From Anoxybacteroides tepidamans (GTDB taxonomy: Bacteria > Bacillota > Bacilli > Bacillales > Anoxybacillaceae): 44,791 bases of DNA. The position numbers were made by a program, and so were the translations under genes. Shown here piece after piece: positions 1 to 44,791 of the stretch. Under the pieces are notes generated by a model, which saw nothing but the letters and a program-made list of their open reading frames with translations, was not told where the DNA came from and searched no databases. Every line of letters begins with the position of its first letter. Positions within the stretch are counted from its first letter, which is position 1. Location: positions 1 to 44,791 of the forward strand of contig NZ_JACHEP010000025.1 of assembly GCF_014201465.1 (NCBI RefSeq). Direction: 5' to 3'.

Positions 1-95
<95 letters not shown>

Positions 96-115
96 TGTAT
101 ATAAATACAAAATAT

Positions 116-131
116 TCCGCAATAGCTCAGC
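116..131 (+). pseudogene. Truncated 5' end of tRNA-Asn
   Basis: These 16 bases equal the first 16 bases of the intact tRNA-Asn at 273-347. The identity extends over 21 bp (112-132 versus 269-289), including upstream sequence. The copy stops inside the D-loop and is followed directly by a structured insertion (132-213) rather than the rest of the tRNA. It cannot give a functional tRNA. It looks like a partial duplication created when the insertion arrived. Confidence 0.8.
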
Positions 132-213
132 GACGAGCGAAACATCGGTGAATCTGCTACGAGTTGCCTCGACGCAGCCATCATCCTCGAATCGTCTCGA
201 AGAGGAAGAGGCA
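132..213 (+). other. Structured insertion in tRNA array, copy 1 (possible ncRNA or mobile RNA)
   Basis: About 82 bases that share with 644-723 a first block of 45 bases (GACGAGCGA, 15 variable bases, then GCTACGAGTTGCCTCGACGCA in two runs) and a last block AGAGGAAGAGGCA. Between them lies a variable segment of 24 bases here and 22 in the other copy. TGCCTC in the first block can pair with GAGGCA in the last, closing a stem around the variable segment. AGC/GCT flank the variable 15 bases. GAGC in the first block can also pair with GCTC of the truncated tRNA to make a D-arm-like stem. I do not recognise it as a known RNA family. Confidence 0.6.
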
Positions 214-272
214 GTAGAAATAAGAAAGGAAAACGATGTTGCAATTTAGTAATTATGTTTTCTAACATATAT

Positions 273-347
273 TCCGCAATAGCTCAGCGGTAGAGCAACC
301 GGCTGTTAACCGGTAGGTCGTAGGTTCGAATCCTACTTGCGGAGCCA
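273..347 (+). tRNA. tRNA-Asn (GUU)
   Basis: Acceptor arms TCCGCAA and TTGCGGA pair. The anticodon loop carries GTT between GGCT and ACCGG-type stem strands, the TTCGAAT T-loop is intact and CCA is encoded. This is the first tRNA after 5S, the usual place for Asn in Bacillaceae rRNA operons. Confidence 0.97.
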
Positions 348-348
348 T

Positions 349-421
349 GCTTCCATAGCTCAGTAGGTAGAGCACTTCCATGGTAAGGAAGAGGTCACCG
401 GTTCAAGCCCGGTTGGAAGCT
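349..421 (+). tRNA. tRNA-Thr (GGU)
   Basis: Acceptor arms GCTTCCA/TGGAAGC, anticodon stem CTTCC/GGAAG with loop ATGGTAA (anticodon GGT), D-arm GCTC...GAGC and T-loop TTCAAGC. CCA is not encoded. It lies 1 base after tRNA-Asn. Confidence 0.97.
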
Positions 422-442
422 TGTATTTATTATTATTTTTTT

Positions 443-514
443 GGCCCGTTGGTCAAGTGGTTAAGACACCGCCCTTTCACGGCGGTAACACGGGTTCGAA
501 TCCCGTACGGGTCA
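443..514 (+). tRNA. tRNA-Glu (UUC)
   Basis: Acceptor GGCCCGT pairs with ACGGGTC (one G-U pair). Anticodon stem ACCGCC/GGCGGT holds loop CTTTCAC (anticodon TTC), and the T-loop is TTCGAAT. CCA is not encoded. Confidence 0.97.
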
Positions 515-528
515 CTTTCTTTTTGTTT

Positions 529-604
529 GGAGGATTAGCTCAGCTGGGAGAGCACTTGCCTTACAAGCAAGGGGTCGGCGGTTCGATCCCGTCATCCTCC
601 ACCA
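529..604 (+). tRNA. tRNA-Val (UAC)
   Basis: Acceptor GGAGGAT/ATCCTCC, anticodon stem CTTGC/GCAAG with loop CTTACAA (anticodon TAC), T-loop TTCGATC, encoded CCA. It ends 15 bases before a degenerate tRNA fragment. Confidence 0.97.
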
Positions 605-619
605 TATAGTAGATCGCAG

Positions 620-644
620 GACCAGCTTAGCTCAATTGATAGAG
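620..644 (+). pseudogene. Truncated 5' end of tRNA-Thr
   Basis: Matches the first ~24 bases of tRNA-Thr(UGU) at 862 with about two differences (CCAGCTT for CCGGCTT, TTGAT for TTGGT). It stops after the D-arm and runs straight into the second structured insertion at 644. The arrangement is the same as at 116-131, but a different tRNA is copied and the fragment has begun to diverge. Confidence 0.75.
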
Positions 645-723
645 ACGAGCGAGGCTTCTATGAATAAGCTACGAGTTGCCTCGACGCATAGTATATTGGA
701 ATATGCTGGTAGAGGAAGAGGCA
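644..723 (+). other. Structured insertion in tRNA array, copy 2
   Basis: Second copy of the element at 132-213. The 45-base first block has the same length and differs only inside its 15-base variable part. The last block AGAGGAAGAGGCA is identical. Its variable middle is an independent hairpin (GCATA...TATGC), so the sequence changes while a stem may be kept. About 138 further bases (724-861) precede the intact tRNA-Thr. They contain CTACA/TGTAG and a direct repeat AGCATACTG. That tail is not clearly shared with copy 1. Confidence 0.6.
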
Positions 724-861
724 CAACACGGCCGAATACGCTACAGTGAGTGTAGTTTTAGTTAGCATACTGCTCGAGCTGCTGCTTGGTAAAGCATACT
801 GAGGGCGAGACGACGATAATTAAGAAATGATTTATAAAGCAATGTTTTAAAATTTTATTAA

Positions 862-937
<76 letters not shown>

Positions 938-946
938 TCCTCTTGT

Positions 947-1031
947 GGAGGGGTAGCGAAGTGGCCAAACGCGGCGGACTGTAAATCCGCTCCCTGTGGG
1001 TTCGGCGGTTCGAATCCGTCCCCCTCCACCA
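947..1031 (+). tRNA. tRNA-Tyr (GUA)
   Basis: An 85-base class II tRNA with a long variable arm. Acceptor GGAGGGG pairs with CCCCTCC, anticodon stem GCGGA/TCCGC encloses CTGTAAA (anticodon GTA), and CCA is encoded. Confidence 0.97.
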
Positions 1032-1059
1032 TTTATACATAATATAATAAAACAACGAC

Positions 1060-1098
1060 GTTATTTCACTGTTTGTATCTTGAAATAACTTTTTTATT
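1060..1098 (+). terminator. Intrinsic terminator inside the tRNA array
   Basis: A 9-bp perfect stem GTTATTTCA/TGAAATAAC is followed by a run of T residues. It would end transcripts after tRNA-Tyr, so the four tRNAs further downstream may depend on read-through or their own promoter. Confidence 0.8.
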
Positions 1099-1430
1099 TG
1101 TCTTTTGGCCGTATGATTTGTTGTTTATGTGGGATAATAACGCTTGGGATTATTAAGATTTCGTGGATTTTCTACAGAAATCGCCAAAATAATTTCTGCG
1201 GTGTTGATTATACAAAGCGTTTCATTATGTTTTTAAATCGTAATATCAATGTCGGAACATTTCCCGAATTTCCTAATAGACACTCAAGAAATGTTCCTTA
1301 AGTGATTTGCGAATTTAGTCATTGTCGACGATATTTCGCAAAATTTCTGAAGGAAATTTTTCAAAATATCGTTTTGCGTTGCTAGTTCGTGAAGTTAATT
1401 CTATGATGTTAATTCATGAAGTTGTATCAG
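1099..1430 (+). other. Non-coding stretch with three inverted repeats
   Basis: No convincing gene is present. Three inverted repeats occur in about 330 bases: CAGAAAT/ATTTCTG (1175-1198), GGAACATTTC/GAAATGTTCC (1254-1297) and ACGATATTT/AAATATCGT (1328-1372), the last enclosing AAATTTC/GAAATTT. A 67-codon open frame here has no ribosome binding site and no recognisable sequence. It may be a structured RNA, the leader of the second tRNA block, or remains of an insertion. Confidence 0.5.
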
Positions 1431-1505
1431 TGGGCTATAGCCAAGCGGTAAGGCAACGGACTTTGACTCCGTGATGCGCTGGTTCGAATCCAGCTAGCCC
1501 AGCCA
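1431..1505 (+). tRNA. tRNA-Gln (UUG)
   Basis: Acceptor TGGGCTA/TAGCCCA, anticodon stem ACGGA/TCCGT with loop CTTTGAC (anticodon TTG), T-loop TTCGAAT, encoded CCA. Confidence 0.97.
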
Positions 1506-1519
1506 TTAACATATATTAC

Positions 1520-1592
1520 GAGCCATTAGCTCAGTAGGTAGAGCATCTGACTTTTAATCAGAGGGTCGGAGGTTCGAGTCCTCCATGGCTCA
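1520..1592 (+). tRNA. tRNA-Lys (UUU)
   Basis: Acceptor GAGCCAT/ATGGCTC, anticodon stem CTGA/TCAG with loop CTTTTAA (anticodon TTT), T-loop TTCGAGT. CCA is not encoded. Confidence 0.97.
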
Positions 1593-1598
1593 CTTGAT

Positions 1599-1670
1599 GC
1601 GGAAGTAGTTCAGTGGTAGAACACCACCTTGCCAAGGTGGGGGTCGCGGGTTCGAGTCCCGTCTTCCGCT
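1599..1670 (+). tRNA. tRNA-Gly (GCC)
   Basis: Acceptor GCGGAAG/CTTCCGC, anticodon stem CCACC/GGTGG with loop TTGCCAA (anticodon GCC), T-loop TTCGAGT. CCA is not encoded. Confidence 0.97.
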
Positions 1671-1685
1671 TCATTAACATATTGA

Positions 1686-1758
1686 GGGGCCTTAGCTCAG
1701 CTGGGAGAGCGCCTGCTTTGCACGCAGGAGGTCATCGGTTCGATCCCGATAGGCTCCA
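1686..1758 (+). tRNA. tRNA-Ala (UGC)
   Basis: Acceptor GGGGCCT pairs with AGGCTCC (one G-U), anticodon stem CCTGC/GCAGG with loop TTTGCAC (anticodon TGC), T-loop TTCGATC. CCA is not encoded. It is the last tRNA before the array terminator. Confidence 0.97.
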
Positions 1759-1760
1759 TA

Positions 1761-1800
1761 AAAAACCCCTTAAATCCTGTGGATTTAAGGGGTTTTTTAT
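1761..1800 (+). terminator. Terminator of the rRNA/tRNA transcription unit
   Basis: A long near-perfect stem (AAACCCCTTAAATCC with GGATTTAAGGGGTTT) with a 3-base loop, followed by a T run, sits directly after tRNA-Ala. Confidence 0.95.
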
Positions 1801-1840
1801 GCATATTTGCAATCGAATAAATATTCAAAAAAGTGTCGAG

Positions 1841-1870
1841 TTGAGTCAATGTTCGATGATTCGATACAAT
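1841..1870 (+). promoter_or_regulatory. Probable sigma-A promoter of rocF
   Basis: TTGAGT, an 18-base spacer and TACAAT lie 30 bases upstream of the rocF start. It is the only good match between the tRNA terminator and the gene. No RocR/SigL (-24/-12) type promoter is evident. Confidence 0.6.
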
Positions 1871-1900
1871 ATAGGCAGTGTAAGGGGAAGGAGAGACATC

Positions 1901-2803
1901 ATGAAAAAAATATCGATTATTGGTGTTCCAATGGATTTAGGTCAAACACGACGCGGTGTCGATATGGGCCCAAGTGCGATTCGCTACGCGGGAGTTGTCG
2001 AGAGATTGGAGTGCCTCAATTATGAAATTGAGGATTTAGGTGATATTGCGATCGGAAAAGCAGAACGAGTCGACGATGAAGGAGAGCGATTGAACTTACG
2101 TAATTTGAAAGCCGTTGCTGAGGCGAACGAGAAATTGGCTCAGACGGTAGACGAAGTGATTCAAAAAGGAAATTTCCCGCTCGTATTAGGCGGCGATCAT
2201 AGTATTGCGATCGGTACGTTAGCGGGTGTAGCTAAACATTATAAAAACCTTGGCGTCATTTGGTATGATGCCCATGGAGATTTAAATACAGCGGAAACGT
2301 CCCCATCAGGAAATATTCACGGTATGCCTCTAGCCGCTAGCCTTGGATTAGGCCATCCAGCGCTGACGCAAATTGGCGGGTACAGCCCGAAAGTAAAGCC
2401 GGAAAACATTGTGTTAATCGGGGCGCGAGCGCTTGATGAAGGCGAAAAACGGTTGATTCGTGAAAAAGGAATTAAAGTGTACACGATGCACGAAATCGAT
2501 CGCCTCGGTATGACAAAAGTGATCGAAGAAACGATTGCTTATTTAAAAGAGCGTACCGATGGCGTACATTTGTCATTAGATTTAGATGGCCTTGATCCTC
2601 ACGATGCTCCTGGGGTAGGGACGCCGGTCATTGGCGGGCTTACATATCGGGAAAGCCATTTAGCGATGGAAATGTTGGCAGAGGCTCAGCTCATTACATC
2701 TGCGGAATTTGTGGAAGTCAATCCGATTTTAGATGAACGAAATAAAACAGCTTCTGTTGCAGTGGCGTTGATGGGTTCGCTTTTTGGCGAAAAATTAGTA
2801 TAA
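1901..2803 (+). CDS. rocF: Arginase
   Basis: Hydrolyses arginine to ornithine and urea in the cytoplasm, the first step of arginine catabolism. The 300-residue protein matches bacterial arginases (B. subtilis RocF is about 296). The binuclear manganese ligands are visible: GGDHS (97-101), DAHGD (123-127) and SLDLDGLDP (225-233); EVNP near 272 is also conserved. The open frame extends upstream through tRNA sequence, but the start is set at ATG 1901 behind AAGGGGAAGGAG. It stands alone with its own promoter and terminator, next to sigW rather than with other roc genes. Confidence 0.96.
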   Translation: MKKISIIGVPMDLGQTRRGVDMGPSAIRYAGVVERLECLNYEIEDLGDIAIGKAERVDDEGERLNLRNLKAVAEANEKLAQTVDEVIQKGNFPLVLGGDHSIAIGTLAGVAKHYKNLGVIWYDAHGDLNTAETSPSGNIHGMPLAASLGLGHPALTQIGGYSPKVKPENIVLIGARALDEGEKRLIREKGIKVYTMHEIDRLGMTKVIEETIAYLKERTDGVHLSLDLDGLDPHDAPGVGTPVIGGLTYRESHLAMEMLAEAQLITSAEFVEVNPILDERNKTASVAVALMGSLFGEKLV

Positions 2804-2811
2804 CATTTTGT

Positions 2812-2847
2812 ACAGCAGGCGAAAAAAAATCTGTCTGCTGTTTTTTT
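2812..2847 (+). terminator. Terminator of rocF
   Basis: Stem ACAGCAG/CTGCTGT followed by seven T residues, just after the rocF stop codon. Confidence 0.85.
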
Positions 2848-2883
2848 CTGTAAATATGTTAAAATAAATAGTGCGTCGAGAAG

Positions 2884-2910
2884 CGAAACTTTTTTTTGCT
2901 TCAAAACGTA
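2884..2910 (+). promoter_or_regulatory. Sigma-W autoregulatory promoter
   Basis: GAAAC (2885-2889) and CGTA (2907-2910), 17 bases apart and with a T-rich spacer, match the ECF sigma-W consensus (TGAAAC, about 16, CGTA). They precede sigW itself, as in B. subtilis where sigW-rsiW is transcribed from a SigW promoter. Confidence 0.8.
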
Positions 2911-2948
2911 TACAATAATAACCGCAATGAGCGGGGGTATTATGAATT

Positions 2949-3512
2949 ATGGACATGTTTGTGAAAAAGCGAATTAAAGCGATTCAAAAAGGAGATCAAA
3001 ATGCGTATGCCGAAATTGTCGAGCTTTATAAAGATAAGGTATATCGGTTATGTTATCGAATGCTCGGAAATCGGCATGAGGCAGAAGATGCGGCCCAAGA
3101 AGCTTTTATTCGAGCGTATGTAAACATTGATACGTATAACCCAACGATGAAATTTTCTTCGTGGCTTTATCGGATTGCAACGAATTTATCGATTGATAAA
3201 CTGCGCAAAAAAAAGCCGGACGTTTATTTGGACGAGGAAGTAAGAGGGACAGAAGGATTAACAGTGTATTCCCAACTTCCTGCAAAAGAAGCTTCTCCCG
3301 AAGATACAGTAGAAAGTTTAGAGTTACAGGAAACGGTTCAACAAGCGATTGAAAAGCTTCCGGAAAAATACCGAAGTGTGATTGTGCTAAAATATATCGA
3401 GGATTTATCATTGCAGGAAATTAGTGAAATCCTTGATTTGCCGATCGGGACCGTCAAAACGAGAATTCATCGTGGAAGAGAGGCATTAAGAAAGCATTTG
3501 GGACATTTATGA
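2949..3512 (+). CDS. sigW: ECF RNA polymerase sigma factor SigW
   Basis: Directs RNA polymerase to genes for resistance to cell-envelope stress and membrane-active compounds. The 187 residues contain sigma region 2 (about 20-90, with YRMLGNRHEAEDAAQEAF for -10 recognition) and region 4 (about 130-182, helix-turn-helix with LSLQEISEILDLPIGTVKTR). The N-terminus MDMFVKKRIK aligns with B. subtilis SigW, supporting ATG 2949. It is followed 13 bases later by its anti-sigma gene, forming a two-gene operon under a SigW-type promoter. Confidence 0.96.
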   Translation: MDMFVKKRIKAIQKGDQNAYAEIVELYKDKVYRLCYRMLGNRHEAEDAAQEAFIRAYVNIDTYNPTMKFSSWLYRIATNLSIDKLRKKKPDVYLDEEVRGTEGLTVYSQLPAKEASPEDTVESLELQETVQQAIEKLPEKYRSVIVLKYIEDLSLQEISEILDLPIGTVKTRIHRGREALRKHLGHL

Positions 3513-3525
3513 GAGGTGAAAACGA

Positions 3526-4128
3526 ATGAAATGTCCGGATAAGATCATCGAATGGATGCACGATTACTTAGATGGCGATATTGTTCCTGATCATGAGAAG
3601 GCGTTACGGGAACATTTGCAGCATTGCCCGGAGTGTTCTCATCATTTTAATAGTTTAAAAAAGACAGTGGCGTTTATTCAACATGCTTCCCATCTTGCCC
3701 CGCCTTCCGATTTTACGAAGAATGTGATGGCCAAACTGCCAAAAGAAAAGAAACGGGTTCGTATCGGAAGGTGGTTGAAAAATCATCCGTTTATCACAGC
3801 TGCTTCTTTATTTGTTGCTTTAACGGTTGGCAGCCTTTTTACGACGTGGAATCAAGGACAGCAGTTTTCTGTTTCGACGCGGGAAAATGTCGTCATTCAA
3901 GGTCATACCGTCATTGTTCCAAAGGGAAAAACAGTAGATGGCGACATTGTGGTACGTAACGGAACGATTAAAATTGAAGGAAAAGTGAATGGAAATGTCA
4001 CCGTGATTCACGGGGAAAAATATTTAGCTTCCGCCGGACAAGTAACTGGAGAAGTGGAAGAAATTAATGAGGTATTCGATTGGGTTTGGTATAATATAAA
4101 AAGTGTAGTGAAAGATTTGTTTGAATGA
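3526..4128 (+). CDS. rsiW: Anti-sigma-W factor RsiW
   Basis: Membrane-anchored inhibitor that holds SigW inactive until it is cut in turn by regulated proteases. The 200-residue protein begins with a zinc-associated anti-sigma domain carrying H-x3-C-x2-C (H30, C34, C37). One membrane segment follows at about 88-106 and then an extracytoplasmic domain. Length and architecture fit RsiW (208 in B. subtilis). GAGAGGTGAAAACG serves as ribosome binding site. Pairing with sigW makes the assignment secure. Confidence 0.93.
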   Translation: MKCPDKIIEWMHDYLDGDIVPDHEKALREHLQHCPECSHHFNSLKKTVAFIQHASHLAPPSDFTKNVMAKLPKEKKRVRIGRWLKNHPFITAASLFVALTVGSLFTTWNQGQQFSVSTRENVVIQGHTVIVPKGKTVDGDIVVRNGTIKIEGKVNGNVTVIHGEKYLASAGQVTGEVEEINEVFDWVWYNIKSVVKDLFE

Positions 4129-4129
4129 A

Positions 4130-4157
4130 AGGCCGTCTCTTTTGGCGGCTCTTTTTC
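4130..4157 (+). terminator. Terminator of sigW-rsiW
   Basis: Short GC stem (GCCG/CGGC, extended by weaker pairs) followed by CTTTTTCT, immediately after rsiW. Confidence 0.7.
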
Positions 4158-4228
4158 TGTATGTGATATAATAAAAGAGCTGCGTAAATAAAATATAGCG
4201 GAATCAGAATAATAAAGGAAGTGTGAGA

Positions 4229-5050
4229 ATGCCTTTTGGAGAGCTCCCGGTGTTGAGTTATATAACGAAAGTCGTCGATATTCTTCTTGTTTGGTACGTC
4301 ATTTATAAGTTAATTATGGTGATTCGCGGAACGAAAGCGGTCCAGCTTTTAAAAGGAATCATTCTCATTATATTGGTGCGGATTGTCAGTAATTTTTTAG
4401 GTCTTAGCACGCTGCAGTGGTTAATGGACCAAGCGTTAACGTGGGGATTTTTAGCCATTATTATTATTTTCCAACCGGAGTTAAGGCGGGCGCTTGAGCA
4501 ACTAGGGAGGGGAAAGCTATTTTCAAGAAGCACTGTTCCGGAAGAAGAAGAGCGAGCGCAAATGGTGGAAGCGATTATTAAGGCGACGGAATATATGGCG
4601 AAACGGCGCATTGGCGCTCTTATATCGGTGGAACGCGAAACGGGCATGGGTGATTATATTGAAACGGGAATTCTTCTTAACGCTCAGATTTCATCGGAAT
4701 TATTAATTAATATTTTTATCCCGAATACGCCGTTGCACGACGGGGCGGTCATTATTCAGAAAAATCATGTGGCCGCAGCCGGCTGCTATTTACCGTTATC
4801 CGAAAGCCCGTTTATTTCAAAAGAATTAGGGACGCGCCACCGTGCTGCATTAGGGATCAGCGAAGTGACCGATAGCGTGACGGTTGTAGTATCGGAAGAA
4901 ACGGGTGCTGTATCAGTGACAAAAAACGGGGAGATGCATCGAGATTTAACTCCGGAGCAATTTCGCGAATTGCTCATGAAGGAGTTAATACCGGCAACGA
5001 AGACAACTTCCTCATCCCGTTGGCAATGGAGGGGGAAGAAACATGGATAA
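4229..5050 (+). CDS. cdaA: Diadenylate cyclase CdaA (c-di-AMP synthase)
   Basis: Condenses two ATP into cyclic di-AMP, the second messenger for potassium and osmotic balance in Firmicutes. The 273 residues have three membrane helices (about 13-30, 39-57, 66-81) followed by a DAC domain with DGA (171-173) and RHR (203-205) nucleotide-binding motifs. Start: a GTG at 4223 is in frame, but ATG 4229 has better spacing from AAAGGAAGTG and gives the same length as B. subtilis CdaA. cdaR overlaps its 3' end by 8 bases, and glmM follows, the conserved cdaA-cdaR-glmM order. Confidence 0.96.
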   Translation: MPFGELPVLSYITKVVDILLVWYVIYKLIMVIRGTKAVQLLKGIILIILVRIVSNFLGLSTLQWLMDQALTWGFLAIIIIFQPELRRALEQLGRGKLFSRSTVPEEEERAQMVEAIIKATEYMAKRRIGALISVERETGMGDYIETGILLNAQISSELLINIFIPNTPLHDGAVIIQKNHVAAAGCYLPLSESPFISKELGTRHRAALGISEVTDSVTVVVSEETGAVSVTKNGEMHRDLTPEQFRELLMKELIPATKTTSSSRWQWRGKKHG

Positions 5051-6290
5051 ATTAGATAAATTAATGAACAATCATTGGTTTATGAAAATTTTTGCGCTTT
5101 TATTAGCGATTATGTTGTATATGTCTGTCAATATTGAAGAAAAAGAATCGAAATCAGGCATTACACGCAATTCGATCGGTCAGACAGACGTTGAAACAGT
5201 TACCAATGTTCCCGTCGTCACATATTATGATGAGCAAAATTTAGTCGTGTCAGGTGTTCCGAAAACGGTGAACGTAACGTTAGAAGGACCGGCCAGTATT
5301 TTGAAGCCGACAGCGTTGCAGCGGGATTTTGAAATATATGTCGATTTAACGAACTTAGAATTAGGGACGTATACGGTTCCGCTCAAATATAAAAATATTT
5401 CCGATAAACTGACGGTGAAAATTGAACCATCTACAGCGAAGGTAACGATTCAAGAAAAAGTTTCACGAGATTTCTCCGTTGATGTTGATTTTATCCATAA
5501 AAATAAACTGGACGATGGATATTCGGCTGAAGAACCGATTGTGAAGCCGAGTGTGGTGACGATTACAGGGGCTAAAGATGTCATGGAACGAGTGGCGTTG
5601 GTGAAGGCCAGAGTCGATTTAGACGGAGCGGCGGATACTGTGAAGCAAGAATCACGGGTGATGGCGTATGACCGAGAAGGAAAGATTCTGAATGTAGACA
5701 TCAATCCGTCGGTTGTGGAAGTAACGGTACCGATTAAAAGCCCTAGCAAATCCGTTCCGTTAAAAATTAACCGGATAGGAACTTTAAAAAAGGGGTTAAG
5801 TATTGTTAAAATTGAAACCGTCCCAAATGAAGTGACGATTTTCGGATCGAAGGACAAGATCGACTCGATTGAATTTATCGACGGCATTACAGTGAACTTG
5901 GATGAAATTACAAATGATACAACATTTGAAATGAAAGTTCCGTTGCCGGAAGGCGTTAAAAATGTGGATCCTTCGAAAGTAAAAGTTTATATACAAGTTC
6001 AAGAGGAACAGACGAAAACATTTTCATCTCTACCGATTCAGGTCTTAGGGTTAGGGGATCAATATACGGTTCAGTTTTTAGATCCGCAAGATGGAACGAT
6101 GGATGTTCAAGTATATGGTGCTCCTAGTGTATTAAGTAGTATTCAAGCAGATGATATCCAGCTATATGTGAATGCGAATGAACTAGGGGTTGGTGAACAT
6201 GAAGTAGAAGTGGAAGTGAATGGTCCGCAAAACATTACATGGGAGTTGCCGAAAAATAAAGTGAGAATGCGAATTAGTCAGCGATCATGA
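5043..6290 (+). CDS. cdaR: CdaA regulatory protein CdaR (YbbR domains)
   Basis: Membrane-bound regulator that interacts with CdaA. The 415 residues start with one membrane helix (about 13-28, FMKIFALLLAIMLYMSV), then roughly four extracellular YbbR repeats, each beginning near a VPV or VTVPI-type strand and ending in a conserved turn. It is somewhat shorter than the 483-residue B. subtilis protein. ATG 5043 lies inside the end of cdaA behind GGAGGGGG, indicating translational coupling. glmM follows 21 bases after the stop. Confidence 0.93.
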   Translation: MDKLDKLMNNHWFMKIFALLLAIMLYMSVNIEEKESKSGITRNSIGQTDVETVTNVPVVTYYDEQNLVVSGVPKTVNVTLEGPASILKPTALQRDFEIYVDLTNLELGTYTVPLKYKNISDKLTVKIEPSTAKVTIQEKVSRDFSVDVDFIHKNKLDDGYSAEEPIVKPSVVTITGAKDVMERVALVKARVDLDGAADTVKQESRVMAYDREGKILNVDINPSVVEVTVPIKSPSKSVPLKINRIGTLKKGLSIVKIETVPNEVTIFGSKDKIDSIEFIDGITVNLDEITNDTTFEMKVPLPEGVKNVDPSKVKVYIQVQEEQTKTFSSLPIQVLGLGDQYTVQFLDPQDGTMDVQVYGAPSVLSSIQADDIQLYVNANELGVGEHEVEVEVNGPQNITWELPKNKVRMRISQRS

Positions 6291-6311
6291 AATAAAGGAG
6301 AGATCATTGTA

Positions 6312-7658
6312 ATGGGTAAGTATTTTGGTACTGATGGGGTACGCGGAATAGCGAACAGTGAATTAACACCTGAGTTAGCGTTTAAAATCGGCCGTTGCGG
6401 CGGTTATGTATTAACAAAAGATAAAGAGCGACCAAAAGTGTTAATCGGGCGCGATACGCGCATTTCCGGACATATGTTGGAAGGAGCACTTGTGGCTGGA
6501 TTGCTTTCGATCGGAGCGGAAGTCATGCGCCTCGGCGTTATTTCGACGCCAGGCGTAGCTTATTTGACAAAAGCGTTAGGAGCGCAGGCCGGCATTATGA
6601 TTTCGGCTTCGCATAATCCTGTTCAAGATAATGGCATTAAGTTTTTTGGTCCGGACGGCTTTAAGCTGTTTGATGAGCAAGAAAGAGAAATTGAAGAGTT
6701 GCTAGACAGCCCGGAAGATACATTACCAAGACCAATCGGTAAAGATTTAGGCCAAGTGAACGACTATTTTGAAGGCGGACAAAAATATTTACAATATTTA
6801 AAACAAACGGTGGACGAAGATTTTTCAGGGCTTCGCATTGCGCTTGATTGCGCGCACGGAGCGACTTCTTCGTTGGCGACGCATCTTTTTGCCGATTTGG
6901 AAGCGGATGTATTAACGATGGGTGCTTCGCCAAACGGAATTAATATTAATGAAGGGGTCGGTTCTACGCATCCGGAAGCGCTAGTTGCATTTGTCAAAGA
7001 GAAAGGGGCAGATGTAGGATTAGCATTTGATGGAGATGGCGACCGGTTAATTGCGGTTGATGAACATGGGAATGTTGTCGACGGTGACCAAATTATGTAC
7101 ATTTGCGCCAAATTTTTAAAAGAATATGGCCGTTTAAAACACCAAACGGTTGTATCGACCGTTATGAGCAATCTCGGGTTTCATAAAGCATTAGAGGCAC
7201 AAGGAATTAAAAGTGTGCAAACAGCGGTCGGCGATCGGTATGTAGTCGAAGAAATGAAGAAAAATGGATACAATTTAGGCGGTGAACAATCGGGACATAT
7301 TATTTTCCTCGATTACAACACGACAGGTGATGGCTTATTAACGGCTCTTCAGCTTGTCAACATTATGAAAATAACGAAAAAGCCGCTTTCAGAGTTGGCA
7401 AGCGAGATGCCAAAATATCCGCAGCTTTTAGTCAATGTGAAAGTGGCCGATAAACATCAAGTGATGGAAAATGAGAAAGTAAAAGCCGTCATTCAGGAAG
7501 TAGAGGGCGAGATGAGCGGAAATGGCCGCATTGTTGTTCGTGCCTCTGGAACAGAGCCGCTCGTTCGAGTGATGGCGGAGGCGCCGACGGAAGAGGCATG
7601 CCGAAATTATGTCGAGCGAATTGCCAATGTGATTAAAGAAGAAATGGGAATTGAATAA
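6312..7658 (+). CDS. glmM: Phosphoglucosamine mutase
   Basis: Converts glucosamine-6-phosphate to glucosamine-1-phosphate for UDP-GlcNAc and cell-wall synthesis. The 448 residues show the phosphoserine loop SASHNP (active serine S100), the metal-binding DGDGDR (240-245), the sugar-specificity loop GGEQSGHI and the C-terminal phosphate-binding RASGTEP. Length is normal. It is cotranscribed with cdaA-cdaR; in B. subtilis GlmM also binds and inhibits CdaA, linking wall precursor supply to c-di-AMP. Confidence 0.97.
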
Positions 7659-7681
7659 TGACGATTTGTCACAAACATCCT

Positions 7682-7726
7682 ATGCATAAATGGAACGTTG
7701 TATTCCATTTATGCATATTTTATTTT
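7682..7726 (+). terminator. Terminator of the cdaA-cdaR-glmM operon
   Basis: A 14-bp perfect inverted repeat (ATGCATAAATGGAA and its complement) with a 7-base loop, followed by ATTTTATTTT, ends the operon before glmS. Confidence 0.9.
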
Positions 7727-7732
7727 GTAACG

Positions 7733-7773
7733 AATATTACAGTTGACGCTTACGAGCGTGTTACTGTAATATT
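7733..7773 (+). promoter_or_regulatory. Probable glmS promoter inside a dyad
   Basis: TTGACG (7743-7748), 18 bases, TAATAT (7767-7772) form a plausible sigma-A promoter just upstream of the ribozyme. The region from the start of the -35 to just past the -10 lies within an inverted repeat, AATATTACAG (7733-7742) and CTGTAATATT (7764-7773), with a nested ACGCT/AGCGT. The symmetry could be a regulator site or part of a second terminator for glmM. No protein is identified. Confidence 0.5.
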
Positions 7774-7799
7774 AACGTTGTTGTGATTTAAGAGAGAAA

Positions 7800-7990
7800 G
7801 GTGGGTAGGAGAGTTTATTTTTTGGAAGCGCCTGGGCTAAGCGGCGGTCGGAAAACCGCTTAGTTGACGAGGAGGAGGTTGATCGAATGTTCGGCGGATG
7901 CCTCCCGGTTGTTGCGATTACAGCCGCAAGCCTTTCCTTAAAACAAAGAGGCGACTCTTTGCACAAAGGGGAAGGTATAATCGCAATCTT
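7800..7990 (+). ncRNA. glmS ribozyme-riboswitch
   Basis: Self-cleaving RNA that uses glucosamine-6-phosphate as cofactor and lowers glmS mRNA when the product is plentiful. Conserved blocks are all present in order: AGCGCCTGGGCT with the cleavage site just before G7828, GTTGACGAGGAGGAGG, TCGAA, GGCGGATGCCTCCCGGTTG, ACAGCCGCAAG, and TTTCCTTAAAACAAAGAGGC. The distal stem pairs GCGATTA (7914-7920) with TAATCGC (7978-7984). The outer ends are approximate. Confidence 0.95.
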
Positions 7991-8000
7991 TCATCATGAA

Positions 8001-8032
8001 AAGGGGCAAGAAACATGCCCCTTCTTGCCCCT
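8001..8032 (+). other. Strong hairpin between ribozyme and glmS start
   Basis: AAGGGGCAAG pairs with CTTGCCCCTT, and an inner TGCCCCTT offers a competing partner for the same strand. It ends about 10 bases before the GGGAGGA ribosome binding site of glmS. No long T run follows, so it is not an obvious terminator. It may protect or fold the 5' end of the cleaved mRNA. Confidence 0.5.
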
Positions 8033-8055
8033 TGAAAAACAGGGAGGAACGATTT

Positions 8056-9858
8056 ATGTGCGGAATTGTTGGATACATTGGAACACAAGATTCAAAAGAA
8101 ATTTTATTGCGCGGACTTGAAAAATTGGAATACCGCGGCTATGACTCTGCGGGCATTGCGTTATTGAACGGACAAGGCGTGCACGTATTTAAAGAAAAAG
8201 GCCGCATTGCTGATTTGCGTGCGATTGTAGCGGAAGATGTCGATGCGACGATCGGAATCGGCCATACGCGTTGGGCGACACATGGTGTGCCAAACCGAAC
8301 GAACGCCCATCCGCATCAAAGCGCATCGGGACGTTTTACGCTCGTGCATAACGGCGTTATTGAAAACTATGAGCTGTTAAAACGTGATTATTTAGCGGAT
8401 GTTTCGTTTAAAAGCGATACGGATACAGAAGTGATCGTTCAGTTAATCGAAACGTTCGTCAACGATGGGTTAACGGTCGAAGAAGCGTTCCGTAAGGCGC
8501 TTTCTTTGCTGAAAGGTTCTTACGCAATTGCGATGATCGATGCAGAAAATGATGAGGTCATTTACGCAGCGAAAAATAAAAGCCCGCTTTTAGCCGGGTT
8601 AGGCGAAGGGTTTAACGTTGTGGCGAGCGATGCGTTGGCCATGCTTCAAGTGACAAACAAGTATGTAGAATTAATGGACAAAGAGATGGTCATCGTCAAA
8701 CTTGACAGCGTAACGATTCAAAATTTACGCGGAGAAACGATTGAGCGTGCGCCATACATTGCCGAATTAGATGCAAGCGATATCGAAAAAGGCACATATC
8801 CGCATTACATGTTAAAAGAAATTGATGAACAACCGCTTGTGATGCGCCGCATTATCCAAAAATATCAGGATGAAACGGGCGCGTTAACGATTGATCGTGA
8901 GATTGTTAATGCGGTGTTAGAAGCGGATCGGCTGTATATTATTGCGTGCGGCACAAGCTATCATGCAGGATTAGTAGGCAAACAATTGTTGGAAAAATGG
9001 GCGAAAATTCCTGTTGAAGTGCACATCGCGAGCGAGTTTTCATACAACATGCCGTTGTTATCTGAAAAGCCACTATTTATTTACATTTCACAAAGCGGTG
9101 AAACGGCAGACAGCCGTGCGGTGCTCGTGCGCACGAAAGAGCTTGGCTACAAAGCGTTGACGATTACGAATGTGCCTGGTTCTACATTATCACGTGAAGC
9201 AGATTATACGCTTCTTCTTCATGCCGGTCCAGAAATTGCGGTAGCTTCGACAAAAGCGTATACGGCACAAATCGCGGTGCTTGCGATTTTGGCAGCAATA
9301 GCAGCAAAAGCAAAGGGTATTGCGCTTGATTTTGATCTTGTGAAAGAATTGGGAATCGTTGCGAACGTGATGGAAATGCTTTGCGATGCGAAAGAAGAAA
9401 TGGAGAAAATCGCCCGCGAATATTTAGCGACGACGCGCAATTGTTTCTTCATCGGCCGCGCGGTTGACTTCTACGTTGGGCTTGAAGGTGCGTTGAAATT
9501 AAAAGAAATCTCTTATATCCAAGCGGAAGGGTTTGCCGGCGGTGAGTTGAAGCATGGTACGATCGCGTTGATCGAAAACGGTACGCCAGTCATTGCGTTG
9601 GCGACACAAGAGCATGTGAACTTAAGCATTCGCGGCAATGTGAAAGAAGTGGTGGCTCGCGGTGCAAACCCTTGTATCATCTCGATGAGAGGTTTGGAAA
9701 CAGACGAAGATCGCTATGTGATTCCAGCCGTTCATCGCATGTTAACGCCGCTTGTTTCCGTCGTGCCGTTGCAGTTGATTGCCTACTATGCGGCATTACA
9801 CCGCGGCTGCGACGTCGACAAACCACGCAACTTAGCGAAGTCGGTAACGGTGGAGTAA
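8056..9858 (+). CDS. glmS: Glutamine-fructose-6-phosphate aminotransferase (isomerizing)
   Basis: Makes glucosamine-6-phosphate from fructose-6-phosphate and glutamine, the committed step to amino sugars. The 600-residue protein begins MCGIVGYIG with the N-terminal nucleophile C2 of the glutaminase domain (to about 240). Two SIS sugar-isomerase domains follow ([10 protein letters not shown] and [10 protein letters not shown] regions), ending in [12 protein letters not shown], the family signature. The open frame begins at 7996, but ATG 8056 follows GGGAGGAACG and exposes C2. Controlled by the upstream ribozyme. Confidence 0.98.
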
Positions 9859-9903
9859 AGCTTAGAAGAAATGATATGAAAATTGTAGACAGCTAATACA
9901 TCC

Positions 9904-9947
9904 CGTCCTGGGGCAATAAAAACTGTCCAGGGACAATAATAAATGTC
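9904..9947 (+). repeat. Short direct repeats, possible IS end remnant
   Basis: GTCCTGGGGCAATAA (9904-9918) and GTCCAGGGACAATAA (9924-9938), spaced by 20 bases, with a third partial GTCC at 9944. Multiple short repeats of this kind occur at the ends of IS21-family elements, but no transposase is near enough to prove it. Confidence 0.4.
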
Positions 9948-9949
9948 CA

Positions 9950-10003
9950 TGAAGCCGAGCGTGGTTAGGGTTTTGCCTGGATCCATGCTGGGCTTCTTTT
10001 TTT
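9950..10003 (+). terminator. Terminator downstream of glmS
   Basis: GAAGCC...GGGCTTC with the inner pairing GAGCGTGG/CCATGCTG, followed by seven T residues. Confidence 0.75.
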
Positions 10004-10652
10004 GTTGATAGTTATACAGGGGAGAGTGGGATAGGAACGGGAGCTGATATATCAAGCAGTTTCCCAATATACCCCCTCCCGCTATGATCCGATTAAGCTT
10101 CTCCAACTAATCACTCAAATTATTTCCCTAGACATTTCCCAACGTTCCATTTTCGTGCTCCCTGCCGCCTTTTCGACTAATTCCTTCCAATTCGACGGAC
10201 ACTTTTTATTTTCCTGGTATTTTGTACCAACTGGCTCCTCAAAACCTGAAAACCCTTGCTGCTGTAGGCGAGAGAGGCGGTGAGGGGAACGTTGTGGGAT
10301 GGACATGAATTATTGTCTCTTGACAAGGTTTGTAAAAAGCAATTAAACTTTGCCCAAAGCCTAAAAAGTCATGTGACGAGCCGAGCGAAATTCAGGTATC
10401 CATTCCTGTTTTTCCTCGGCTTTTTTCGCCGCTTCACTAGGTTCGCAAGACGCGAAACTTCCTGATAAATCAAGCATTTTCTCGATTTTTTACTCTGATA
10501 TCTTTTCCAAAGCTTTTGCCTCCATTTGTAAAAATCATGACCATAGAGGTTCCATGTCAAGCCACGGTCTTTTTCCAGCGAACGGTTCAGCTCTATTTAG
10601 CAAAAACAAAAGGATGTAACGGATACATTACGCTTTTGAACGAAATGGGCAA
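10004..10652. other. Region without an intact gene; possible coding remnants
   Basis: About 650 bases between the glmS terminator and the tetR promoter. On the minus strand two basic, lysine/arginine-rich open frames of about 63 codons (10115-10306 and 10369-10560) look like pieces of decayed coding sequence. Neither has a good ribosome binding site or a family I recognise. They may be transposon debris linked to the repeats at 9904-9947. I see no RNA gene here. Confidence 0.4.
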
Positions 10653-10703
10653 TTGACCTGAAACAAAATGCATGTTAACATTTCCTTACGAACGTTCGGA
10701 AGG
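10653..10703 (+). promoter_or_regulatory. Promoter and TetR-type operator of the efflux operon
   Basis: TTGACC (10653-10658), 17 bases, TAACAT (10676-10681) form the promoter. Directly after it lies a 20-bp palindrome, 10684-10703, symmetrical at 18 positions with core CGAACGTTCG. This is a typical TetR-family operator. It covers the transcription start and the GGAAGG ribosome binding site of tetR (ATG 10712), suggesting autorepression of the whole operon. Confidence 0.75.
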
Positions 10704-10711
10704 ATGATTCG

Positions 10712-11293
10712 ATGACTTCACAGCAAATCAAGGAAGTTTCTTTAAAGCATTTCGCACAACATGGATATGAAGGTGCCTCGTTGGCACAGATCGCCGATGA
10801 TGTAGGGATTAAGAAACAATCGATTTATACCCATTTCAAAGGAAAAGACGAGCTTTTTCTGCAATTATGCAGTGATGCATGTGAGAACGAATTGCGGTTC
10901 GTTATGAATTTTATCGAAAGCAACTCTGCTCGGCCGTTAAAGGAGTTTTTATTTGATTTTCTTTTGAAATATATAGACCGATATGAGAAATGTGATTCCG
11001 CCAAATTTTGGATCCGCACAGCTTTTTTTCCGCCGCTCCATCTCTACCGTCAGGTGATGAAACATGTTTACAAATACTTGGATAAGTTGGAGGAACTGTT
11101 GCTTCCGATCATGAAGAAGGCGGTGGCAAAAGGAGAAGTGAATCCGACCATCGGTGAACAGCGGGCCACTGTTGCATTTTTGGCATTATTGGACGGAATA
11201 TTTGTTGAGATGATATACGGAAGCCCCGAACGCTTGCGGAGAAGATTGGATGCCTCCTGGTATCTGTATTGGCGTGGACTTTCGGGAAATTGA
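10712..11293 (+). CDS. TetR/AcrR-family transcriptional repressor
   Basis: Probably represses the two efflux genes downstream and itself. The 193 residues carry a helix-turn-helix at about 22-44 (ASLAQIADDVGIKKQSIYTHF), then a helical ligand-binding domain. The gene sits 23 bases before two SMR genes and just after a near-perfect palindrome. The same arrangement occurs in B. subtilis yvdT-yvdS-yvdR, and size and order agree, but I cannot prove orthology. The inducing compound is unknown; a cationic drug or a small amine is likely from the transporter type. Confidence 0.85.
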   Translation: MTSQQIKEVSLKHFAQHGYEGASLAQIADDVGIKKQSIYTHFKGKDELFLQLCSDACENELRFVMNFIESNSARPLKEFLFDFLLKYIDRYEKCDSAKFWIRTAFFPPLHLYRQVMKHVYKYLDKLEELLLPIMKKAVAKGEVNPTIGEQRATVAFLALLDGIFVEMIYGSPERLRRRLDASWYLYWRGLSGN

Positions 11294-11316
11294 CAACCGT
11301 TTTTGGAGGAAATTGA

Positions 11317-11658
11317 ATGAATCGATATTGGGCATGGGTTGTTATTGCTGGTCTTATTGAGGTTTTGTGGGCGATGGGGCTGAAGCATTCAACGAACTTG
11401 ATTTCTTGGGCTGGCACTTTTTTTCTAATCATCTTATCCTTTGTTATATTGATTCAAGCCACAAAAAAAGTTCCTGTTGCTACCGCATATGCTGTTTTTA
11501 CGGGGATAGGAACAGCGGGGACCTCTTTGGTTGATATCATCTTTTTCGGAGAACCTTTCAGTTGGACGAAAATCCTATTCCTCCTTTTGCTCCTCATCGG
11601 CGTATTAGGTCTAAAACTGGTCACCGCCGAAACGGGCGGGAAGGAAGGAGGGGTATAA
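11317..11658 (+). CDS. SMR-family multidrug efflux subunit (YvdS-like)
   Basis: Four-helix proton-coupled exporter subunit of the small multidrug resistance family, 113 residues. The membrane-embedded glutamate lies in helix 1 (IAGLIEVLWAMGLKHS). GIGTAGTSLVDIIFFGE marks the conserved GxG turn and helix 3-4 region. The next gene is a second SMR subunit that follows without a gap, so the active pump is probably a heterodimer in opposite orientation. Ribosome binding site TTGGAGGAAATTG. Confidence 0.9.
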   Translation: MNRYWAWVVIAGLIEVLWAMGLKHSTNLISWAGTFFLIILSFVILIQATKKVPVATAYAVFTGIGTAGTSLVDIIFFGEPFSWTKILFLLLLLIGVLGLKLVTAETGGKEGGV

Positions 11659-11973
11659 ATGGGATGGACATTTCTTGTTTTGGCTGGAATGTTTGAAGTA
11701 GTTGGCGTAATGGGTATGAATCTCATCATGAAACATGGAAAATGGCAATCTTATCTCGTCACCATGATCGGATTTGTCATAAGTTTTTGTTTTTTGGCTT
11801 CAGCTATGGAAACCCTCCCGATGGGGCTGTCCTATGCCGTTTGGACAGGGATTGGAACAATCGGGGGAACCGTCGTTGGCATGTTGTATTACGGGGAACC
11901 GAAAGACTGGAAACGGATTTCATTTATCGGAATCATCATCGTTGCAGTGATTGGATTGAAATGGACATCCTGA
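11659..11973 (+). CDS. SMR-family multidrug efflux subunit (YvdR-like)
   Basis: Second SMR subunit, 104 residues, four helices. It has the helix 1 glutamate (LAGMFEVVGVMGMN) and the signature YAVWTGIGTIGG. ATG 11659 follows the stop of the previous gene directly and GGAAGGAGGGG lies in the preceding coding end, so the two are translationally coupled. The different length and C-terminus from its partner fit a dual-topology pair. There is no guanidine riboswitch upstream of the operon, so guanidine export is not indicated. Confidence 0.9.
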   Translation: MGWTFLVLAGMFEVVGVMGMNLIMKHGKWQSYLVTMIGFVISFCFLASAMETLPMGLSYAVWTGIGTIGGTVVGMLYYGEPKDWKRISFIGIIIVAVIGLKWTS

Positions 11974-11989
11974 AAAGAGGGATGAACAT

Positions 11990-12289
11990 ATGGACTGTTG
12001 TGCTTCGACAAACCGAAAGAAAACCAACAGAGCGAGTTGTATGCATTGCGGGCAAAACGGAAGACATGTGCCGCTAATCACGCTGAAATCCTTGCTAAAA
12101 CTGCGGCTTTGGCAACGTTCGACCCTGAATGCGATTTGCGCCTTTTGCCCGAACCCGTCCTGTGTGACGGTCTATTTTGCGTTGGATGCTTCGCTAACCT
12201 TTACCTCGGAAGACTTGAAAGTGCCTGTGTTTCAAAAGGATTCGGCGATGGCTGTCCCGTTTAGTTACAAACAATCAGAATATTGCTGA
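11990..12289 (+). pseudogene. Metallochaperone-like iron-sulfur protein, 3'-truncated
   Basis: The N-terminal part resembles the cysteine-rich domain of CopZ-type iron-sulfur/zinc metallochaperones: CC near residue 3, CxxC (CMHCG), CPNPSCVTVYF and VPVFQKD. The order of cysteines and the VYF...VPVFQKD block agree with my memory of that family. The expected VPVCYCFG end is missing: after VP the sequence changes near 12258 to an unrelated AT-richer fragment and stops. It is therefore probably a broken gene, possibly once linked with mercury or copper handling. Confidence 0.55.
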
Positions 12290-12437
12290 TATTGTAAATC
12301 AAATTAAAGCTCAATTGAACAATGAGTCAGAAAAATTTGCGGTGCAGTCTAATCAAGAAGGTGATGATTTCGCAAAAGAATTTCATAGTGATCTTAGTAG
12401 CTCTTACAAATCCGCAATAGCGCATATGACTATGTAA
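12261..12437 (+). pseudogene. C-terminal fragment of an unidentified protein
   Basis: An open frame without a start reads from 12261 to the stop at 12437 in a different frame from the metallochaperone-like gene. It gives a hydrophilic helical tail (IADIVNQIKAQLNNESEKF ... SSYKSAIAHMTM). It begins just where the metallochaperone similarity ends. It looks like the 3' end of a gene joined to this place by deletion or insertion. Family not recognised. Confidence 0.4.
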
Positions 12438-12490
12438 AACAGTTTAGTATCGTATATAAGTTTATCTACAAAAAATAAAACTGTTCCCTG

Positions 12491-12550
12491 AACACGAGTG
12501 AAAATCGGGTAATGCCTGACTTCGCTCGTGTTTTTCTTTTATTACAGGGG
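12491..12550 (+). terminator. Terminator
   Basis: AACACGAG pairs with CTCGTGTT, with inner GAA/TTC pairing, followed by TTTTTCTTTT. It lies after the two truncated genes. Confidence 0.8.
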
Positions 12551-12583
12551 ATAAGCATTCAGCATATGAAAGGAGAAATTCAA

Positions 12584-12811
12584 ATGACGAACAAAGAGAA
12601 ATTTGAAGGTTTTGACTTTAGTCATAATCCATATGAACGAGAGCACGTGAACGTTGAGGAGATGAAGATGTCGACAAAGCAAACGCTAAAATCGGAAGCA
12701 TGTCTAAAGATGAACAAGAAGCTATAGCTAAAGCAATGAATTCGATCTATCAAAAACTTGCAAATTTCGTACATCCTATTTTGTTCGTTGACAAAAAACT
12801 TGCAGCATGTT
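12584..12811 (+). pseudogene. TipAS-domain fragment of a MerR-type regulator, frameshifted
   Basis: The start reads MTNKEKFEGFDFSHNPYERE, matching the beginning of the TipAS drug-binding domain in MerR-family regulators. The expected continuation (GDEDVDKANAKIGSMSKDEQ, then EAIAKAMNSIYQKLA) is present in another frame from about 12660. The shift is explained by loss of one base near 12641, and a tryptophan codon appears to have become TGA at about 12657. The DNA-binding half and most of the ligand domain are missing. A ribosome binding site (AAAGGAG) precedes the remnant. It is not functional. Confidence 0.7.
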
Positions 12812-13334
12812 GAAATCACTCATCACTATAGTTATGTACAAAAATCTTGATAAATCAACGATTGAAATGCTTGGAGAAATCCAAGTCTTTTTCTTTTTTT
12901 CTGCTCAAAAAGGCTCAGCTTTATTTAAAGCCTTAGGAGAGTAGGGAGTATTAACGGTTGTTTTGTTGAAAAATCAGAGATAAATTTTCGGCAAAAAAAG
13001 TCAAAATTTCCTTTTTCATATTTAGTACTCTATAAGCAAAGAAGGAAATTTGCACAATACTTCAGATTTTTGCTGGATTAACGCGCAAAAAACGTTTGGA
13101 TTTGCAAAAAATGGCCATTTTGTTCCGGAATAACGTACTAATTTACAAGAAAAGGGCAAATAAACATCGGTGATTTATCATAGAAGGTAAAAAATAATGG
13201 AGACGCAGTGGTAGTTGACGAAGGGCTCATTAGCTCAGTTAACTGGGCTTTTTTTATTGAACAAATAGCAAAAAAGGGGAAACTACAGTTTTTTAATTGA
13301 ATCCTTTTCATAAGGTGATTGTATTATTTGTTAA
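12812..13334. other. AT-rich intergenic stretch with two terminators
   Basis: No supported gene. Two terminator-like hairpins are present: CTTGG/CCAAG followed by T residues at 12870-12900, and AGCTCAGTTAACTGGGCT followed by seven T residues at 13233-13257. The rest is low-complexity AT-rich DNA. Confidence 0.6.
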
Positions 13335-13485
13335 AATATATTACATATAATTGTTATAAATAATATCATTCGAAAGAAATTTAGTTAAAATGCACAAAAA
13401 AATATTCAAAATTGTAAATATCCTCTAATGTTAAACTATTAAAAAGCATATATAATAAGAATATATTACGTGTAATGTTATAAAA
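13335..13485 (+). promoter_or_regulatory. Pair of 26-base direct repeats upstream of the amidohydrolase operon
   Basis: AATATATTACATATAATTGT (from 13335) and AATATATTACGTGTAATGTT (from 13460) recur 125 bases apart, each followed by TATAAA. Each contains a short palindrome, ATTAC(R)T(R)TAAT, best in the second copy (ATTACGTGTAAT). The spacing and symmetry suggest binding sites of one regulator controlling the operon. The regulator is not encoded nearby. Confidence 0.5.
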
Positions 13486-13527
13486 ATTAACATAAAAATT
13501 AAGATTGGCATATAAGGGGTTGAACAA

Positions 13528-14955
13528 ATGAGGACATTATTAATAAAAAATGCCAAAAACATCATTACGATGGACGAAAAGCGAACGGAATACCCAGGCG
13601 GCAGCATGTATGTTGTTGGACAAGAAATTAAAGCGATCGGATATGATTTGCCTTTTGAGACAGCGGACACTGTTATTGATGCACGTGGAAAAATTGTTTA
13701 TCCGGGGTTAATCAATACACATCATCACTTATATCAGACTTTCACTCGAAATATCCCTTGGGTGCAGAATGTTGAGTTGTTTGATTGGTTAATCACTTTG
13801 TACGATATTTGGCGCCATTTAAAGCCAGAAGATGTGTATTTAAGTGCTATGGTCGGATTAGGCGAATTGCTTAAAAGTGGCTGTACAACAACCGCTGACC
13901 ATTTTTACGTGTTTCCAAATGGAGTAAGTGGGGAATTAATCGATGAAGAAATACGGGCAGCGCGTGAGATTGGAATTCGTTTTTACCCAACTAGAGGTTC
14001 TATGAGTTTAGGTAGATCAAAAGGGGGATTGCCGCCAGATGAAGTCGTTCAAAGCGAAGATGTTATTCTTCGAGATTCCATGAGGGTTATTGAAACCTAT
14101 CATGACCCTAGTAAATTTTCAATGTTGCGGGTAGGTGTTGCACCATGTTCGCCATTTTCAGTTAGTAAAGACTTGCTTCGTGAATCAGCAAATTTAGCCC
14201 GCAGTTATGGTGTTCGGATGCATACCCATTTGGCGGAAACGATCGATGAAGAGGACTTTTGCAGAGAAAAGCTTGGCATGCGTCCGTTAGAATTAATGGA
14301 AGAAACAGGTTGGGTTGGCGGTGACGTGTGGTATGCGCATGGAATTTGGTTTAATGACAAGGAAATTGCAAAGCTAGGTGTTTGCGGCTGCGGAGTTGCT
14401 CATTGTCCGAGCAGCAATATGAAAATGGCATCCGGAACGATGCGAATTATGGACATGTTACATGCAGGAGTAAAAGTGGGATTTGGTGTCGATGGTTCAT
14501 CTTCCAATGATTCATCTAATCTATTACTTGATTTAAAAATCATGAACTTGCTCCATAATCTTCAGCATGGAACAACAGCGCTGAGCGCTGAAGATTGTTT
14601 ATCGATTGCAACGAGAGGTTCGTCTAAAGTGCTTGGCTGGGAAGATGCCATTGGTTCCTTAGAAGTCGGCAAGGCTGCAGATATGTTTTTGATCGATACG
14701 AATCGATTAGAGTTTGCCGGTGCTCTCTTTAATGATACGGCGCTTCCGATTCTTGCGGGCACACCGCAAGTTGATATGACCATCGTTGGCGGGAAGATTG
14801 TTGTAGATGAAGGGCGTCTCGTGAATATCGATGAAGAACAATTTGCCATTCGGGCGCAAAAAGCTGCCGAAAAAATGCTGGAAACGGCTGCAAAGCATAC
14901 AAAAGTCAATTATAGAAAATCGAGATTAACAAACTCAGCTATTCTAACAAAATAA
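13528..14955 (+). CDS. Amidohydrolase, 8-oxoguanine deaminase / chlorohydrolase type
   Basis: Metal-dependent deaminase of the amidohydrolase superfamily (AtzB/TrzN/8-oxoguanine deaminase branch), cytoplasmic. In 475 residues: metal motif HxH at H65/H67 (INTHHHLYQT), HTHLAET near 232, a YAHGIW histidine near 270, and GVDGSSSND carrying the catalytic aspartate near 323. Ribosome binding site AAGGGGTTG. It is followed within 20 bases by a three-gene importer, so it probably acts on the imported ring compound, plausibly a purine or pyrimidine derivative. The exact substrate cannot be read from sequence; 8-oxoguanine deaminase is the closest named family I can suggest. Confidence 0.8.
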   Translation: MRTLLIKNAKNIITMDEKRTEYPGGSMYVVGQEIKAIGYDLPFETADTVIDARGKIVYPGLINTHHHLYQTFTRNIPWVQNVELFDWLITLYDIWRHLKPEDVYLSAMVGLGELLKSGCTTTADHFYVFPNGVSGELIDEEIRAAREIGIRFYPTRGSMSLGRSKGGLPPDEVVQSEDVILRDSMRVIETYHDPSKFSMLRVGVAPCSPFSVSKDLLRESANLARSYGVRMHTHLAETIDEEDFCREKLGMRPLELMEETGWVGGDVWYAHGIWFNDKEIAKLGVCGCGVAHCPSSNMKMASGTMRIMDMLHAGVKVGFGVDGSSSNDSSNLLLDLKIMNLLHNLQHGTTALSAEDCLSIATRGSSKVLGWEDAIGSLEVGKAADMFLIDTNRLEFAGALFNDTALPILAGTPQVDMTIVGGKIVVDEGRLVNIDEEQFAIRAQKAAEKMLETAAKHTKVNYRKSRLTNSAILTK

Positions 14956-14973
14956 TTATGAGGAGGGATAGCG

Positions 14974-15756
14974 GTGGACGCAATTCAAAACGAAGTTGTC
15001 TCATTTCAACATGTTAGTAAGATTTACAATACTGGCACTGTCGCTTTAAGCCAATTTCATTTTTCGATAAAAGAAGGGGAATTTATAAGTTTCCTCGGTC
15101 CATCAGGCTGCGGGAAATCAACGGCATTAAGAATGGTAGCAGGATTAGGCGAAGCTACTGAGGGCAAGGTAAAAGTGTTTGGGCAAAACCCTAAAGAAAT
15201 TATAAAAAATACAAATGATATTGCGTTTGTTTTCCAAGATGCTAATTTACTTCCATGGAGAACAGTGCTCGAAAACGTATTATTACCGTTAGAATTAAGG
15301 GGGGCTGATAAAAAAAGACGTAAAGAGGATGCGATCAAAGTATTAGAGATGGTGGGGTTAAAAGATCATTTAAAATCTTATCCTAGGCAGTTATCCGGCG
15401 GAATGAAAATGAGAGTGTCTATTGCTCGGGCGTTAGCTGCAAAACCTAAAATGCTTTTAATGGATGAACCGTTTGCTGCATTAGATGAGATTACAAGACA
15501 GACTTTGCAGACGGAACTGCTCGAAATATGGAAAAGGGAGAATATGACGATTTTGTTCGTGACCCATAATGTATATGAAGCTGTATATCTTTCTACTAGA
15601 ATTGCAGTGTTGTCAGCGCGGCCTGGCAGATTATCCTCTATTATCGATGTCGACCTTCCTTATCCAAGGGAGCGAACAGATGAAAGGTTTACAGAGTATG
15701 TCAATATTGCCGCGCGAAGTCTTGAGGATAGTACAACTCGAAGGGAGTTGGGATAA
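14974..15756 (+). CDS. ABC transporter ATP-binding protein (nitrate/taurine/NMT1 type)
   Basis: Energises the importer encoded by the next two genes. In 260 residues: Walker A GPSGCGKST (42-50), Q-loop FVFQDANLLPW, signature LSGGM (140-144), Walker B LLMDEPFAALDE (about 161-172) and an H-loop histidine in VTHN. The PW following the Q-loop and the short length are typical of the SsuB/TauB/ThiZ subfamily. The start is GTG 14974 behind GAGGAGGGA. It lies 18 bases after the amidohydrolase and ends directly against the permease start. Confidence 0.92.
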   Translation: MDAIQNEVVSFQHVSKIYNTGTVALSQFHFSIKEGEFISFLGPSGCGKSTALRMVAGLGEATEGKVKVFGQNPKEIIKNTNDIAFVFQDANLLPWRTVLENVLLPLELRGADKKRRKEDAIKVLEMVGLKDHLKSYPRQLSGGMKMRVSIARALAAKPKMLLMDEPFAALDEITRQTLQTELLEIWKRENMTILFVTHNVYEAVYLSTRIAVLSARPGRLSSIIDVDLPYPRERTDERFTEYVNIAARSLEDSTTRRELG

Positions 15757-16617
15757 ATGTCTGTACAAACAGCAACCACTCAAACGAAGGAAATTGTCAC
15801 TCAACCCAATAATACTGGCAGACTTAAAGTACGGAACAAGTCAAAATGGAAGTTCATTGGTCCGATTGTTGCGCTTGTTGTTTTTCTTTCTTTATGGCAG
15901 TTTGTTCCGATTATGGTTGGTGTGAAGCCGTTTATACTTCCAAAACCGACAGATGTTATTCAAGCGGCGATTGAAGATTGGGATTTATTATGGCCAGCCA
16001 TAAAAATAACGGTAGCTGAATCTGTGATTGGATTTTTAATAAGTGCCATCATTGGGATTGGCGTCGCGGTTTTATTAGCTAGTTCCAAAATTTTAGAAAT
16101 AAGCATTTACCCATATGCGGTTATTTTACAAACGATACCAGTTGTGGCCGTTGCACCGATCGTTGTTATCTGGTTCGGTTCAGGCTTCAACTCGATTGTG
16201 ATGATTTCATTTTTAATCGGATTTTTTCCCATCATTTCAAATACTTTAATGGGATTGAATTCAGTCGACAAAAACATGAGCGAATTATTTACTTTATATA
16301 ATGCGTCAAAATGGCAAAGAATGTGGAAGCTTCGAATACCAGCTGCTATGCCTTACATGATGACCGGGTTAAAAATATCTAGCACACTATCTATCGTTGG
16401 TGCTATTACGGGTGAATATATAGCAGGGATTGGCGGAGGGAAAGGTGGTTTAGGTTATGGTATTACGGTCGCAGCTGTTCAATTAAAAACACCATATTTA
16501 TTTGCTTGTGGAATTGCCGCTGCTATTTTTGGGATTGTCTTTTACCTTCTCATAAGTTTGTTTTCTCATTTCATGCTTAGATCATGGCACGAATCAGCGA
16601 TGAAGGGAGACAAATAA
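15757..16617 (+). CDS. ABC transporter permease (SsuC/ThiX type)
   Basis: Inner-membrane channel subunit, 286 residues, with about six helices and the coupling EAA-like loop around NASKWQRMWKLRIPAAMPYMM. GEYIAGIGGGKGGLGYGI is characteristic of nitrate/sulfonate/pyrimidine permeases. ATG 15757 immediately follows the stop of the ATPase gene, whose end contains GGGAGTTGGG as ribosome binding site. It works with the ATPase and the lipoprotein downstream. Confidence 0.92.
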   Translation: MSVQTATTQTKEIVTQPNNTGRLKVRNKSKWKFIGPIVALVVFLSLWQFVPIMVGVKPFILPKPTDVIQAAIEDWDLLWPAIKITVAESVIGFLISAIIGIGVAVLLASSKILEISIYPYAVILQTIPVVAVAPIVVIWFGSGFNSIVMISFLIGFFPIISNTLMGLNSVDKNMSELFTLYNASKWQRMWKLRIPAAMPYMMTGLKISSTLSIVGAITGEYIAGIGGGKGGLGYGITVAAVQLKTPYLFACGIAAAIFGIVFYLLISLFSHFMLRSWHESAMKGDK

Positions 16618-16826
16618 AATCTATGCAATGCGCGTTTAAAAAGAGATTTATATAAATTTAACATAATATTGCTTATTACTGGCATGAGTGGAATTAAGTT
16701 TAAAATCAGAGCAATTAATAGCCAATGGCTTGCTGAATTAAAGGATAAAGTTGGGAGCAGCTTAATATTTTCAAAACTACAATTTTGATAGTAAAAAACA
16801 AAGTGCTATACGAGGGGGAAAATAAA

Positions 16827-17858
16827 ATGAAGGCATTGCGCAAAGCAAATTTTTTATTAATTGGGATTATATTCATGTTTATCCTTGCCGCCTGCAGTGG
16901 GCAAGAGTCGAACAGTTCGGCAAGCGAGGGAAATAGCAATTCAAATGAAGAACAAAAAAACTTAAAAGATGTAAAAATTGTATTAAACTGGTTCCCTAAA
17001 GCGCAGCATGGCGGTTTGTATGCAGCACAAGAAAACGGATTATTTGAAAAAAAAGGTTTAAAAGTCACGATTGAACCGGGCGGGCCGCAAGTATCCTCTA
17101 TTCAAATGGTTGCATCTGGAAGTGCTGACTTTGGACTTGCACATGCTGACCAAATGGTTATTGCTAGAAATCAAGGAATTGAGTTAGTCGCCGTAGCTGC
17201 TGCCATGCAAGGAAGCCCGCAAGCATTAATGTTCCATAAAGGGAAAGGAATCAATGATTTTGATGAATTAAATGGAAGAAAAGTGTATATTCAACCTGGT
17301 ATTACGTATTGGGATTTTTTAAAATCAAAATACAATTTAAATAATGTACAAGAATTAGCTTATACTGGCCAACATTCGAATTTTATTAGCGATGTCAATT
17401 CCGTAAGCCAAGCCTTTGTTACATCAGAGCCGTTCTTCTTAAAAAAAGATGGAGTAGAGGTCGAAACGAAGTTAATATCTGATGCAGGGTATAATCCGTA
17501 TAACATAGTCTTATATGTTACAAAAGACTATTTAGAAAAAAATGAAGAAACTGTAAAAGCTTTTGTAGAGGCTTTTGTTGAAGGATGGTATTTATATAAA
17601 GATTCTTACGAAGAGATCAATAAAGTGATTCAGAAAAACAACACTGATATGGAGTTAGAATCTTTGAAATTTGAAGCGGAAGCACAAAAAGATTTTGTAT
17701 ATGGAGGGGATGCAGCAGAGCATGGAGTCGGGTATATGACTGAAGAACGCTGGGCAACACTTATTAAACAGTTGTATGATCTAGGTTTATTAGAAAAGAC
17801 GTTTGATGCAAAAGAAATTTTTACAACCAAATATTTGCCAAGACGTGAATCGAAGTAA
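16827..17858 (+). CDS. ABC transporter substrate-binding lipoprotein, NMT1/THI5-like
   Basis: Extracellular binding protein, 343 residues. It has a signal peptide with lipobox LAAC (cysteine 23), then a linker rich in S, N and E. The periplasmic-binding fold begins VLNWFPKAQHGGLYAAQENG, typical of NMT1/THI5-like proteins that bind hydroxymethylpyrimidine-like or related heterocycles. An upstream ATG at 16785 is in frame, but ATG 16827 follows CGAGGGGGAAA and gives a proper signal peptide. A gap of 209 bases separates it from the permease, with no clear terminator between. Confidence 0.9.
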   Translation: MKALRKANFLLIGIIFMFILAACSGQESNSSASEGNSNSNEEQKNLKDVKIVLNWFPKAQHGGLYAAQENGLFEKKGLKVTIEPGGPQVSSIQMVASGSADFGLAHADQMVIARNQGIELVAVAAAMQGSPQALMFHKGKGINDFDELNGRKVYIQPGITYWDFLKSKYNLNNVQELAYTGQHSNFISDVNSVSQAFVTSEPFFLKKDGVEVETKLISDAGYNPYNIVLYVTKDYLEKNEETVKAFVEAFVEGWYLYKDSYEEINKVIQKNNTDMELESLKFEAEAQKDFVYGGDAAEHGVGYMTEERWATLIKQLYDLGLLEKTFDAKEIFTTKYLPRRESK

Positions 17859-17871
17859 AATCTGAAAACAA

Positions 17872-17905
17872 AAGCTGGGCAGCTTGATGGTTGCTCAGTT
17901 TTTTG
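17872..17905 (+). terminator. Terminator of the importer operon
   Basis: CTGGGCA pairs with TGCTCAG around GCTTGATGGT, followed by TTTTTTG. Confidence 0.75.
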
Positions 17906-18204
17906 TTTTATAAATAACTGTACTTGAGCAAATTCGCTAACTTAAATTTATAAACAGACAAGCCTAAGATAGGGTTGATACATGTTTTTTGACACAACAC
18001 AATACTATCTTTTGTATTTTGTTTTGGTATATTGGGGTGTAAATCCCGTGATCTACGCATGTTACGTGTTGACTTTTAGATGGGCAACAGTGAATGTTTT
18101 TTCAGTTCTGTACACATTTAGGAATATAATCCGATTTTATTTATATTTTATTATGATTATAATTGTAACCATGGTCATAGCAGGGAATGGGAGGATGAAC
18201 AGAA
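17906..18204. other. Intergenic region upstream of the chemoreceptor
   Basis: No gene is supported; a 121-codon open frame running into the receptor gene has no ribosome binding site and is a chance frame. A weak promoter is possible: TTCAGT (18101) and TATAAT (18125) with an 18-base spacer. I see no convincing sigma-D motility promoter. Confidence 0.4.
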
Positions 18205-19893
18205 TTGAAGAAATTAAAACTTGTAACAAAAATCAATCTAATTGTACTAGGTGTTGTTATTTTTTTATCAGGAGTATCATTATTTGTTGCAAACGTTCAG
18301 ATTACCGAAGGCATGAAAAAGGTAATAGTGGAAAAAGTCAAATCTAATCTCGCATTAGCTTATCAATATATTGATGAGAAATATAAGGGCGATTGGATGT
18401 TAAAAGATGGAGATCTTTACAAGGGAAATGCAAAAATGAATCATAATTACGAAATTGTTGATGAAATAGGAAAATTAGTAAATGGTGCTGTTACTATTTT
18501 TCAAAATGACACTAGGGTAGCAACGACTATTATACAAAATGGTAAACGTGCTGTTGGTACTACTGTTTCAGAGGAAGTTTCAAACACTGTGTTAAAAGAA
18601 GGAAAAACTTATTTTGGTGAAGCGGAAATTTTAGGAGAAACATATCAAACTGCATACATGCCTATTAAGAATTCAAACGGAGAAAATATAGGAATTTTTT
18701 TTATAGGCGTATCTCAAAAATATGTTAATTCCGCTGTTTCTTCTCTTTTCAAAACGTTGATTATTTCAATACTGGCAGTACTCATCATTTCTGCCGTTGT
18801 TGTTTTATGGTTTACACGAAAAATTCGTATGAGACTAACATCTGTCTCTAATGCTCTTAAACAGGCAGGAGAAGGGGATTTTACTGTAGATATTAAAGAT
18901 GATGTTCATGATGAAATTGGTCAAATTATAGATAGTTATAATAAAATGAGGGAAAATTTGGCCAATCTATTCAAACATGTAACCGTTGCAGCAGAGCAAG
19001 TAGCCGCTTCTTCCGAGGAACTAACAGCAAGTGCAGATCAAACTGCACTGGCAACTGAACAAGTTTCAACAGGTATTCAGCAAGTAGCAAACAGTGCAGA
19101 GAATCAAACAAGTCGAATTGAATCGAGCGCTACTTCCATGGAACAAATGGCACAAGGGGTTGCTAATATCGCAGATCGTTCCGCGGCAATTGCAGATTTA
19201 TCAGTACAAATGATGGCACAGGCAGAAGATGGTGAGGAATCAGTCAAAAAAACAGTAGAACAAATGAGCTTCATTCAGCAATCTGTATCTAAATCAGAAG
19301 AAATGATTAATATGTTACATGAACGCTCAAAAGAGATTGGATCTATATTAAATATGATTAGTCAAATTGCTGATCAAACCAATCTTCTTGCGTTAAATGC
19401 TACGATTGAAGCTGCGAGAGCAGGGGAACACGGAAAAGGATTTGCTGTTGTTGCTGACGAAGTCAGAAAATTAGCAGAACAATCCCGAGAATCAGCGAAG
19501 CTGATTGCTGAACTGATCTTTAGCATACAAACAGATACGGAAAATACTGTTCAAATGATGAAGCAAGCTACACAAAATGTGAAGAGTGGAATCGACATCT
19601 CACAAGAAACAGCCCAGAAATTCAATATAATTTCGGAAAGTACAAAAATGCTTCAAACACAATTGGAAGACATCTCTGCAACAGTGCAACAAACTTCTGC
19701 AGGGATTCAAGAGTTGAGTTCAACTGTTAATGAATTATCGGCAGTTGCGAGAGAAAATGCGGCAACATCCGAGGAAATCGCTGCTTCTACCGAGGAACAA
19801 CTTGCTTCAATGGAGGAAATCACATCAGTAGCAAAATCGTTGGCAAATATGGCTGAAGAGTTGCAGGAACTAGTTCGCAAATTTAAAGTTTAA
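18205..19893 (+). CDS. Methyl-accepting chemotaxis protein
   Basis: Membrane receptor that passes ligand signals to CheA/CheW. In 562 residues: helix 1 (about 8-28), an extracellular single-Cache-like sensor (about 30-185, containing [17 protein letters not shown]), helix 2 (about 186-208), HAMP (about 210-262) and a long coiled coil. The hairpin tip is [20 protein letters not shown] with [18 protein letters not shown]. The start is TTG 18205 behind GGGAGG at suitable spacing. It ends [12 protein letters not shown], lacking a CheR pentapeptide tether. It may sense the substrate of the neighbouring importer, but that is inference from position only. Confidence 0.93.
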
Positions 19894-19906
19894 GTTTTTA
19901 TAGAAA

Positions 19907-19935
19907 AAGGGAAGCTTCAATGGCTTCCCCTTTTG
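19907..19935 (+). terminator. Terminator of the chemoreceptor gene
   Basis: GGGAAGC/GCTTCCC with a short loop, then CTTTTG. A group II intron 5' end begins 3 bases later, as class C introns do. Confidence 0.85.
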
Positions 19936-19937
19936 TG

Positions 19938-19983
19938 GTGCGCCCGGCATGGGTGTAGTCTATAGGGTGAAAGTCCCGAACTG
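19938..19983 (+). mobile_element. Group II intron, 5' stub only
   Basis: Begins GTGCGCCCGGCATGGGTG and continues TATAGGGTGAAAGTCCCGAA, the conserved 5' end and first domain of a bacterial group II intron. After about 46 bases the similarity ends, and there is no reverse transcriptase, no domain V and no 3' end nearby. Its place directly behind a terminator hairpin fits the target choice of class C introns. It is a dead remnant. Confidence 0.75.
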
Positions 19984-20434
19984 CCTTCATCATACCGGAT
20001 CCTTTCCTCTCGTCGACGCAAAAGGTTTGTGGAATCGATTATTTTTGGAAGTAGAACCAAAAAGAAGATCTTCACCAAAAGTTGTGCTTGATTTTTAATA
20101 AAAGCGGACTTGATACTTGTTTATACATAATTGTAAATGAAAGTTAAATAAACGATAAGCGGTATCCCTCGCTTCACAACATCATCAGTTTGTCAAGTAC
20201 ATTTTGTGGTGATGAACCCAAAAAGAAACAAATTAGGTACTGAATCTATTCGCTAAAAAATGAGTCGATTGTTCATTCCACATCGCTTGGATCCGTTTCT
20301 CCAAACAACTCTCCTCCATTTTTTGAATCCACTCTTGTGCTTGAGAGAGTGGTTCATCGAGCAACCCAAGGATTTGTTTCCCTTTGGTTTGAAAAAACCA
20401 ACGAAGCCACGGGAGGAGCCGACGCATATAAAAA
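19984..20434. other. Relic DNA, one possible coding fragment on the minus strand
   Basis: No intact gene. On the minus strand 20233-20427 reads a 64-residue frame (WLRWFFQTKGKQILGLLDE ... FLANRFST) that could be the C-terminal end of a lost, perhaps transposon-related gene. I do not recognise the family. The rest shows no gene or RNA I can support. Confidence 0.35.
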
Positions 20435-20580
20435 TATATAAATACAACTGGAAGGTTTAACTTGTGGCTGACGAAAAAGCAGACTCCCTATTTTTCGACT
20501 GTCGGAGGCAAGTCTGTGACTGGCCTTCGTCACGCCTTCGCGTGACAGAGGACCGAACAGTCGAAACATACCGATTACTC
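20435..20580 (+). repeat. Dispersed structured repeat, copy 1
   Basis: Starts TATATAAATACAACTGG and matches 44697-44791 over about 95 bases with only a few differences. Downstream it forms a compound hairpin: CGACTGTCGG pairs with CCGAACAGTCG (one bulge), enclosing a perfect stem GTCACG/CGTGAC with loop CCTTCG. It resembles an insertion-element end or a REP-like non-autonomous repeat. A small reading frame with its own ribosome binding site lies inside. Confidence 0.7.
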
Positions 20581-20601
20581 CATAAAAGACGAAAACGTTA
20601 A
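20464..20601 (+). CDS. Possible 45-residue protein inside the repeat
   Basis: GTG 20464 lies 8 bases after GGAAGG and opens a 45-codon frame ending at TAA 20601. The product starts VADEKADSLFFDC and ends LLHKRRKR, strongly charged and basic at the C-terminus. The second copy of the repeat has ATG and GGGAGG at the same place but one extra T, which shifts the frame after about 11 codons. Either may be the decayed one. Family unknown; coding status doubtful. Confidence 0.3.
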   Translation: MADEKADSLFFDCRRQVCDWPSSRLRVTEDRTVETYRLLHKRRKR

Positions 20602-20649
20602 AATTTCAAATTGCGTCTATCCTGTTTGGATAATCATCTGGTTTTTGTA

Positions 20650-21114
20650 TTAGCCGCGTTTAATAAATAAAGGAAGTTCCGTATGTCCCATTCCACGTAC
20701 GTACACGAAAAGCTGTCCTTTATGATGGATTTCGTGGTCCATGGCGGATTGGAGAAATTGTGCTACAGAGAGTTGCGCTCCAAAGATTTGTGTTAAGTCA
20801 AGCATGCGATCGAAATCTTCGTCTGTAAGGGACTCTAACAAACTTTTTGTCTTTTCTGTATACGCTTCTGCAAGTTTCTGAAGATCCGTTTCTGTTTCCT
20901 CAATTTTTTCTCTGAATAATGCTGGATTGCCGCTCTTTGCGACTTTTGCAAATTTATAAAATGTAAAAAGCATGTGAGTGACTAGATCTTTTGCCGGCAT
21001 GGATGTCGGCGTTGGTTTGTAGTCATAATATTCTTTTTCAATTTTGTTAATGAGTTCGACTGTAACATTGCGGTGAGCTAAAAAATATTGAACAAACTGG
21101 TTTGCTCGGTTCAT
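20650..21114 (-). CDS. DinB-family protein
   Basis: Four-helix-bundle protein of the DinB/YfiT group, 154 residues, many of which bind a metal through three histidines. Candidate ligands are visible: H in VTHMLFTFYKF (about 47) and H/H in MDHEIHHKGQLFVYVRGMG (about 127-131). The start is ATG 21114 behind AAGGAGGGG; the frame extends further upstream, but those codons are not supported. Some relatives are thiol transferases using bacillithiol; the role here is not known. It stands alone on the minus strand between mobile-element relics. Confidence 0.85.
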   Translation of the reverse strand: MNRANQFVQYFLAHRNVTVELINKIEKEYYDYKPTPTSMPAKDLVTHMLFTFYKFAKVAKSGNPALFREKIEETETDLQKLAEAYTEKTKSLLESLTDEDFDRMLDLTQIFGAQLSVAQFLQSAMDHEIHHKGQLFVYVRGMGHTELPLFIKRG

Positions 21115-21254
21115 AGGCAACCCCTCCTTGAGAGAAATCAATGTCACTTCCATGTTAAGACGAAAAATTGCGTTTTGCAAAAAATCGGCTTGAAATATAT
21201 GCAAAGTGATTGAAACACACTCGAACATTATGTGTTATACCGCCCATCATCCAT

Positions 21255-21303
21255 TTTTTGCGCCATCAGTCATTGGCTAGACATGTTATCTATAGCGCAA
21301 AAA
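21255..21303. repeat. Inverted repeat TTTTTGCGC / GCGCAAAAA
   Basis: Two perfect 9-base arms (21255-21263 and 21295-21303) separated by 31 bases lie between the dinB upstream region and the ltaS terminator. It could be a regulator site, a second terminator or an element end. Confidence 0.4.
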
Positions 21304-21344
21304 GAAAAGAGGAAGCCGTTCTTAGAGCTTTTTGAACAGCTTCC
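21301..21344 (-). terminator. Terminator of ltaS
   Basis: On the minus strand GGAAGC(T)GTTC pairs with GAAC(G)GCTTCC and is followed by TCTTTTCTTT. It lies about 415 bases beyond the ltaS stop codon, displaced by the inserted IscB-type relic. Confidence 0.8.
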
Positions 21345-21430
21345 CCAAGTAGCTAAAAAATTAGTTTTTATTTTTCTTCACGAAACTTGCGCAAGGAATC
21401 CCTCGTCTAAAGACTGGGAGGAATTGCGCT

Positions 21431-21526
21431 TTACGCAAGTTTCATTCCCTCCTTTCGATACGTGTACCCATCCAATCGTTGAATGATACGAATATATTTG
21501 TAGTTTGTGTCTAATACAAAAACCAT
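21431..21526 (-). pseudogene. IscB/IsrB nuclease remnant, N-terminal residues only
   Basis: Begins MVFVLDTN, the usual start of IscB/IsrB proteins (first RuvC segment), directly behind the conserved GGGGAGAACCCG leader. After about eight residues the sequence departs from the family and stops at 21431, so the gene was lost by internal deletion and the start was fused to right-end DNA. Confidence 0.65.
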
Positions 21527-21759
21527 CGGGTTCTCCCCTTTCCTCTGCACAAAGCAGGTGATGTTCTCCTCGACCATGTGATCGATGCTTGTCATGTGCA
21601 AGACACTAGCGCTACCCACCACGCTTGTTTAACCTTGCACGACAGAGGACGGGGCTTGGGAAGCACCCCGACGTGTCATGACATCGATAACGTAGACTAT
21701 GTTTCAAGTCTTGGTCTGGTCAACATGGGGCGTTCAAGCCCACGACTTGAGTCGTTGGG
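21527..21759 (-). ncRNA. Omega RNA (HEARO-type) of the IscB/IsrB relic
   Basis: Read on the minus strand: hairpin CCCAACGACT/AGTCGTGGG at the 5' end, then ATGTTGACCAGACCAAGACT, GTCTACGTTATCGATGTCAT, GGGGTGCTTCCCAAGCCCC, ACAAGCGTGGTGGGT, and GAGGAGAACATCACCTGC just before the nuclease start. The order and blocks agree with HEARO/omega RNAs as I remember them. In such elements the guide is the flanking sequence at the 5' end, here the last codons of ltaS. Confidence 0.65.
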
Positions 21760-23697
21760 TTATTGGCGGTGATTGTAGTCGTATTTCGAACGGTCTACCG
21801 GCTTGAATCCTTTCGGTGTGTAAAAGCGCAATAAGTCTTCGTATACGACTTTATCGGACATGCTTAGCTTTGTCCGGACGATTTGTTCGGCACGTTTAAT
21901 GTCATCGTTTTTCTCGATCGGTTCGCCTGTTTGTGTATCATAATATTTTCCGTTAATCGCTGTAACGGTTGGCGTAACGAAATCACCGTTACGGAATGGA
22001 ACGATTTGTTGATGCTGCGGCGATAATAAATCGGTGCCAAATTGGATGTAATTTTTCGTATCAATTCCTAATAAGTGGAGTACGGTTGGCAATACGTCGA
22101 TTTCTCCACCATATTGATGCATAATTCCACCTTTGACACCAGGAACGCGAATGAATAACGGTACGCGCTGCAATTGAGCGTGTTCAAATGGCGTGATTTC
22201 TTTTCCGATAATTTGTGACATCGCTTCGTTATGATTGTCCGAAATGCCGTAATGGTCGCCGTATAAAACGATAATCGAGCGATCGTAAAGACCGGATTGC
22301 TTCAAGTAATCAAAAAACTCTTTCACTGCTTCGTCCAAATACCGCGCTGTTTGGAAGTAGCGGTCAACCGAACCATCGCCCGTTGTGGCAGGTGGAATGG
22401 TTGCCTCCTCTTCATTGATCAAGTAAGGGAAATGGTTCGATAACGTAATAAATTTTACATAAAATGGTTCTTTTAACGTTTGTAATAACGGAATCGATTC
22501 TCTAAAGAACGGTTTATCTTTTAAACCATAGTTTAACACATCTTGATCGTTCATATCATAATAACTGGCATCGAAGAAGTGGTCGAATCCAAACGATTTA
22601 TAAATTTCATTGCGGTTCCAGAACGTTTTATAGTTGCCGTGAAAGACCGCAGACGTATAGCCGAGCTGTCCTAAAATGGCCGGTGCGGCTTGGTATGTGT
22701 TTTGCGCTTTCGTTGTAAAGACTGACCCTTGCGGCAATCCGAACAAGGAGTTTTCTAACATAAACTCGGCGTCCGACGTTTTCCCTTGTCCTGTTTGATG
22801 GAAAAAGTTATCGAAATACATCGTATTTTTTTCACGTGTCAGCGAATTTAAAAACGGTGTCACTTCTTGCCCGTTTAACTTATAGTTAATCAAAAAATTT
22901 TGGAACGACTCTAAATGAATATAGATGACGTTCATACCTTTTGCTTTGCCGAAGTAAGCCGGATTCGGCTTTGCATACGTTGCTTGTACGTGGTTTAAAA
23001 CGGTTGTGACGTCGCTTTTATTCGCAAACGCGCGCTGCGTGGACGATTTCATGCTTTGAATCGCATCGTAAATGACATAGTTATACATGCCTAAATATTT
23101 CACGATATAGTTGCGGTCAAACGTTCTTGTTAATAATTGCGGACGGTCAATTTCCGCCAATGCCAAGTTTGTTACAAACATAAACACAGCTGTTGCAAAC
23201 AACAGATTTTTTTGTAGGCGTCCTAGAAAAATAGGCTGTAATTTGGCACGTTGTTTGAAAATGAGTACGATCAAAACGACCGTGTCCAAAAAATAAATAA
23301 AGTCGTACCATTTTAATAATTCTAAAACACTTCCGCCAAGATTGCTGAAATTGTCCGTTTGCGTCAGCGTTGGGAAGGTGATGAAATCGCTAAAAAATCG
23401 GTAATAGACGATGTTCGCGTATAAAATAAACGATAAAATAAAATCAACAACAATGAGCCAAATATATGGACGTTTTCCTTTTGTTAATAGGGCTAAACCG
23501 AAGAAGAAAATCGCTGAACTCACTGGATTGATAAATAACAGCCATTGTTGCATCGAGTTGCTGATGCCTAAATTGAACTCGATTCGATAGGCTGCGTACG
23601 TTTTCATCCAAAATAAAAACACCGCTAATACAAAAAAGCGGAGATGTGAATCCGACAAGCGCTGGAACCATTGTATCGTTTTATTGAGCCCCTTCAT
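21760..23697 (-). CDS. ltaS: Lipoteichoic acid synthase
   Basis: Membrane enzyme that polymerises glycerol-phosphate from phosphatidylglycerol onto the lipid anchor outside the cell. In 645 residues: five membrane helices within about 20-180, a likely signal-peptidase site AFA (223-225), then the sulfatase-like domain with metal ligand E263 (HLES), catalytic threonine T307 in GQGKTSDAEF, and LYGDHYG. A GTG at 23709 is in frame, but ATG 23697 is better spaced from GAGGTG. Length equals B. subtilis LtaS. An IscB-type relic begins directly at its stop codon. Confidence 0.94.
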   Translation of the reverse strand: MKGLNKTIQWFQRLSDSHLRFFVLAVFLFWMKTYAAYRIEFNLGISNSMQQWLLFINPVSSAIFFFGLALLTKGKRPYIWLIVVDFILSFILYANIVYYRFFSDFITFPTLTQTDNFSNLGGSVLELLKWYDFIYFLDTVVLIVLIFKQRAKLQPIFLGRLQKNLLFATAVFMFVTNLALAEIDRPQLLTRTFDRNYIVKYLGMYNYVIYDAIQSMKSSTQRAFANKSDVTTVLNHVQATYAKPNPAYFGKAKGMNVIYIHLESFQNFLINYKLNGQEVTPFLNSLTREKNTMYFDNFFHQTGQGKTSDAEFMLENSLFGLPQGSVFTTKAQNTYQAAPAILGQLGYTSAVFHGNYKTFWNRNEIYKSFGFDHFFDASYYDMNDQDVLNYGLKDKPFFRESIPLLQTLKEPFYVKFITLSNHFPYLINEEEATIPPATTGDGSVDRYFQTARYLDEAVKEFFDYLKQSGLYDRSIIVLYGDHYGISDNHNEAMSQIIGKEITPFEHAQLQRVPLFIRVPGVKGGIMHQYGGEIDVLPTVLHLLGIDTKNYIQFGTDLLSPQHQQIVPFRNGDFVTPTVTAINGKYYDTQTGEPIEKNDDIKRAEQIVRTKLSMSDKVVYEDLLRFYTPKGFKPVDRSKYDYNHRQ

Positions 23698-23834
23698 CTT
23701 TCTGTTCACCTCTATTTTCTCTTATTCTCTCATTCTAGATTTTTAAATATATGGAGTATCTGCTATGTTTATGACCGTAGATTGCGGTAAAATGTTCGCC
23801 GAATATATTATACAACAAAATCCTCATGTCAAGT

Positions 23835-23863
23835 AGCATAATACATCACTTAGCATTCGTCAA
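23835..23863 (-). promoter_or_regulatory. Promoter of ltaS
   Basis: On the minus strand TTGACG, 17 bases, TATGCT lie about 140 bases upstream of the start. A second TTGACA with TAATAT 16 bases on overlaps just downstream. The rest of 23698-24027 shows only the divergent upstream region of the Ktr gene and no further gene. Confidence 0.6.
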
Positions 23864-24027
23864 ATCCATCATATGGTCTTTTTGTAATTTTAACCAATGG
23901 GTATAAAAGAAGTGATATTCTCTAAAAATCATTGTACAAGATGAATGCATTTTTTGGTATATTTTTTACATGTATTATGATGGGGTATAAAAGGAATGTT
24001 GATGTGATGACGGGAGGTATGGAGAAG

Positions 24028-25368
24028 ATGCAACAAATGAGAAAATATACGTTTGACCCTCCGAAAGTGTTAGTGCTCGGGTTTGCGCTGATTATTTTGC
24101 TTGGGGCCATGCTGTTAACGCTTCCGATTGCCACAAACGACGGGAAAGGTCTTCCTTGGATCGATGCGTTGTTTACAGCGACATCAGCGACTTGTGTGAC
24201 AGGGCTTGTGGTGGTGGATACGGGCACGACGTTTACGTTGTTTGGGCAGCTAGTTATTTTGTTTTTAATTCAAATTGGCGGATTAGGGTTTATGACGTTT
24301 GCGACGTTTTTTGCGTTTCTTGTGGGCAAACGCATTTCATTGAAGGAGCGCTTGCTGCTTCAAGAGGCGTTAAATAATTTATCGATTGAAGGAATTGTTC
24401 GGCTCGTCAAACGGGTGTTAGTGTTTACGGTTGTCATTGAAATCATAGGCGGCCTTTTGTTAACGATTCGCTTTTCATTTGATATGCCGTTATTAAAGGC
24501 GTTTTATTTTGGCATGTTTCACGCTATTTCGAACTTTAATAATGCAGGTTTTGATTTAATGGGGGAATTTCGCAGTTTAACGGGATATGTCGATGATCCG
24601 TTTGTAACTCTTGTGGTTTGCGCGCTCATTATACTCGGCGGCATCGGGTTTATTGTAATGAATGAAATATATGAATATCGGCAAACGCGTCGGTTTTCGC
24701 TGCATACAAAAATTGTCTTTGTGACGAGCGGTTTATTAGTCGTATTTAGTACGTTGTTTATTTTTTTATTGGAGTTTAACAATTCGAAAACATTGCAGCC
24801 CCTCTCTCCGCTCGGAAAATTTTTAGCGTCGCTTTTTCAAGCGGTGACACCAAGAACGGCCGGATCGAATACGCTAAATATTTCAGATTTAACCCAACCA
24901 ACGTTGTTTTTAATAATTTTCTTGATGTTTGTCGGCGCCTCTCCTGGCTCAACGGGAGGCGGAATTAAAACGACGACATTTGCGACATTGCTCGGTGCCG
25001 TTTGGTCGCAAATTAAAGGAAAAGAAGACGTCATTTTCTTTAAAAAACGAATTGTATATGATACCATTTACAAATCGTTAACGGTGACGTTAAGCGGCTT
25101 GTTTATTGTGATGGTGGTGACGATGCTACTAACAATTACCGAGCGTGGACACGACTTTTTAATGATTTTATTTGAAGCGACATCGGCGTTTGGGACGGTC
25201 GGCTTATCGATGGGATTGACGCCGGAATTGTCGCCGTTTGGGAAAGCGCTCATTATTTTTACGATGTTTGCCGGACGGGTCGGTCCGCTGACGATTGCCT
25301 ATGCGGTAACATTGCACCGCAAACCGGATCCATTCCGTTATCCGAAAGGGAAAATTATGATTGGATAA
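24028..25368 (+). CDS. ktrB: Ktr/Trk potassium uptake channel subunit
   Basis: Potassium (or sodium-dependent potassium) channel subunit, 446 residues, of the KtrB/KtrD family. It has four membrane-pore-membrane repeats whose selectivity loops are TSATCVTGL, SNFNNAGFD, TPRTAGSNT and TSAFGTVGLS, each with the key glycine. SPGSTGGGIKTTTF forms the gating loop. The open frame begins at 23932, but ATG 24028 follows GGGAGG at good spacing and gives the family length. No cytosolic KtrA/KtrC partner, which would bind c-di-AMP, is encoded in the window. KtrB versus KtrD cannot be decided. Confidence 0.9.
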   Translation: MQQMRKYTFDPPKVLVLGFALIILLGAMLLTLPIATNDGKGLPWIDALFTATSATCVTGLVVVDTGTTFTLFGQLVILFLIQIGGLGFMTFATFFAFLVGKRISLKERLLLQEALNNLSIEGIVRLVKRVLVFTVVIEIIGGLLLTIRFSFDMPLLKAFYFGMFHAISNFNNAGFDLMGEFRSLTGYVDDPFVTLVVCALIILGGIGFIVMNEIYEYRQTRRFSLHTKIVFVTSGLLVVFSTLFIFLLEFNNSKTLQPLSPLGKFLASLFQAVTPRTAGSNTLNISDLTQPTLFLIIFLMFVGASPGSTGGGIKTTTFATLLGAVWSQIKGKEDVIFFKKRIVYDTIYKSLTVTLSGLFIVMVVTMLLTITERGHDFLMILFEATSAFGTVGLSMGLTPELSPFGKALIIFTMFAGRVGPLTIAYAVTLHRKPDPFRYPKGKIMIG

Positions 25369-25499
25369 GCATAAAGCAAAAAAGAAAAGCAAGTGTAAGA
25401 AAGAAACGAAAATCGAGATAAAAAATCGATTAAATCAGCCGTTTCCTTCCTAATCTCTTTTTTTCGCTTCTTTACAATAGAAGTGGAAGAGAGTAACAT

Positions 25500-25668
25500 A
25501 TCAGCTATGATTGATCACGTATAAGATAAATCGCTGAATCCGTGATGGAGCGGGGGAACCGACGTTGTAACATTTGTTACTTGGGGTGAATCCTGATAAA
25601 GGATGGGCTACTCTCACGGCCCTAACCCGACAGCTAACCTCGTAAGCGTGATGGGAGGGATGTAGTAT
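25500..25668 (+). ncRNA. c-di-AMP riboswitch (ydaO-yuaA type)
   Basis: Conserved blocks in order: TCGCTGAATCC, GGGGGAACCGAC, TTGGGGTGAATCC, GGGCTACTCTC, CTAACCCGACAGCTAACC and TCGTAAGCG. It lies directly upstream of kimA and is followed by a terminator. In this class ligand binding promotes termination, so high c-di-AMP would switch kimA off. A possible -10 (TACAAT) lies about 20 bases upstream. Ends approximate. Confidence 0.95.
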
Positions 25669-25707
25669 AGCCGTTAGGGACATCCTTAGCGGCTTTTTGT
25701 TTTTTTC
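25669..25707 (+). terminator. Riboswitch expression-platform terminator
   Basis: AGCCG...CGGCT stem with inner TAGG/CCTTA pairing and a long T tract, between the aptamer and the kimA ribosome binding site. Confidence 0.9.
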
Positions 25708-25763
25708 TCTTTACAATGCGCAAAATAAAGCTAACTATAGGGAACGAAAAAGGAGAAGGAGAA

Positions 25764-27599
25764 ATGGCTTCGATTAAACGATTGTTAATTGGATCGCCGA
25801 TGGAAACAAAACGGCTGAAACACGAGAAATTGCCAAAATGGAAAGCGTTAGCTGTGTTTTCATCAGACGCACTTTCATCTGTGGCGTATGCGACGGAAGA
25901 AATTTTGTTAGTGCTCATGTTGATAGGAACGGGTGTCTTTTTTTTCTCATTGCCGATTGCGTTGGCAATTTTAGCACTGTTGGTCGTTGTGACATTGTCT
26001 TACCGACAAATTATTTACGCCTTTCCGTCTGGCGGCGGCGCTTACGTCGTCGCGAGAGATCATTTAAGCACGACGACGAGTTTAGTTGCTGGTGCGGCAT
26101 TGATGATTGATTACGTGTTGACGGTGGCGGTGAGTATTAGCTCCGGTGTCGCGGCAGTAACTTCCGCGTTTCCGAGCTTGCTTCCGTGGAAAGTGCATAT
26201 TGCTATCGCACTCGTGTTGTTGTTAATGATTTTAAATTTACGCGGCATTACCGAATCGGCAACGGTGTTCGCCTATCCAACGTATTTGTTTATTATTTCG
26301 GTGCTAGTGTTAATTGCCGTTGGCGGCTGGCAATTATGGCATGAAGGATGGAACGGCTTCAATTATCGCGAGCATGCGTCTGCGGAGCATTTCTTTTCAT
26401 CAGGATACGGAGTCTTTATTTTATTAAGGGCGTTTGCTTCCGGATGTTCGGCAATGACAGGAGTAGAGGCGATTAGCAACGGCGTTCCTTCGTTTAAGCC
26501 GGACAGCTCGAAAAACGCGGCGATTACGATGGGATGGATGTCGTTTTTATTAGGAACGATGTTTTTAGGCATTACGATTTTAGCGGCTGGATTTGGTGTA
26601 ACACCGTTGGAGCATAAGACGGTTATTTCGCAAATCGGGCAGCACGTGTTTGGAAATAGCATCTTTTTCTATTTGTTTCAAATGGTGACGATGCTCATTT
26701 TAGTGTTGGCCGCGAATACAAGTTTTGCCGGATTCCCGCAGCTCACATCGATTATTGCAAACGACCGATTTTTGCCGAGAAGCTTAGCTGCACGCGGTGA
26801 CCGTCTCGTCTTTTCAAACGGGATTATCCTTCTTAGCGTATTAGCGATCATTTTAATTGTGGTGTTCCATGGGGAAACGCACTCCCTTATTCCGTTATAT
26901 GCCGTTGGCGTCTTTTTATCTTTTACCATTGGGCAGTTCGGAATGGTGAAGAAGATATGGAAAGAGAAGGACGGACGCAATGCAGCTACGCTCGCCACTA
27001 TTATGACAGGGATGGTTGTGACAGGATTAGTCACGATTATTACGGTTGTCGCGAAATTTACGCAAGGAGCATGGCTTGTGATCATTTCCATTCCGCTTCT
27101 TGTCGTGATGTTTTATAAAATTCGCGCCCATTACGAAAAACTGGGGGAACAGTTAAAGCTCGATGAACAAGAATGGAAACGGCGTGAACAAATCGTCAAG
27201 CCAAAAGTGATCATCCCGATTTCGGGAGTAAGCAAAGTCGTGGCTCAGTCGGTTCAATACGCAAGAAGCATTTCTGACAACATTACAGCGATTTCGATTA
27301 TTTTTCATGAGGATGAAGAACAAAGGTTGCGGGCGAAATGGGAGAAATTTTATCCGGATATTGAGCTAAAAATTATTTATTCCCCATATCGGACGATCCT
27401 TTCGCCGATGTTGGATTATATTAACGAGGTAGAAAAAGAAACAAAAGGAGCGCCGGTTACGATTTTAATGCCGCAGTTTATTGTGAAAAAATGGTGGCAC
27501 ACATTATTGCATAACCAGACGGCGATTGTTTTAAGGTTCTTTTTAATTCTAAAAAAAGATATTGTAATCGCTACGCTGCCATATCATTTAAAAGAATAG
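25764..27599 (+). CDS. kimA: High-affinity potassium importer KimA
   Basis: Proton-coupled potassium importer of the APC/KUP-like family, 611 residues (607 in B. subtilis). It begins SIKRLLIGSPM, followed by SSDALSSVAYATEEIL, with about 12 membrane helices to about residue 460. A cytoplasmic domain ends WWHTLLHNQTAIVLRFF ... ATLPYHLKE, the part that binds c-di-AMP in KimA. ATG 25764 follows AAGGAGAAGGAG; an earlier in-frame ATG lies in the leader and is rejected. It is regulated by the c-di-AMP riboswitch upstream. Confidence 0.95.
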   Translation: MASIKRLLIGSPMETKRLKHEKLPKWKALAVFSSDALSSVAYATEEILLVLMLIGTGVFFFSLPIALAILALLVVVTLSYRQIIYAFPSGGGAYVVARDHLSTTTSLVAGAALMIDYVLTVAVSISSGVAAVTSAFPSLLPWKVHIAIALVLLLMILNLRGITESATVFAYPTYLFIISVLVLIAVGGWQLWHEGWNGFNYREHASAEHFFSSGYGVFILLRAFASGCSAMTGVEAISNGVPSFKPDSSKNAAITMGWMSFLLGTMFLGITILAAGFGVTPLEHKTVISQIGQHVFGNSIFFYLFQMVTMLILVLAANTSFAGFPQLTSIIANDRFLPRSLAARGDRLVFSNGIILLSVLAIILIVVFHGETHSLIPLYAVGVFLSFTIGQFGMVKKIWKEKDGRNAATLATIMTGMVVTGLVTIITVVAKFTQGAWLVIISIPLLVVMFYKIRAHYEKLGEQLKLDEQEWKRREQIVKPKVIIPISGVSKVVAQSVQYARSISDNITAISIIFHEDEEQRLRAKWEKFYPDIELKIIYSPYRTILSPMLDYINEVEKETKGAPVTILMPQFIVKKWWHTLLHNQTAIVLRFFLILKKDIVIATLPYHLKE

Positions 27600-27726
27600 T
27601 GGGGAAATGTCGAAACAGGGAAAAATATTTCCTTGGAAATCGAAGCTCGTCGAAAAACGGTGAAGAGTGTACACGAGTTTCCTCTGCGTACGATGGTGCA
27701 TATAGTAACGCAGGGGGAACGAAACG

Positions 27727-28383
27727 ATGCTGAAATATGTATCCATGATAATGTTAGCGTTAGCGGTAAGTCTTGACAGTTTGAGCGTCGGCGTGACGTA
27801 CGGGATGCGGAAAATGAAATTTCCGCTTCCATCGATGATGGTTATTGCGCTGTTTTCTGGTTTGATGTTGTTAGTGTCTATGTATGTCGGTTCATTTCTC
27901 GTATTGTTGTTGCCTGTTCGTGCGGAAAAATCGATTGCGGCATGCATTTTAATTGCGCTGGGCGTATGGGCTATTTACAATGTATTGAGGAAACGGGAAG
28001 ATGAACTGGAAGATGTTGCGCCCCGCCCAACAGCACAAATGCGAATATGGCGCGTTCATCTGAAACGGTTTGGGGTCGTGATCCAAATATTAAAAAGACC
28101 ATCGTTGGCTGATCTGGACGGATCAGGCAGCATCAGCATGAGCGAGGCGATGCTGATTGGATTTGCCTTATCGATGGATGCGTTCGGGGCGGGCTTAAGC
28201 GCTTCGTTTCTAGGATATTCGCCGCTTATGCTTGCTTTGCTCGTATCGTTGCTAAATCTTTTGTTCATTCGTTTTGGACTAAAAGCAGGGTATAAATTTG
28301 CGAAAATTAAAGCGATGAAAAAAGCGGCGATGATTCCGGGAGCGATTTTAATTTGTTTAGGGATTTCGAAAATGTTTTTTTAG
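27727..28383 (+). CDS. ytaF: Sporulation membrane protein YtaF (MntP-like fold)
   Basis: Multi-spanning membrane protein of the YtaF/MntP group, 218 residues, two related halves. Each half begins with an ALAVSLDSLSVG or FALSMDAFGAG motif whose aspartates could bind a cation. YtaF in B. subtilis is expressed in sporulation; its transported substrate is unknown. The loop between halves contains DLDGSGSISMSE, a perfect 12-residue EF-hand-type calcium loop pattern. Ribosome binding site CAGGGGGAACG. It is not in an operon. Confidence 0.88.
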   Translation: MLKYVSMIMLALAVSLDSLSVGVTYGMRKMKFPLPSMMVIALFSGLMLLVSMYVGSFLVLLLPVRAEKSIAACILIALGVWAIYNVLRKREDELEDVAPRPTAQMRIWRVHLKRFGVVIQILKRPSLADLDGSGSISMSEAMLIGFALSMDAFGAGLSASFLGYSPLMLALLVSLLNLLFIRFGLKAGYKFAKIKAMKKAAMIPGAILICLGISKMFF

Positions 28384-28384
28384 C

Positions 28385-28427
28385 AAAAAATCCTAAAGGT
28401 TTGTGCGGTAGCCTTTAGGATTTTTTG
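28385..28427 (+). terminator. Terminator of ytaF
   Basis: Perfect stem AAAATCCTAAAGG with CCTTTAGGATTTT and a T run, directly after the stop codon. Confidence 0.95.
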
Positions 28428-28485
28428 AATCCTTTTGCCTGTTCGTTCGTAACAATAAGCTAGAAGCAATAAGGAGGGAGCAAAC

Positions 28486-29466
28486 ATGTTTAAAAAACTA
28501 TTATCCAAATTAGGAATCGGTTCGGCGAAAATCAATCTTGTATTACACCATCCGCATGTGCGAGTCGGTGAAAAGATCGAAGGCGAATTTTTCGTTGAAG
28601 GCGGGATGACAGAGCAACATATTCGTAAATTGGATGTGGAGCTTCGCCTTATCGTTCATGCGAATGGCCAGCAGCACCGTCAGACTGTTGCGGTCATTCC
28701 GGTTGCGTCATCGTTTATGCTTCATCCGGGAGAGCGAAAAGTATTGCCGTTCGTTTATACGTTGCCACTCCATTTGCCAGTCACGCGTTATGGGGTAGAG
28801 TATGTATTCGTTACGCGGCTTGATATTGCCGACGGAGTCGATGCAGTGGATGAAGATAGCATTCGCATCTTGCTGCCGGTGCCGTTAGAAAAAATATTTT
28901 ACGCATTAGACAAGCTCGGTTTTCGTGAAAAGCCAACTTCTGGGAAAATCACGGCGCATGGACAAGAGTTTGCATTTTTCCCGACAGAGTCGTTTCGAGG
29001 TGTGATTGAAGAAATTGAATGTTTCGCTTTTTTTGAGGAACACGGTATTCGCTTGCAGCTTGAAGTCGATGTATTGAATGGAATATTGGGGTTCGGTGAG
29101 AGAGAATTAAAACGGGATGTGTTCTTTAGTTATGATGAAGTGAACGACGTCGAAGGATTGGCGCAAAAATGGCATATGTTATTGCAAGAGATGGTACACC
29201 AGCCGCAAATGTATGCCCATTCGTCCTATATCTCACACCAGCCGTATGTCCCGCACGATCCGGGATATTATCATGCCTATCCTTCCCGCCATCACCGACA
29301 TGGAATGATGGGAGCGATCGGCGGATTTGCCGCCGGAATGCTTGCTGGCATGGTGGCGGAAGAACTAATCGAGGATGTAGTAGAAGATGCGTTTGATGTC
29401 GGCGATCAAGTGGAGGATATGGTAGGCGACTGGTTCGACGGCGATGATGATATCGATATTTTATAG
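28486..29466 (+). CDS. spo0M: Sporulation control protein Spo0M, C-terminally extended
   Basis: Cytoplasmic arrestin-like regulator that influences sporulation entry and cell division. The first ~245 residues match Spo0M (FKKLLSKLGIGSAKINLVL start; LHPGERKVLPF; TRLDIADGVDAVDED). An extra ~80-residue tail follows: a His/Tyr/Pro-rich stretch (about 235-275), then a glycine-alanine hydrophobic segment (MMGAIGGFAAGMLAGMVAEE) and a very acidic end (DGDDDIDIL). B. subtilis Spo0M has about 258 residues without this tail. Strong AAGGAGGGA ribosome binding site. Confidence 0.9.
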   Translation: MFKKLLSKLGIGSAKINLVLHHPHVRVGEKIEGEFFVEGGMTEQHIRKLDVELRLIVHANGQQHRQTVAVIPVASSFMLHPGERKVLPFVYTLPLHLPVTRYGVEYVFVTRLDIADGVDAVDEDSIRILLPVPLEKIFYALDKLGFREKPTSGKITAHGQEFAFFPTESFRGVIEEIECFAFFEEHGIRLQLEVDVLNGILGFGERELKRDVFFSYDEVNDVEGLAQKWHMLLQEMVHQPQMYAHSSYISHQPYVPHDPGYYHAYPSRHHRHGMMGAIGGFAAGMLAGMVAEELIEDVVEDAFDVGDQVEDMVGDWFDGDDDIDIL

Positions 29467-29493
29467 AAAAATTTTTCTGATTGAAGTGATAAG

Positions 29494-29537
29494 ACGAAAC
29501 GTGGCATCTTAAGATACAGATGCCATGTTTCGTTTTT
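29494..29537. terminator. Bidirectional terminator between spo0M and murG-like gene
   Basis: GAAACGTGGCATCT pairs with AGATGCCATGTTTC around an 8-base loop; T-rich DNA follows on the plus strand. Both neighbouring genes converge on it. Confidence 0.85.
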
Positions 29538-30609
29538 ATTTATTTTTTGCCTCCTCAATAAGCGTAAGCAGCTTGTTTAATGCGGCAGTTGCTTCCGATT
29601 GCTGCATGCGGCGAATGTATTCGTCTTTGTCGCGATATAGTGTATAAATGGCATCAAGCAGCGAGTCGTCCGTCAACTCTTCTTCCATCAACACTTTTGC
29701 ATACCCCGCTTTTTCAAACGAACGGGCGTTTAAAATTTGGTCGCCGCGGCTCGCCCCTTTCGACAGCGGGATGAGCAGCATCGGTTTTTTTAATGTTAAA
29801 AATTCAAATATTGAGTTCGAACCGGCCCGCGATAGGACGATATCGGCCATCGCCATAAGATGCGGAAGCTCTTCGTGGACGTATTCGAATTGCTTATATC
29901 CTTTTTGCTCTGCCAGTTGCGCATCGACATTTCCTTTTCCGCAAATATGGACGATTTGAAAATCGGAAAGAAGTGTCTGCAAATTCGCCCGTAACGTGTC
30001 GTTAATGCGTTTCGAGCCGAGGCTTCCCCCCATCACAAGAAGAACAGGCTTATCGTTTGTAAATTGACAATACGCCCGTCCTTTGTCGGCGTTCCCTTGC
30101 CTTAGTTCGTCACGAACGGCTGCGCCGACGTAAACGCCTTTTTGTTCGTTGACGTGTTGAAGTGTTTCTGGGAATGTCACGCAAATTTTCGTCGCAAACG
30201 GCATCGCGATTTTGTTGGCCAGTCCTGGCGTCATATCCGATTCGTGAATGATCGCGGGCACGCCGTTTAACCACGCGCCGATAATGACGGGAACCGAAAC
30301 GAATCCCCCTTTAGAAAACACGACGCTCGGCTTTTCTTTTTTGATCAGCCGGTAAGCTTCAAGCGTTCCTTTTATGACTTTGAACGGGTCTTTAAAATTG
30401 TTCCAATCAAAATAGCGGCGCAATTTCCCCGTCGAAATCGGGAAATATGGCACATTTTTTAGCTGCGCGATCAGTTCTCGCTCAATGCCGTGATGCGAAC
30501 CGATATAGCAAACATCCCAACCTCGTTCTTTCAGCTTCGGAATTAGCGCTAAGTTAACCGTTACATGTCCGGCTGACCCGCCGCCGGTAAGCATAATTTT
30601 TTTATTCAA
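29536..30609 (-). CDS. murG: MurG-like UDP-GlcNAc:lipid I glycosyltransferase
   Basis: Adds GlcNAc to lipid I at the membrane to make lipid II. The 357 residues have [20 protein letters not shown]-like N-terminal loop (as TGGGSAGH), [25 protein letters not shown] and the nucleotide-binding [24 protein letters not shown] at 30618 is in frame, but TTG 30609 is correctly spaced from AGGTGA and gives the usual MNKK start. It stands alone here, away from a division/cell-wall (dcw) cluster, so it may be a second murG copy. Confidence 0.88.
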
Positions 30610-30757
30610 TCTTATCACCTATCTTTTCATCATTTATGATGGAAATATACTTCTATTCTTTAAATCTTTTCTTTCCTCGTTCCGTATGTATTATAGCAAG
30701 GAATAACCTAGAAGTGTGCGAAAATCATAATCGAGTGGATAATAAAGAGGTGCATAG

Positions 30758-31418
30758 ATGAAGTGGCTCGATCTTTTTTTATGTTTTGTTGCTGTATATG
30801 GGAGTCATTCCGACCGTTGTCATCCGCAAAGCAAGATTGCGCATTTATAAAAAAGAAAAAGTGGAAAAAGCGGTTGCTTTAACGTTCGATGACGGTCCTG
30901 ACCCATATTATACCCCGCAATTGTTAGATTTATTAAAAAACATCGCGTAAAGGCGACTTTTTTTCGTTGTCAGCGCAAAAGCAAAAAAATATCCACAGAT
31001 CGTCAAACGAATGTATGAAGAAGGCCGTGAAATTGGGCTGCATAACTATCATCATATCAGCAACTGGATTGTATTTCCACCATTTTTACAGTGGGGATTG
31101 CGTAAATCGGACGATGTGATCGAGACCATTACAGGACAACATCCGATTTATTACCGACCACCTTGGGGGCATTTTAATATATGTACGTGGTTGTTGCAAA
31201 AGAAGTATAAGACGATTATATGGACCGACATACTTGGAGATTGGAAGGAAAACATAAGCGTTATGGAATTATTTCACCGTTTAAAAAGCAGCCTAAAAGA
31301 TGGAGCGGTCATTGTACTTCATGATAGCGGCGAAACGTTAGGGGCGGACAAGAAAGCTCCGGAGAACATGATCAAAGCATTAGAGATGTTGTTTAAGGAA
31401 GAGGAGGCTAAAAAATGA
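30758..31418 (+). pseudogene. Polysaccharide deacetylase, frame broken at three homopolymers
   Basis: A NodB-type deacetylase acting on wall or surface polysaccharide. LTFDDGPDPYYTPQLLDLL (the metal and catalytic DD motif), HNYHH, YRPPWGH and VIVLHDS are all readable, but in different frames. Three single-base changes explain it: one T too many near 30773-30780, one A too few near 30934-30940, and one T too many near 30958-30964. Restoring them gives a protein of about 220 residues from ATG 30758 (behind AGAGGTG). Either a real pseudogene or sequencing error; the stop overlaps the next ATG. Confidence 0.8.
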
Positions 31419-32084
31419 AATGGGTCACGATTAGCGATGCGCTGAATGCGCAAACTAAAAAACAGATTTCATCGATGTAGAGAGGAATATATCGCTACCA
31501 CCGTTATTTTTGCGTATATACAATCATATGGATATTTGATTATTTTCCTCTTCCTCTTTTTTGGCATTGTCGGCATTCCTGCACCGGAAGAAAGTTTGTT
31601 GTTTTTTCTTGGCGTATTAGTATCACAACAGCAATTAGCGTGGGCATATTGTTTTATCGTTAGCTGGCTCGGTGCTACAATAGGAATGGTAACAGCTTAC
31701 GGGATGGGATTTTTCTTCGGCCACCCGCTTATGAGAAAATATGGGAAATACGTAGGAATCAAAGAAGAGAAATGGGAGCGAGCGAACGGATTATTCCGTA
31801 AATACGGAAAATGGTTCGTTTTATTTGGCTTTTACCTGCCGGGAGTGAGGCAAATTTCACCGTATATGGCAGGTGGCATTCGGTTTCCGTTTCGTGTGTT
31901 TTTGCTTCTCTCCTCTATAGGGGCATTATTATGGATCGTTCCTATTATGTTAGTTGGAATGTTTTTAGGCCAGCATATTCACATTCCGCTTGCTTCGATT
32001 CCTTTAATCGGAATGATCCTGTTTTTTCTATTTTTGGTTGTTTTATGGATTAAACAAATCTTTAATAAAAAACAACTATCTTGA
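31415..32084 (+). pseudogene. DedA-family membrane protein, start shifted by one base
   Basis: DedA/SNARE-associated membrane protein (proton-dependent lipid flippase-like family). The frame 31446-32084 has FFGIVGIPAPEESLLFFLG, the FGFYLPGVRQISPYMAGG core and several helices, so the body is intact. The best start is ATG 31415, which overlaps the deacetylase stop (ATGA) behind GAGGAGG, but it is one base out of frame. Removing one A from the A6 run at 31457-31462 joins them. Without that, translation would start at ATG 31446, which lacks a ribosome binding site. The protein body may still be expressed. Confidence 0.65.
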
Positions 32085-32958
32085 GCCATGGTTACCGTAT
32101 TTCGAGCATAAGATGAAACGGATGCTAGAGAAAGAGAAGCCCCATCTCATTATTTGTACGCATTCGTTCCCTTCGCGCATTTTACAGCGTTTAAAAAAAA
32201 GAAATCTGATCGATATTCCCGTTATTAACGTATATACCGACTTTTTTATGAATGGCATTTGGGGAAAAAAAGGCATCGATTACCATTTTGTTCCGCATCA
32301 GGAGGCAAAGCAGGAATTAGTAAGAAAATATAAAATTCCGAAAGAACGCGTGATCGTCACGGGCATTCCGGTTCATGAAACGTTTATGGCACGGAAAAAT
32401 GAAAAGAAAGGAGTCAAGCAGCGCCCACACTTATTAATTGCGGGAGGCAATCAAGGGCTTGGGAATATTCTTGACTTTTTTCAAAAAATGAACGGAACGA
32501 ACCGATTTCTTTATTCAGTTTTGTGCGGAAATAACAAGGCGCTTTACGAAGAAATTTTGCGCTGGAAACAGCCGCATATTCGGCCGCTCCCTTATATATC
32601 TAGCATTGAAGAGATGAACCGTTTATACGAAGAAGCGGATGCAATTATTACAAAACCGGGCTGGGTAACGGTCAGCGAAGTATTACATAAGCGTATACCG
32701 CTATTTACAATTGGGTATTTGCCCGGACAAGAACAAATTAATTTGCGTTATTTAGAAGAAAAAGGACTCATTTGTAATTTAAGCGAACTTAGCCATTATG
32801 AGCAAAAAATTTGGCATGTGCTGCATGACGAAATAGAACAGAGCCGTTTTTCGCGGCGCATTGCCGAATATTTTGCCCAAATCGAACAAACAGCCCAAGA
32901 TGCCTTAAAACATATTGTTCTGATGCAAGCTAAAGGCTATCATGTTCTTTCGCATTAA
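32038..32958 (+). pseudogene. MGDG-synthase-type glycosyltransferase lacking its N-terminus (YkoN-like)
   Basis: Retains the second part of the N-terminal MGDG synthase domain (ICTHSFPSRILQ, VINVYTDF, GIDYHFVPHQEAK) and the full C-terminal donor-binding domain (AGGNQGLGNILDF, ADAIITKPGWVTVSEVL). The first ~70-90 residues with the HHQVA-type acceptor region are absent. The sequence instead runs out of the DedA gene end near 32080, and no start codon has a good ribosome binding site (ATG 32113 is the first internal one). Probably a truncated, inactive gene. Confidence 0.65.
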
Positions 32959-33001
32959 AAACACCATCTAACCTGTACTCTGCATGTTAGATGGTGTTTT
33001 T
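32957..33001 (+). terminator. Terminator of the deacetylase/DedA/glycosyltransferase cluster
   Basis: AAAACACCATCTAAC pairs with GTTAGATGGTGTTTT, then T residues. Confidence 0.95.
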
Positions 33002-33113
33002 CAGTTTCGTCAAGTAGCGAAACAACCTCTACGAGTCATATAAAAGTATCATACGATCGCAATGGAAAACGTGGTACAATAAAGATTGTGAAAAAAGAAG
33101 AGGAGGCTTTCCA

Positions 33114-34202
33114 ATGAAAACGAGCATAGGAGTTTTGTACGGTGGAAAATCGCCTGAACATAAAGTATCGTTACAAACGGCCATGGCGGTGATGAATGCG
33201 ATTGATAAGACAAAGTTCGATGTCATTCCCATTTATATTACAACGGAAGGACAATGGGTAAAAGGCGAGAAATTAACAGGCGACATTCAAGATGTGAAAC
33301 AGTTGCAAATGAAGCCGGAAGCGGGGGCCATTTTACCGGTTGCGTTAAATCGGGCGCCTGCTGTTGCTGAAAAGAACCAAAAAATGGAGGATGCGATCGA
33401 TGTCATTTTTCCGCTTTTGCACGGGCCGAACGGGGAAGACGGAACGGTGCAAGGGCTGCTTGAGCTATTAAACATCCCTTACGTCGGAAACGGCGTGCTT
33501 GCTTCCGCGGTAGGGATGGATAAAGTGATCATGAAAAACTTATTTGCGCAAGCGGGACTGCGCCAAGCGAAATACGTATCATTTTTGAAAAAAGAATGGC
33601 GCGAAAACGAAGTAGTCACTTATGACAAAGTCGAAAAAGAGCTCGGCTATCCTTGTTTTGTTAAGCCGGCAAACGCTGGGTCAAGCGTCGGTATCACAAA
33701 ATGCAAAAAACGGGAAGATTTGCGGCAGGCGTTTATGAACGCGTTTCAATATGATCGGAAAATCATTGTCGAAGAAGCGATTGTCGGCCGTGAAGTGGAA
33801 ATTGGCGTCATCGGAAACGATTCCCCAACTTGTTCGGTTGTTGGCGAAATTGTCCCGAAAAAAGAATTTTATGACTATCAAGCGAAATACGAAGACGGCA
33901 ATACCGAGTTAATCATTCCGGCTGATATTACGGCTGAAGAATACGAAACGATTCAGCAAATGGCCATTGCCGCATTTAAAGCGCTCGATCTTTCCGGGCT
34001 AGTGCGGGCGGACTTTTTCCTAACGAAGGATGGCGATGTATACATTAATGAAGTCAATACGATGCCGGGATTTACGCCGTTCAGCATGTTCCCGCTTCTT
34101 TGGAAGCATAGCGGTGTTCCTTATCCAGAACTCATCGAGAAACTCGTTCAGCTGGCGATCGAACGTCACGAAGAAAAACAAACGATCACATACACGTTTT
34201 AG
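33114..34202 (+). CDS. ddl: D-alanine-D-alanine ligase
   Basis: Joins two D-alanines for the peptidoglycan stem. The 362-residue ATP-grasp enzyme contains [10 protein letters not shown] at the start, [32 protein letters not shown] and the metal site [19 protein letters not shown] glutamate-lysine-rich loop region follows the pattern of Bacillus Ddl. Ribosome binding site GAGGAGGC. murF follows 11 bases later, the conserved ddl-murF pair. The D-alanine comes from Alr, also in this window. Confidence 0.96.
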
Positions 34203-34213
34203 AAGGTGAAATC

Positions 34214-35590
34214 ATGATTACGCGCACATTACGCACGATTCAAGAAATGGTGAATGGATATGGCCTTGACGAATCGTTTTATGACGTCACCATAACCGGT
34301 GTTTCGACCGATACGAGAACGATTCAACCAAGCAATTTATATATTCCATTAAAAGGCGCCAGCTTTAATGGCCATGCGTTTGTAGTTGAAGCATTCGCAA
34401 AAGGCGCGAGCGCGGCGCTATGGTCTGAGAGTGAACCAAATCCGCCGGAAAATGTTCCGCTTATTTTCGTCGATGACACATTACAGGCGCTCCAGCGTCT
34501 GGCCCATCGTTATCGGAAGCAGCTTGCGGTGAAAGTGATCGGCATTACAGGAAGCAACGGCAAGACGACGACAAAAGATATGTTATTTTCATTATTGGCG
34601 ACTACGTATAAAGTGCAAAAAACAGAAGGGAACTTAAACAACCATATCGGCCTGCCGCTGACGCTTCTTCGCTTAAAAGAAGATACGGAAATGGCCGTTG
34701 TCGAAATGGGGATGAGCGGCTTTGGCGAGATCGAACGTTTATCGCACATTGCCGAGCCGGATGCGGCGGTGATCACCAACATCGGTGAATCGCATTTGCA
34801 AGAGCTAGGGTCACGCGATGGCATTGCGCGGGCAAAACTAGAAATCATTTCTGGATTGCAGGCTAACGGCGTCTTTGTTTACCACGGAGATGAACCGCTT
34901 TTACAGACGAAAATACAACAGATGAAGCTGCCGTTTCACACGATCACGTTCGGTCATGAAGCAGGCAACGACTATTATCCACTTTCTATTTCCTTGGAGT
35001 CAGACGGAACGGTGTTTACGGTCAATCAAGAGCCAGAGCAGCCACTTTTCCTTCCAGTTTTAGGTAAACACCATGTGCATAATGCGTTGGCTGCGATTTC
35101 GGTAGCCCGCTTTTTTGGTGTAAACTGGGAAGCAATCAAAACCGCTCTTGCTCAGTTGCAAATTACTCGCATGCGCATGGAAATCGTCAAAGGAAAAAAT
35201 GGCGTTACGATCATTAACGATGCCTACAACGCCAGCCCGACATCGATGAAAGCAGCGCTGGAGCTGTTGTTTGAATTAACGGGCTATGATAAAAAAATCG
35301 CAGTGTTAGGCGATATGCTCGAGCTTGGCAGGCAAGAAATCGAGTTTCACCGGCAAATAGGGGAAATGCTAAGACCGGAGAAGATAGATTACGTATGGAC
35401 ATACGGAAAGCTAGCTAGTGAAATTGCGTTAGCGGCCCAAGATTTATTTCCGGAGGGAAGGGTCAGAGCGTACGATGATAAACAAGCATTGGCGAACGAT
35501 TTGCGCTCACTTGCGGCTGAAAACGACGTCATTCTGGTTAAAGGATCACGAGGAATGAAGCTAGAGGAAATCATTCATGAATTGCAATGA
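34214..35590 (+). CDS. murF: UDP-MurNAc-tripeptide:D-Ala-D-Ala ligase MurF
   Basis: Adds the dipeptide made by Ddl to UDP-MurNAc-tripeptide, the last cytoplasmic step of the peptidoglycan stem. The 458 residues include a UDP-binding N-terminal domain (VSTDTRTIQPSNLYIPLKG), ATP loop GITGSNGKTTTKDM (about 112-125), NIGESHLQELGS, NDAYNASPTSMKAAL and VLGDMLELG. Start ATG 34214 behind AGAAGGTGAAATC. Operon with ddl. Confidence 0.96.
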   Translation: MITRTLRTIQEMVNGYGLDESFYDVTITGVSTDTRTIQPSNLYIPLKGASFNGHAFVVEAFAKGASAALWSESEPNPPENVPLIFVDDTLQALQRLAHRYRKQLAVKVIGITGSNGKTTTKDMLFSLLATTYKVQKTEGNLNNHIGLPLTLLRLKEDTEMAVVEMGMSGFGEIERLSHIAEPDAAVITNIGESHLQELGSRDGIARAKLEIISGLQANGVFVYHGDEPLLQTKIQQMKLPFHTITFGHEAGNDYYPLSISLESDGTVFTVNQEPEQPLFLPVLGKHHVHNALAAISVARFFGVNWEAIKTALAQLQITRMRMEIVKGKNGVTIINDAYNASPTSMKAALELLFELTGYDKKIAVLGDMLELGRQEIEFHRQIGEMLRPEKIDYVWTYGKLASEIALAAQDLFPEGRVRAYDDKQALANDLRSLAAENDVILVKGSRGMKLEEIIHELQ

Positions 35591-35593
35591 TCG

Positions 35594-35627
35594 TGGAGGA
35601 GGTAACTGCATTCCTCCTCTTTTTTTC
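35594..35627 (+). terminator. Terminator of ddl-murF
   Basis: GGAGGA/TCCTCC stem followed by CTTTTTTT. Confidence 0.85.
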
Positions 35628-35726
35628 ATTTTTGACTAGAGTGATGATAGATGCCCTGTTAGACATATATGGAGATTCAGAGAAGCTAGGCATTTTTAAA
35701 AGGAAAATATTTGAAGATGGTATTTA

Positions 35727-35755
35727 TTGCAAACGGGGTATAGAAATGGTATGAT
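35727..35755 (+). promoter_or_regulatory. Promoter of cshA
   Basis: TTGCAA, 17 bases, TATGAT, about 80 bases before the start, leaving a leader with a small GCCC/GGGC hairpin (about 35774-35794). A structured leader is common for cold-shock helicases. Confidence 0.75.
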
Positions 35756-35835
35756 AAAAATCATAATGTCCAAGGCCCTTTCTTCCATTTGGGCAGAACG
35801 GTTTTGAACAGTAAGTAAAAGGAGTATGAACGACA

Positions 35836-37251
35836 TTGACAACATTTCATGAATTAGGATTAAGCAACGAATTAATGAAGGCGATCAGCCGAATGGGGTT
35901 TGAAGAAACGACCCCGATCCAAGCGGAAACAATTCCGTTAAGCTTGCAAAATAAAGATGTGATCGGACAGGCGCAAACCGGTACGGGAAAAACGGCTGCG
36001 TTCGGCATTCCGTTAATCGAAAAAGTTGACACGAAAAATGAGGCCATTCAAGGGCTTGTCGTCGCCCCAACCCGCGAATTGGCGATTCAAGTATCCGAGG
36101 AGCTGTACAAAATCGGCTCCGTGAAGCGCGTTCGCGTCTTGCCGATTTATGGGGGGCAAGATATTGAGCGGCAAATTCGCGCATTGAAAAAACGGCCGCA
36201 TATTATTGTCGGGACACCGGGGAGAATTATTGACCACATCAACCGGAAAACCCTTCGGTTAGAACAAGTGCATACGGTCGTATTAGATGAAGCGGATGAA
36301 ATGCTAAATATGGGGTTTGTCGAAGATATTGAAGCAATTTTAAGCTATGTGCCGACTGAACGGCAAACGCTTCTTTTCTCGGCGACGATGCCGGAGCCGA
36401 TTCGCCGCATTGCGGAGCGGTTTATGAAAGATCCGCATCTTGTCAAAGTAAAAGCGAAAGAAATGACCGTTCCGAATATCGAACAATATTATTTAGAAAT
36501 TCAAGAAAAGAAAAAGTTTGATATTTTAACACGCTTGCTTGATATTCAAGCGCCGGAGCTTGCGATTGTGTTCGGCCGCACGAAGCGGCGCGTCGACGAA
36601 TTGGCGGAAGCGCTGAATTTGCGCGGCTATGCAGCAGAAGGAATTCATGGCGATTTAAGCCAAGCGAAACGCCTGTCTGTGCTCCGCAAATTTAAAGAAG
36701 GGGCAATTGAAATTTTAGTCGCAACCGACGTAGCGGCGCGCGGGCTTGATATTTCCGGAGTCACGCACGTGTATAACTTCGACATTCCGCAAGACCCTGA
36801 AAGCTATGTCCATCGCATCGGCCGTACAGGCCGCGCCGGAAAAACAGGGGTGGCGATGACGTTTGTGACACCTCGAGAGATCGGTCAGCTTCATAACATT
36901 GAAAAAACGACAAAGCGAAAAATGGAGCGCATGAAGCCGCCGACGCTTGATGAAGCGCTAGAAGGACAGCAGCGCATCGCCATTGACAAGCTGCTGTCGA
37001 TCGTTGAAAACGAAAATTTATCGTTTTACAAACGAGCAGCGGAAGAGCTGTTGGAAGAACACGACTCCGTTTCGCTTGTAGCCGCATGTATTAAAATGCT
37101 CACGAAAGAACCGGATACAACGCCAGTGACATTGACAGAAGAACCGCCGCTTCCGGTGAAAAAAGAGAAAAAACGCGTCAATCGAAAAAGTGGGCAAACA
37201 AAAGAAACATCTCGGAACCGACAACCGAAAAAACGGCGTGTAGCGCGATAA
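35836..37251 (+). CDS. cshA: DEAD-box RNA helicase CshA
   Basis: ATP-dependent RNA helicase of the RNA degradosome and cold adaptation. The 471 residues show the Q motif (GFEETTPIQ), [10 protein letters not shown] (motif I), PTRELA, DEAD (VLDEADEML), SAT (LFSATMP), and [13 protein letters not shown] (motif VI). The C-terminal tail is basic ([13 protein letters not shown]...[10 protein letters not shown]), likely RNA binding. The start is TTG 35836 with AAAAGGAG 11 bases upstream; B. subtilis CshA begins similarly. In B. subtilis ydbS-ydbT lie next; they are missing here. Confidence 0.95.
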
Positions 37252-37280
37252 AAAACGGTGCGAAAAGCATCGTTTTTTCT
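37252..37280 (+). terminator. Terminator of cshA
   Basis: AAACGGTGC/GCATCGTTT stem with loop GAAAA and a T run; the rhomboid gene ends just beyond on the other strand. Confidence 0.8.
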
Positions 37281-37293
37281 TTATGATTGCTTT

Positions 37294-37896
37294 TTAAAAA
37301 CGGTACGGTTTCGGGTGAGAAGCGACAAACGGTGCCAAAATTGCGCCACTTAAAAAGCCGAAAAAATGGGCGATGATGTTCATATGGGGAGTGGCCAATG
37401 TCATCATAAGTCCAACGGTTAATACGGCAAAGATGATTTGGGCGTGTTGCCGGTTAATGATATGCCGATGAAAAAACGCAAGATAGCTATAGACGCCAAA
37501 CAGGCCGAAAATCGCTCCCGATGCACCAAGATGCTTGTACATAATGGGGGCGAACAACAGAGTGGCTACATTGGCCAATATTCCGCTTCCAATATAAGCT
37601 ACAAGAAACATCCATTTTCCTATTATTTTTTCTAAAGCAGCCCCAAATAGCACAAGGGAAACAGAATTAATGATCATATGTCCAATATGAAGATGCAAAA
37701 AAAGCGGAGTAATAAGCCGCCAATATTCGCCTTGGACAATAGCAGCATTGAAGCCGATGAGCGTTTTTAATATATTGTTAAATAGCAGAGCTGGGATAGA
37801 AAACATAAAGAAAAAAACGATATTGATTAAAATGATGGTCGAGACAATCGGATATGAACAAAAAAATGTGTGCACGTTCTCTGTACGATTAGACAT
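37294..37896 (-). CDS. ydcA: Rhomboid-family intramembrane serine protease (YdcA-like)
   Basis: Membrane protease with about six helices, 200 residues. The catalytic serine lies in GASGAIFGLFGVY (about 126-138) and the histidine in NIIAHFFGFLSGA (near 176). The HLHIGHMIINSVSL stretch is the family's helix 2. It is divergent from acpS and sits at the ydcA position of B. subtilis. Natural substrate unknown. ATG 37896 follows AAAGGAGCGATT. Confidence 0.88.
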   Translation of the reverse strand: MSNRTENVHTFFCSYPIVSTIILINIVFFFMFSIPALLFNNILKTLIGFNAAIVQGEYWRLITPLFLHLHIGHMIINSVSLVLFGAALEKIIGKWMFLVAYIGSGILANVATLLFAPIMYKHLGASGAIFGLFGVYSYLAFFHRHIINRQHAQIIFAVLTVGLMMTLATPHMNIIAHFFGFLSGAILAPFVASHPKPYRF

Positions 37897-37965
37897 AAAA
37901 TCGCTCCTTTTTCCGGCTGTTTGTTTACTAAAAATATATGTATGGCATAGAGGGGATAGAAGCTA

Positions 37966-38328
37966 ATGATTGTTGGAATCGGTATTGATATTGTGGAATT
38001 GGAACGAGTTCAAAAGCTGATGGAACAAAATGAGCGGTTTATCCACCGCATTTTAACGGAAAAAGAAAAAAGCATCTTTTATTCATTATCGAATGGACGG
38101 AAAGTCGAATTTTTGGCAGGAAGGTTTGCGGCGAAAGAAGCATATGCGAAAGCGCTTGGAACGGGAATCGGGAAAAGTATATCGTTTCAGGATGTTGAAA
38201 TTATGAATGATGAATATGGCAAGCCAGTGGCCGTTTCGACGCTGGACGGACATCGGATTCACGTTTCCATTTCACATAGCCGTGACTATGCGGTCGCCCA
38301 AGTAATTATTGAACGCTTGTCATGCTAG
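37966..38328 (+). CDS. acpS: Holo-[acyl-carrier-protein] synthase
   Basis: Transfers phosphopantetheine from CoA to acyl carrier protein, activating fatty acid synthesis. The 120 residues have [12 protein letters not shown] (magnesium-binding aspartate D8) and [16 protein letters not shown] with E58-region glutamate; [15 protein letters not shown] closes the domain. Normal length. First gene of a plus-strand run acpS-ydcC-alr-mazE-mazF as in B. subtilis. Confidence 0.96.
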
Positions 38329-38418
38329 TCTGCATATTCAACCAAACTGCCTCATATATTGGTAGTGCAAAAAGGAGTGATTCTCCTAACGTTGATATGA
38401 GGCAAAGGGGTTGAAAAC

Positions 38419-39432
38419 ATGAGGAAAAACTTGTTTGGCGTATGGCTGGGCATCGTTTTGCTTTTTGTATTAGCGGGATGCGGGACAAAATCGCAAGGAG
38501 ATGTTATCAAAGCGCTCGACGAAAAGATGAATGAAATCTCCAGCTACCAAGCAAAAGCGAAACTAACGCTCAAAACAGGATCGGAGCCGCAAGTGTACGA
38601 CGTAGAAATTTGGTATAAGGAGCCGTCGTACTACCGGGTGAGTTTGAAAAATGCTGAAAAAGATCAAAACCAAATGATTTTGCGCAATGACGAAGGAGTA
38701 TTTGTCATCACTCCTGCATTAAACAAAAGCTTTCGCTTCCAAAGCGATTGGCCGAAAAACAGCAGCCAAGCGTATTTGTACGAGTCGTTAGTGAAAGATA
38801 TTTTAAGCGATAAAAACGCCCGTTTTAAAGCGACAAAAGACCATTATGTGTTTGAAACGAAAACGAATTATCCGAACAGCAAAATAATTCCAAAACAAGA
38901 AATTACTTTAAGAAAAAAAGATTTGTCTCCTGTATCGGTGAAAGTGATGGATACCGACATGAATGCCTTGTTAACCGTGCAATTTTCCGAAATTGAATTT
39001 AATAAAAAATTTGACCAAGATGCCTTTGATACGACCAAAAATATGACAGGAGCCCGCTTGGAAGTACCGACGATGGCGAAAGCGGGGGGTGAAGCGATAG
39101 AAGTCATGTATCCTATCAATTTACCGGAAGGTGTCGAACAAATGGATGAAAAAGAAGTGGCGACTGATAATGGTAAGCGCATTATTATGACGTTTGGAGG
39201 TCAAAAATCATTTACGCTTATTCAGGAAAAAGCGCGTATTTTACCAGCGACAAGTACGGCTGTTCTCGTAAATGGTGAACCAGTTGATTTAGGCTTTGCC
39301 GTCGGTGCGCTGACAGACCGTTCGCTCACGTGGACATACAAAGGGGTTGAATTTATGATTGCGTCAAACGATTTAACGCGGGAAGAAATGGTGACGATCG
39401 CCCGTTCTGTGCAAGGAAAAGCGATAAAATAA
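38419..39432 (+). CDS. ydcC: LolA-like lipoprotein (YdcC-like)
   Basis: Secreted lipoprotein, 337 residues, with signal peptide and lipobox LAGC (cysteine 21). The body resembles LolA/LolB-type outer-membrane lipoprotein-sorting domains (KALDEKMNEISSYQAKAKL; EIWYKEPSYYRVSL). YdcC occupies this place in B. subtilis, and DUF4367-like sequence may form the C-terminal part (DNGKRIIMTFGGQKSFTLIQ). Function unresolved; such proteins are often sporulation or envelope factors. Confidence 0.85.
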   Translation: MRKNLFGVWLGIVLLFVLAGCGTKSQGDVIKALDEKMNEISSYQAKAKLTLKTGSEPQVYDVEIWYKEPSYYRVSLKNAEKDQNQMILRNDEGVFVITPALNKSFRFQSDWPKNSSQAYLYESLVKDILSDKNARFKATKDHYVFETKTNYPNSKIIPKQEITLRKKDLSPVSVKVMDTDMNALLTVQFSEIEFNKKFDQDAFDTTKNMTGARLEVPTMAKAGGEAIEVMYPINLPEGVEQMDEKEVATDNGKRIIMTFGGQKSFTLIQEKARILPATSTAVLVNGEPVDLGFAVGALTDRSLTWTYKGVEFMIASNDLTREEMVTIARSVQGKAIK

Positions 39433-39443
39433 AGAGTTCCGTG

Positions 39444-39478
39444 CAGGCTCATAGATTGATCGAGCCTGTTTTTTCTTT
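39444..39478 (+). terminator. Terminator of acpS-ydcC
   Basis: CAGGCTC/GAGCCTG stem followed by six T residues. Confidence 0.9.
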
Positions 39479-39495
39479 GAACAGAAATTCTTTAG

Positions 39496-39524
39496 TTGAC
39501 ATTGTGGCGACAACCGACAATAAT
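39496..39524 (+). promoter_or_regulatory. Promoter of alr
   Basis: TTGACA, 17 bases, AATAAT, about 180 bases before the alr start, leaving a long leader. The spacer carries TTGT/ACAA symmetry. No riboswitch is recognised in the leader. Confidence 0.6.
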
Positions 39525-39704
39525 TTTTTATATACCTAAATCCGTGATAAAAACTCATGCAAACGGCTGAGAAAGTTCAATAAATCAGCAAATATTGTAC
39601 GTGTTGCGCTTCACCCAATAGGTGAATATGCAAAAATTAAGATAAAAAATGAGAAGAAGCTGTCACGGATTCAGGATATATTTTTGGAGGAAGTGAATCA
39701 CAAC

Positions 39705-40874
39705 ATGGTGGGCTCTTTTCACCGGGATACTTGGGTGGAAGTCGATTTAGATGCGATTTTTCATAACGTTGCTTCATTGCGAACATTTTTACGGAAAGAG
39801 ACGGCCATTATGGCAGTCGTCAAAGCGAATGCATACGGCCACGGCGATGTACAAGTAGCTCAAACCGCACTGGAGGCAGGAGCTTCTTATTTAGCGGTTG
39901 CATTTTTAGATGAAGCGCTCGCTTTGCGGAAAAAAGGGATCGAAGCGCCGATTCTTGTATTGGGAGCGGTTCGTCCTGAAGATATTCAGCTGGCGGCTCG
40001 CGAACGGATTACGCTAACAGTGTTTCAACAAGAGTGGCTTGAAAAAGCAAAACAATGGCATCAAGACGGACCGCCAGTTGCCCTTCATTTAAAAATGGAT
40101 ACTGGGATGGGGAGATTGGGAGTAAAAGAAGAAGAAGAAACGAAGCGAATCGTTGCCATGATTGACGAACATTCGGCTTTTTCGCTCGAAGGCGTGTATA
40201 CTCACTTTGCGACAGCGGATGAAATCGATACGCAATACTTTTCTTTTCAATATGAAAACTTTTTGCGAATGCTTAACTGGCTTCCTTATCAACCGAAATG
40301 GATTCATTGCGGAAACAGTGCCACAAGTTTGCGATTTCCGGATAAAGTGTTCAATATGGTTCGTTTCGGCATTGCGATGTATGGCTTAACTCCTTCACTT
40401 GCCCTTAAACCGCATCTGCCATTTGAATTAAAGGAAGCGTTTTCCCTTCATAGCCGCATTGTTCATGTGAAGCGTTTATTGCCGGGTGAAAAAGTAAGCT
40501 ATGGCGCTACGTATACAGTGGAAAAAGAAGAATGGATCGGTACGGTTCCGATCGGTTATGCGGATGGATGGATTCGAAAACTTCAGAACTTTCAAGTATT
40601 AGTCAATGGAGTAAAAGCGCCGATTATCGGGCGAATTTGCATGGATCAAATGATGATCCGGCTACCCGAGTACGTGCCTGTCGGAACCAAAGTTACGCTC
40701 ATCGGAAAGCAGGGCGATGCGCAAGTAACAATGGATGATGTTGCCCAATATTTAGGTACAATCAATTATGAAATCCCTTGTACAATAAGTTACCGCGTGC
40801 CCCGTATTTTTTTGAAAAAGCAGAGTATAATGGAAGTGAGAAATGTTGTTTTAGATGGTAATCGTTATGTATAA
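39705..40874 (+). CDS. alr: Alanine racemase
   Basis: PLP enzyme interconverting L- and D-alanine for peptidoglycan and teichoic acid. The 389 residues include the PLP lysine K40 in VVKANAYGHGD, MDTGMGRLG, and the catalytic tyrosine in KVSYGATYT (about 266). The C-terminal domain carries IGRICMDQMMI. It is close to the Geobacillus stearothermophilus enzyme (388). The open frame begins with a TTG inside the GGAGG at 39684, so ATG 39705 is chosen; it aligns with the family's FHRDTW start. Confidence 0.96.
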   Translation: MVGSFHRDTWVEVDLDAIFHNVASLRTFLRKETAIMAVVKANAYGHGDVQVAQTALEAGASYLAVAFLDEALALRKKGIEAPILVLGAVRPEDIQLAARERITLTVFQQEWLEKAKQWHQDGPPVALHLKMDTGMGRLGVKEEEETKRIVAMIDEHSAFSLEGVYTHFATADEIDTQYFSFQYENFLRMLNWLPYQPKWIHCGNSATSLRFPDKVFNMVRFGIAMYGLTPSLALKPHLPFELKEAFSLHSRIVHVKRLLPGEKVSYGATYTVEKEEWIGTVPIGYADGWIRKLQNFQVLVNGVKAPIIGRICMDQMMIRLPEYVPVGTKVTLIGKQGDAQVTMDDVAQYLGTINYEIPCTISYRVPRIFLKKQSIMEVRNVVLDGNRYV

Positions 40875-40995
40875 ACGAAAAAAATTTTCAGACGATAATC
40901 ATAGAGAGACGGAATTAACTTTGCATCGCCTTTATTTAATGGTATTATGAAATAGGAGCAACTAATTGGCTGCAGTTTCGTGGAGGTGTATGTTC

Positions 40996-41277
40996 GTGTC
41001 TGAATCTAGCGCAACAACGGAGATCGTCGTTCGTTTGCCCCAAGCGCTGTTAACTGAATTGGATGGCCTTGTCAAGCAAGAGAACGGTAATCGCAATGAG
41101 CTTATTTACCAAGCGACGAAAATGTATATTCGCGAACGGAAAAAACGGCAAATTCGCGAGGCGATGAGACGCGGTTACATGGAAATGGCGAAAATTAACT
41201 TATCAATTGCATCGGAAGCGTTTCTTGCAGAATATGAGGCCGACCACACCGTTGAACGTTTAGTTAGCGGGGGGTAA
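40996..41277 (+). CDS. mazE: Antitoxin EndoAI (MazE-like)
   Basis: Ribbon-helix-helix antitoxin that binds and neutralises the MazF-type toxin encoded next. The 93 residues equal B. subtilis EndoAI in length and share the C-terminus [12 protein letters not shown] ... VERLVSGG, the toxin-binding part; the N-terminal RHH lies at about 8-48. The start is GTG 40996 with GGAGGTG 7 bases upstream; the longer frame from 40966 is not used. The toxin gene begins 4 bases after its stop. Confidence 0.94.
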
Positions 41278-41281
41278 TGCT

Positions 41282-41632
41282 TTGATTGTTAAACGTGGCG
41301 ACGTTTATTTTGCGGACCTTTCCCCGGTCGTTGGCTCAGAGCAAGGTGGAGTTCGTCCGGTATTAGTCATTCAAAATGACATTGGAAATCGATTTAGCCC
41401 GACTGTCATTGTGGCGGCGATTACGGCCCAAATCCAAAAGGCAAAGCTGCCGACACATGTAGAAATTGATGCGAAACGCTACGGATTTGAGCGCGATTCT
41501 GTCATTCTTTTAGAGCAAATTCGGACGATTGACAAACAGCGGCTAACGGACAAGATTACGCATTTAGATGATGAAATGATGGATAAAGTAGACGAAGCAC
41601 TGCAAATCAGCTTAGGACTTATCGACTTTTAA
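41282..41632 (+). CDS. mazF: mRNA interferase EndoA (MazF-like toxin)
   Basis: Sequence-specific RNase (UACAU in the B. subtilis enzyme) that halts growth under stress. The 116 residues are nearly the same as B. subtilis EndoA, including [32 protein letters not shown] and the C-terminus LGLIDF. The start is TTG 41282, with the ribosome binding site inside the end of mazE (GGGGGG), which keeps toxin synthesis tied to that of the antitoxin. No rsb/sigB genes follow, unlike in B. subtilis. Confidence 0.97.
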
Positions 41633-41768
41633 CTTGGAAAGGGCAGGTCGGATCCGATCTGTCCAACGGTGAGAATATGAACAACCGATGGAAAATAGCT
41701 GCATCATTTGTAGCTATTTTTGTTTTTTGTTAAAATAACCATTATTACGTGGTTGGAGGTTAATAAAT

Positions 41769-43937
41769 TTGGAGAAAAGAGAAGCGCTTATTCGTGTCAT
41801 TGCGAACGAATTAAAACTTTCGGTGCAACAAGTAAATAACGTGATCTCGCTTTCGGAAGAAGGAAATACGGTTCCGTTTATCGCTCGTTACCGGAAGGAA
41901 TTAACGGGTGCTTTAGACGAAGTAAAGATTCGCGATATACTTGAAAGATGGAGCTATTTGCAACATCTCGAGCAGCGGAAAGAAGAAGTGATTCGCCTTA
42001 TTGATGAGCAAGGAAAATTGACGGACGAATTAAAAAACGCCATTAACAAAGCAACAAAATTGCAGCAAGTTGAAGATTTATACAGACCATATAAACAAAA
42101 ACGAAGAACGAAAGCAACAGTCGCTAAAGAGAAAGGGCTAGAGCCGTTGGCAGAATGGCTGCTTACATTCCCGGTGAACCTAGCGCCGGAGGAAAAAGCG
42201 CGGGAATTTATCAATCCGGAAAAAGGTGTTGAGACGGTGGACGAGGCGTTGCAGGGAGCGAAAGACATCATTGCCGAGCAAATCTCCGATGATGCTTCCA
42301 TCCGTCAATGGATCCGCACGCAAACATGGAAAAAAGGAATCATCATGTCTGCGGGAAAAGAAGTAGAAAAAGATGAGAAAAACGTATACGAAATGTATTA
42401 CGAATATGAAGAACCTGTACATAAAATTGTTCCGCATCGCATTTTAGCGCTCAATCGCGGCGAAAAAGAAGAAGTATTGCGTGTTTCCATTCAAGCGCCT
42501 GTCGAAGAGATAATAGAGTATGTAAAAATAAAGGTGATTGGAAACAAGCAGCAATCGCCAGTAGCTCCTCTTGTAGCTGAGGCGGTAGAAGATGGCTATA
42601 AACGTTTAATTGAGCCGTCCATTGCACGGGATATTCGCAATGAATTAACAGAGAAAGCGGAAGAGAGAGCGATCCACATTTTTGCAGAAAATTTGCGTAA
42701 TTTGTTATTGCAGCCGCCATTAAAAGGGAAGATTATACTCGGTGTCGATCCTGCTTATCGCACGGGCTGCAAACTGGCGGTTGTGGATGAAACGGGAAAG
42801 CTGTTAAAAATTGATGTCGTCTATCCGCATCCACCTCATGCGAAATGGGAAGAAGCGAGAGAAAAGCTTATTGGCATTATTCAAGAGTACGGCGTGCAAA
42901 TGATTGCGATCGGAAATGGTACCGCATCGCGTGAAACGGAGCAGTTTGTCGCTGATACAATCAAGCAACTGAAACAAGAAATATTTTATTTGATTGTCAA
43001 TGAAGCAGGAGCAAGCGTTTATTCCGCTTCAGATTTGGCGCGTCAAGAATTTCCGGATTTACAAGTAGAGGAGCGAAGCGCGGTTTCGATTGCGCGGCGT
43101 GTACAAGACCCTCTTGCCGAGCTGGTGAAAATTGACCCGAAATCTGTCGGGGTTGGCCAGTATCAACATGATGTTTCACAAAAAAAATTAGAAGAATCGC
43201 TCCGCTTTGTCGTTGAAACAGTTGTCAACCAAGTCGGTGTGAACGTTAATACAGCTTCTGTTTCTCTTTTGCAATATGTATCAGGATTATCGAAAACGGT
43301 TGCTGAAAATATTGTTAAACGAAGAGAAGAACAAGGTAAATTTAAAAATCGCAGCGAATTAAAAAACATCCCGCGGCTCGGAGCGAAAACGTACGAACAA
43401 TGCATTGGGTTTTTACGCATTATCGATGGGGAGGAGCCGTTAGACCGGACACCAATCCATCCTGAGAGATATGAGGAAGTGAAAAAACTGCTGCGCCAAA
43501 TCGGGTTTACGACGTCAGACATCGGCAGTGAAGCGCTTCGCGAAGCCTTGCAAACAATATCGATCAAAGAAACAGCCGAATCACTTGGAATCGGCGAAAT
43601 AACACTAAAAGATATTGTCGAGGCATTAATTCGGCCAGAACGGGATCCGCGTGATGAACTACCGAAACCGCTATTGCGCAAAGATATTTTAACAATGGAA
43701 GATTTGAAAAAAGGAATGGAATTGGAAGGAACGGTGCGCAATGTCGTTGATTTTGGCGCGTTTGTCGATATCGGCGTCAAGCAAGATGGACTTGTTCATA
43801 TTTCAAAGCTAAGCAAGCAATATGTGCGGCATCCGCTTGATGTTGTATCGGTAGGAGAAGTCGTGAAAGTTTGGGTCGACAGTGTCGATGTGGCAAAAGG
43901 AAGAGTTTCATTATCGATGCTTCCACCAGAACAATGA
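41769..43937 (+). CDS. tex: Tex transcription accessory protein
   Basis: Nucleic-acid-binding protein of the Tex family, 722 residues. Domains in order: helical N-terminal part, YqgF/RNase H-like fold (about 325-450; LGVDPAYRTGCKLAVVDE, IAIGNGTASRETE), helix-hairpin-helix pair (about 490-560; NRSELKNIPRLGAKTYEQC) and a C-terminal S1 RNA-binding domain (about 645-720; GTVRNVVDFGAFVDIG). The start is TTG 41769 with TGGAGG 11 bases before. It precedes cmpA and the SprT-like gene as in B. subtilis. Confidence 0.95.
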   Translation: MEKREALIRVIANELKLSVQQVNNVISLSEEGNTVPFIARYRKELTGALDEVKIRDILERWSYLQHLEQRKEEVIRLIDEQGKLTDELKNAINKATKLQQVEDLYRPYKQKRRTKATVAKEKGLEPLAEWLLTFPVNLAPEEKAREFINPEKGVETVDEALQGAKDIIAEQISDDASIRQWIRTQTWKKGIIMSAGKEVEKDEKNVYEMYYEYEEPVHKIVPHRILALNRGEKEEVLRVSIQAPVEEIIEYVKIKVIGNKQQSPVAPLVAEAVEDGYKRLIEPSIARDIRNELTEKAEERAIHIFAENLRNLLLQPPLKGKIILGVDPAYRTGCKLAVVDETGKLLKIDVVYPHPPHAKWEEAREKLIGIIQEYGVQMIAIGNGTASRETEQFVADTIKQLKQEIFYLIVNEAGASVYSASDLARQEFPDLQVEERSAVSIARRVQDPLAELVKIDPKSVGVGQYQHDVSQKKLEESLRFVVETVVNQVGVNVNTASVSLLQYVSGLSKTVAENIVKRREEQGKFKNRSELKNIPRLGAKTYEQCIGFLRIIDGEEPLDRTPIHPERYEEVKKLLRQIGFTTSDIGSEALREALQTISIKETAESLGIGEITLKDIVEALIRPERDPRDELPKPLLRKDILTMEDLKKGMELEGTVRNVVDFGAFVDIGVKQDGLVHISKLSKQYVRHPLDVVSVGEVVKVWVDSVDVAKGRVSLSMLPPEQ

Positions 43938-43939
43938 AA

Positions 43940-43973
43940 AAACACTGCCTTTACGAGCAGTGTTTTTTTTGAT
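43940..43973. terminator. Terminator of tex, overlapping the end of cmpA
   Basis: AAACACTGC/GCAGTGTTT with a short loop and eight T residues on the plus strand. The same stem contains the last codons and stop of cmpA on the minus strand. Confidence 0.9.
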
Positions 43974-44064
43974 AAAAAAACCAGCATTGATTTAACAACT
44001 TAATTTGATATCGATTTTTTTCGTAATAAGCCCGTCTCATTTGATTTTTTAACCATGTTGGCAT
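43951..44064 (-). CDS. cmpA: Cortex morphogenetic protein CmpA
   Basis: A 37-residue sporulation protein that, in B. subtilis, acts with ClpXP in quality control of spore envelope assembly by targeting SpoIVA. The sequence begins [15 protein letters not shown] and ends [10 protein letters not shown], essentially the known CmpA, at the same place between tex and the SprT-like gene. ATG 44064 follows GGAGGG on the minus strand. The gene is convergent with tex, and its last codons form the tex terminator stem. Confidence 0.92.
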
Positions 44065-44146
44065 AAAACTTACCCTCCATTTTGAAAAGGTAGTATATAA
44101 TGTATGTATAGGAAAGTCGTCCTGTGTCAGAAAAGGTGGAAAGAAA

Positions 44147-44617
44147 ATGGAACAAAATGAGTTGCAAAAACTAGTTGAAACCATATCATGGAAGTTTTTT
44201 CAAAAACCATTTCAGCATCAAGCGCTGTTTAACCCGCGATTGCGAACAACGGGGGGGCGATATTTATTGCGTTCCCATAATATTGAAATTAATCCAAAAT
44301 ATTATGAGGTGTTTGGTGAAGAAGAACTTGTTTCGATTATTAAGCATGAGTTGTGCCATTACCATCTTCATTTAGAGGGAAAAGGGTATCGGCACGGAGA
44401 TCAAGATTTTCGTGTGTTGTTACATCAGGTAAAGGCGCCTCGGTATTGTCGCCCTCTCCCTAACCAGAACAGAAAAGTCGCCCATCTTTTCTACGTTTAC
44501 GTCTGTTTGCATTGCGGCTTAACGTATCAACGAAAAAGAAGGATGAATACGAATCGATATGTTTGCGGAAAATGTAAAGGGAGATTGAAAATGATCGAAA
44601 CAAGCAACAAAAACTAA
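44147..44617 (+). CDS. SprT-like zinc metalloprotein (YdcK-like)
   Basis: Member of the SprT family, 156 residues. HELCHYHLH (about 67-75) is the HExxH metal site. A C-terminal zinc ribbon follows with CLHCG and CGKCKG. Its position after tex and cmpA equals that of B. subtilis ydcK. Family members in eukaryotes cut DNA-protein crosslinks; the bacterial role is not established. ATG 44147 follows AAAAGGTGGAAAG. Confidence 0.9.
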
Positions 44618-44696
44618 TCATGATTGGTGCTCAAAAAATGATCAACGAATCAACATGGTGTATGAATCATGGGTGTTGATTATCCATTATTTTACT

Positions 44697-44791
44697 TATA
44701 TAAATACAACTGGGAGGTTTAACTTATGGCTGACGAAAAAGTAGACTCCCTATTTTTTCGACTGTCGGAGGCAAGTCTGTGACTTGCCTTC
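44697..44791 (+). repeat. Dispersed structured repeat, copy 2 (cut by window end)
   Basis: Matches 20435-20530 almost base for base: TATATAAATACAACTGG, GAGGTTTAACTT, TGGCTGACGAAAAAG, AGACTCCCTATTTT, TCGACTGTCGGAGGCAAGTC. Here the start codon is ATG (44726) with GGGAGG before it, and there is one additional T in the T run. The window ends within the hairpin part. Confidence 0.75.

Follow-up and report, generated by a model that had tools for sequence, protein, structure and literature searches.

Introduction

The rtT RNA of the E. coli tyrT operon consists of repeated non-tRNA RNA units located behind the tRNA of that one operon, and the tRNA portion found within them is a copy of its 3' end. 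The REP/BIME, ERIC and NEMIS elements are small structured interspersed repeats, and Bacillaceae-1 RNA is sometimes encountered near rRNA operons. A cluster of rtT-resembling elements belongs to the BIME repeats according to PMC2965389. Partial tRNAs lying beside integrated elements are described in both archaea and bacteria (PMC9897764), and tRNA-transcript spacers can have regulatory roles, RyhB being acted on in E. coli (PMC6191717).

Here we describe two elements, E1 and E2, which usually lie between a partial copy of a tRNA and an intact one. Their anatomy differs from that of rtT, of tRNA-transcript spacers, of REP/ERIC repeats and of integration fragments, and no architectural match was found. 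Nor did the titles and abstract beginnings listed in searches of the open-access literature, a scope outside which most subscription papers and preprints fall, yield a description of such an element. In contrast to rtT, E1 is accompanied by the 5' part of the tRNA, is placed upstream, occurs at nine kinds of tRNA in 82 sampled genera and has a different conserved core. With REP/BIME, ERIC and NEMIS it shares being short, structured, multi-copy and variable between relatives, but it keeps to tRNA genes and follows their orientation (338 of 339 copies, see below), has nearly invariant unpaired stretches and leaves an intact tRNA. A fixed short left-end target (AGNN) with no target duplication recalls IS200/IS605 or REP-type elements, yet in the single-contig genome G005 the E1 insertions are not spread over the genome. 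Like the tRNA fragments of integrative elements (PMC9897764), E1 loci hold a partial and an intact copy of one tRNA, but E1 cassettes have the 5' part, a conserved 80-nt core and a gap too short for an integrated element. Finally, T-box leaders are likewise structured leader RNAs of Bacillales tied to a particular tRNA; E1 leaders, in contrast, contain tRNA sequence and precede tRNA genes, and those of the locus analysed have no terminator-like site. Judging from sequence comparison, we tentatively favour the reading, which is quite possibly correct, that E1 and E2 are structured leader RNAs of tRNA genes in this bacterial order, forming a removable cassette in front of an intact tRNA.

Two leaders in an rRNA-linked tRNA array

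The window, by which we mean the whole stretch of 44,791 nucleotides analysed, opens inside a 5S rRNA gene, after which ten intact tRNAs are found by ARAGORN and Rfam. As Table 1 shows, the tRNA-Asn and tRNA-Thr genes are each preceded by a partial copy of themselves and an E1 element. The original prediction had placed two elements here, each behind a truncated tRNA 5' end with an intact copy of the same tRNA downstream; this is borne out, the intact tRNAs being placed by ARAGORN and Rfam and the element borders refined to 133-213 and 645-723. The 13-base 3' end, AGAGGAAGAGGCA, is indeed identical in the two copies. The 45-base first block also thought to be common to them can be aligned but is not identical, identity across the aligned element being 75% (BLAST). 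Two features went beyond that prediction, namely E2 at 727-812 and the continuation of the interrupted tRNA after E1 (GTAG in the Asn leader and CAAC in the Thr leader), which makes the insertion a clean one. A simple scan of positions 90-1100 found no terminator-like site (shuffles, mean 1.0).

Table 1. Features of the Asn and Thr leaders in the window
Feature	Position	Strand	Basis or remark
5S rRNA 3' part	1..95	+	Rfam RF00001, 67.3 bits; cut at window edge; Asn leader next
tRNA-Asn 5' copy, first 17 nt (acceptor 5' strand to D-loop)	116..132	+	17/17 identical to 273-289
E1, Asn leader	133..213	+	model R1, 88.1 bits at 129-213
E1 3' hairpin, Asn leader	165..213	+	covarying stem TGCCTC (165-170) / GAGGCA (208-213)
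Asn-leader linker, 59 nt	214..272	+	begins GTAG like rest of tRNA-Asn, unrelated thereafter
intact tRNA-Asn(GUU)	273..347 (Rfam 273-344)	+	ARAGORN; Rfam 76 bits
tRNA-Thr 5' copy, first 24 nt	621..644	+	21/24 identical to 862-885
E1, Thr leader	645..723	+	model R1, 87.8 bits at 641-723
tRNA remnant CAAC after Thr-leader E1	724-727	+	continues interrupted tRNA-Thr
E2, Thr leader, right after CAAC remnant	727..812	+	HMM, E 4e-12
linker between E2 and tRNA-Thr	813..861	+	sequence read directly
intact tRNA-Thr(UGU)	862..937 (Rfam 862-934)	+	ARAGORN; Rfam 76.7 bits

Both E1 copies of the window are among the 57 from which covariance model R1 was built and their R1 scores are therefore high by construction; independent support comes from the 39 other genomes of the family that match R1. 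The E2 HMM was made from 11 E2 copies, none taken from the window. That the E1 pair is not a product of chance follows from the presence of an exact core 21-mer in 29 stretches of named genome records and from R1 matches in at least 180 of 397 genomes of the order.

Comparison with known RNA families

Rfam 15 gave no match over E1 or E2 in positions 1-5000 of the window at E-values up to 1. With the limit relaxed to E 10 for five array loci, the only matches overlapping element copies were sub-threshold: YrlA matches anchored on the neighbouring tRNAs, and adapt33_3 (E 2.8) over the E2 of L029. The earlier remark that no known family came to mind holds at the Rfam threshold. In the same regions (window 1-5000 and the five array loci) there was no ribozyme or intron match over E1 and none to the T-box (RF00230), whose motifs had already been noted as absent; a true T-box was found by the same search elsewhere in L022. 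Nor was rtT among the Rfam matches in these regions, in a library that may lack an rtT model.

Three further candidates were rejected. Bacillaceae-1 (RF01690), like E1 an RNA of Bacillaceae, gave nothing above its cut-off when searched against the window's genome, and its three weak matches are on contigs without BLAST-found E1 copies. Mimicry of RNase P RNA was suggested by GUAGAGGAA-G, shared with the genome's own rnpB, but the local alignment score of 22 lies below the shuffle mean of 23.0 and is reached by 182 of 300 shuffles. Similarly, for CAACGAGCG, shared with 16S rRNA, the score is 24 against a shuffle mean of 25.9, with 152 of 200 shuffles reaching 24.

Distribution of E1

E1 is about 80 nt long, begins with ACGAGC and ends mostly with GRGRCA. 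The covariance-model search of relatives that had been suggested with the original prediction retrieved many further copies next to tRNA 5' parts. Of 41 genomes in the window's family, 40 have R1 matches (between 1 and 50 each), and R1 is also matched in at least 180 of 397 genomes of an order sample, covering 82 of 135 genera; the remaining 217 genomes have no match under strict filters that miss some copies. In a sample of the whole class at least 15 of 398 genomes match, all 15 of them in the window's order; both the order and class counts are lower bounds, no more than 11 candidates having been scored in each genome. In the window's own genome BLAST shows more strong copies on four other contigs, and R1 gives 10 matches. 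The exact core 21-mer mentioned above nearly always adjoins a tRNA 5' part, and the records containing it are from Anoxybacillus, Geobacillus, Parageobacillus, Thermolongibacillus, Neobacillus, Pallidibacillus, Fredinandcohnia and others, the named carriers being Bacillales.

All eight matches in the single-contig genome G005 precede the same tRNA (L177-L180). One genus has matches in 16 of its 18 species, at 0-8 per genome. Decayed E1 copies exist, and two genomes of another genus contain four weak E1-related copies away from tRNA genes.

No match was found among 50,697 phage records with a single 101-base E1 query (blastn, E<=0.01). Two scans of viral contigs yielded eight loci with a core 17-mer, four in tRNA arrays and four without a tRNA at the match. 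Three plasmid records were matched by E1, with no annotated feature under the match. One of these, NZ_CP051163.1 (11.4 kb, called a plasmid of Geobacillus subterraneus), bears chromosomal-looking hisD, cmpA and SprT family genes besides E1 and may be a chromosomal piece. A contig labelled as a Bacteroidia MAG (L027) has an E1 stretch identical over its printed length to that of Anoxybacillus mongoliensis (L025), and is probably misbinned.

RNA structure

The 3' stem of E1, UGYYYC/GRRRCA, is paired in 99.1% of cells across 107 diverse copies. These make up alignment A3, comprising 107 of 112 representatives; left out were four mixed E1/E2 elements and one copy with a long insertion. All six pairs of the TGCCTC/GAGGCA stem, as drawn in the original prediction, show compensatory, two-sided changes. 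Its covariation score was reached by none of 500 shuffles, a control that ignores relatedness, and slid versions of the stem score far lower. A pair in the internal loop also covaries, C-G being replaced by A-U in six sequences. Across seven E1 pairs (749 cells) there are 16 G-U but only three A-C cells, which favours a structure in the sense transcript over one in the other strand. Several unpaired stretches are nearly invariant, as is the purine stretch AGAGGAAG.

An alternative 5' hairpin, CGAGC/GCU-n-CG, is weakly supported: 86.5% of its cells are paired, with 44 A-C against 13 G-U. When eight E1 sequences were folded singly, the result was not clearly better than for shuffles (z -1.2 to +1.0). 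GACGAGC had been proposed to rebuild a D-stem with the GCTC of the tRNA. Such a stem is possible at the Asn, Lys and Thr sites but is not general, since the copied D-arm has no GCTC in Gly, initiator Met or Asp, nor at one of the Phe sites, TAGC.

Insertion sites and tRNA remnants

E1 sits after AGNN within the tRNA copy, the 5' part of which is kept and the 3' part gone. Nine kinds of tRNA act as hosts, some with several sites, among them Asn (CAGCG or CAGTG), initiator Met (GAGCA), Thr (TAGAG), Asp (TAGCG), Lys (CAGTA, CAGCA, CAGTC or GAGCA), Phe (four sites) and Arg (three sites); elongator Met is also used. The site in Gly-UCC, CAGCC, belongs to the anticodon loop and is thus outside the D-arm. 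The notion of a recombining element that recognizes D-arms therefore survives in its first half, given the filled and empty sites described below, but not in its restriction to the D-arm.

In 125 leaders with linkers of 20-75 nt, bases 1-5 after E1 match the continuation of the tRNA in 78, 50, 42, 34 and 49% of cases, respectively, and beyond the fifth base agreement is about 30% or less. Longer continuations occur in single leaders of Thr (CAACTGAC), Lys (GGTAGAGC) and Phe (CAGTCGGTAGAGCA). That the tRNA resumes after E1 shows a clean insertion followed by later loss of the tRNA 3' part. The copied tRNA bases differ from the intact gene at 99 of 3459 positions in 192 copies picked for a good tRNA match, a figure which is low by selection.

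Since partial tRNA copies are known beside integrated elements (PMC9897764), E1 loci might be mistaken for what phages or islands leave behind after integrating at tRNA genes. This is hardly credible: the copy is of the 5' part, one 80-nt core recurs at nine kinds of tRNA, and for 192 of 275 copies the gap between E1 and the intact tRNA is just 22-62 nt, the longer gaps including tandem E1. The viral contigs also count against it, four of the eight loci being tRNA arrays and the other four having no tRNA at the match.

Some loci depart from the usual arrangement. At L182 (1930-2520, minus strand), E1-interrupted copies of initiator tRNA-Met and tRNA-Phe lie 3' of the intact genes, and two of these copies still have nearly complete 3' halves including CCA; this rare reversed order is perhaps recent. 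At L043 (1820-2165) a tRNA-Arg 5' part is followed by two E1 copies and then by a tRNA-Arg T-arm and 3' end about 300 nt away, a rearranged or giant interrupted tRNA. The linkers of many Lys leaders (e.g. L030) contain a GAGUGU motif, and a motif like GGGUACCGACGGACA is seen in linkers of Lys and some Phe leaders of one other genus (L183-L197).

Polarity and transcription signals

The tRNA part beside each E1 was assigned blind to its neighbours, and only tRNAs of the same strand were counted. Among 343 distinct E1 copies, distinct here meaning a distinct sequence with flanks such that tandem copies and those of related species are not independent, a tRNA part was recognized in 280 and unrecognized in 63. 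The same tRNA lies downstream in 275 of the 280, upstream only in two and in neither place in three, two of which are probably Lys leaders assigned to Ala. These counts leave out L001-L020, L054-L056, L160 and L161, as well as matches without 40 nt of left and 120 nt of right flank. As to orientation, the nearest tRNA within 700 nt is on the strand of E1 in 338 of 339 copies; four further copies have no tRNA. The single opposite-strand copy and the four tRNA-less ones are weak matches (E 2e-05 or worse), all five are among the 63 without a recognizable part, and two of them lie in an rRNA spacer.

The strongest clue is that a downstream tRNA of the same kind accompanies 275 of 280 copies. Insertion into either of two tRNA copies would put E1 on either side, so the order reflects either function or the mode of insertion. 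The tRNA part itself is not strictly needed, since E1 can stay conserved when that part has decayed, as in the 63 copies just mentioned.

Of the 45 leaders not linked to 5S rRNA, several lie behind another E1 and would need no promoter of their own; 19 have, upstream of the tRNA copy, a promoter-like site scoring at least 11.5 out of 12.5. None of 100 base shuffles per leader reached this score and the best score within linkers is 9.5. The -10 box is about 20 nt from the tRNA copy in one Arg leader and several of those for Asn, so that the copy seems to stand where the original tRNA once was.

Such promoter-like sites, along with tandem copies and the nearly invariant purine stretch, would also suit a family of trans-acting small RNAs, expressed from the tRNA promoter, given a 3' end by RNase P at the downstream tRNA and acting elsewhere as a sponge or protein decoy, with tandem copies raising the dosage. 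The RyhB case in E. coli (PMC6191717) offers a precedent. This alternative is nevertheless unlikely, as it leaves unexplained why the copied part is of the same kind as the tRNA downstream.

Alternatively, the upstream 5' part and the genuine one could be rivals for pairing with the 3' acceptor strand, with E1 biasing the outcome of this misfolding. Computed ensembles favour the upstream copy in 27 of 30 leaders, but they still do so in 26 of 30 when E1 and linker are shuffled, meaning that the preference does not come from E1 and making such a switch very improbable. The three parameter sets used gave identical values for the real sequences and evidently did not serve as independent tests.

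Conservation, gain and loss

In 16 Phe leaders of one genus, three of which sit at another Phe site, 33 of 80 columns of E1 are invariant compared with 2 of 45 in the linker; for eight Lys leaders of the same genus the figures are 44 of 80 and 7 of 31. The tRNAs behind the Phe and Lys leaders have 73 and 70 of 73 columns invariant, respectively. E1 was cut for these counts without requiring AGAGGAAG, and requiring it gave a nearly equal result. A core kept beside surroundings that have drifted is unlike a dead insertion.

Between related genomes the same array may have from zero to six E1 copies at a given tRNA, and six stand in tandem before one tRNA-Lys. The comparison proposed in the original prediction did reveal empty sites, filled and empty places being found at Ser-Thr, Phe-Thr, Ile-Asn, His-Gly, Asp-Phe and Val-Met. 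Ser-Thr is the one place compared base by base: in the empty genome (G025) tgcactttaaaatcgt is followed by the tRNA, and in the filled one (G027) the same 16 bases are followed by the tRNA copy, E1, linker and tRNA. The unit added at this place is thus E1, linker and tRNA 5' part, while neither the left spacer nor the tRNA is altered. A nearly identical Thr linker is found at the other Thr locus, as expected if homologous recombination copies the cassette from one locus of a tRNA to another. With 0 to 50 copies per genome and 217 of 397 order genomes without a match, E1 is evidently dispensable.

Within a genus, 99 of 121 E1 copies have their closest relative in another species at the same tRNA. 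In comparisons between genera it is at another tRNA of the same genome in 79 cases and at the same tRNA elsewhere in 35, with 15 ties; the same-tRNA share of 27% compares with a mean of 19% and a maximum of 22% in 20 label permutations. Copies are therefore stable within a genus but turn over between kinds of tRNA over longer times.

Possible roles

The upstream promoter, the kept structure, the same tRNA behind and the conserved core would fit a pre-tRNA leader RNA recognized by the host. The cassette would consist of a copy of the tRNA 5' part, E1 and/or E2, and a linker, directly before the intact tRNA, and would be transcribed within the pre-tRNA. Cleavage by RNase P at the tRNA 5' end would then free an RNA made of tRNA 5' part, E1 and linker, and a host factor recognizing E1 could affect how the tRNA behind it matures or folds, or how much of it is made. 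The cassette might be copied between loci of the same tRNA through homologous recombination, with the recipient's own tRNA 5' part as left arm; the near-perfect tRNA copy and the unbroken tRNA would follow from this. Moves to a new kind of tRNA would be rare clean insertions after AGNN. Tandem E1 copies are odd for a cis regulator and count against a leader function.

The main rival is a selfish, tRNA-dwelling structured element without host function, which would enter after AGNN, leave the tRNA intact and multiply by recombination and tandem duplication, the structure of its RNA or single-stranded DNA being kept because moving needs it. The two readings are not mutually exclusive. Dispensability, tandem copies and patchiness fit such a passenger, as do the empty places, the decayed copies and the single rule obeyed at nine kinds of tRNA, with as many as four sites in Phe. 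Copies of one genome resemble each other across kinds of tRNA (the 79 against 35 between genera), which fits spreading as well as function. On the other hand, the core is conserved beside drifted linkers in a genus with few matches per genome, copies stay at their own tRNA within a genus, phage records yielded no match to the one copy used as query, and neither an inverted repeat at the ends nor a target duplication is apparent by eye, nor was a carrier gene noticed. A purely selfish element is possible but on the doubtful side.

A further idea is that E1 and E2 would be RNA-level mobile elements, structured RNAs of about 80 nt that enter the D-arm to anticodon side of tRNA transcripts after AGNN in the sense orientation, are copied back into DNA and integrate beside the gene through the tRNA 5' part with the host tRNA regenerated, many resident copies now being leader RNAs with a role in tRNA maturation. 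We regard this as distinctly unlikely.

Should the preferred reading, that of leader RNAs, or that of a selfish element be true, nearly half of the sampled genomes of the order would carry an RNA family absent from Rfam 15, sitting inside rRNA-linked and other tRNA operons and representing either a new layer of control for individual tRNAs or a parasite living in tRNA genes without breaking them. Why only some tRNAs are used, what binds E1 and how tRNA gene sets change are then testable questions, as is the manner in which partial tRNA copies, readily taken for debris, are retained and copied. The family of tRNA-fused RNAs envisaged in the original prediction is supported in part, in that many copies adjoin tRNA 5' parts and the stem covaries.

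E2 and other E1-like sequences

E2 has the consensus CACGNYCGAAT...GGGRCG and, like E1, usually follows the AG of a tRNA copy, with the same tRNA behind it where the 60-nt flank shows this (e.g. L040, L070, L085, L029). Mixed elements with the first half of E1 and the second half of E2 are found at L026, L035, L152, L158 and L159. Given these and the same manner of insertion, E1 and E2 are taken to be two types of one family. Across the 17 copies of alignment A4 (of 18, the window's own E2 being left out) the E2 stem is 99.0% paired; three of its six pairs have changed on both sides and three never vary.

The 16S-23S spacer of G022 (L162, about 3500-3720) has reverse-oriented hairpins like the 3' module of E1, two as nhmmer matches (E 5e-06 and 1e-04) and further ones by eye. 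Two genomes of one genus contain an intergenic repeat of about 57 nt outside tRNA genes (L206-L209), in which the E1 5' module (ACGAGC...CNCGAGTTG) is joined to a different hairpin (CACCGAGTAATCGCAGGTG). This repeat has no Rfam match, and its exact 28-base pattern occurs in one of the 397 order-sample genomes. One of its stretches, L209, also includes a c-di-GMP-I riboswitch at 188-277 (81.4 bits).
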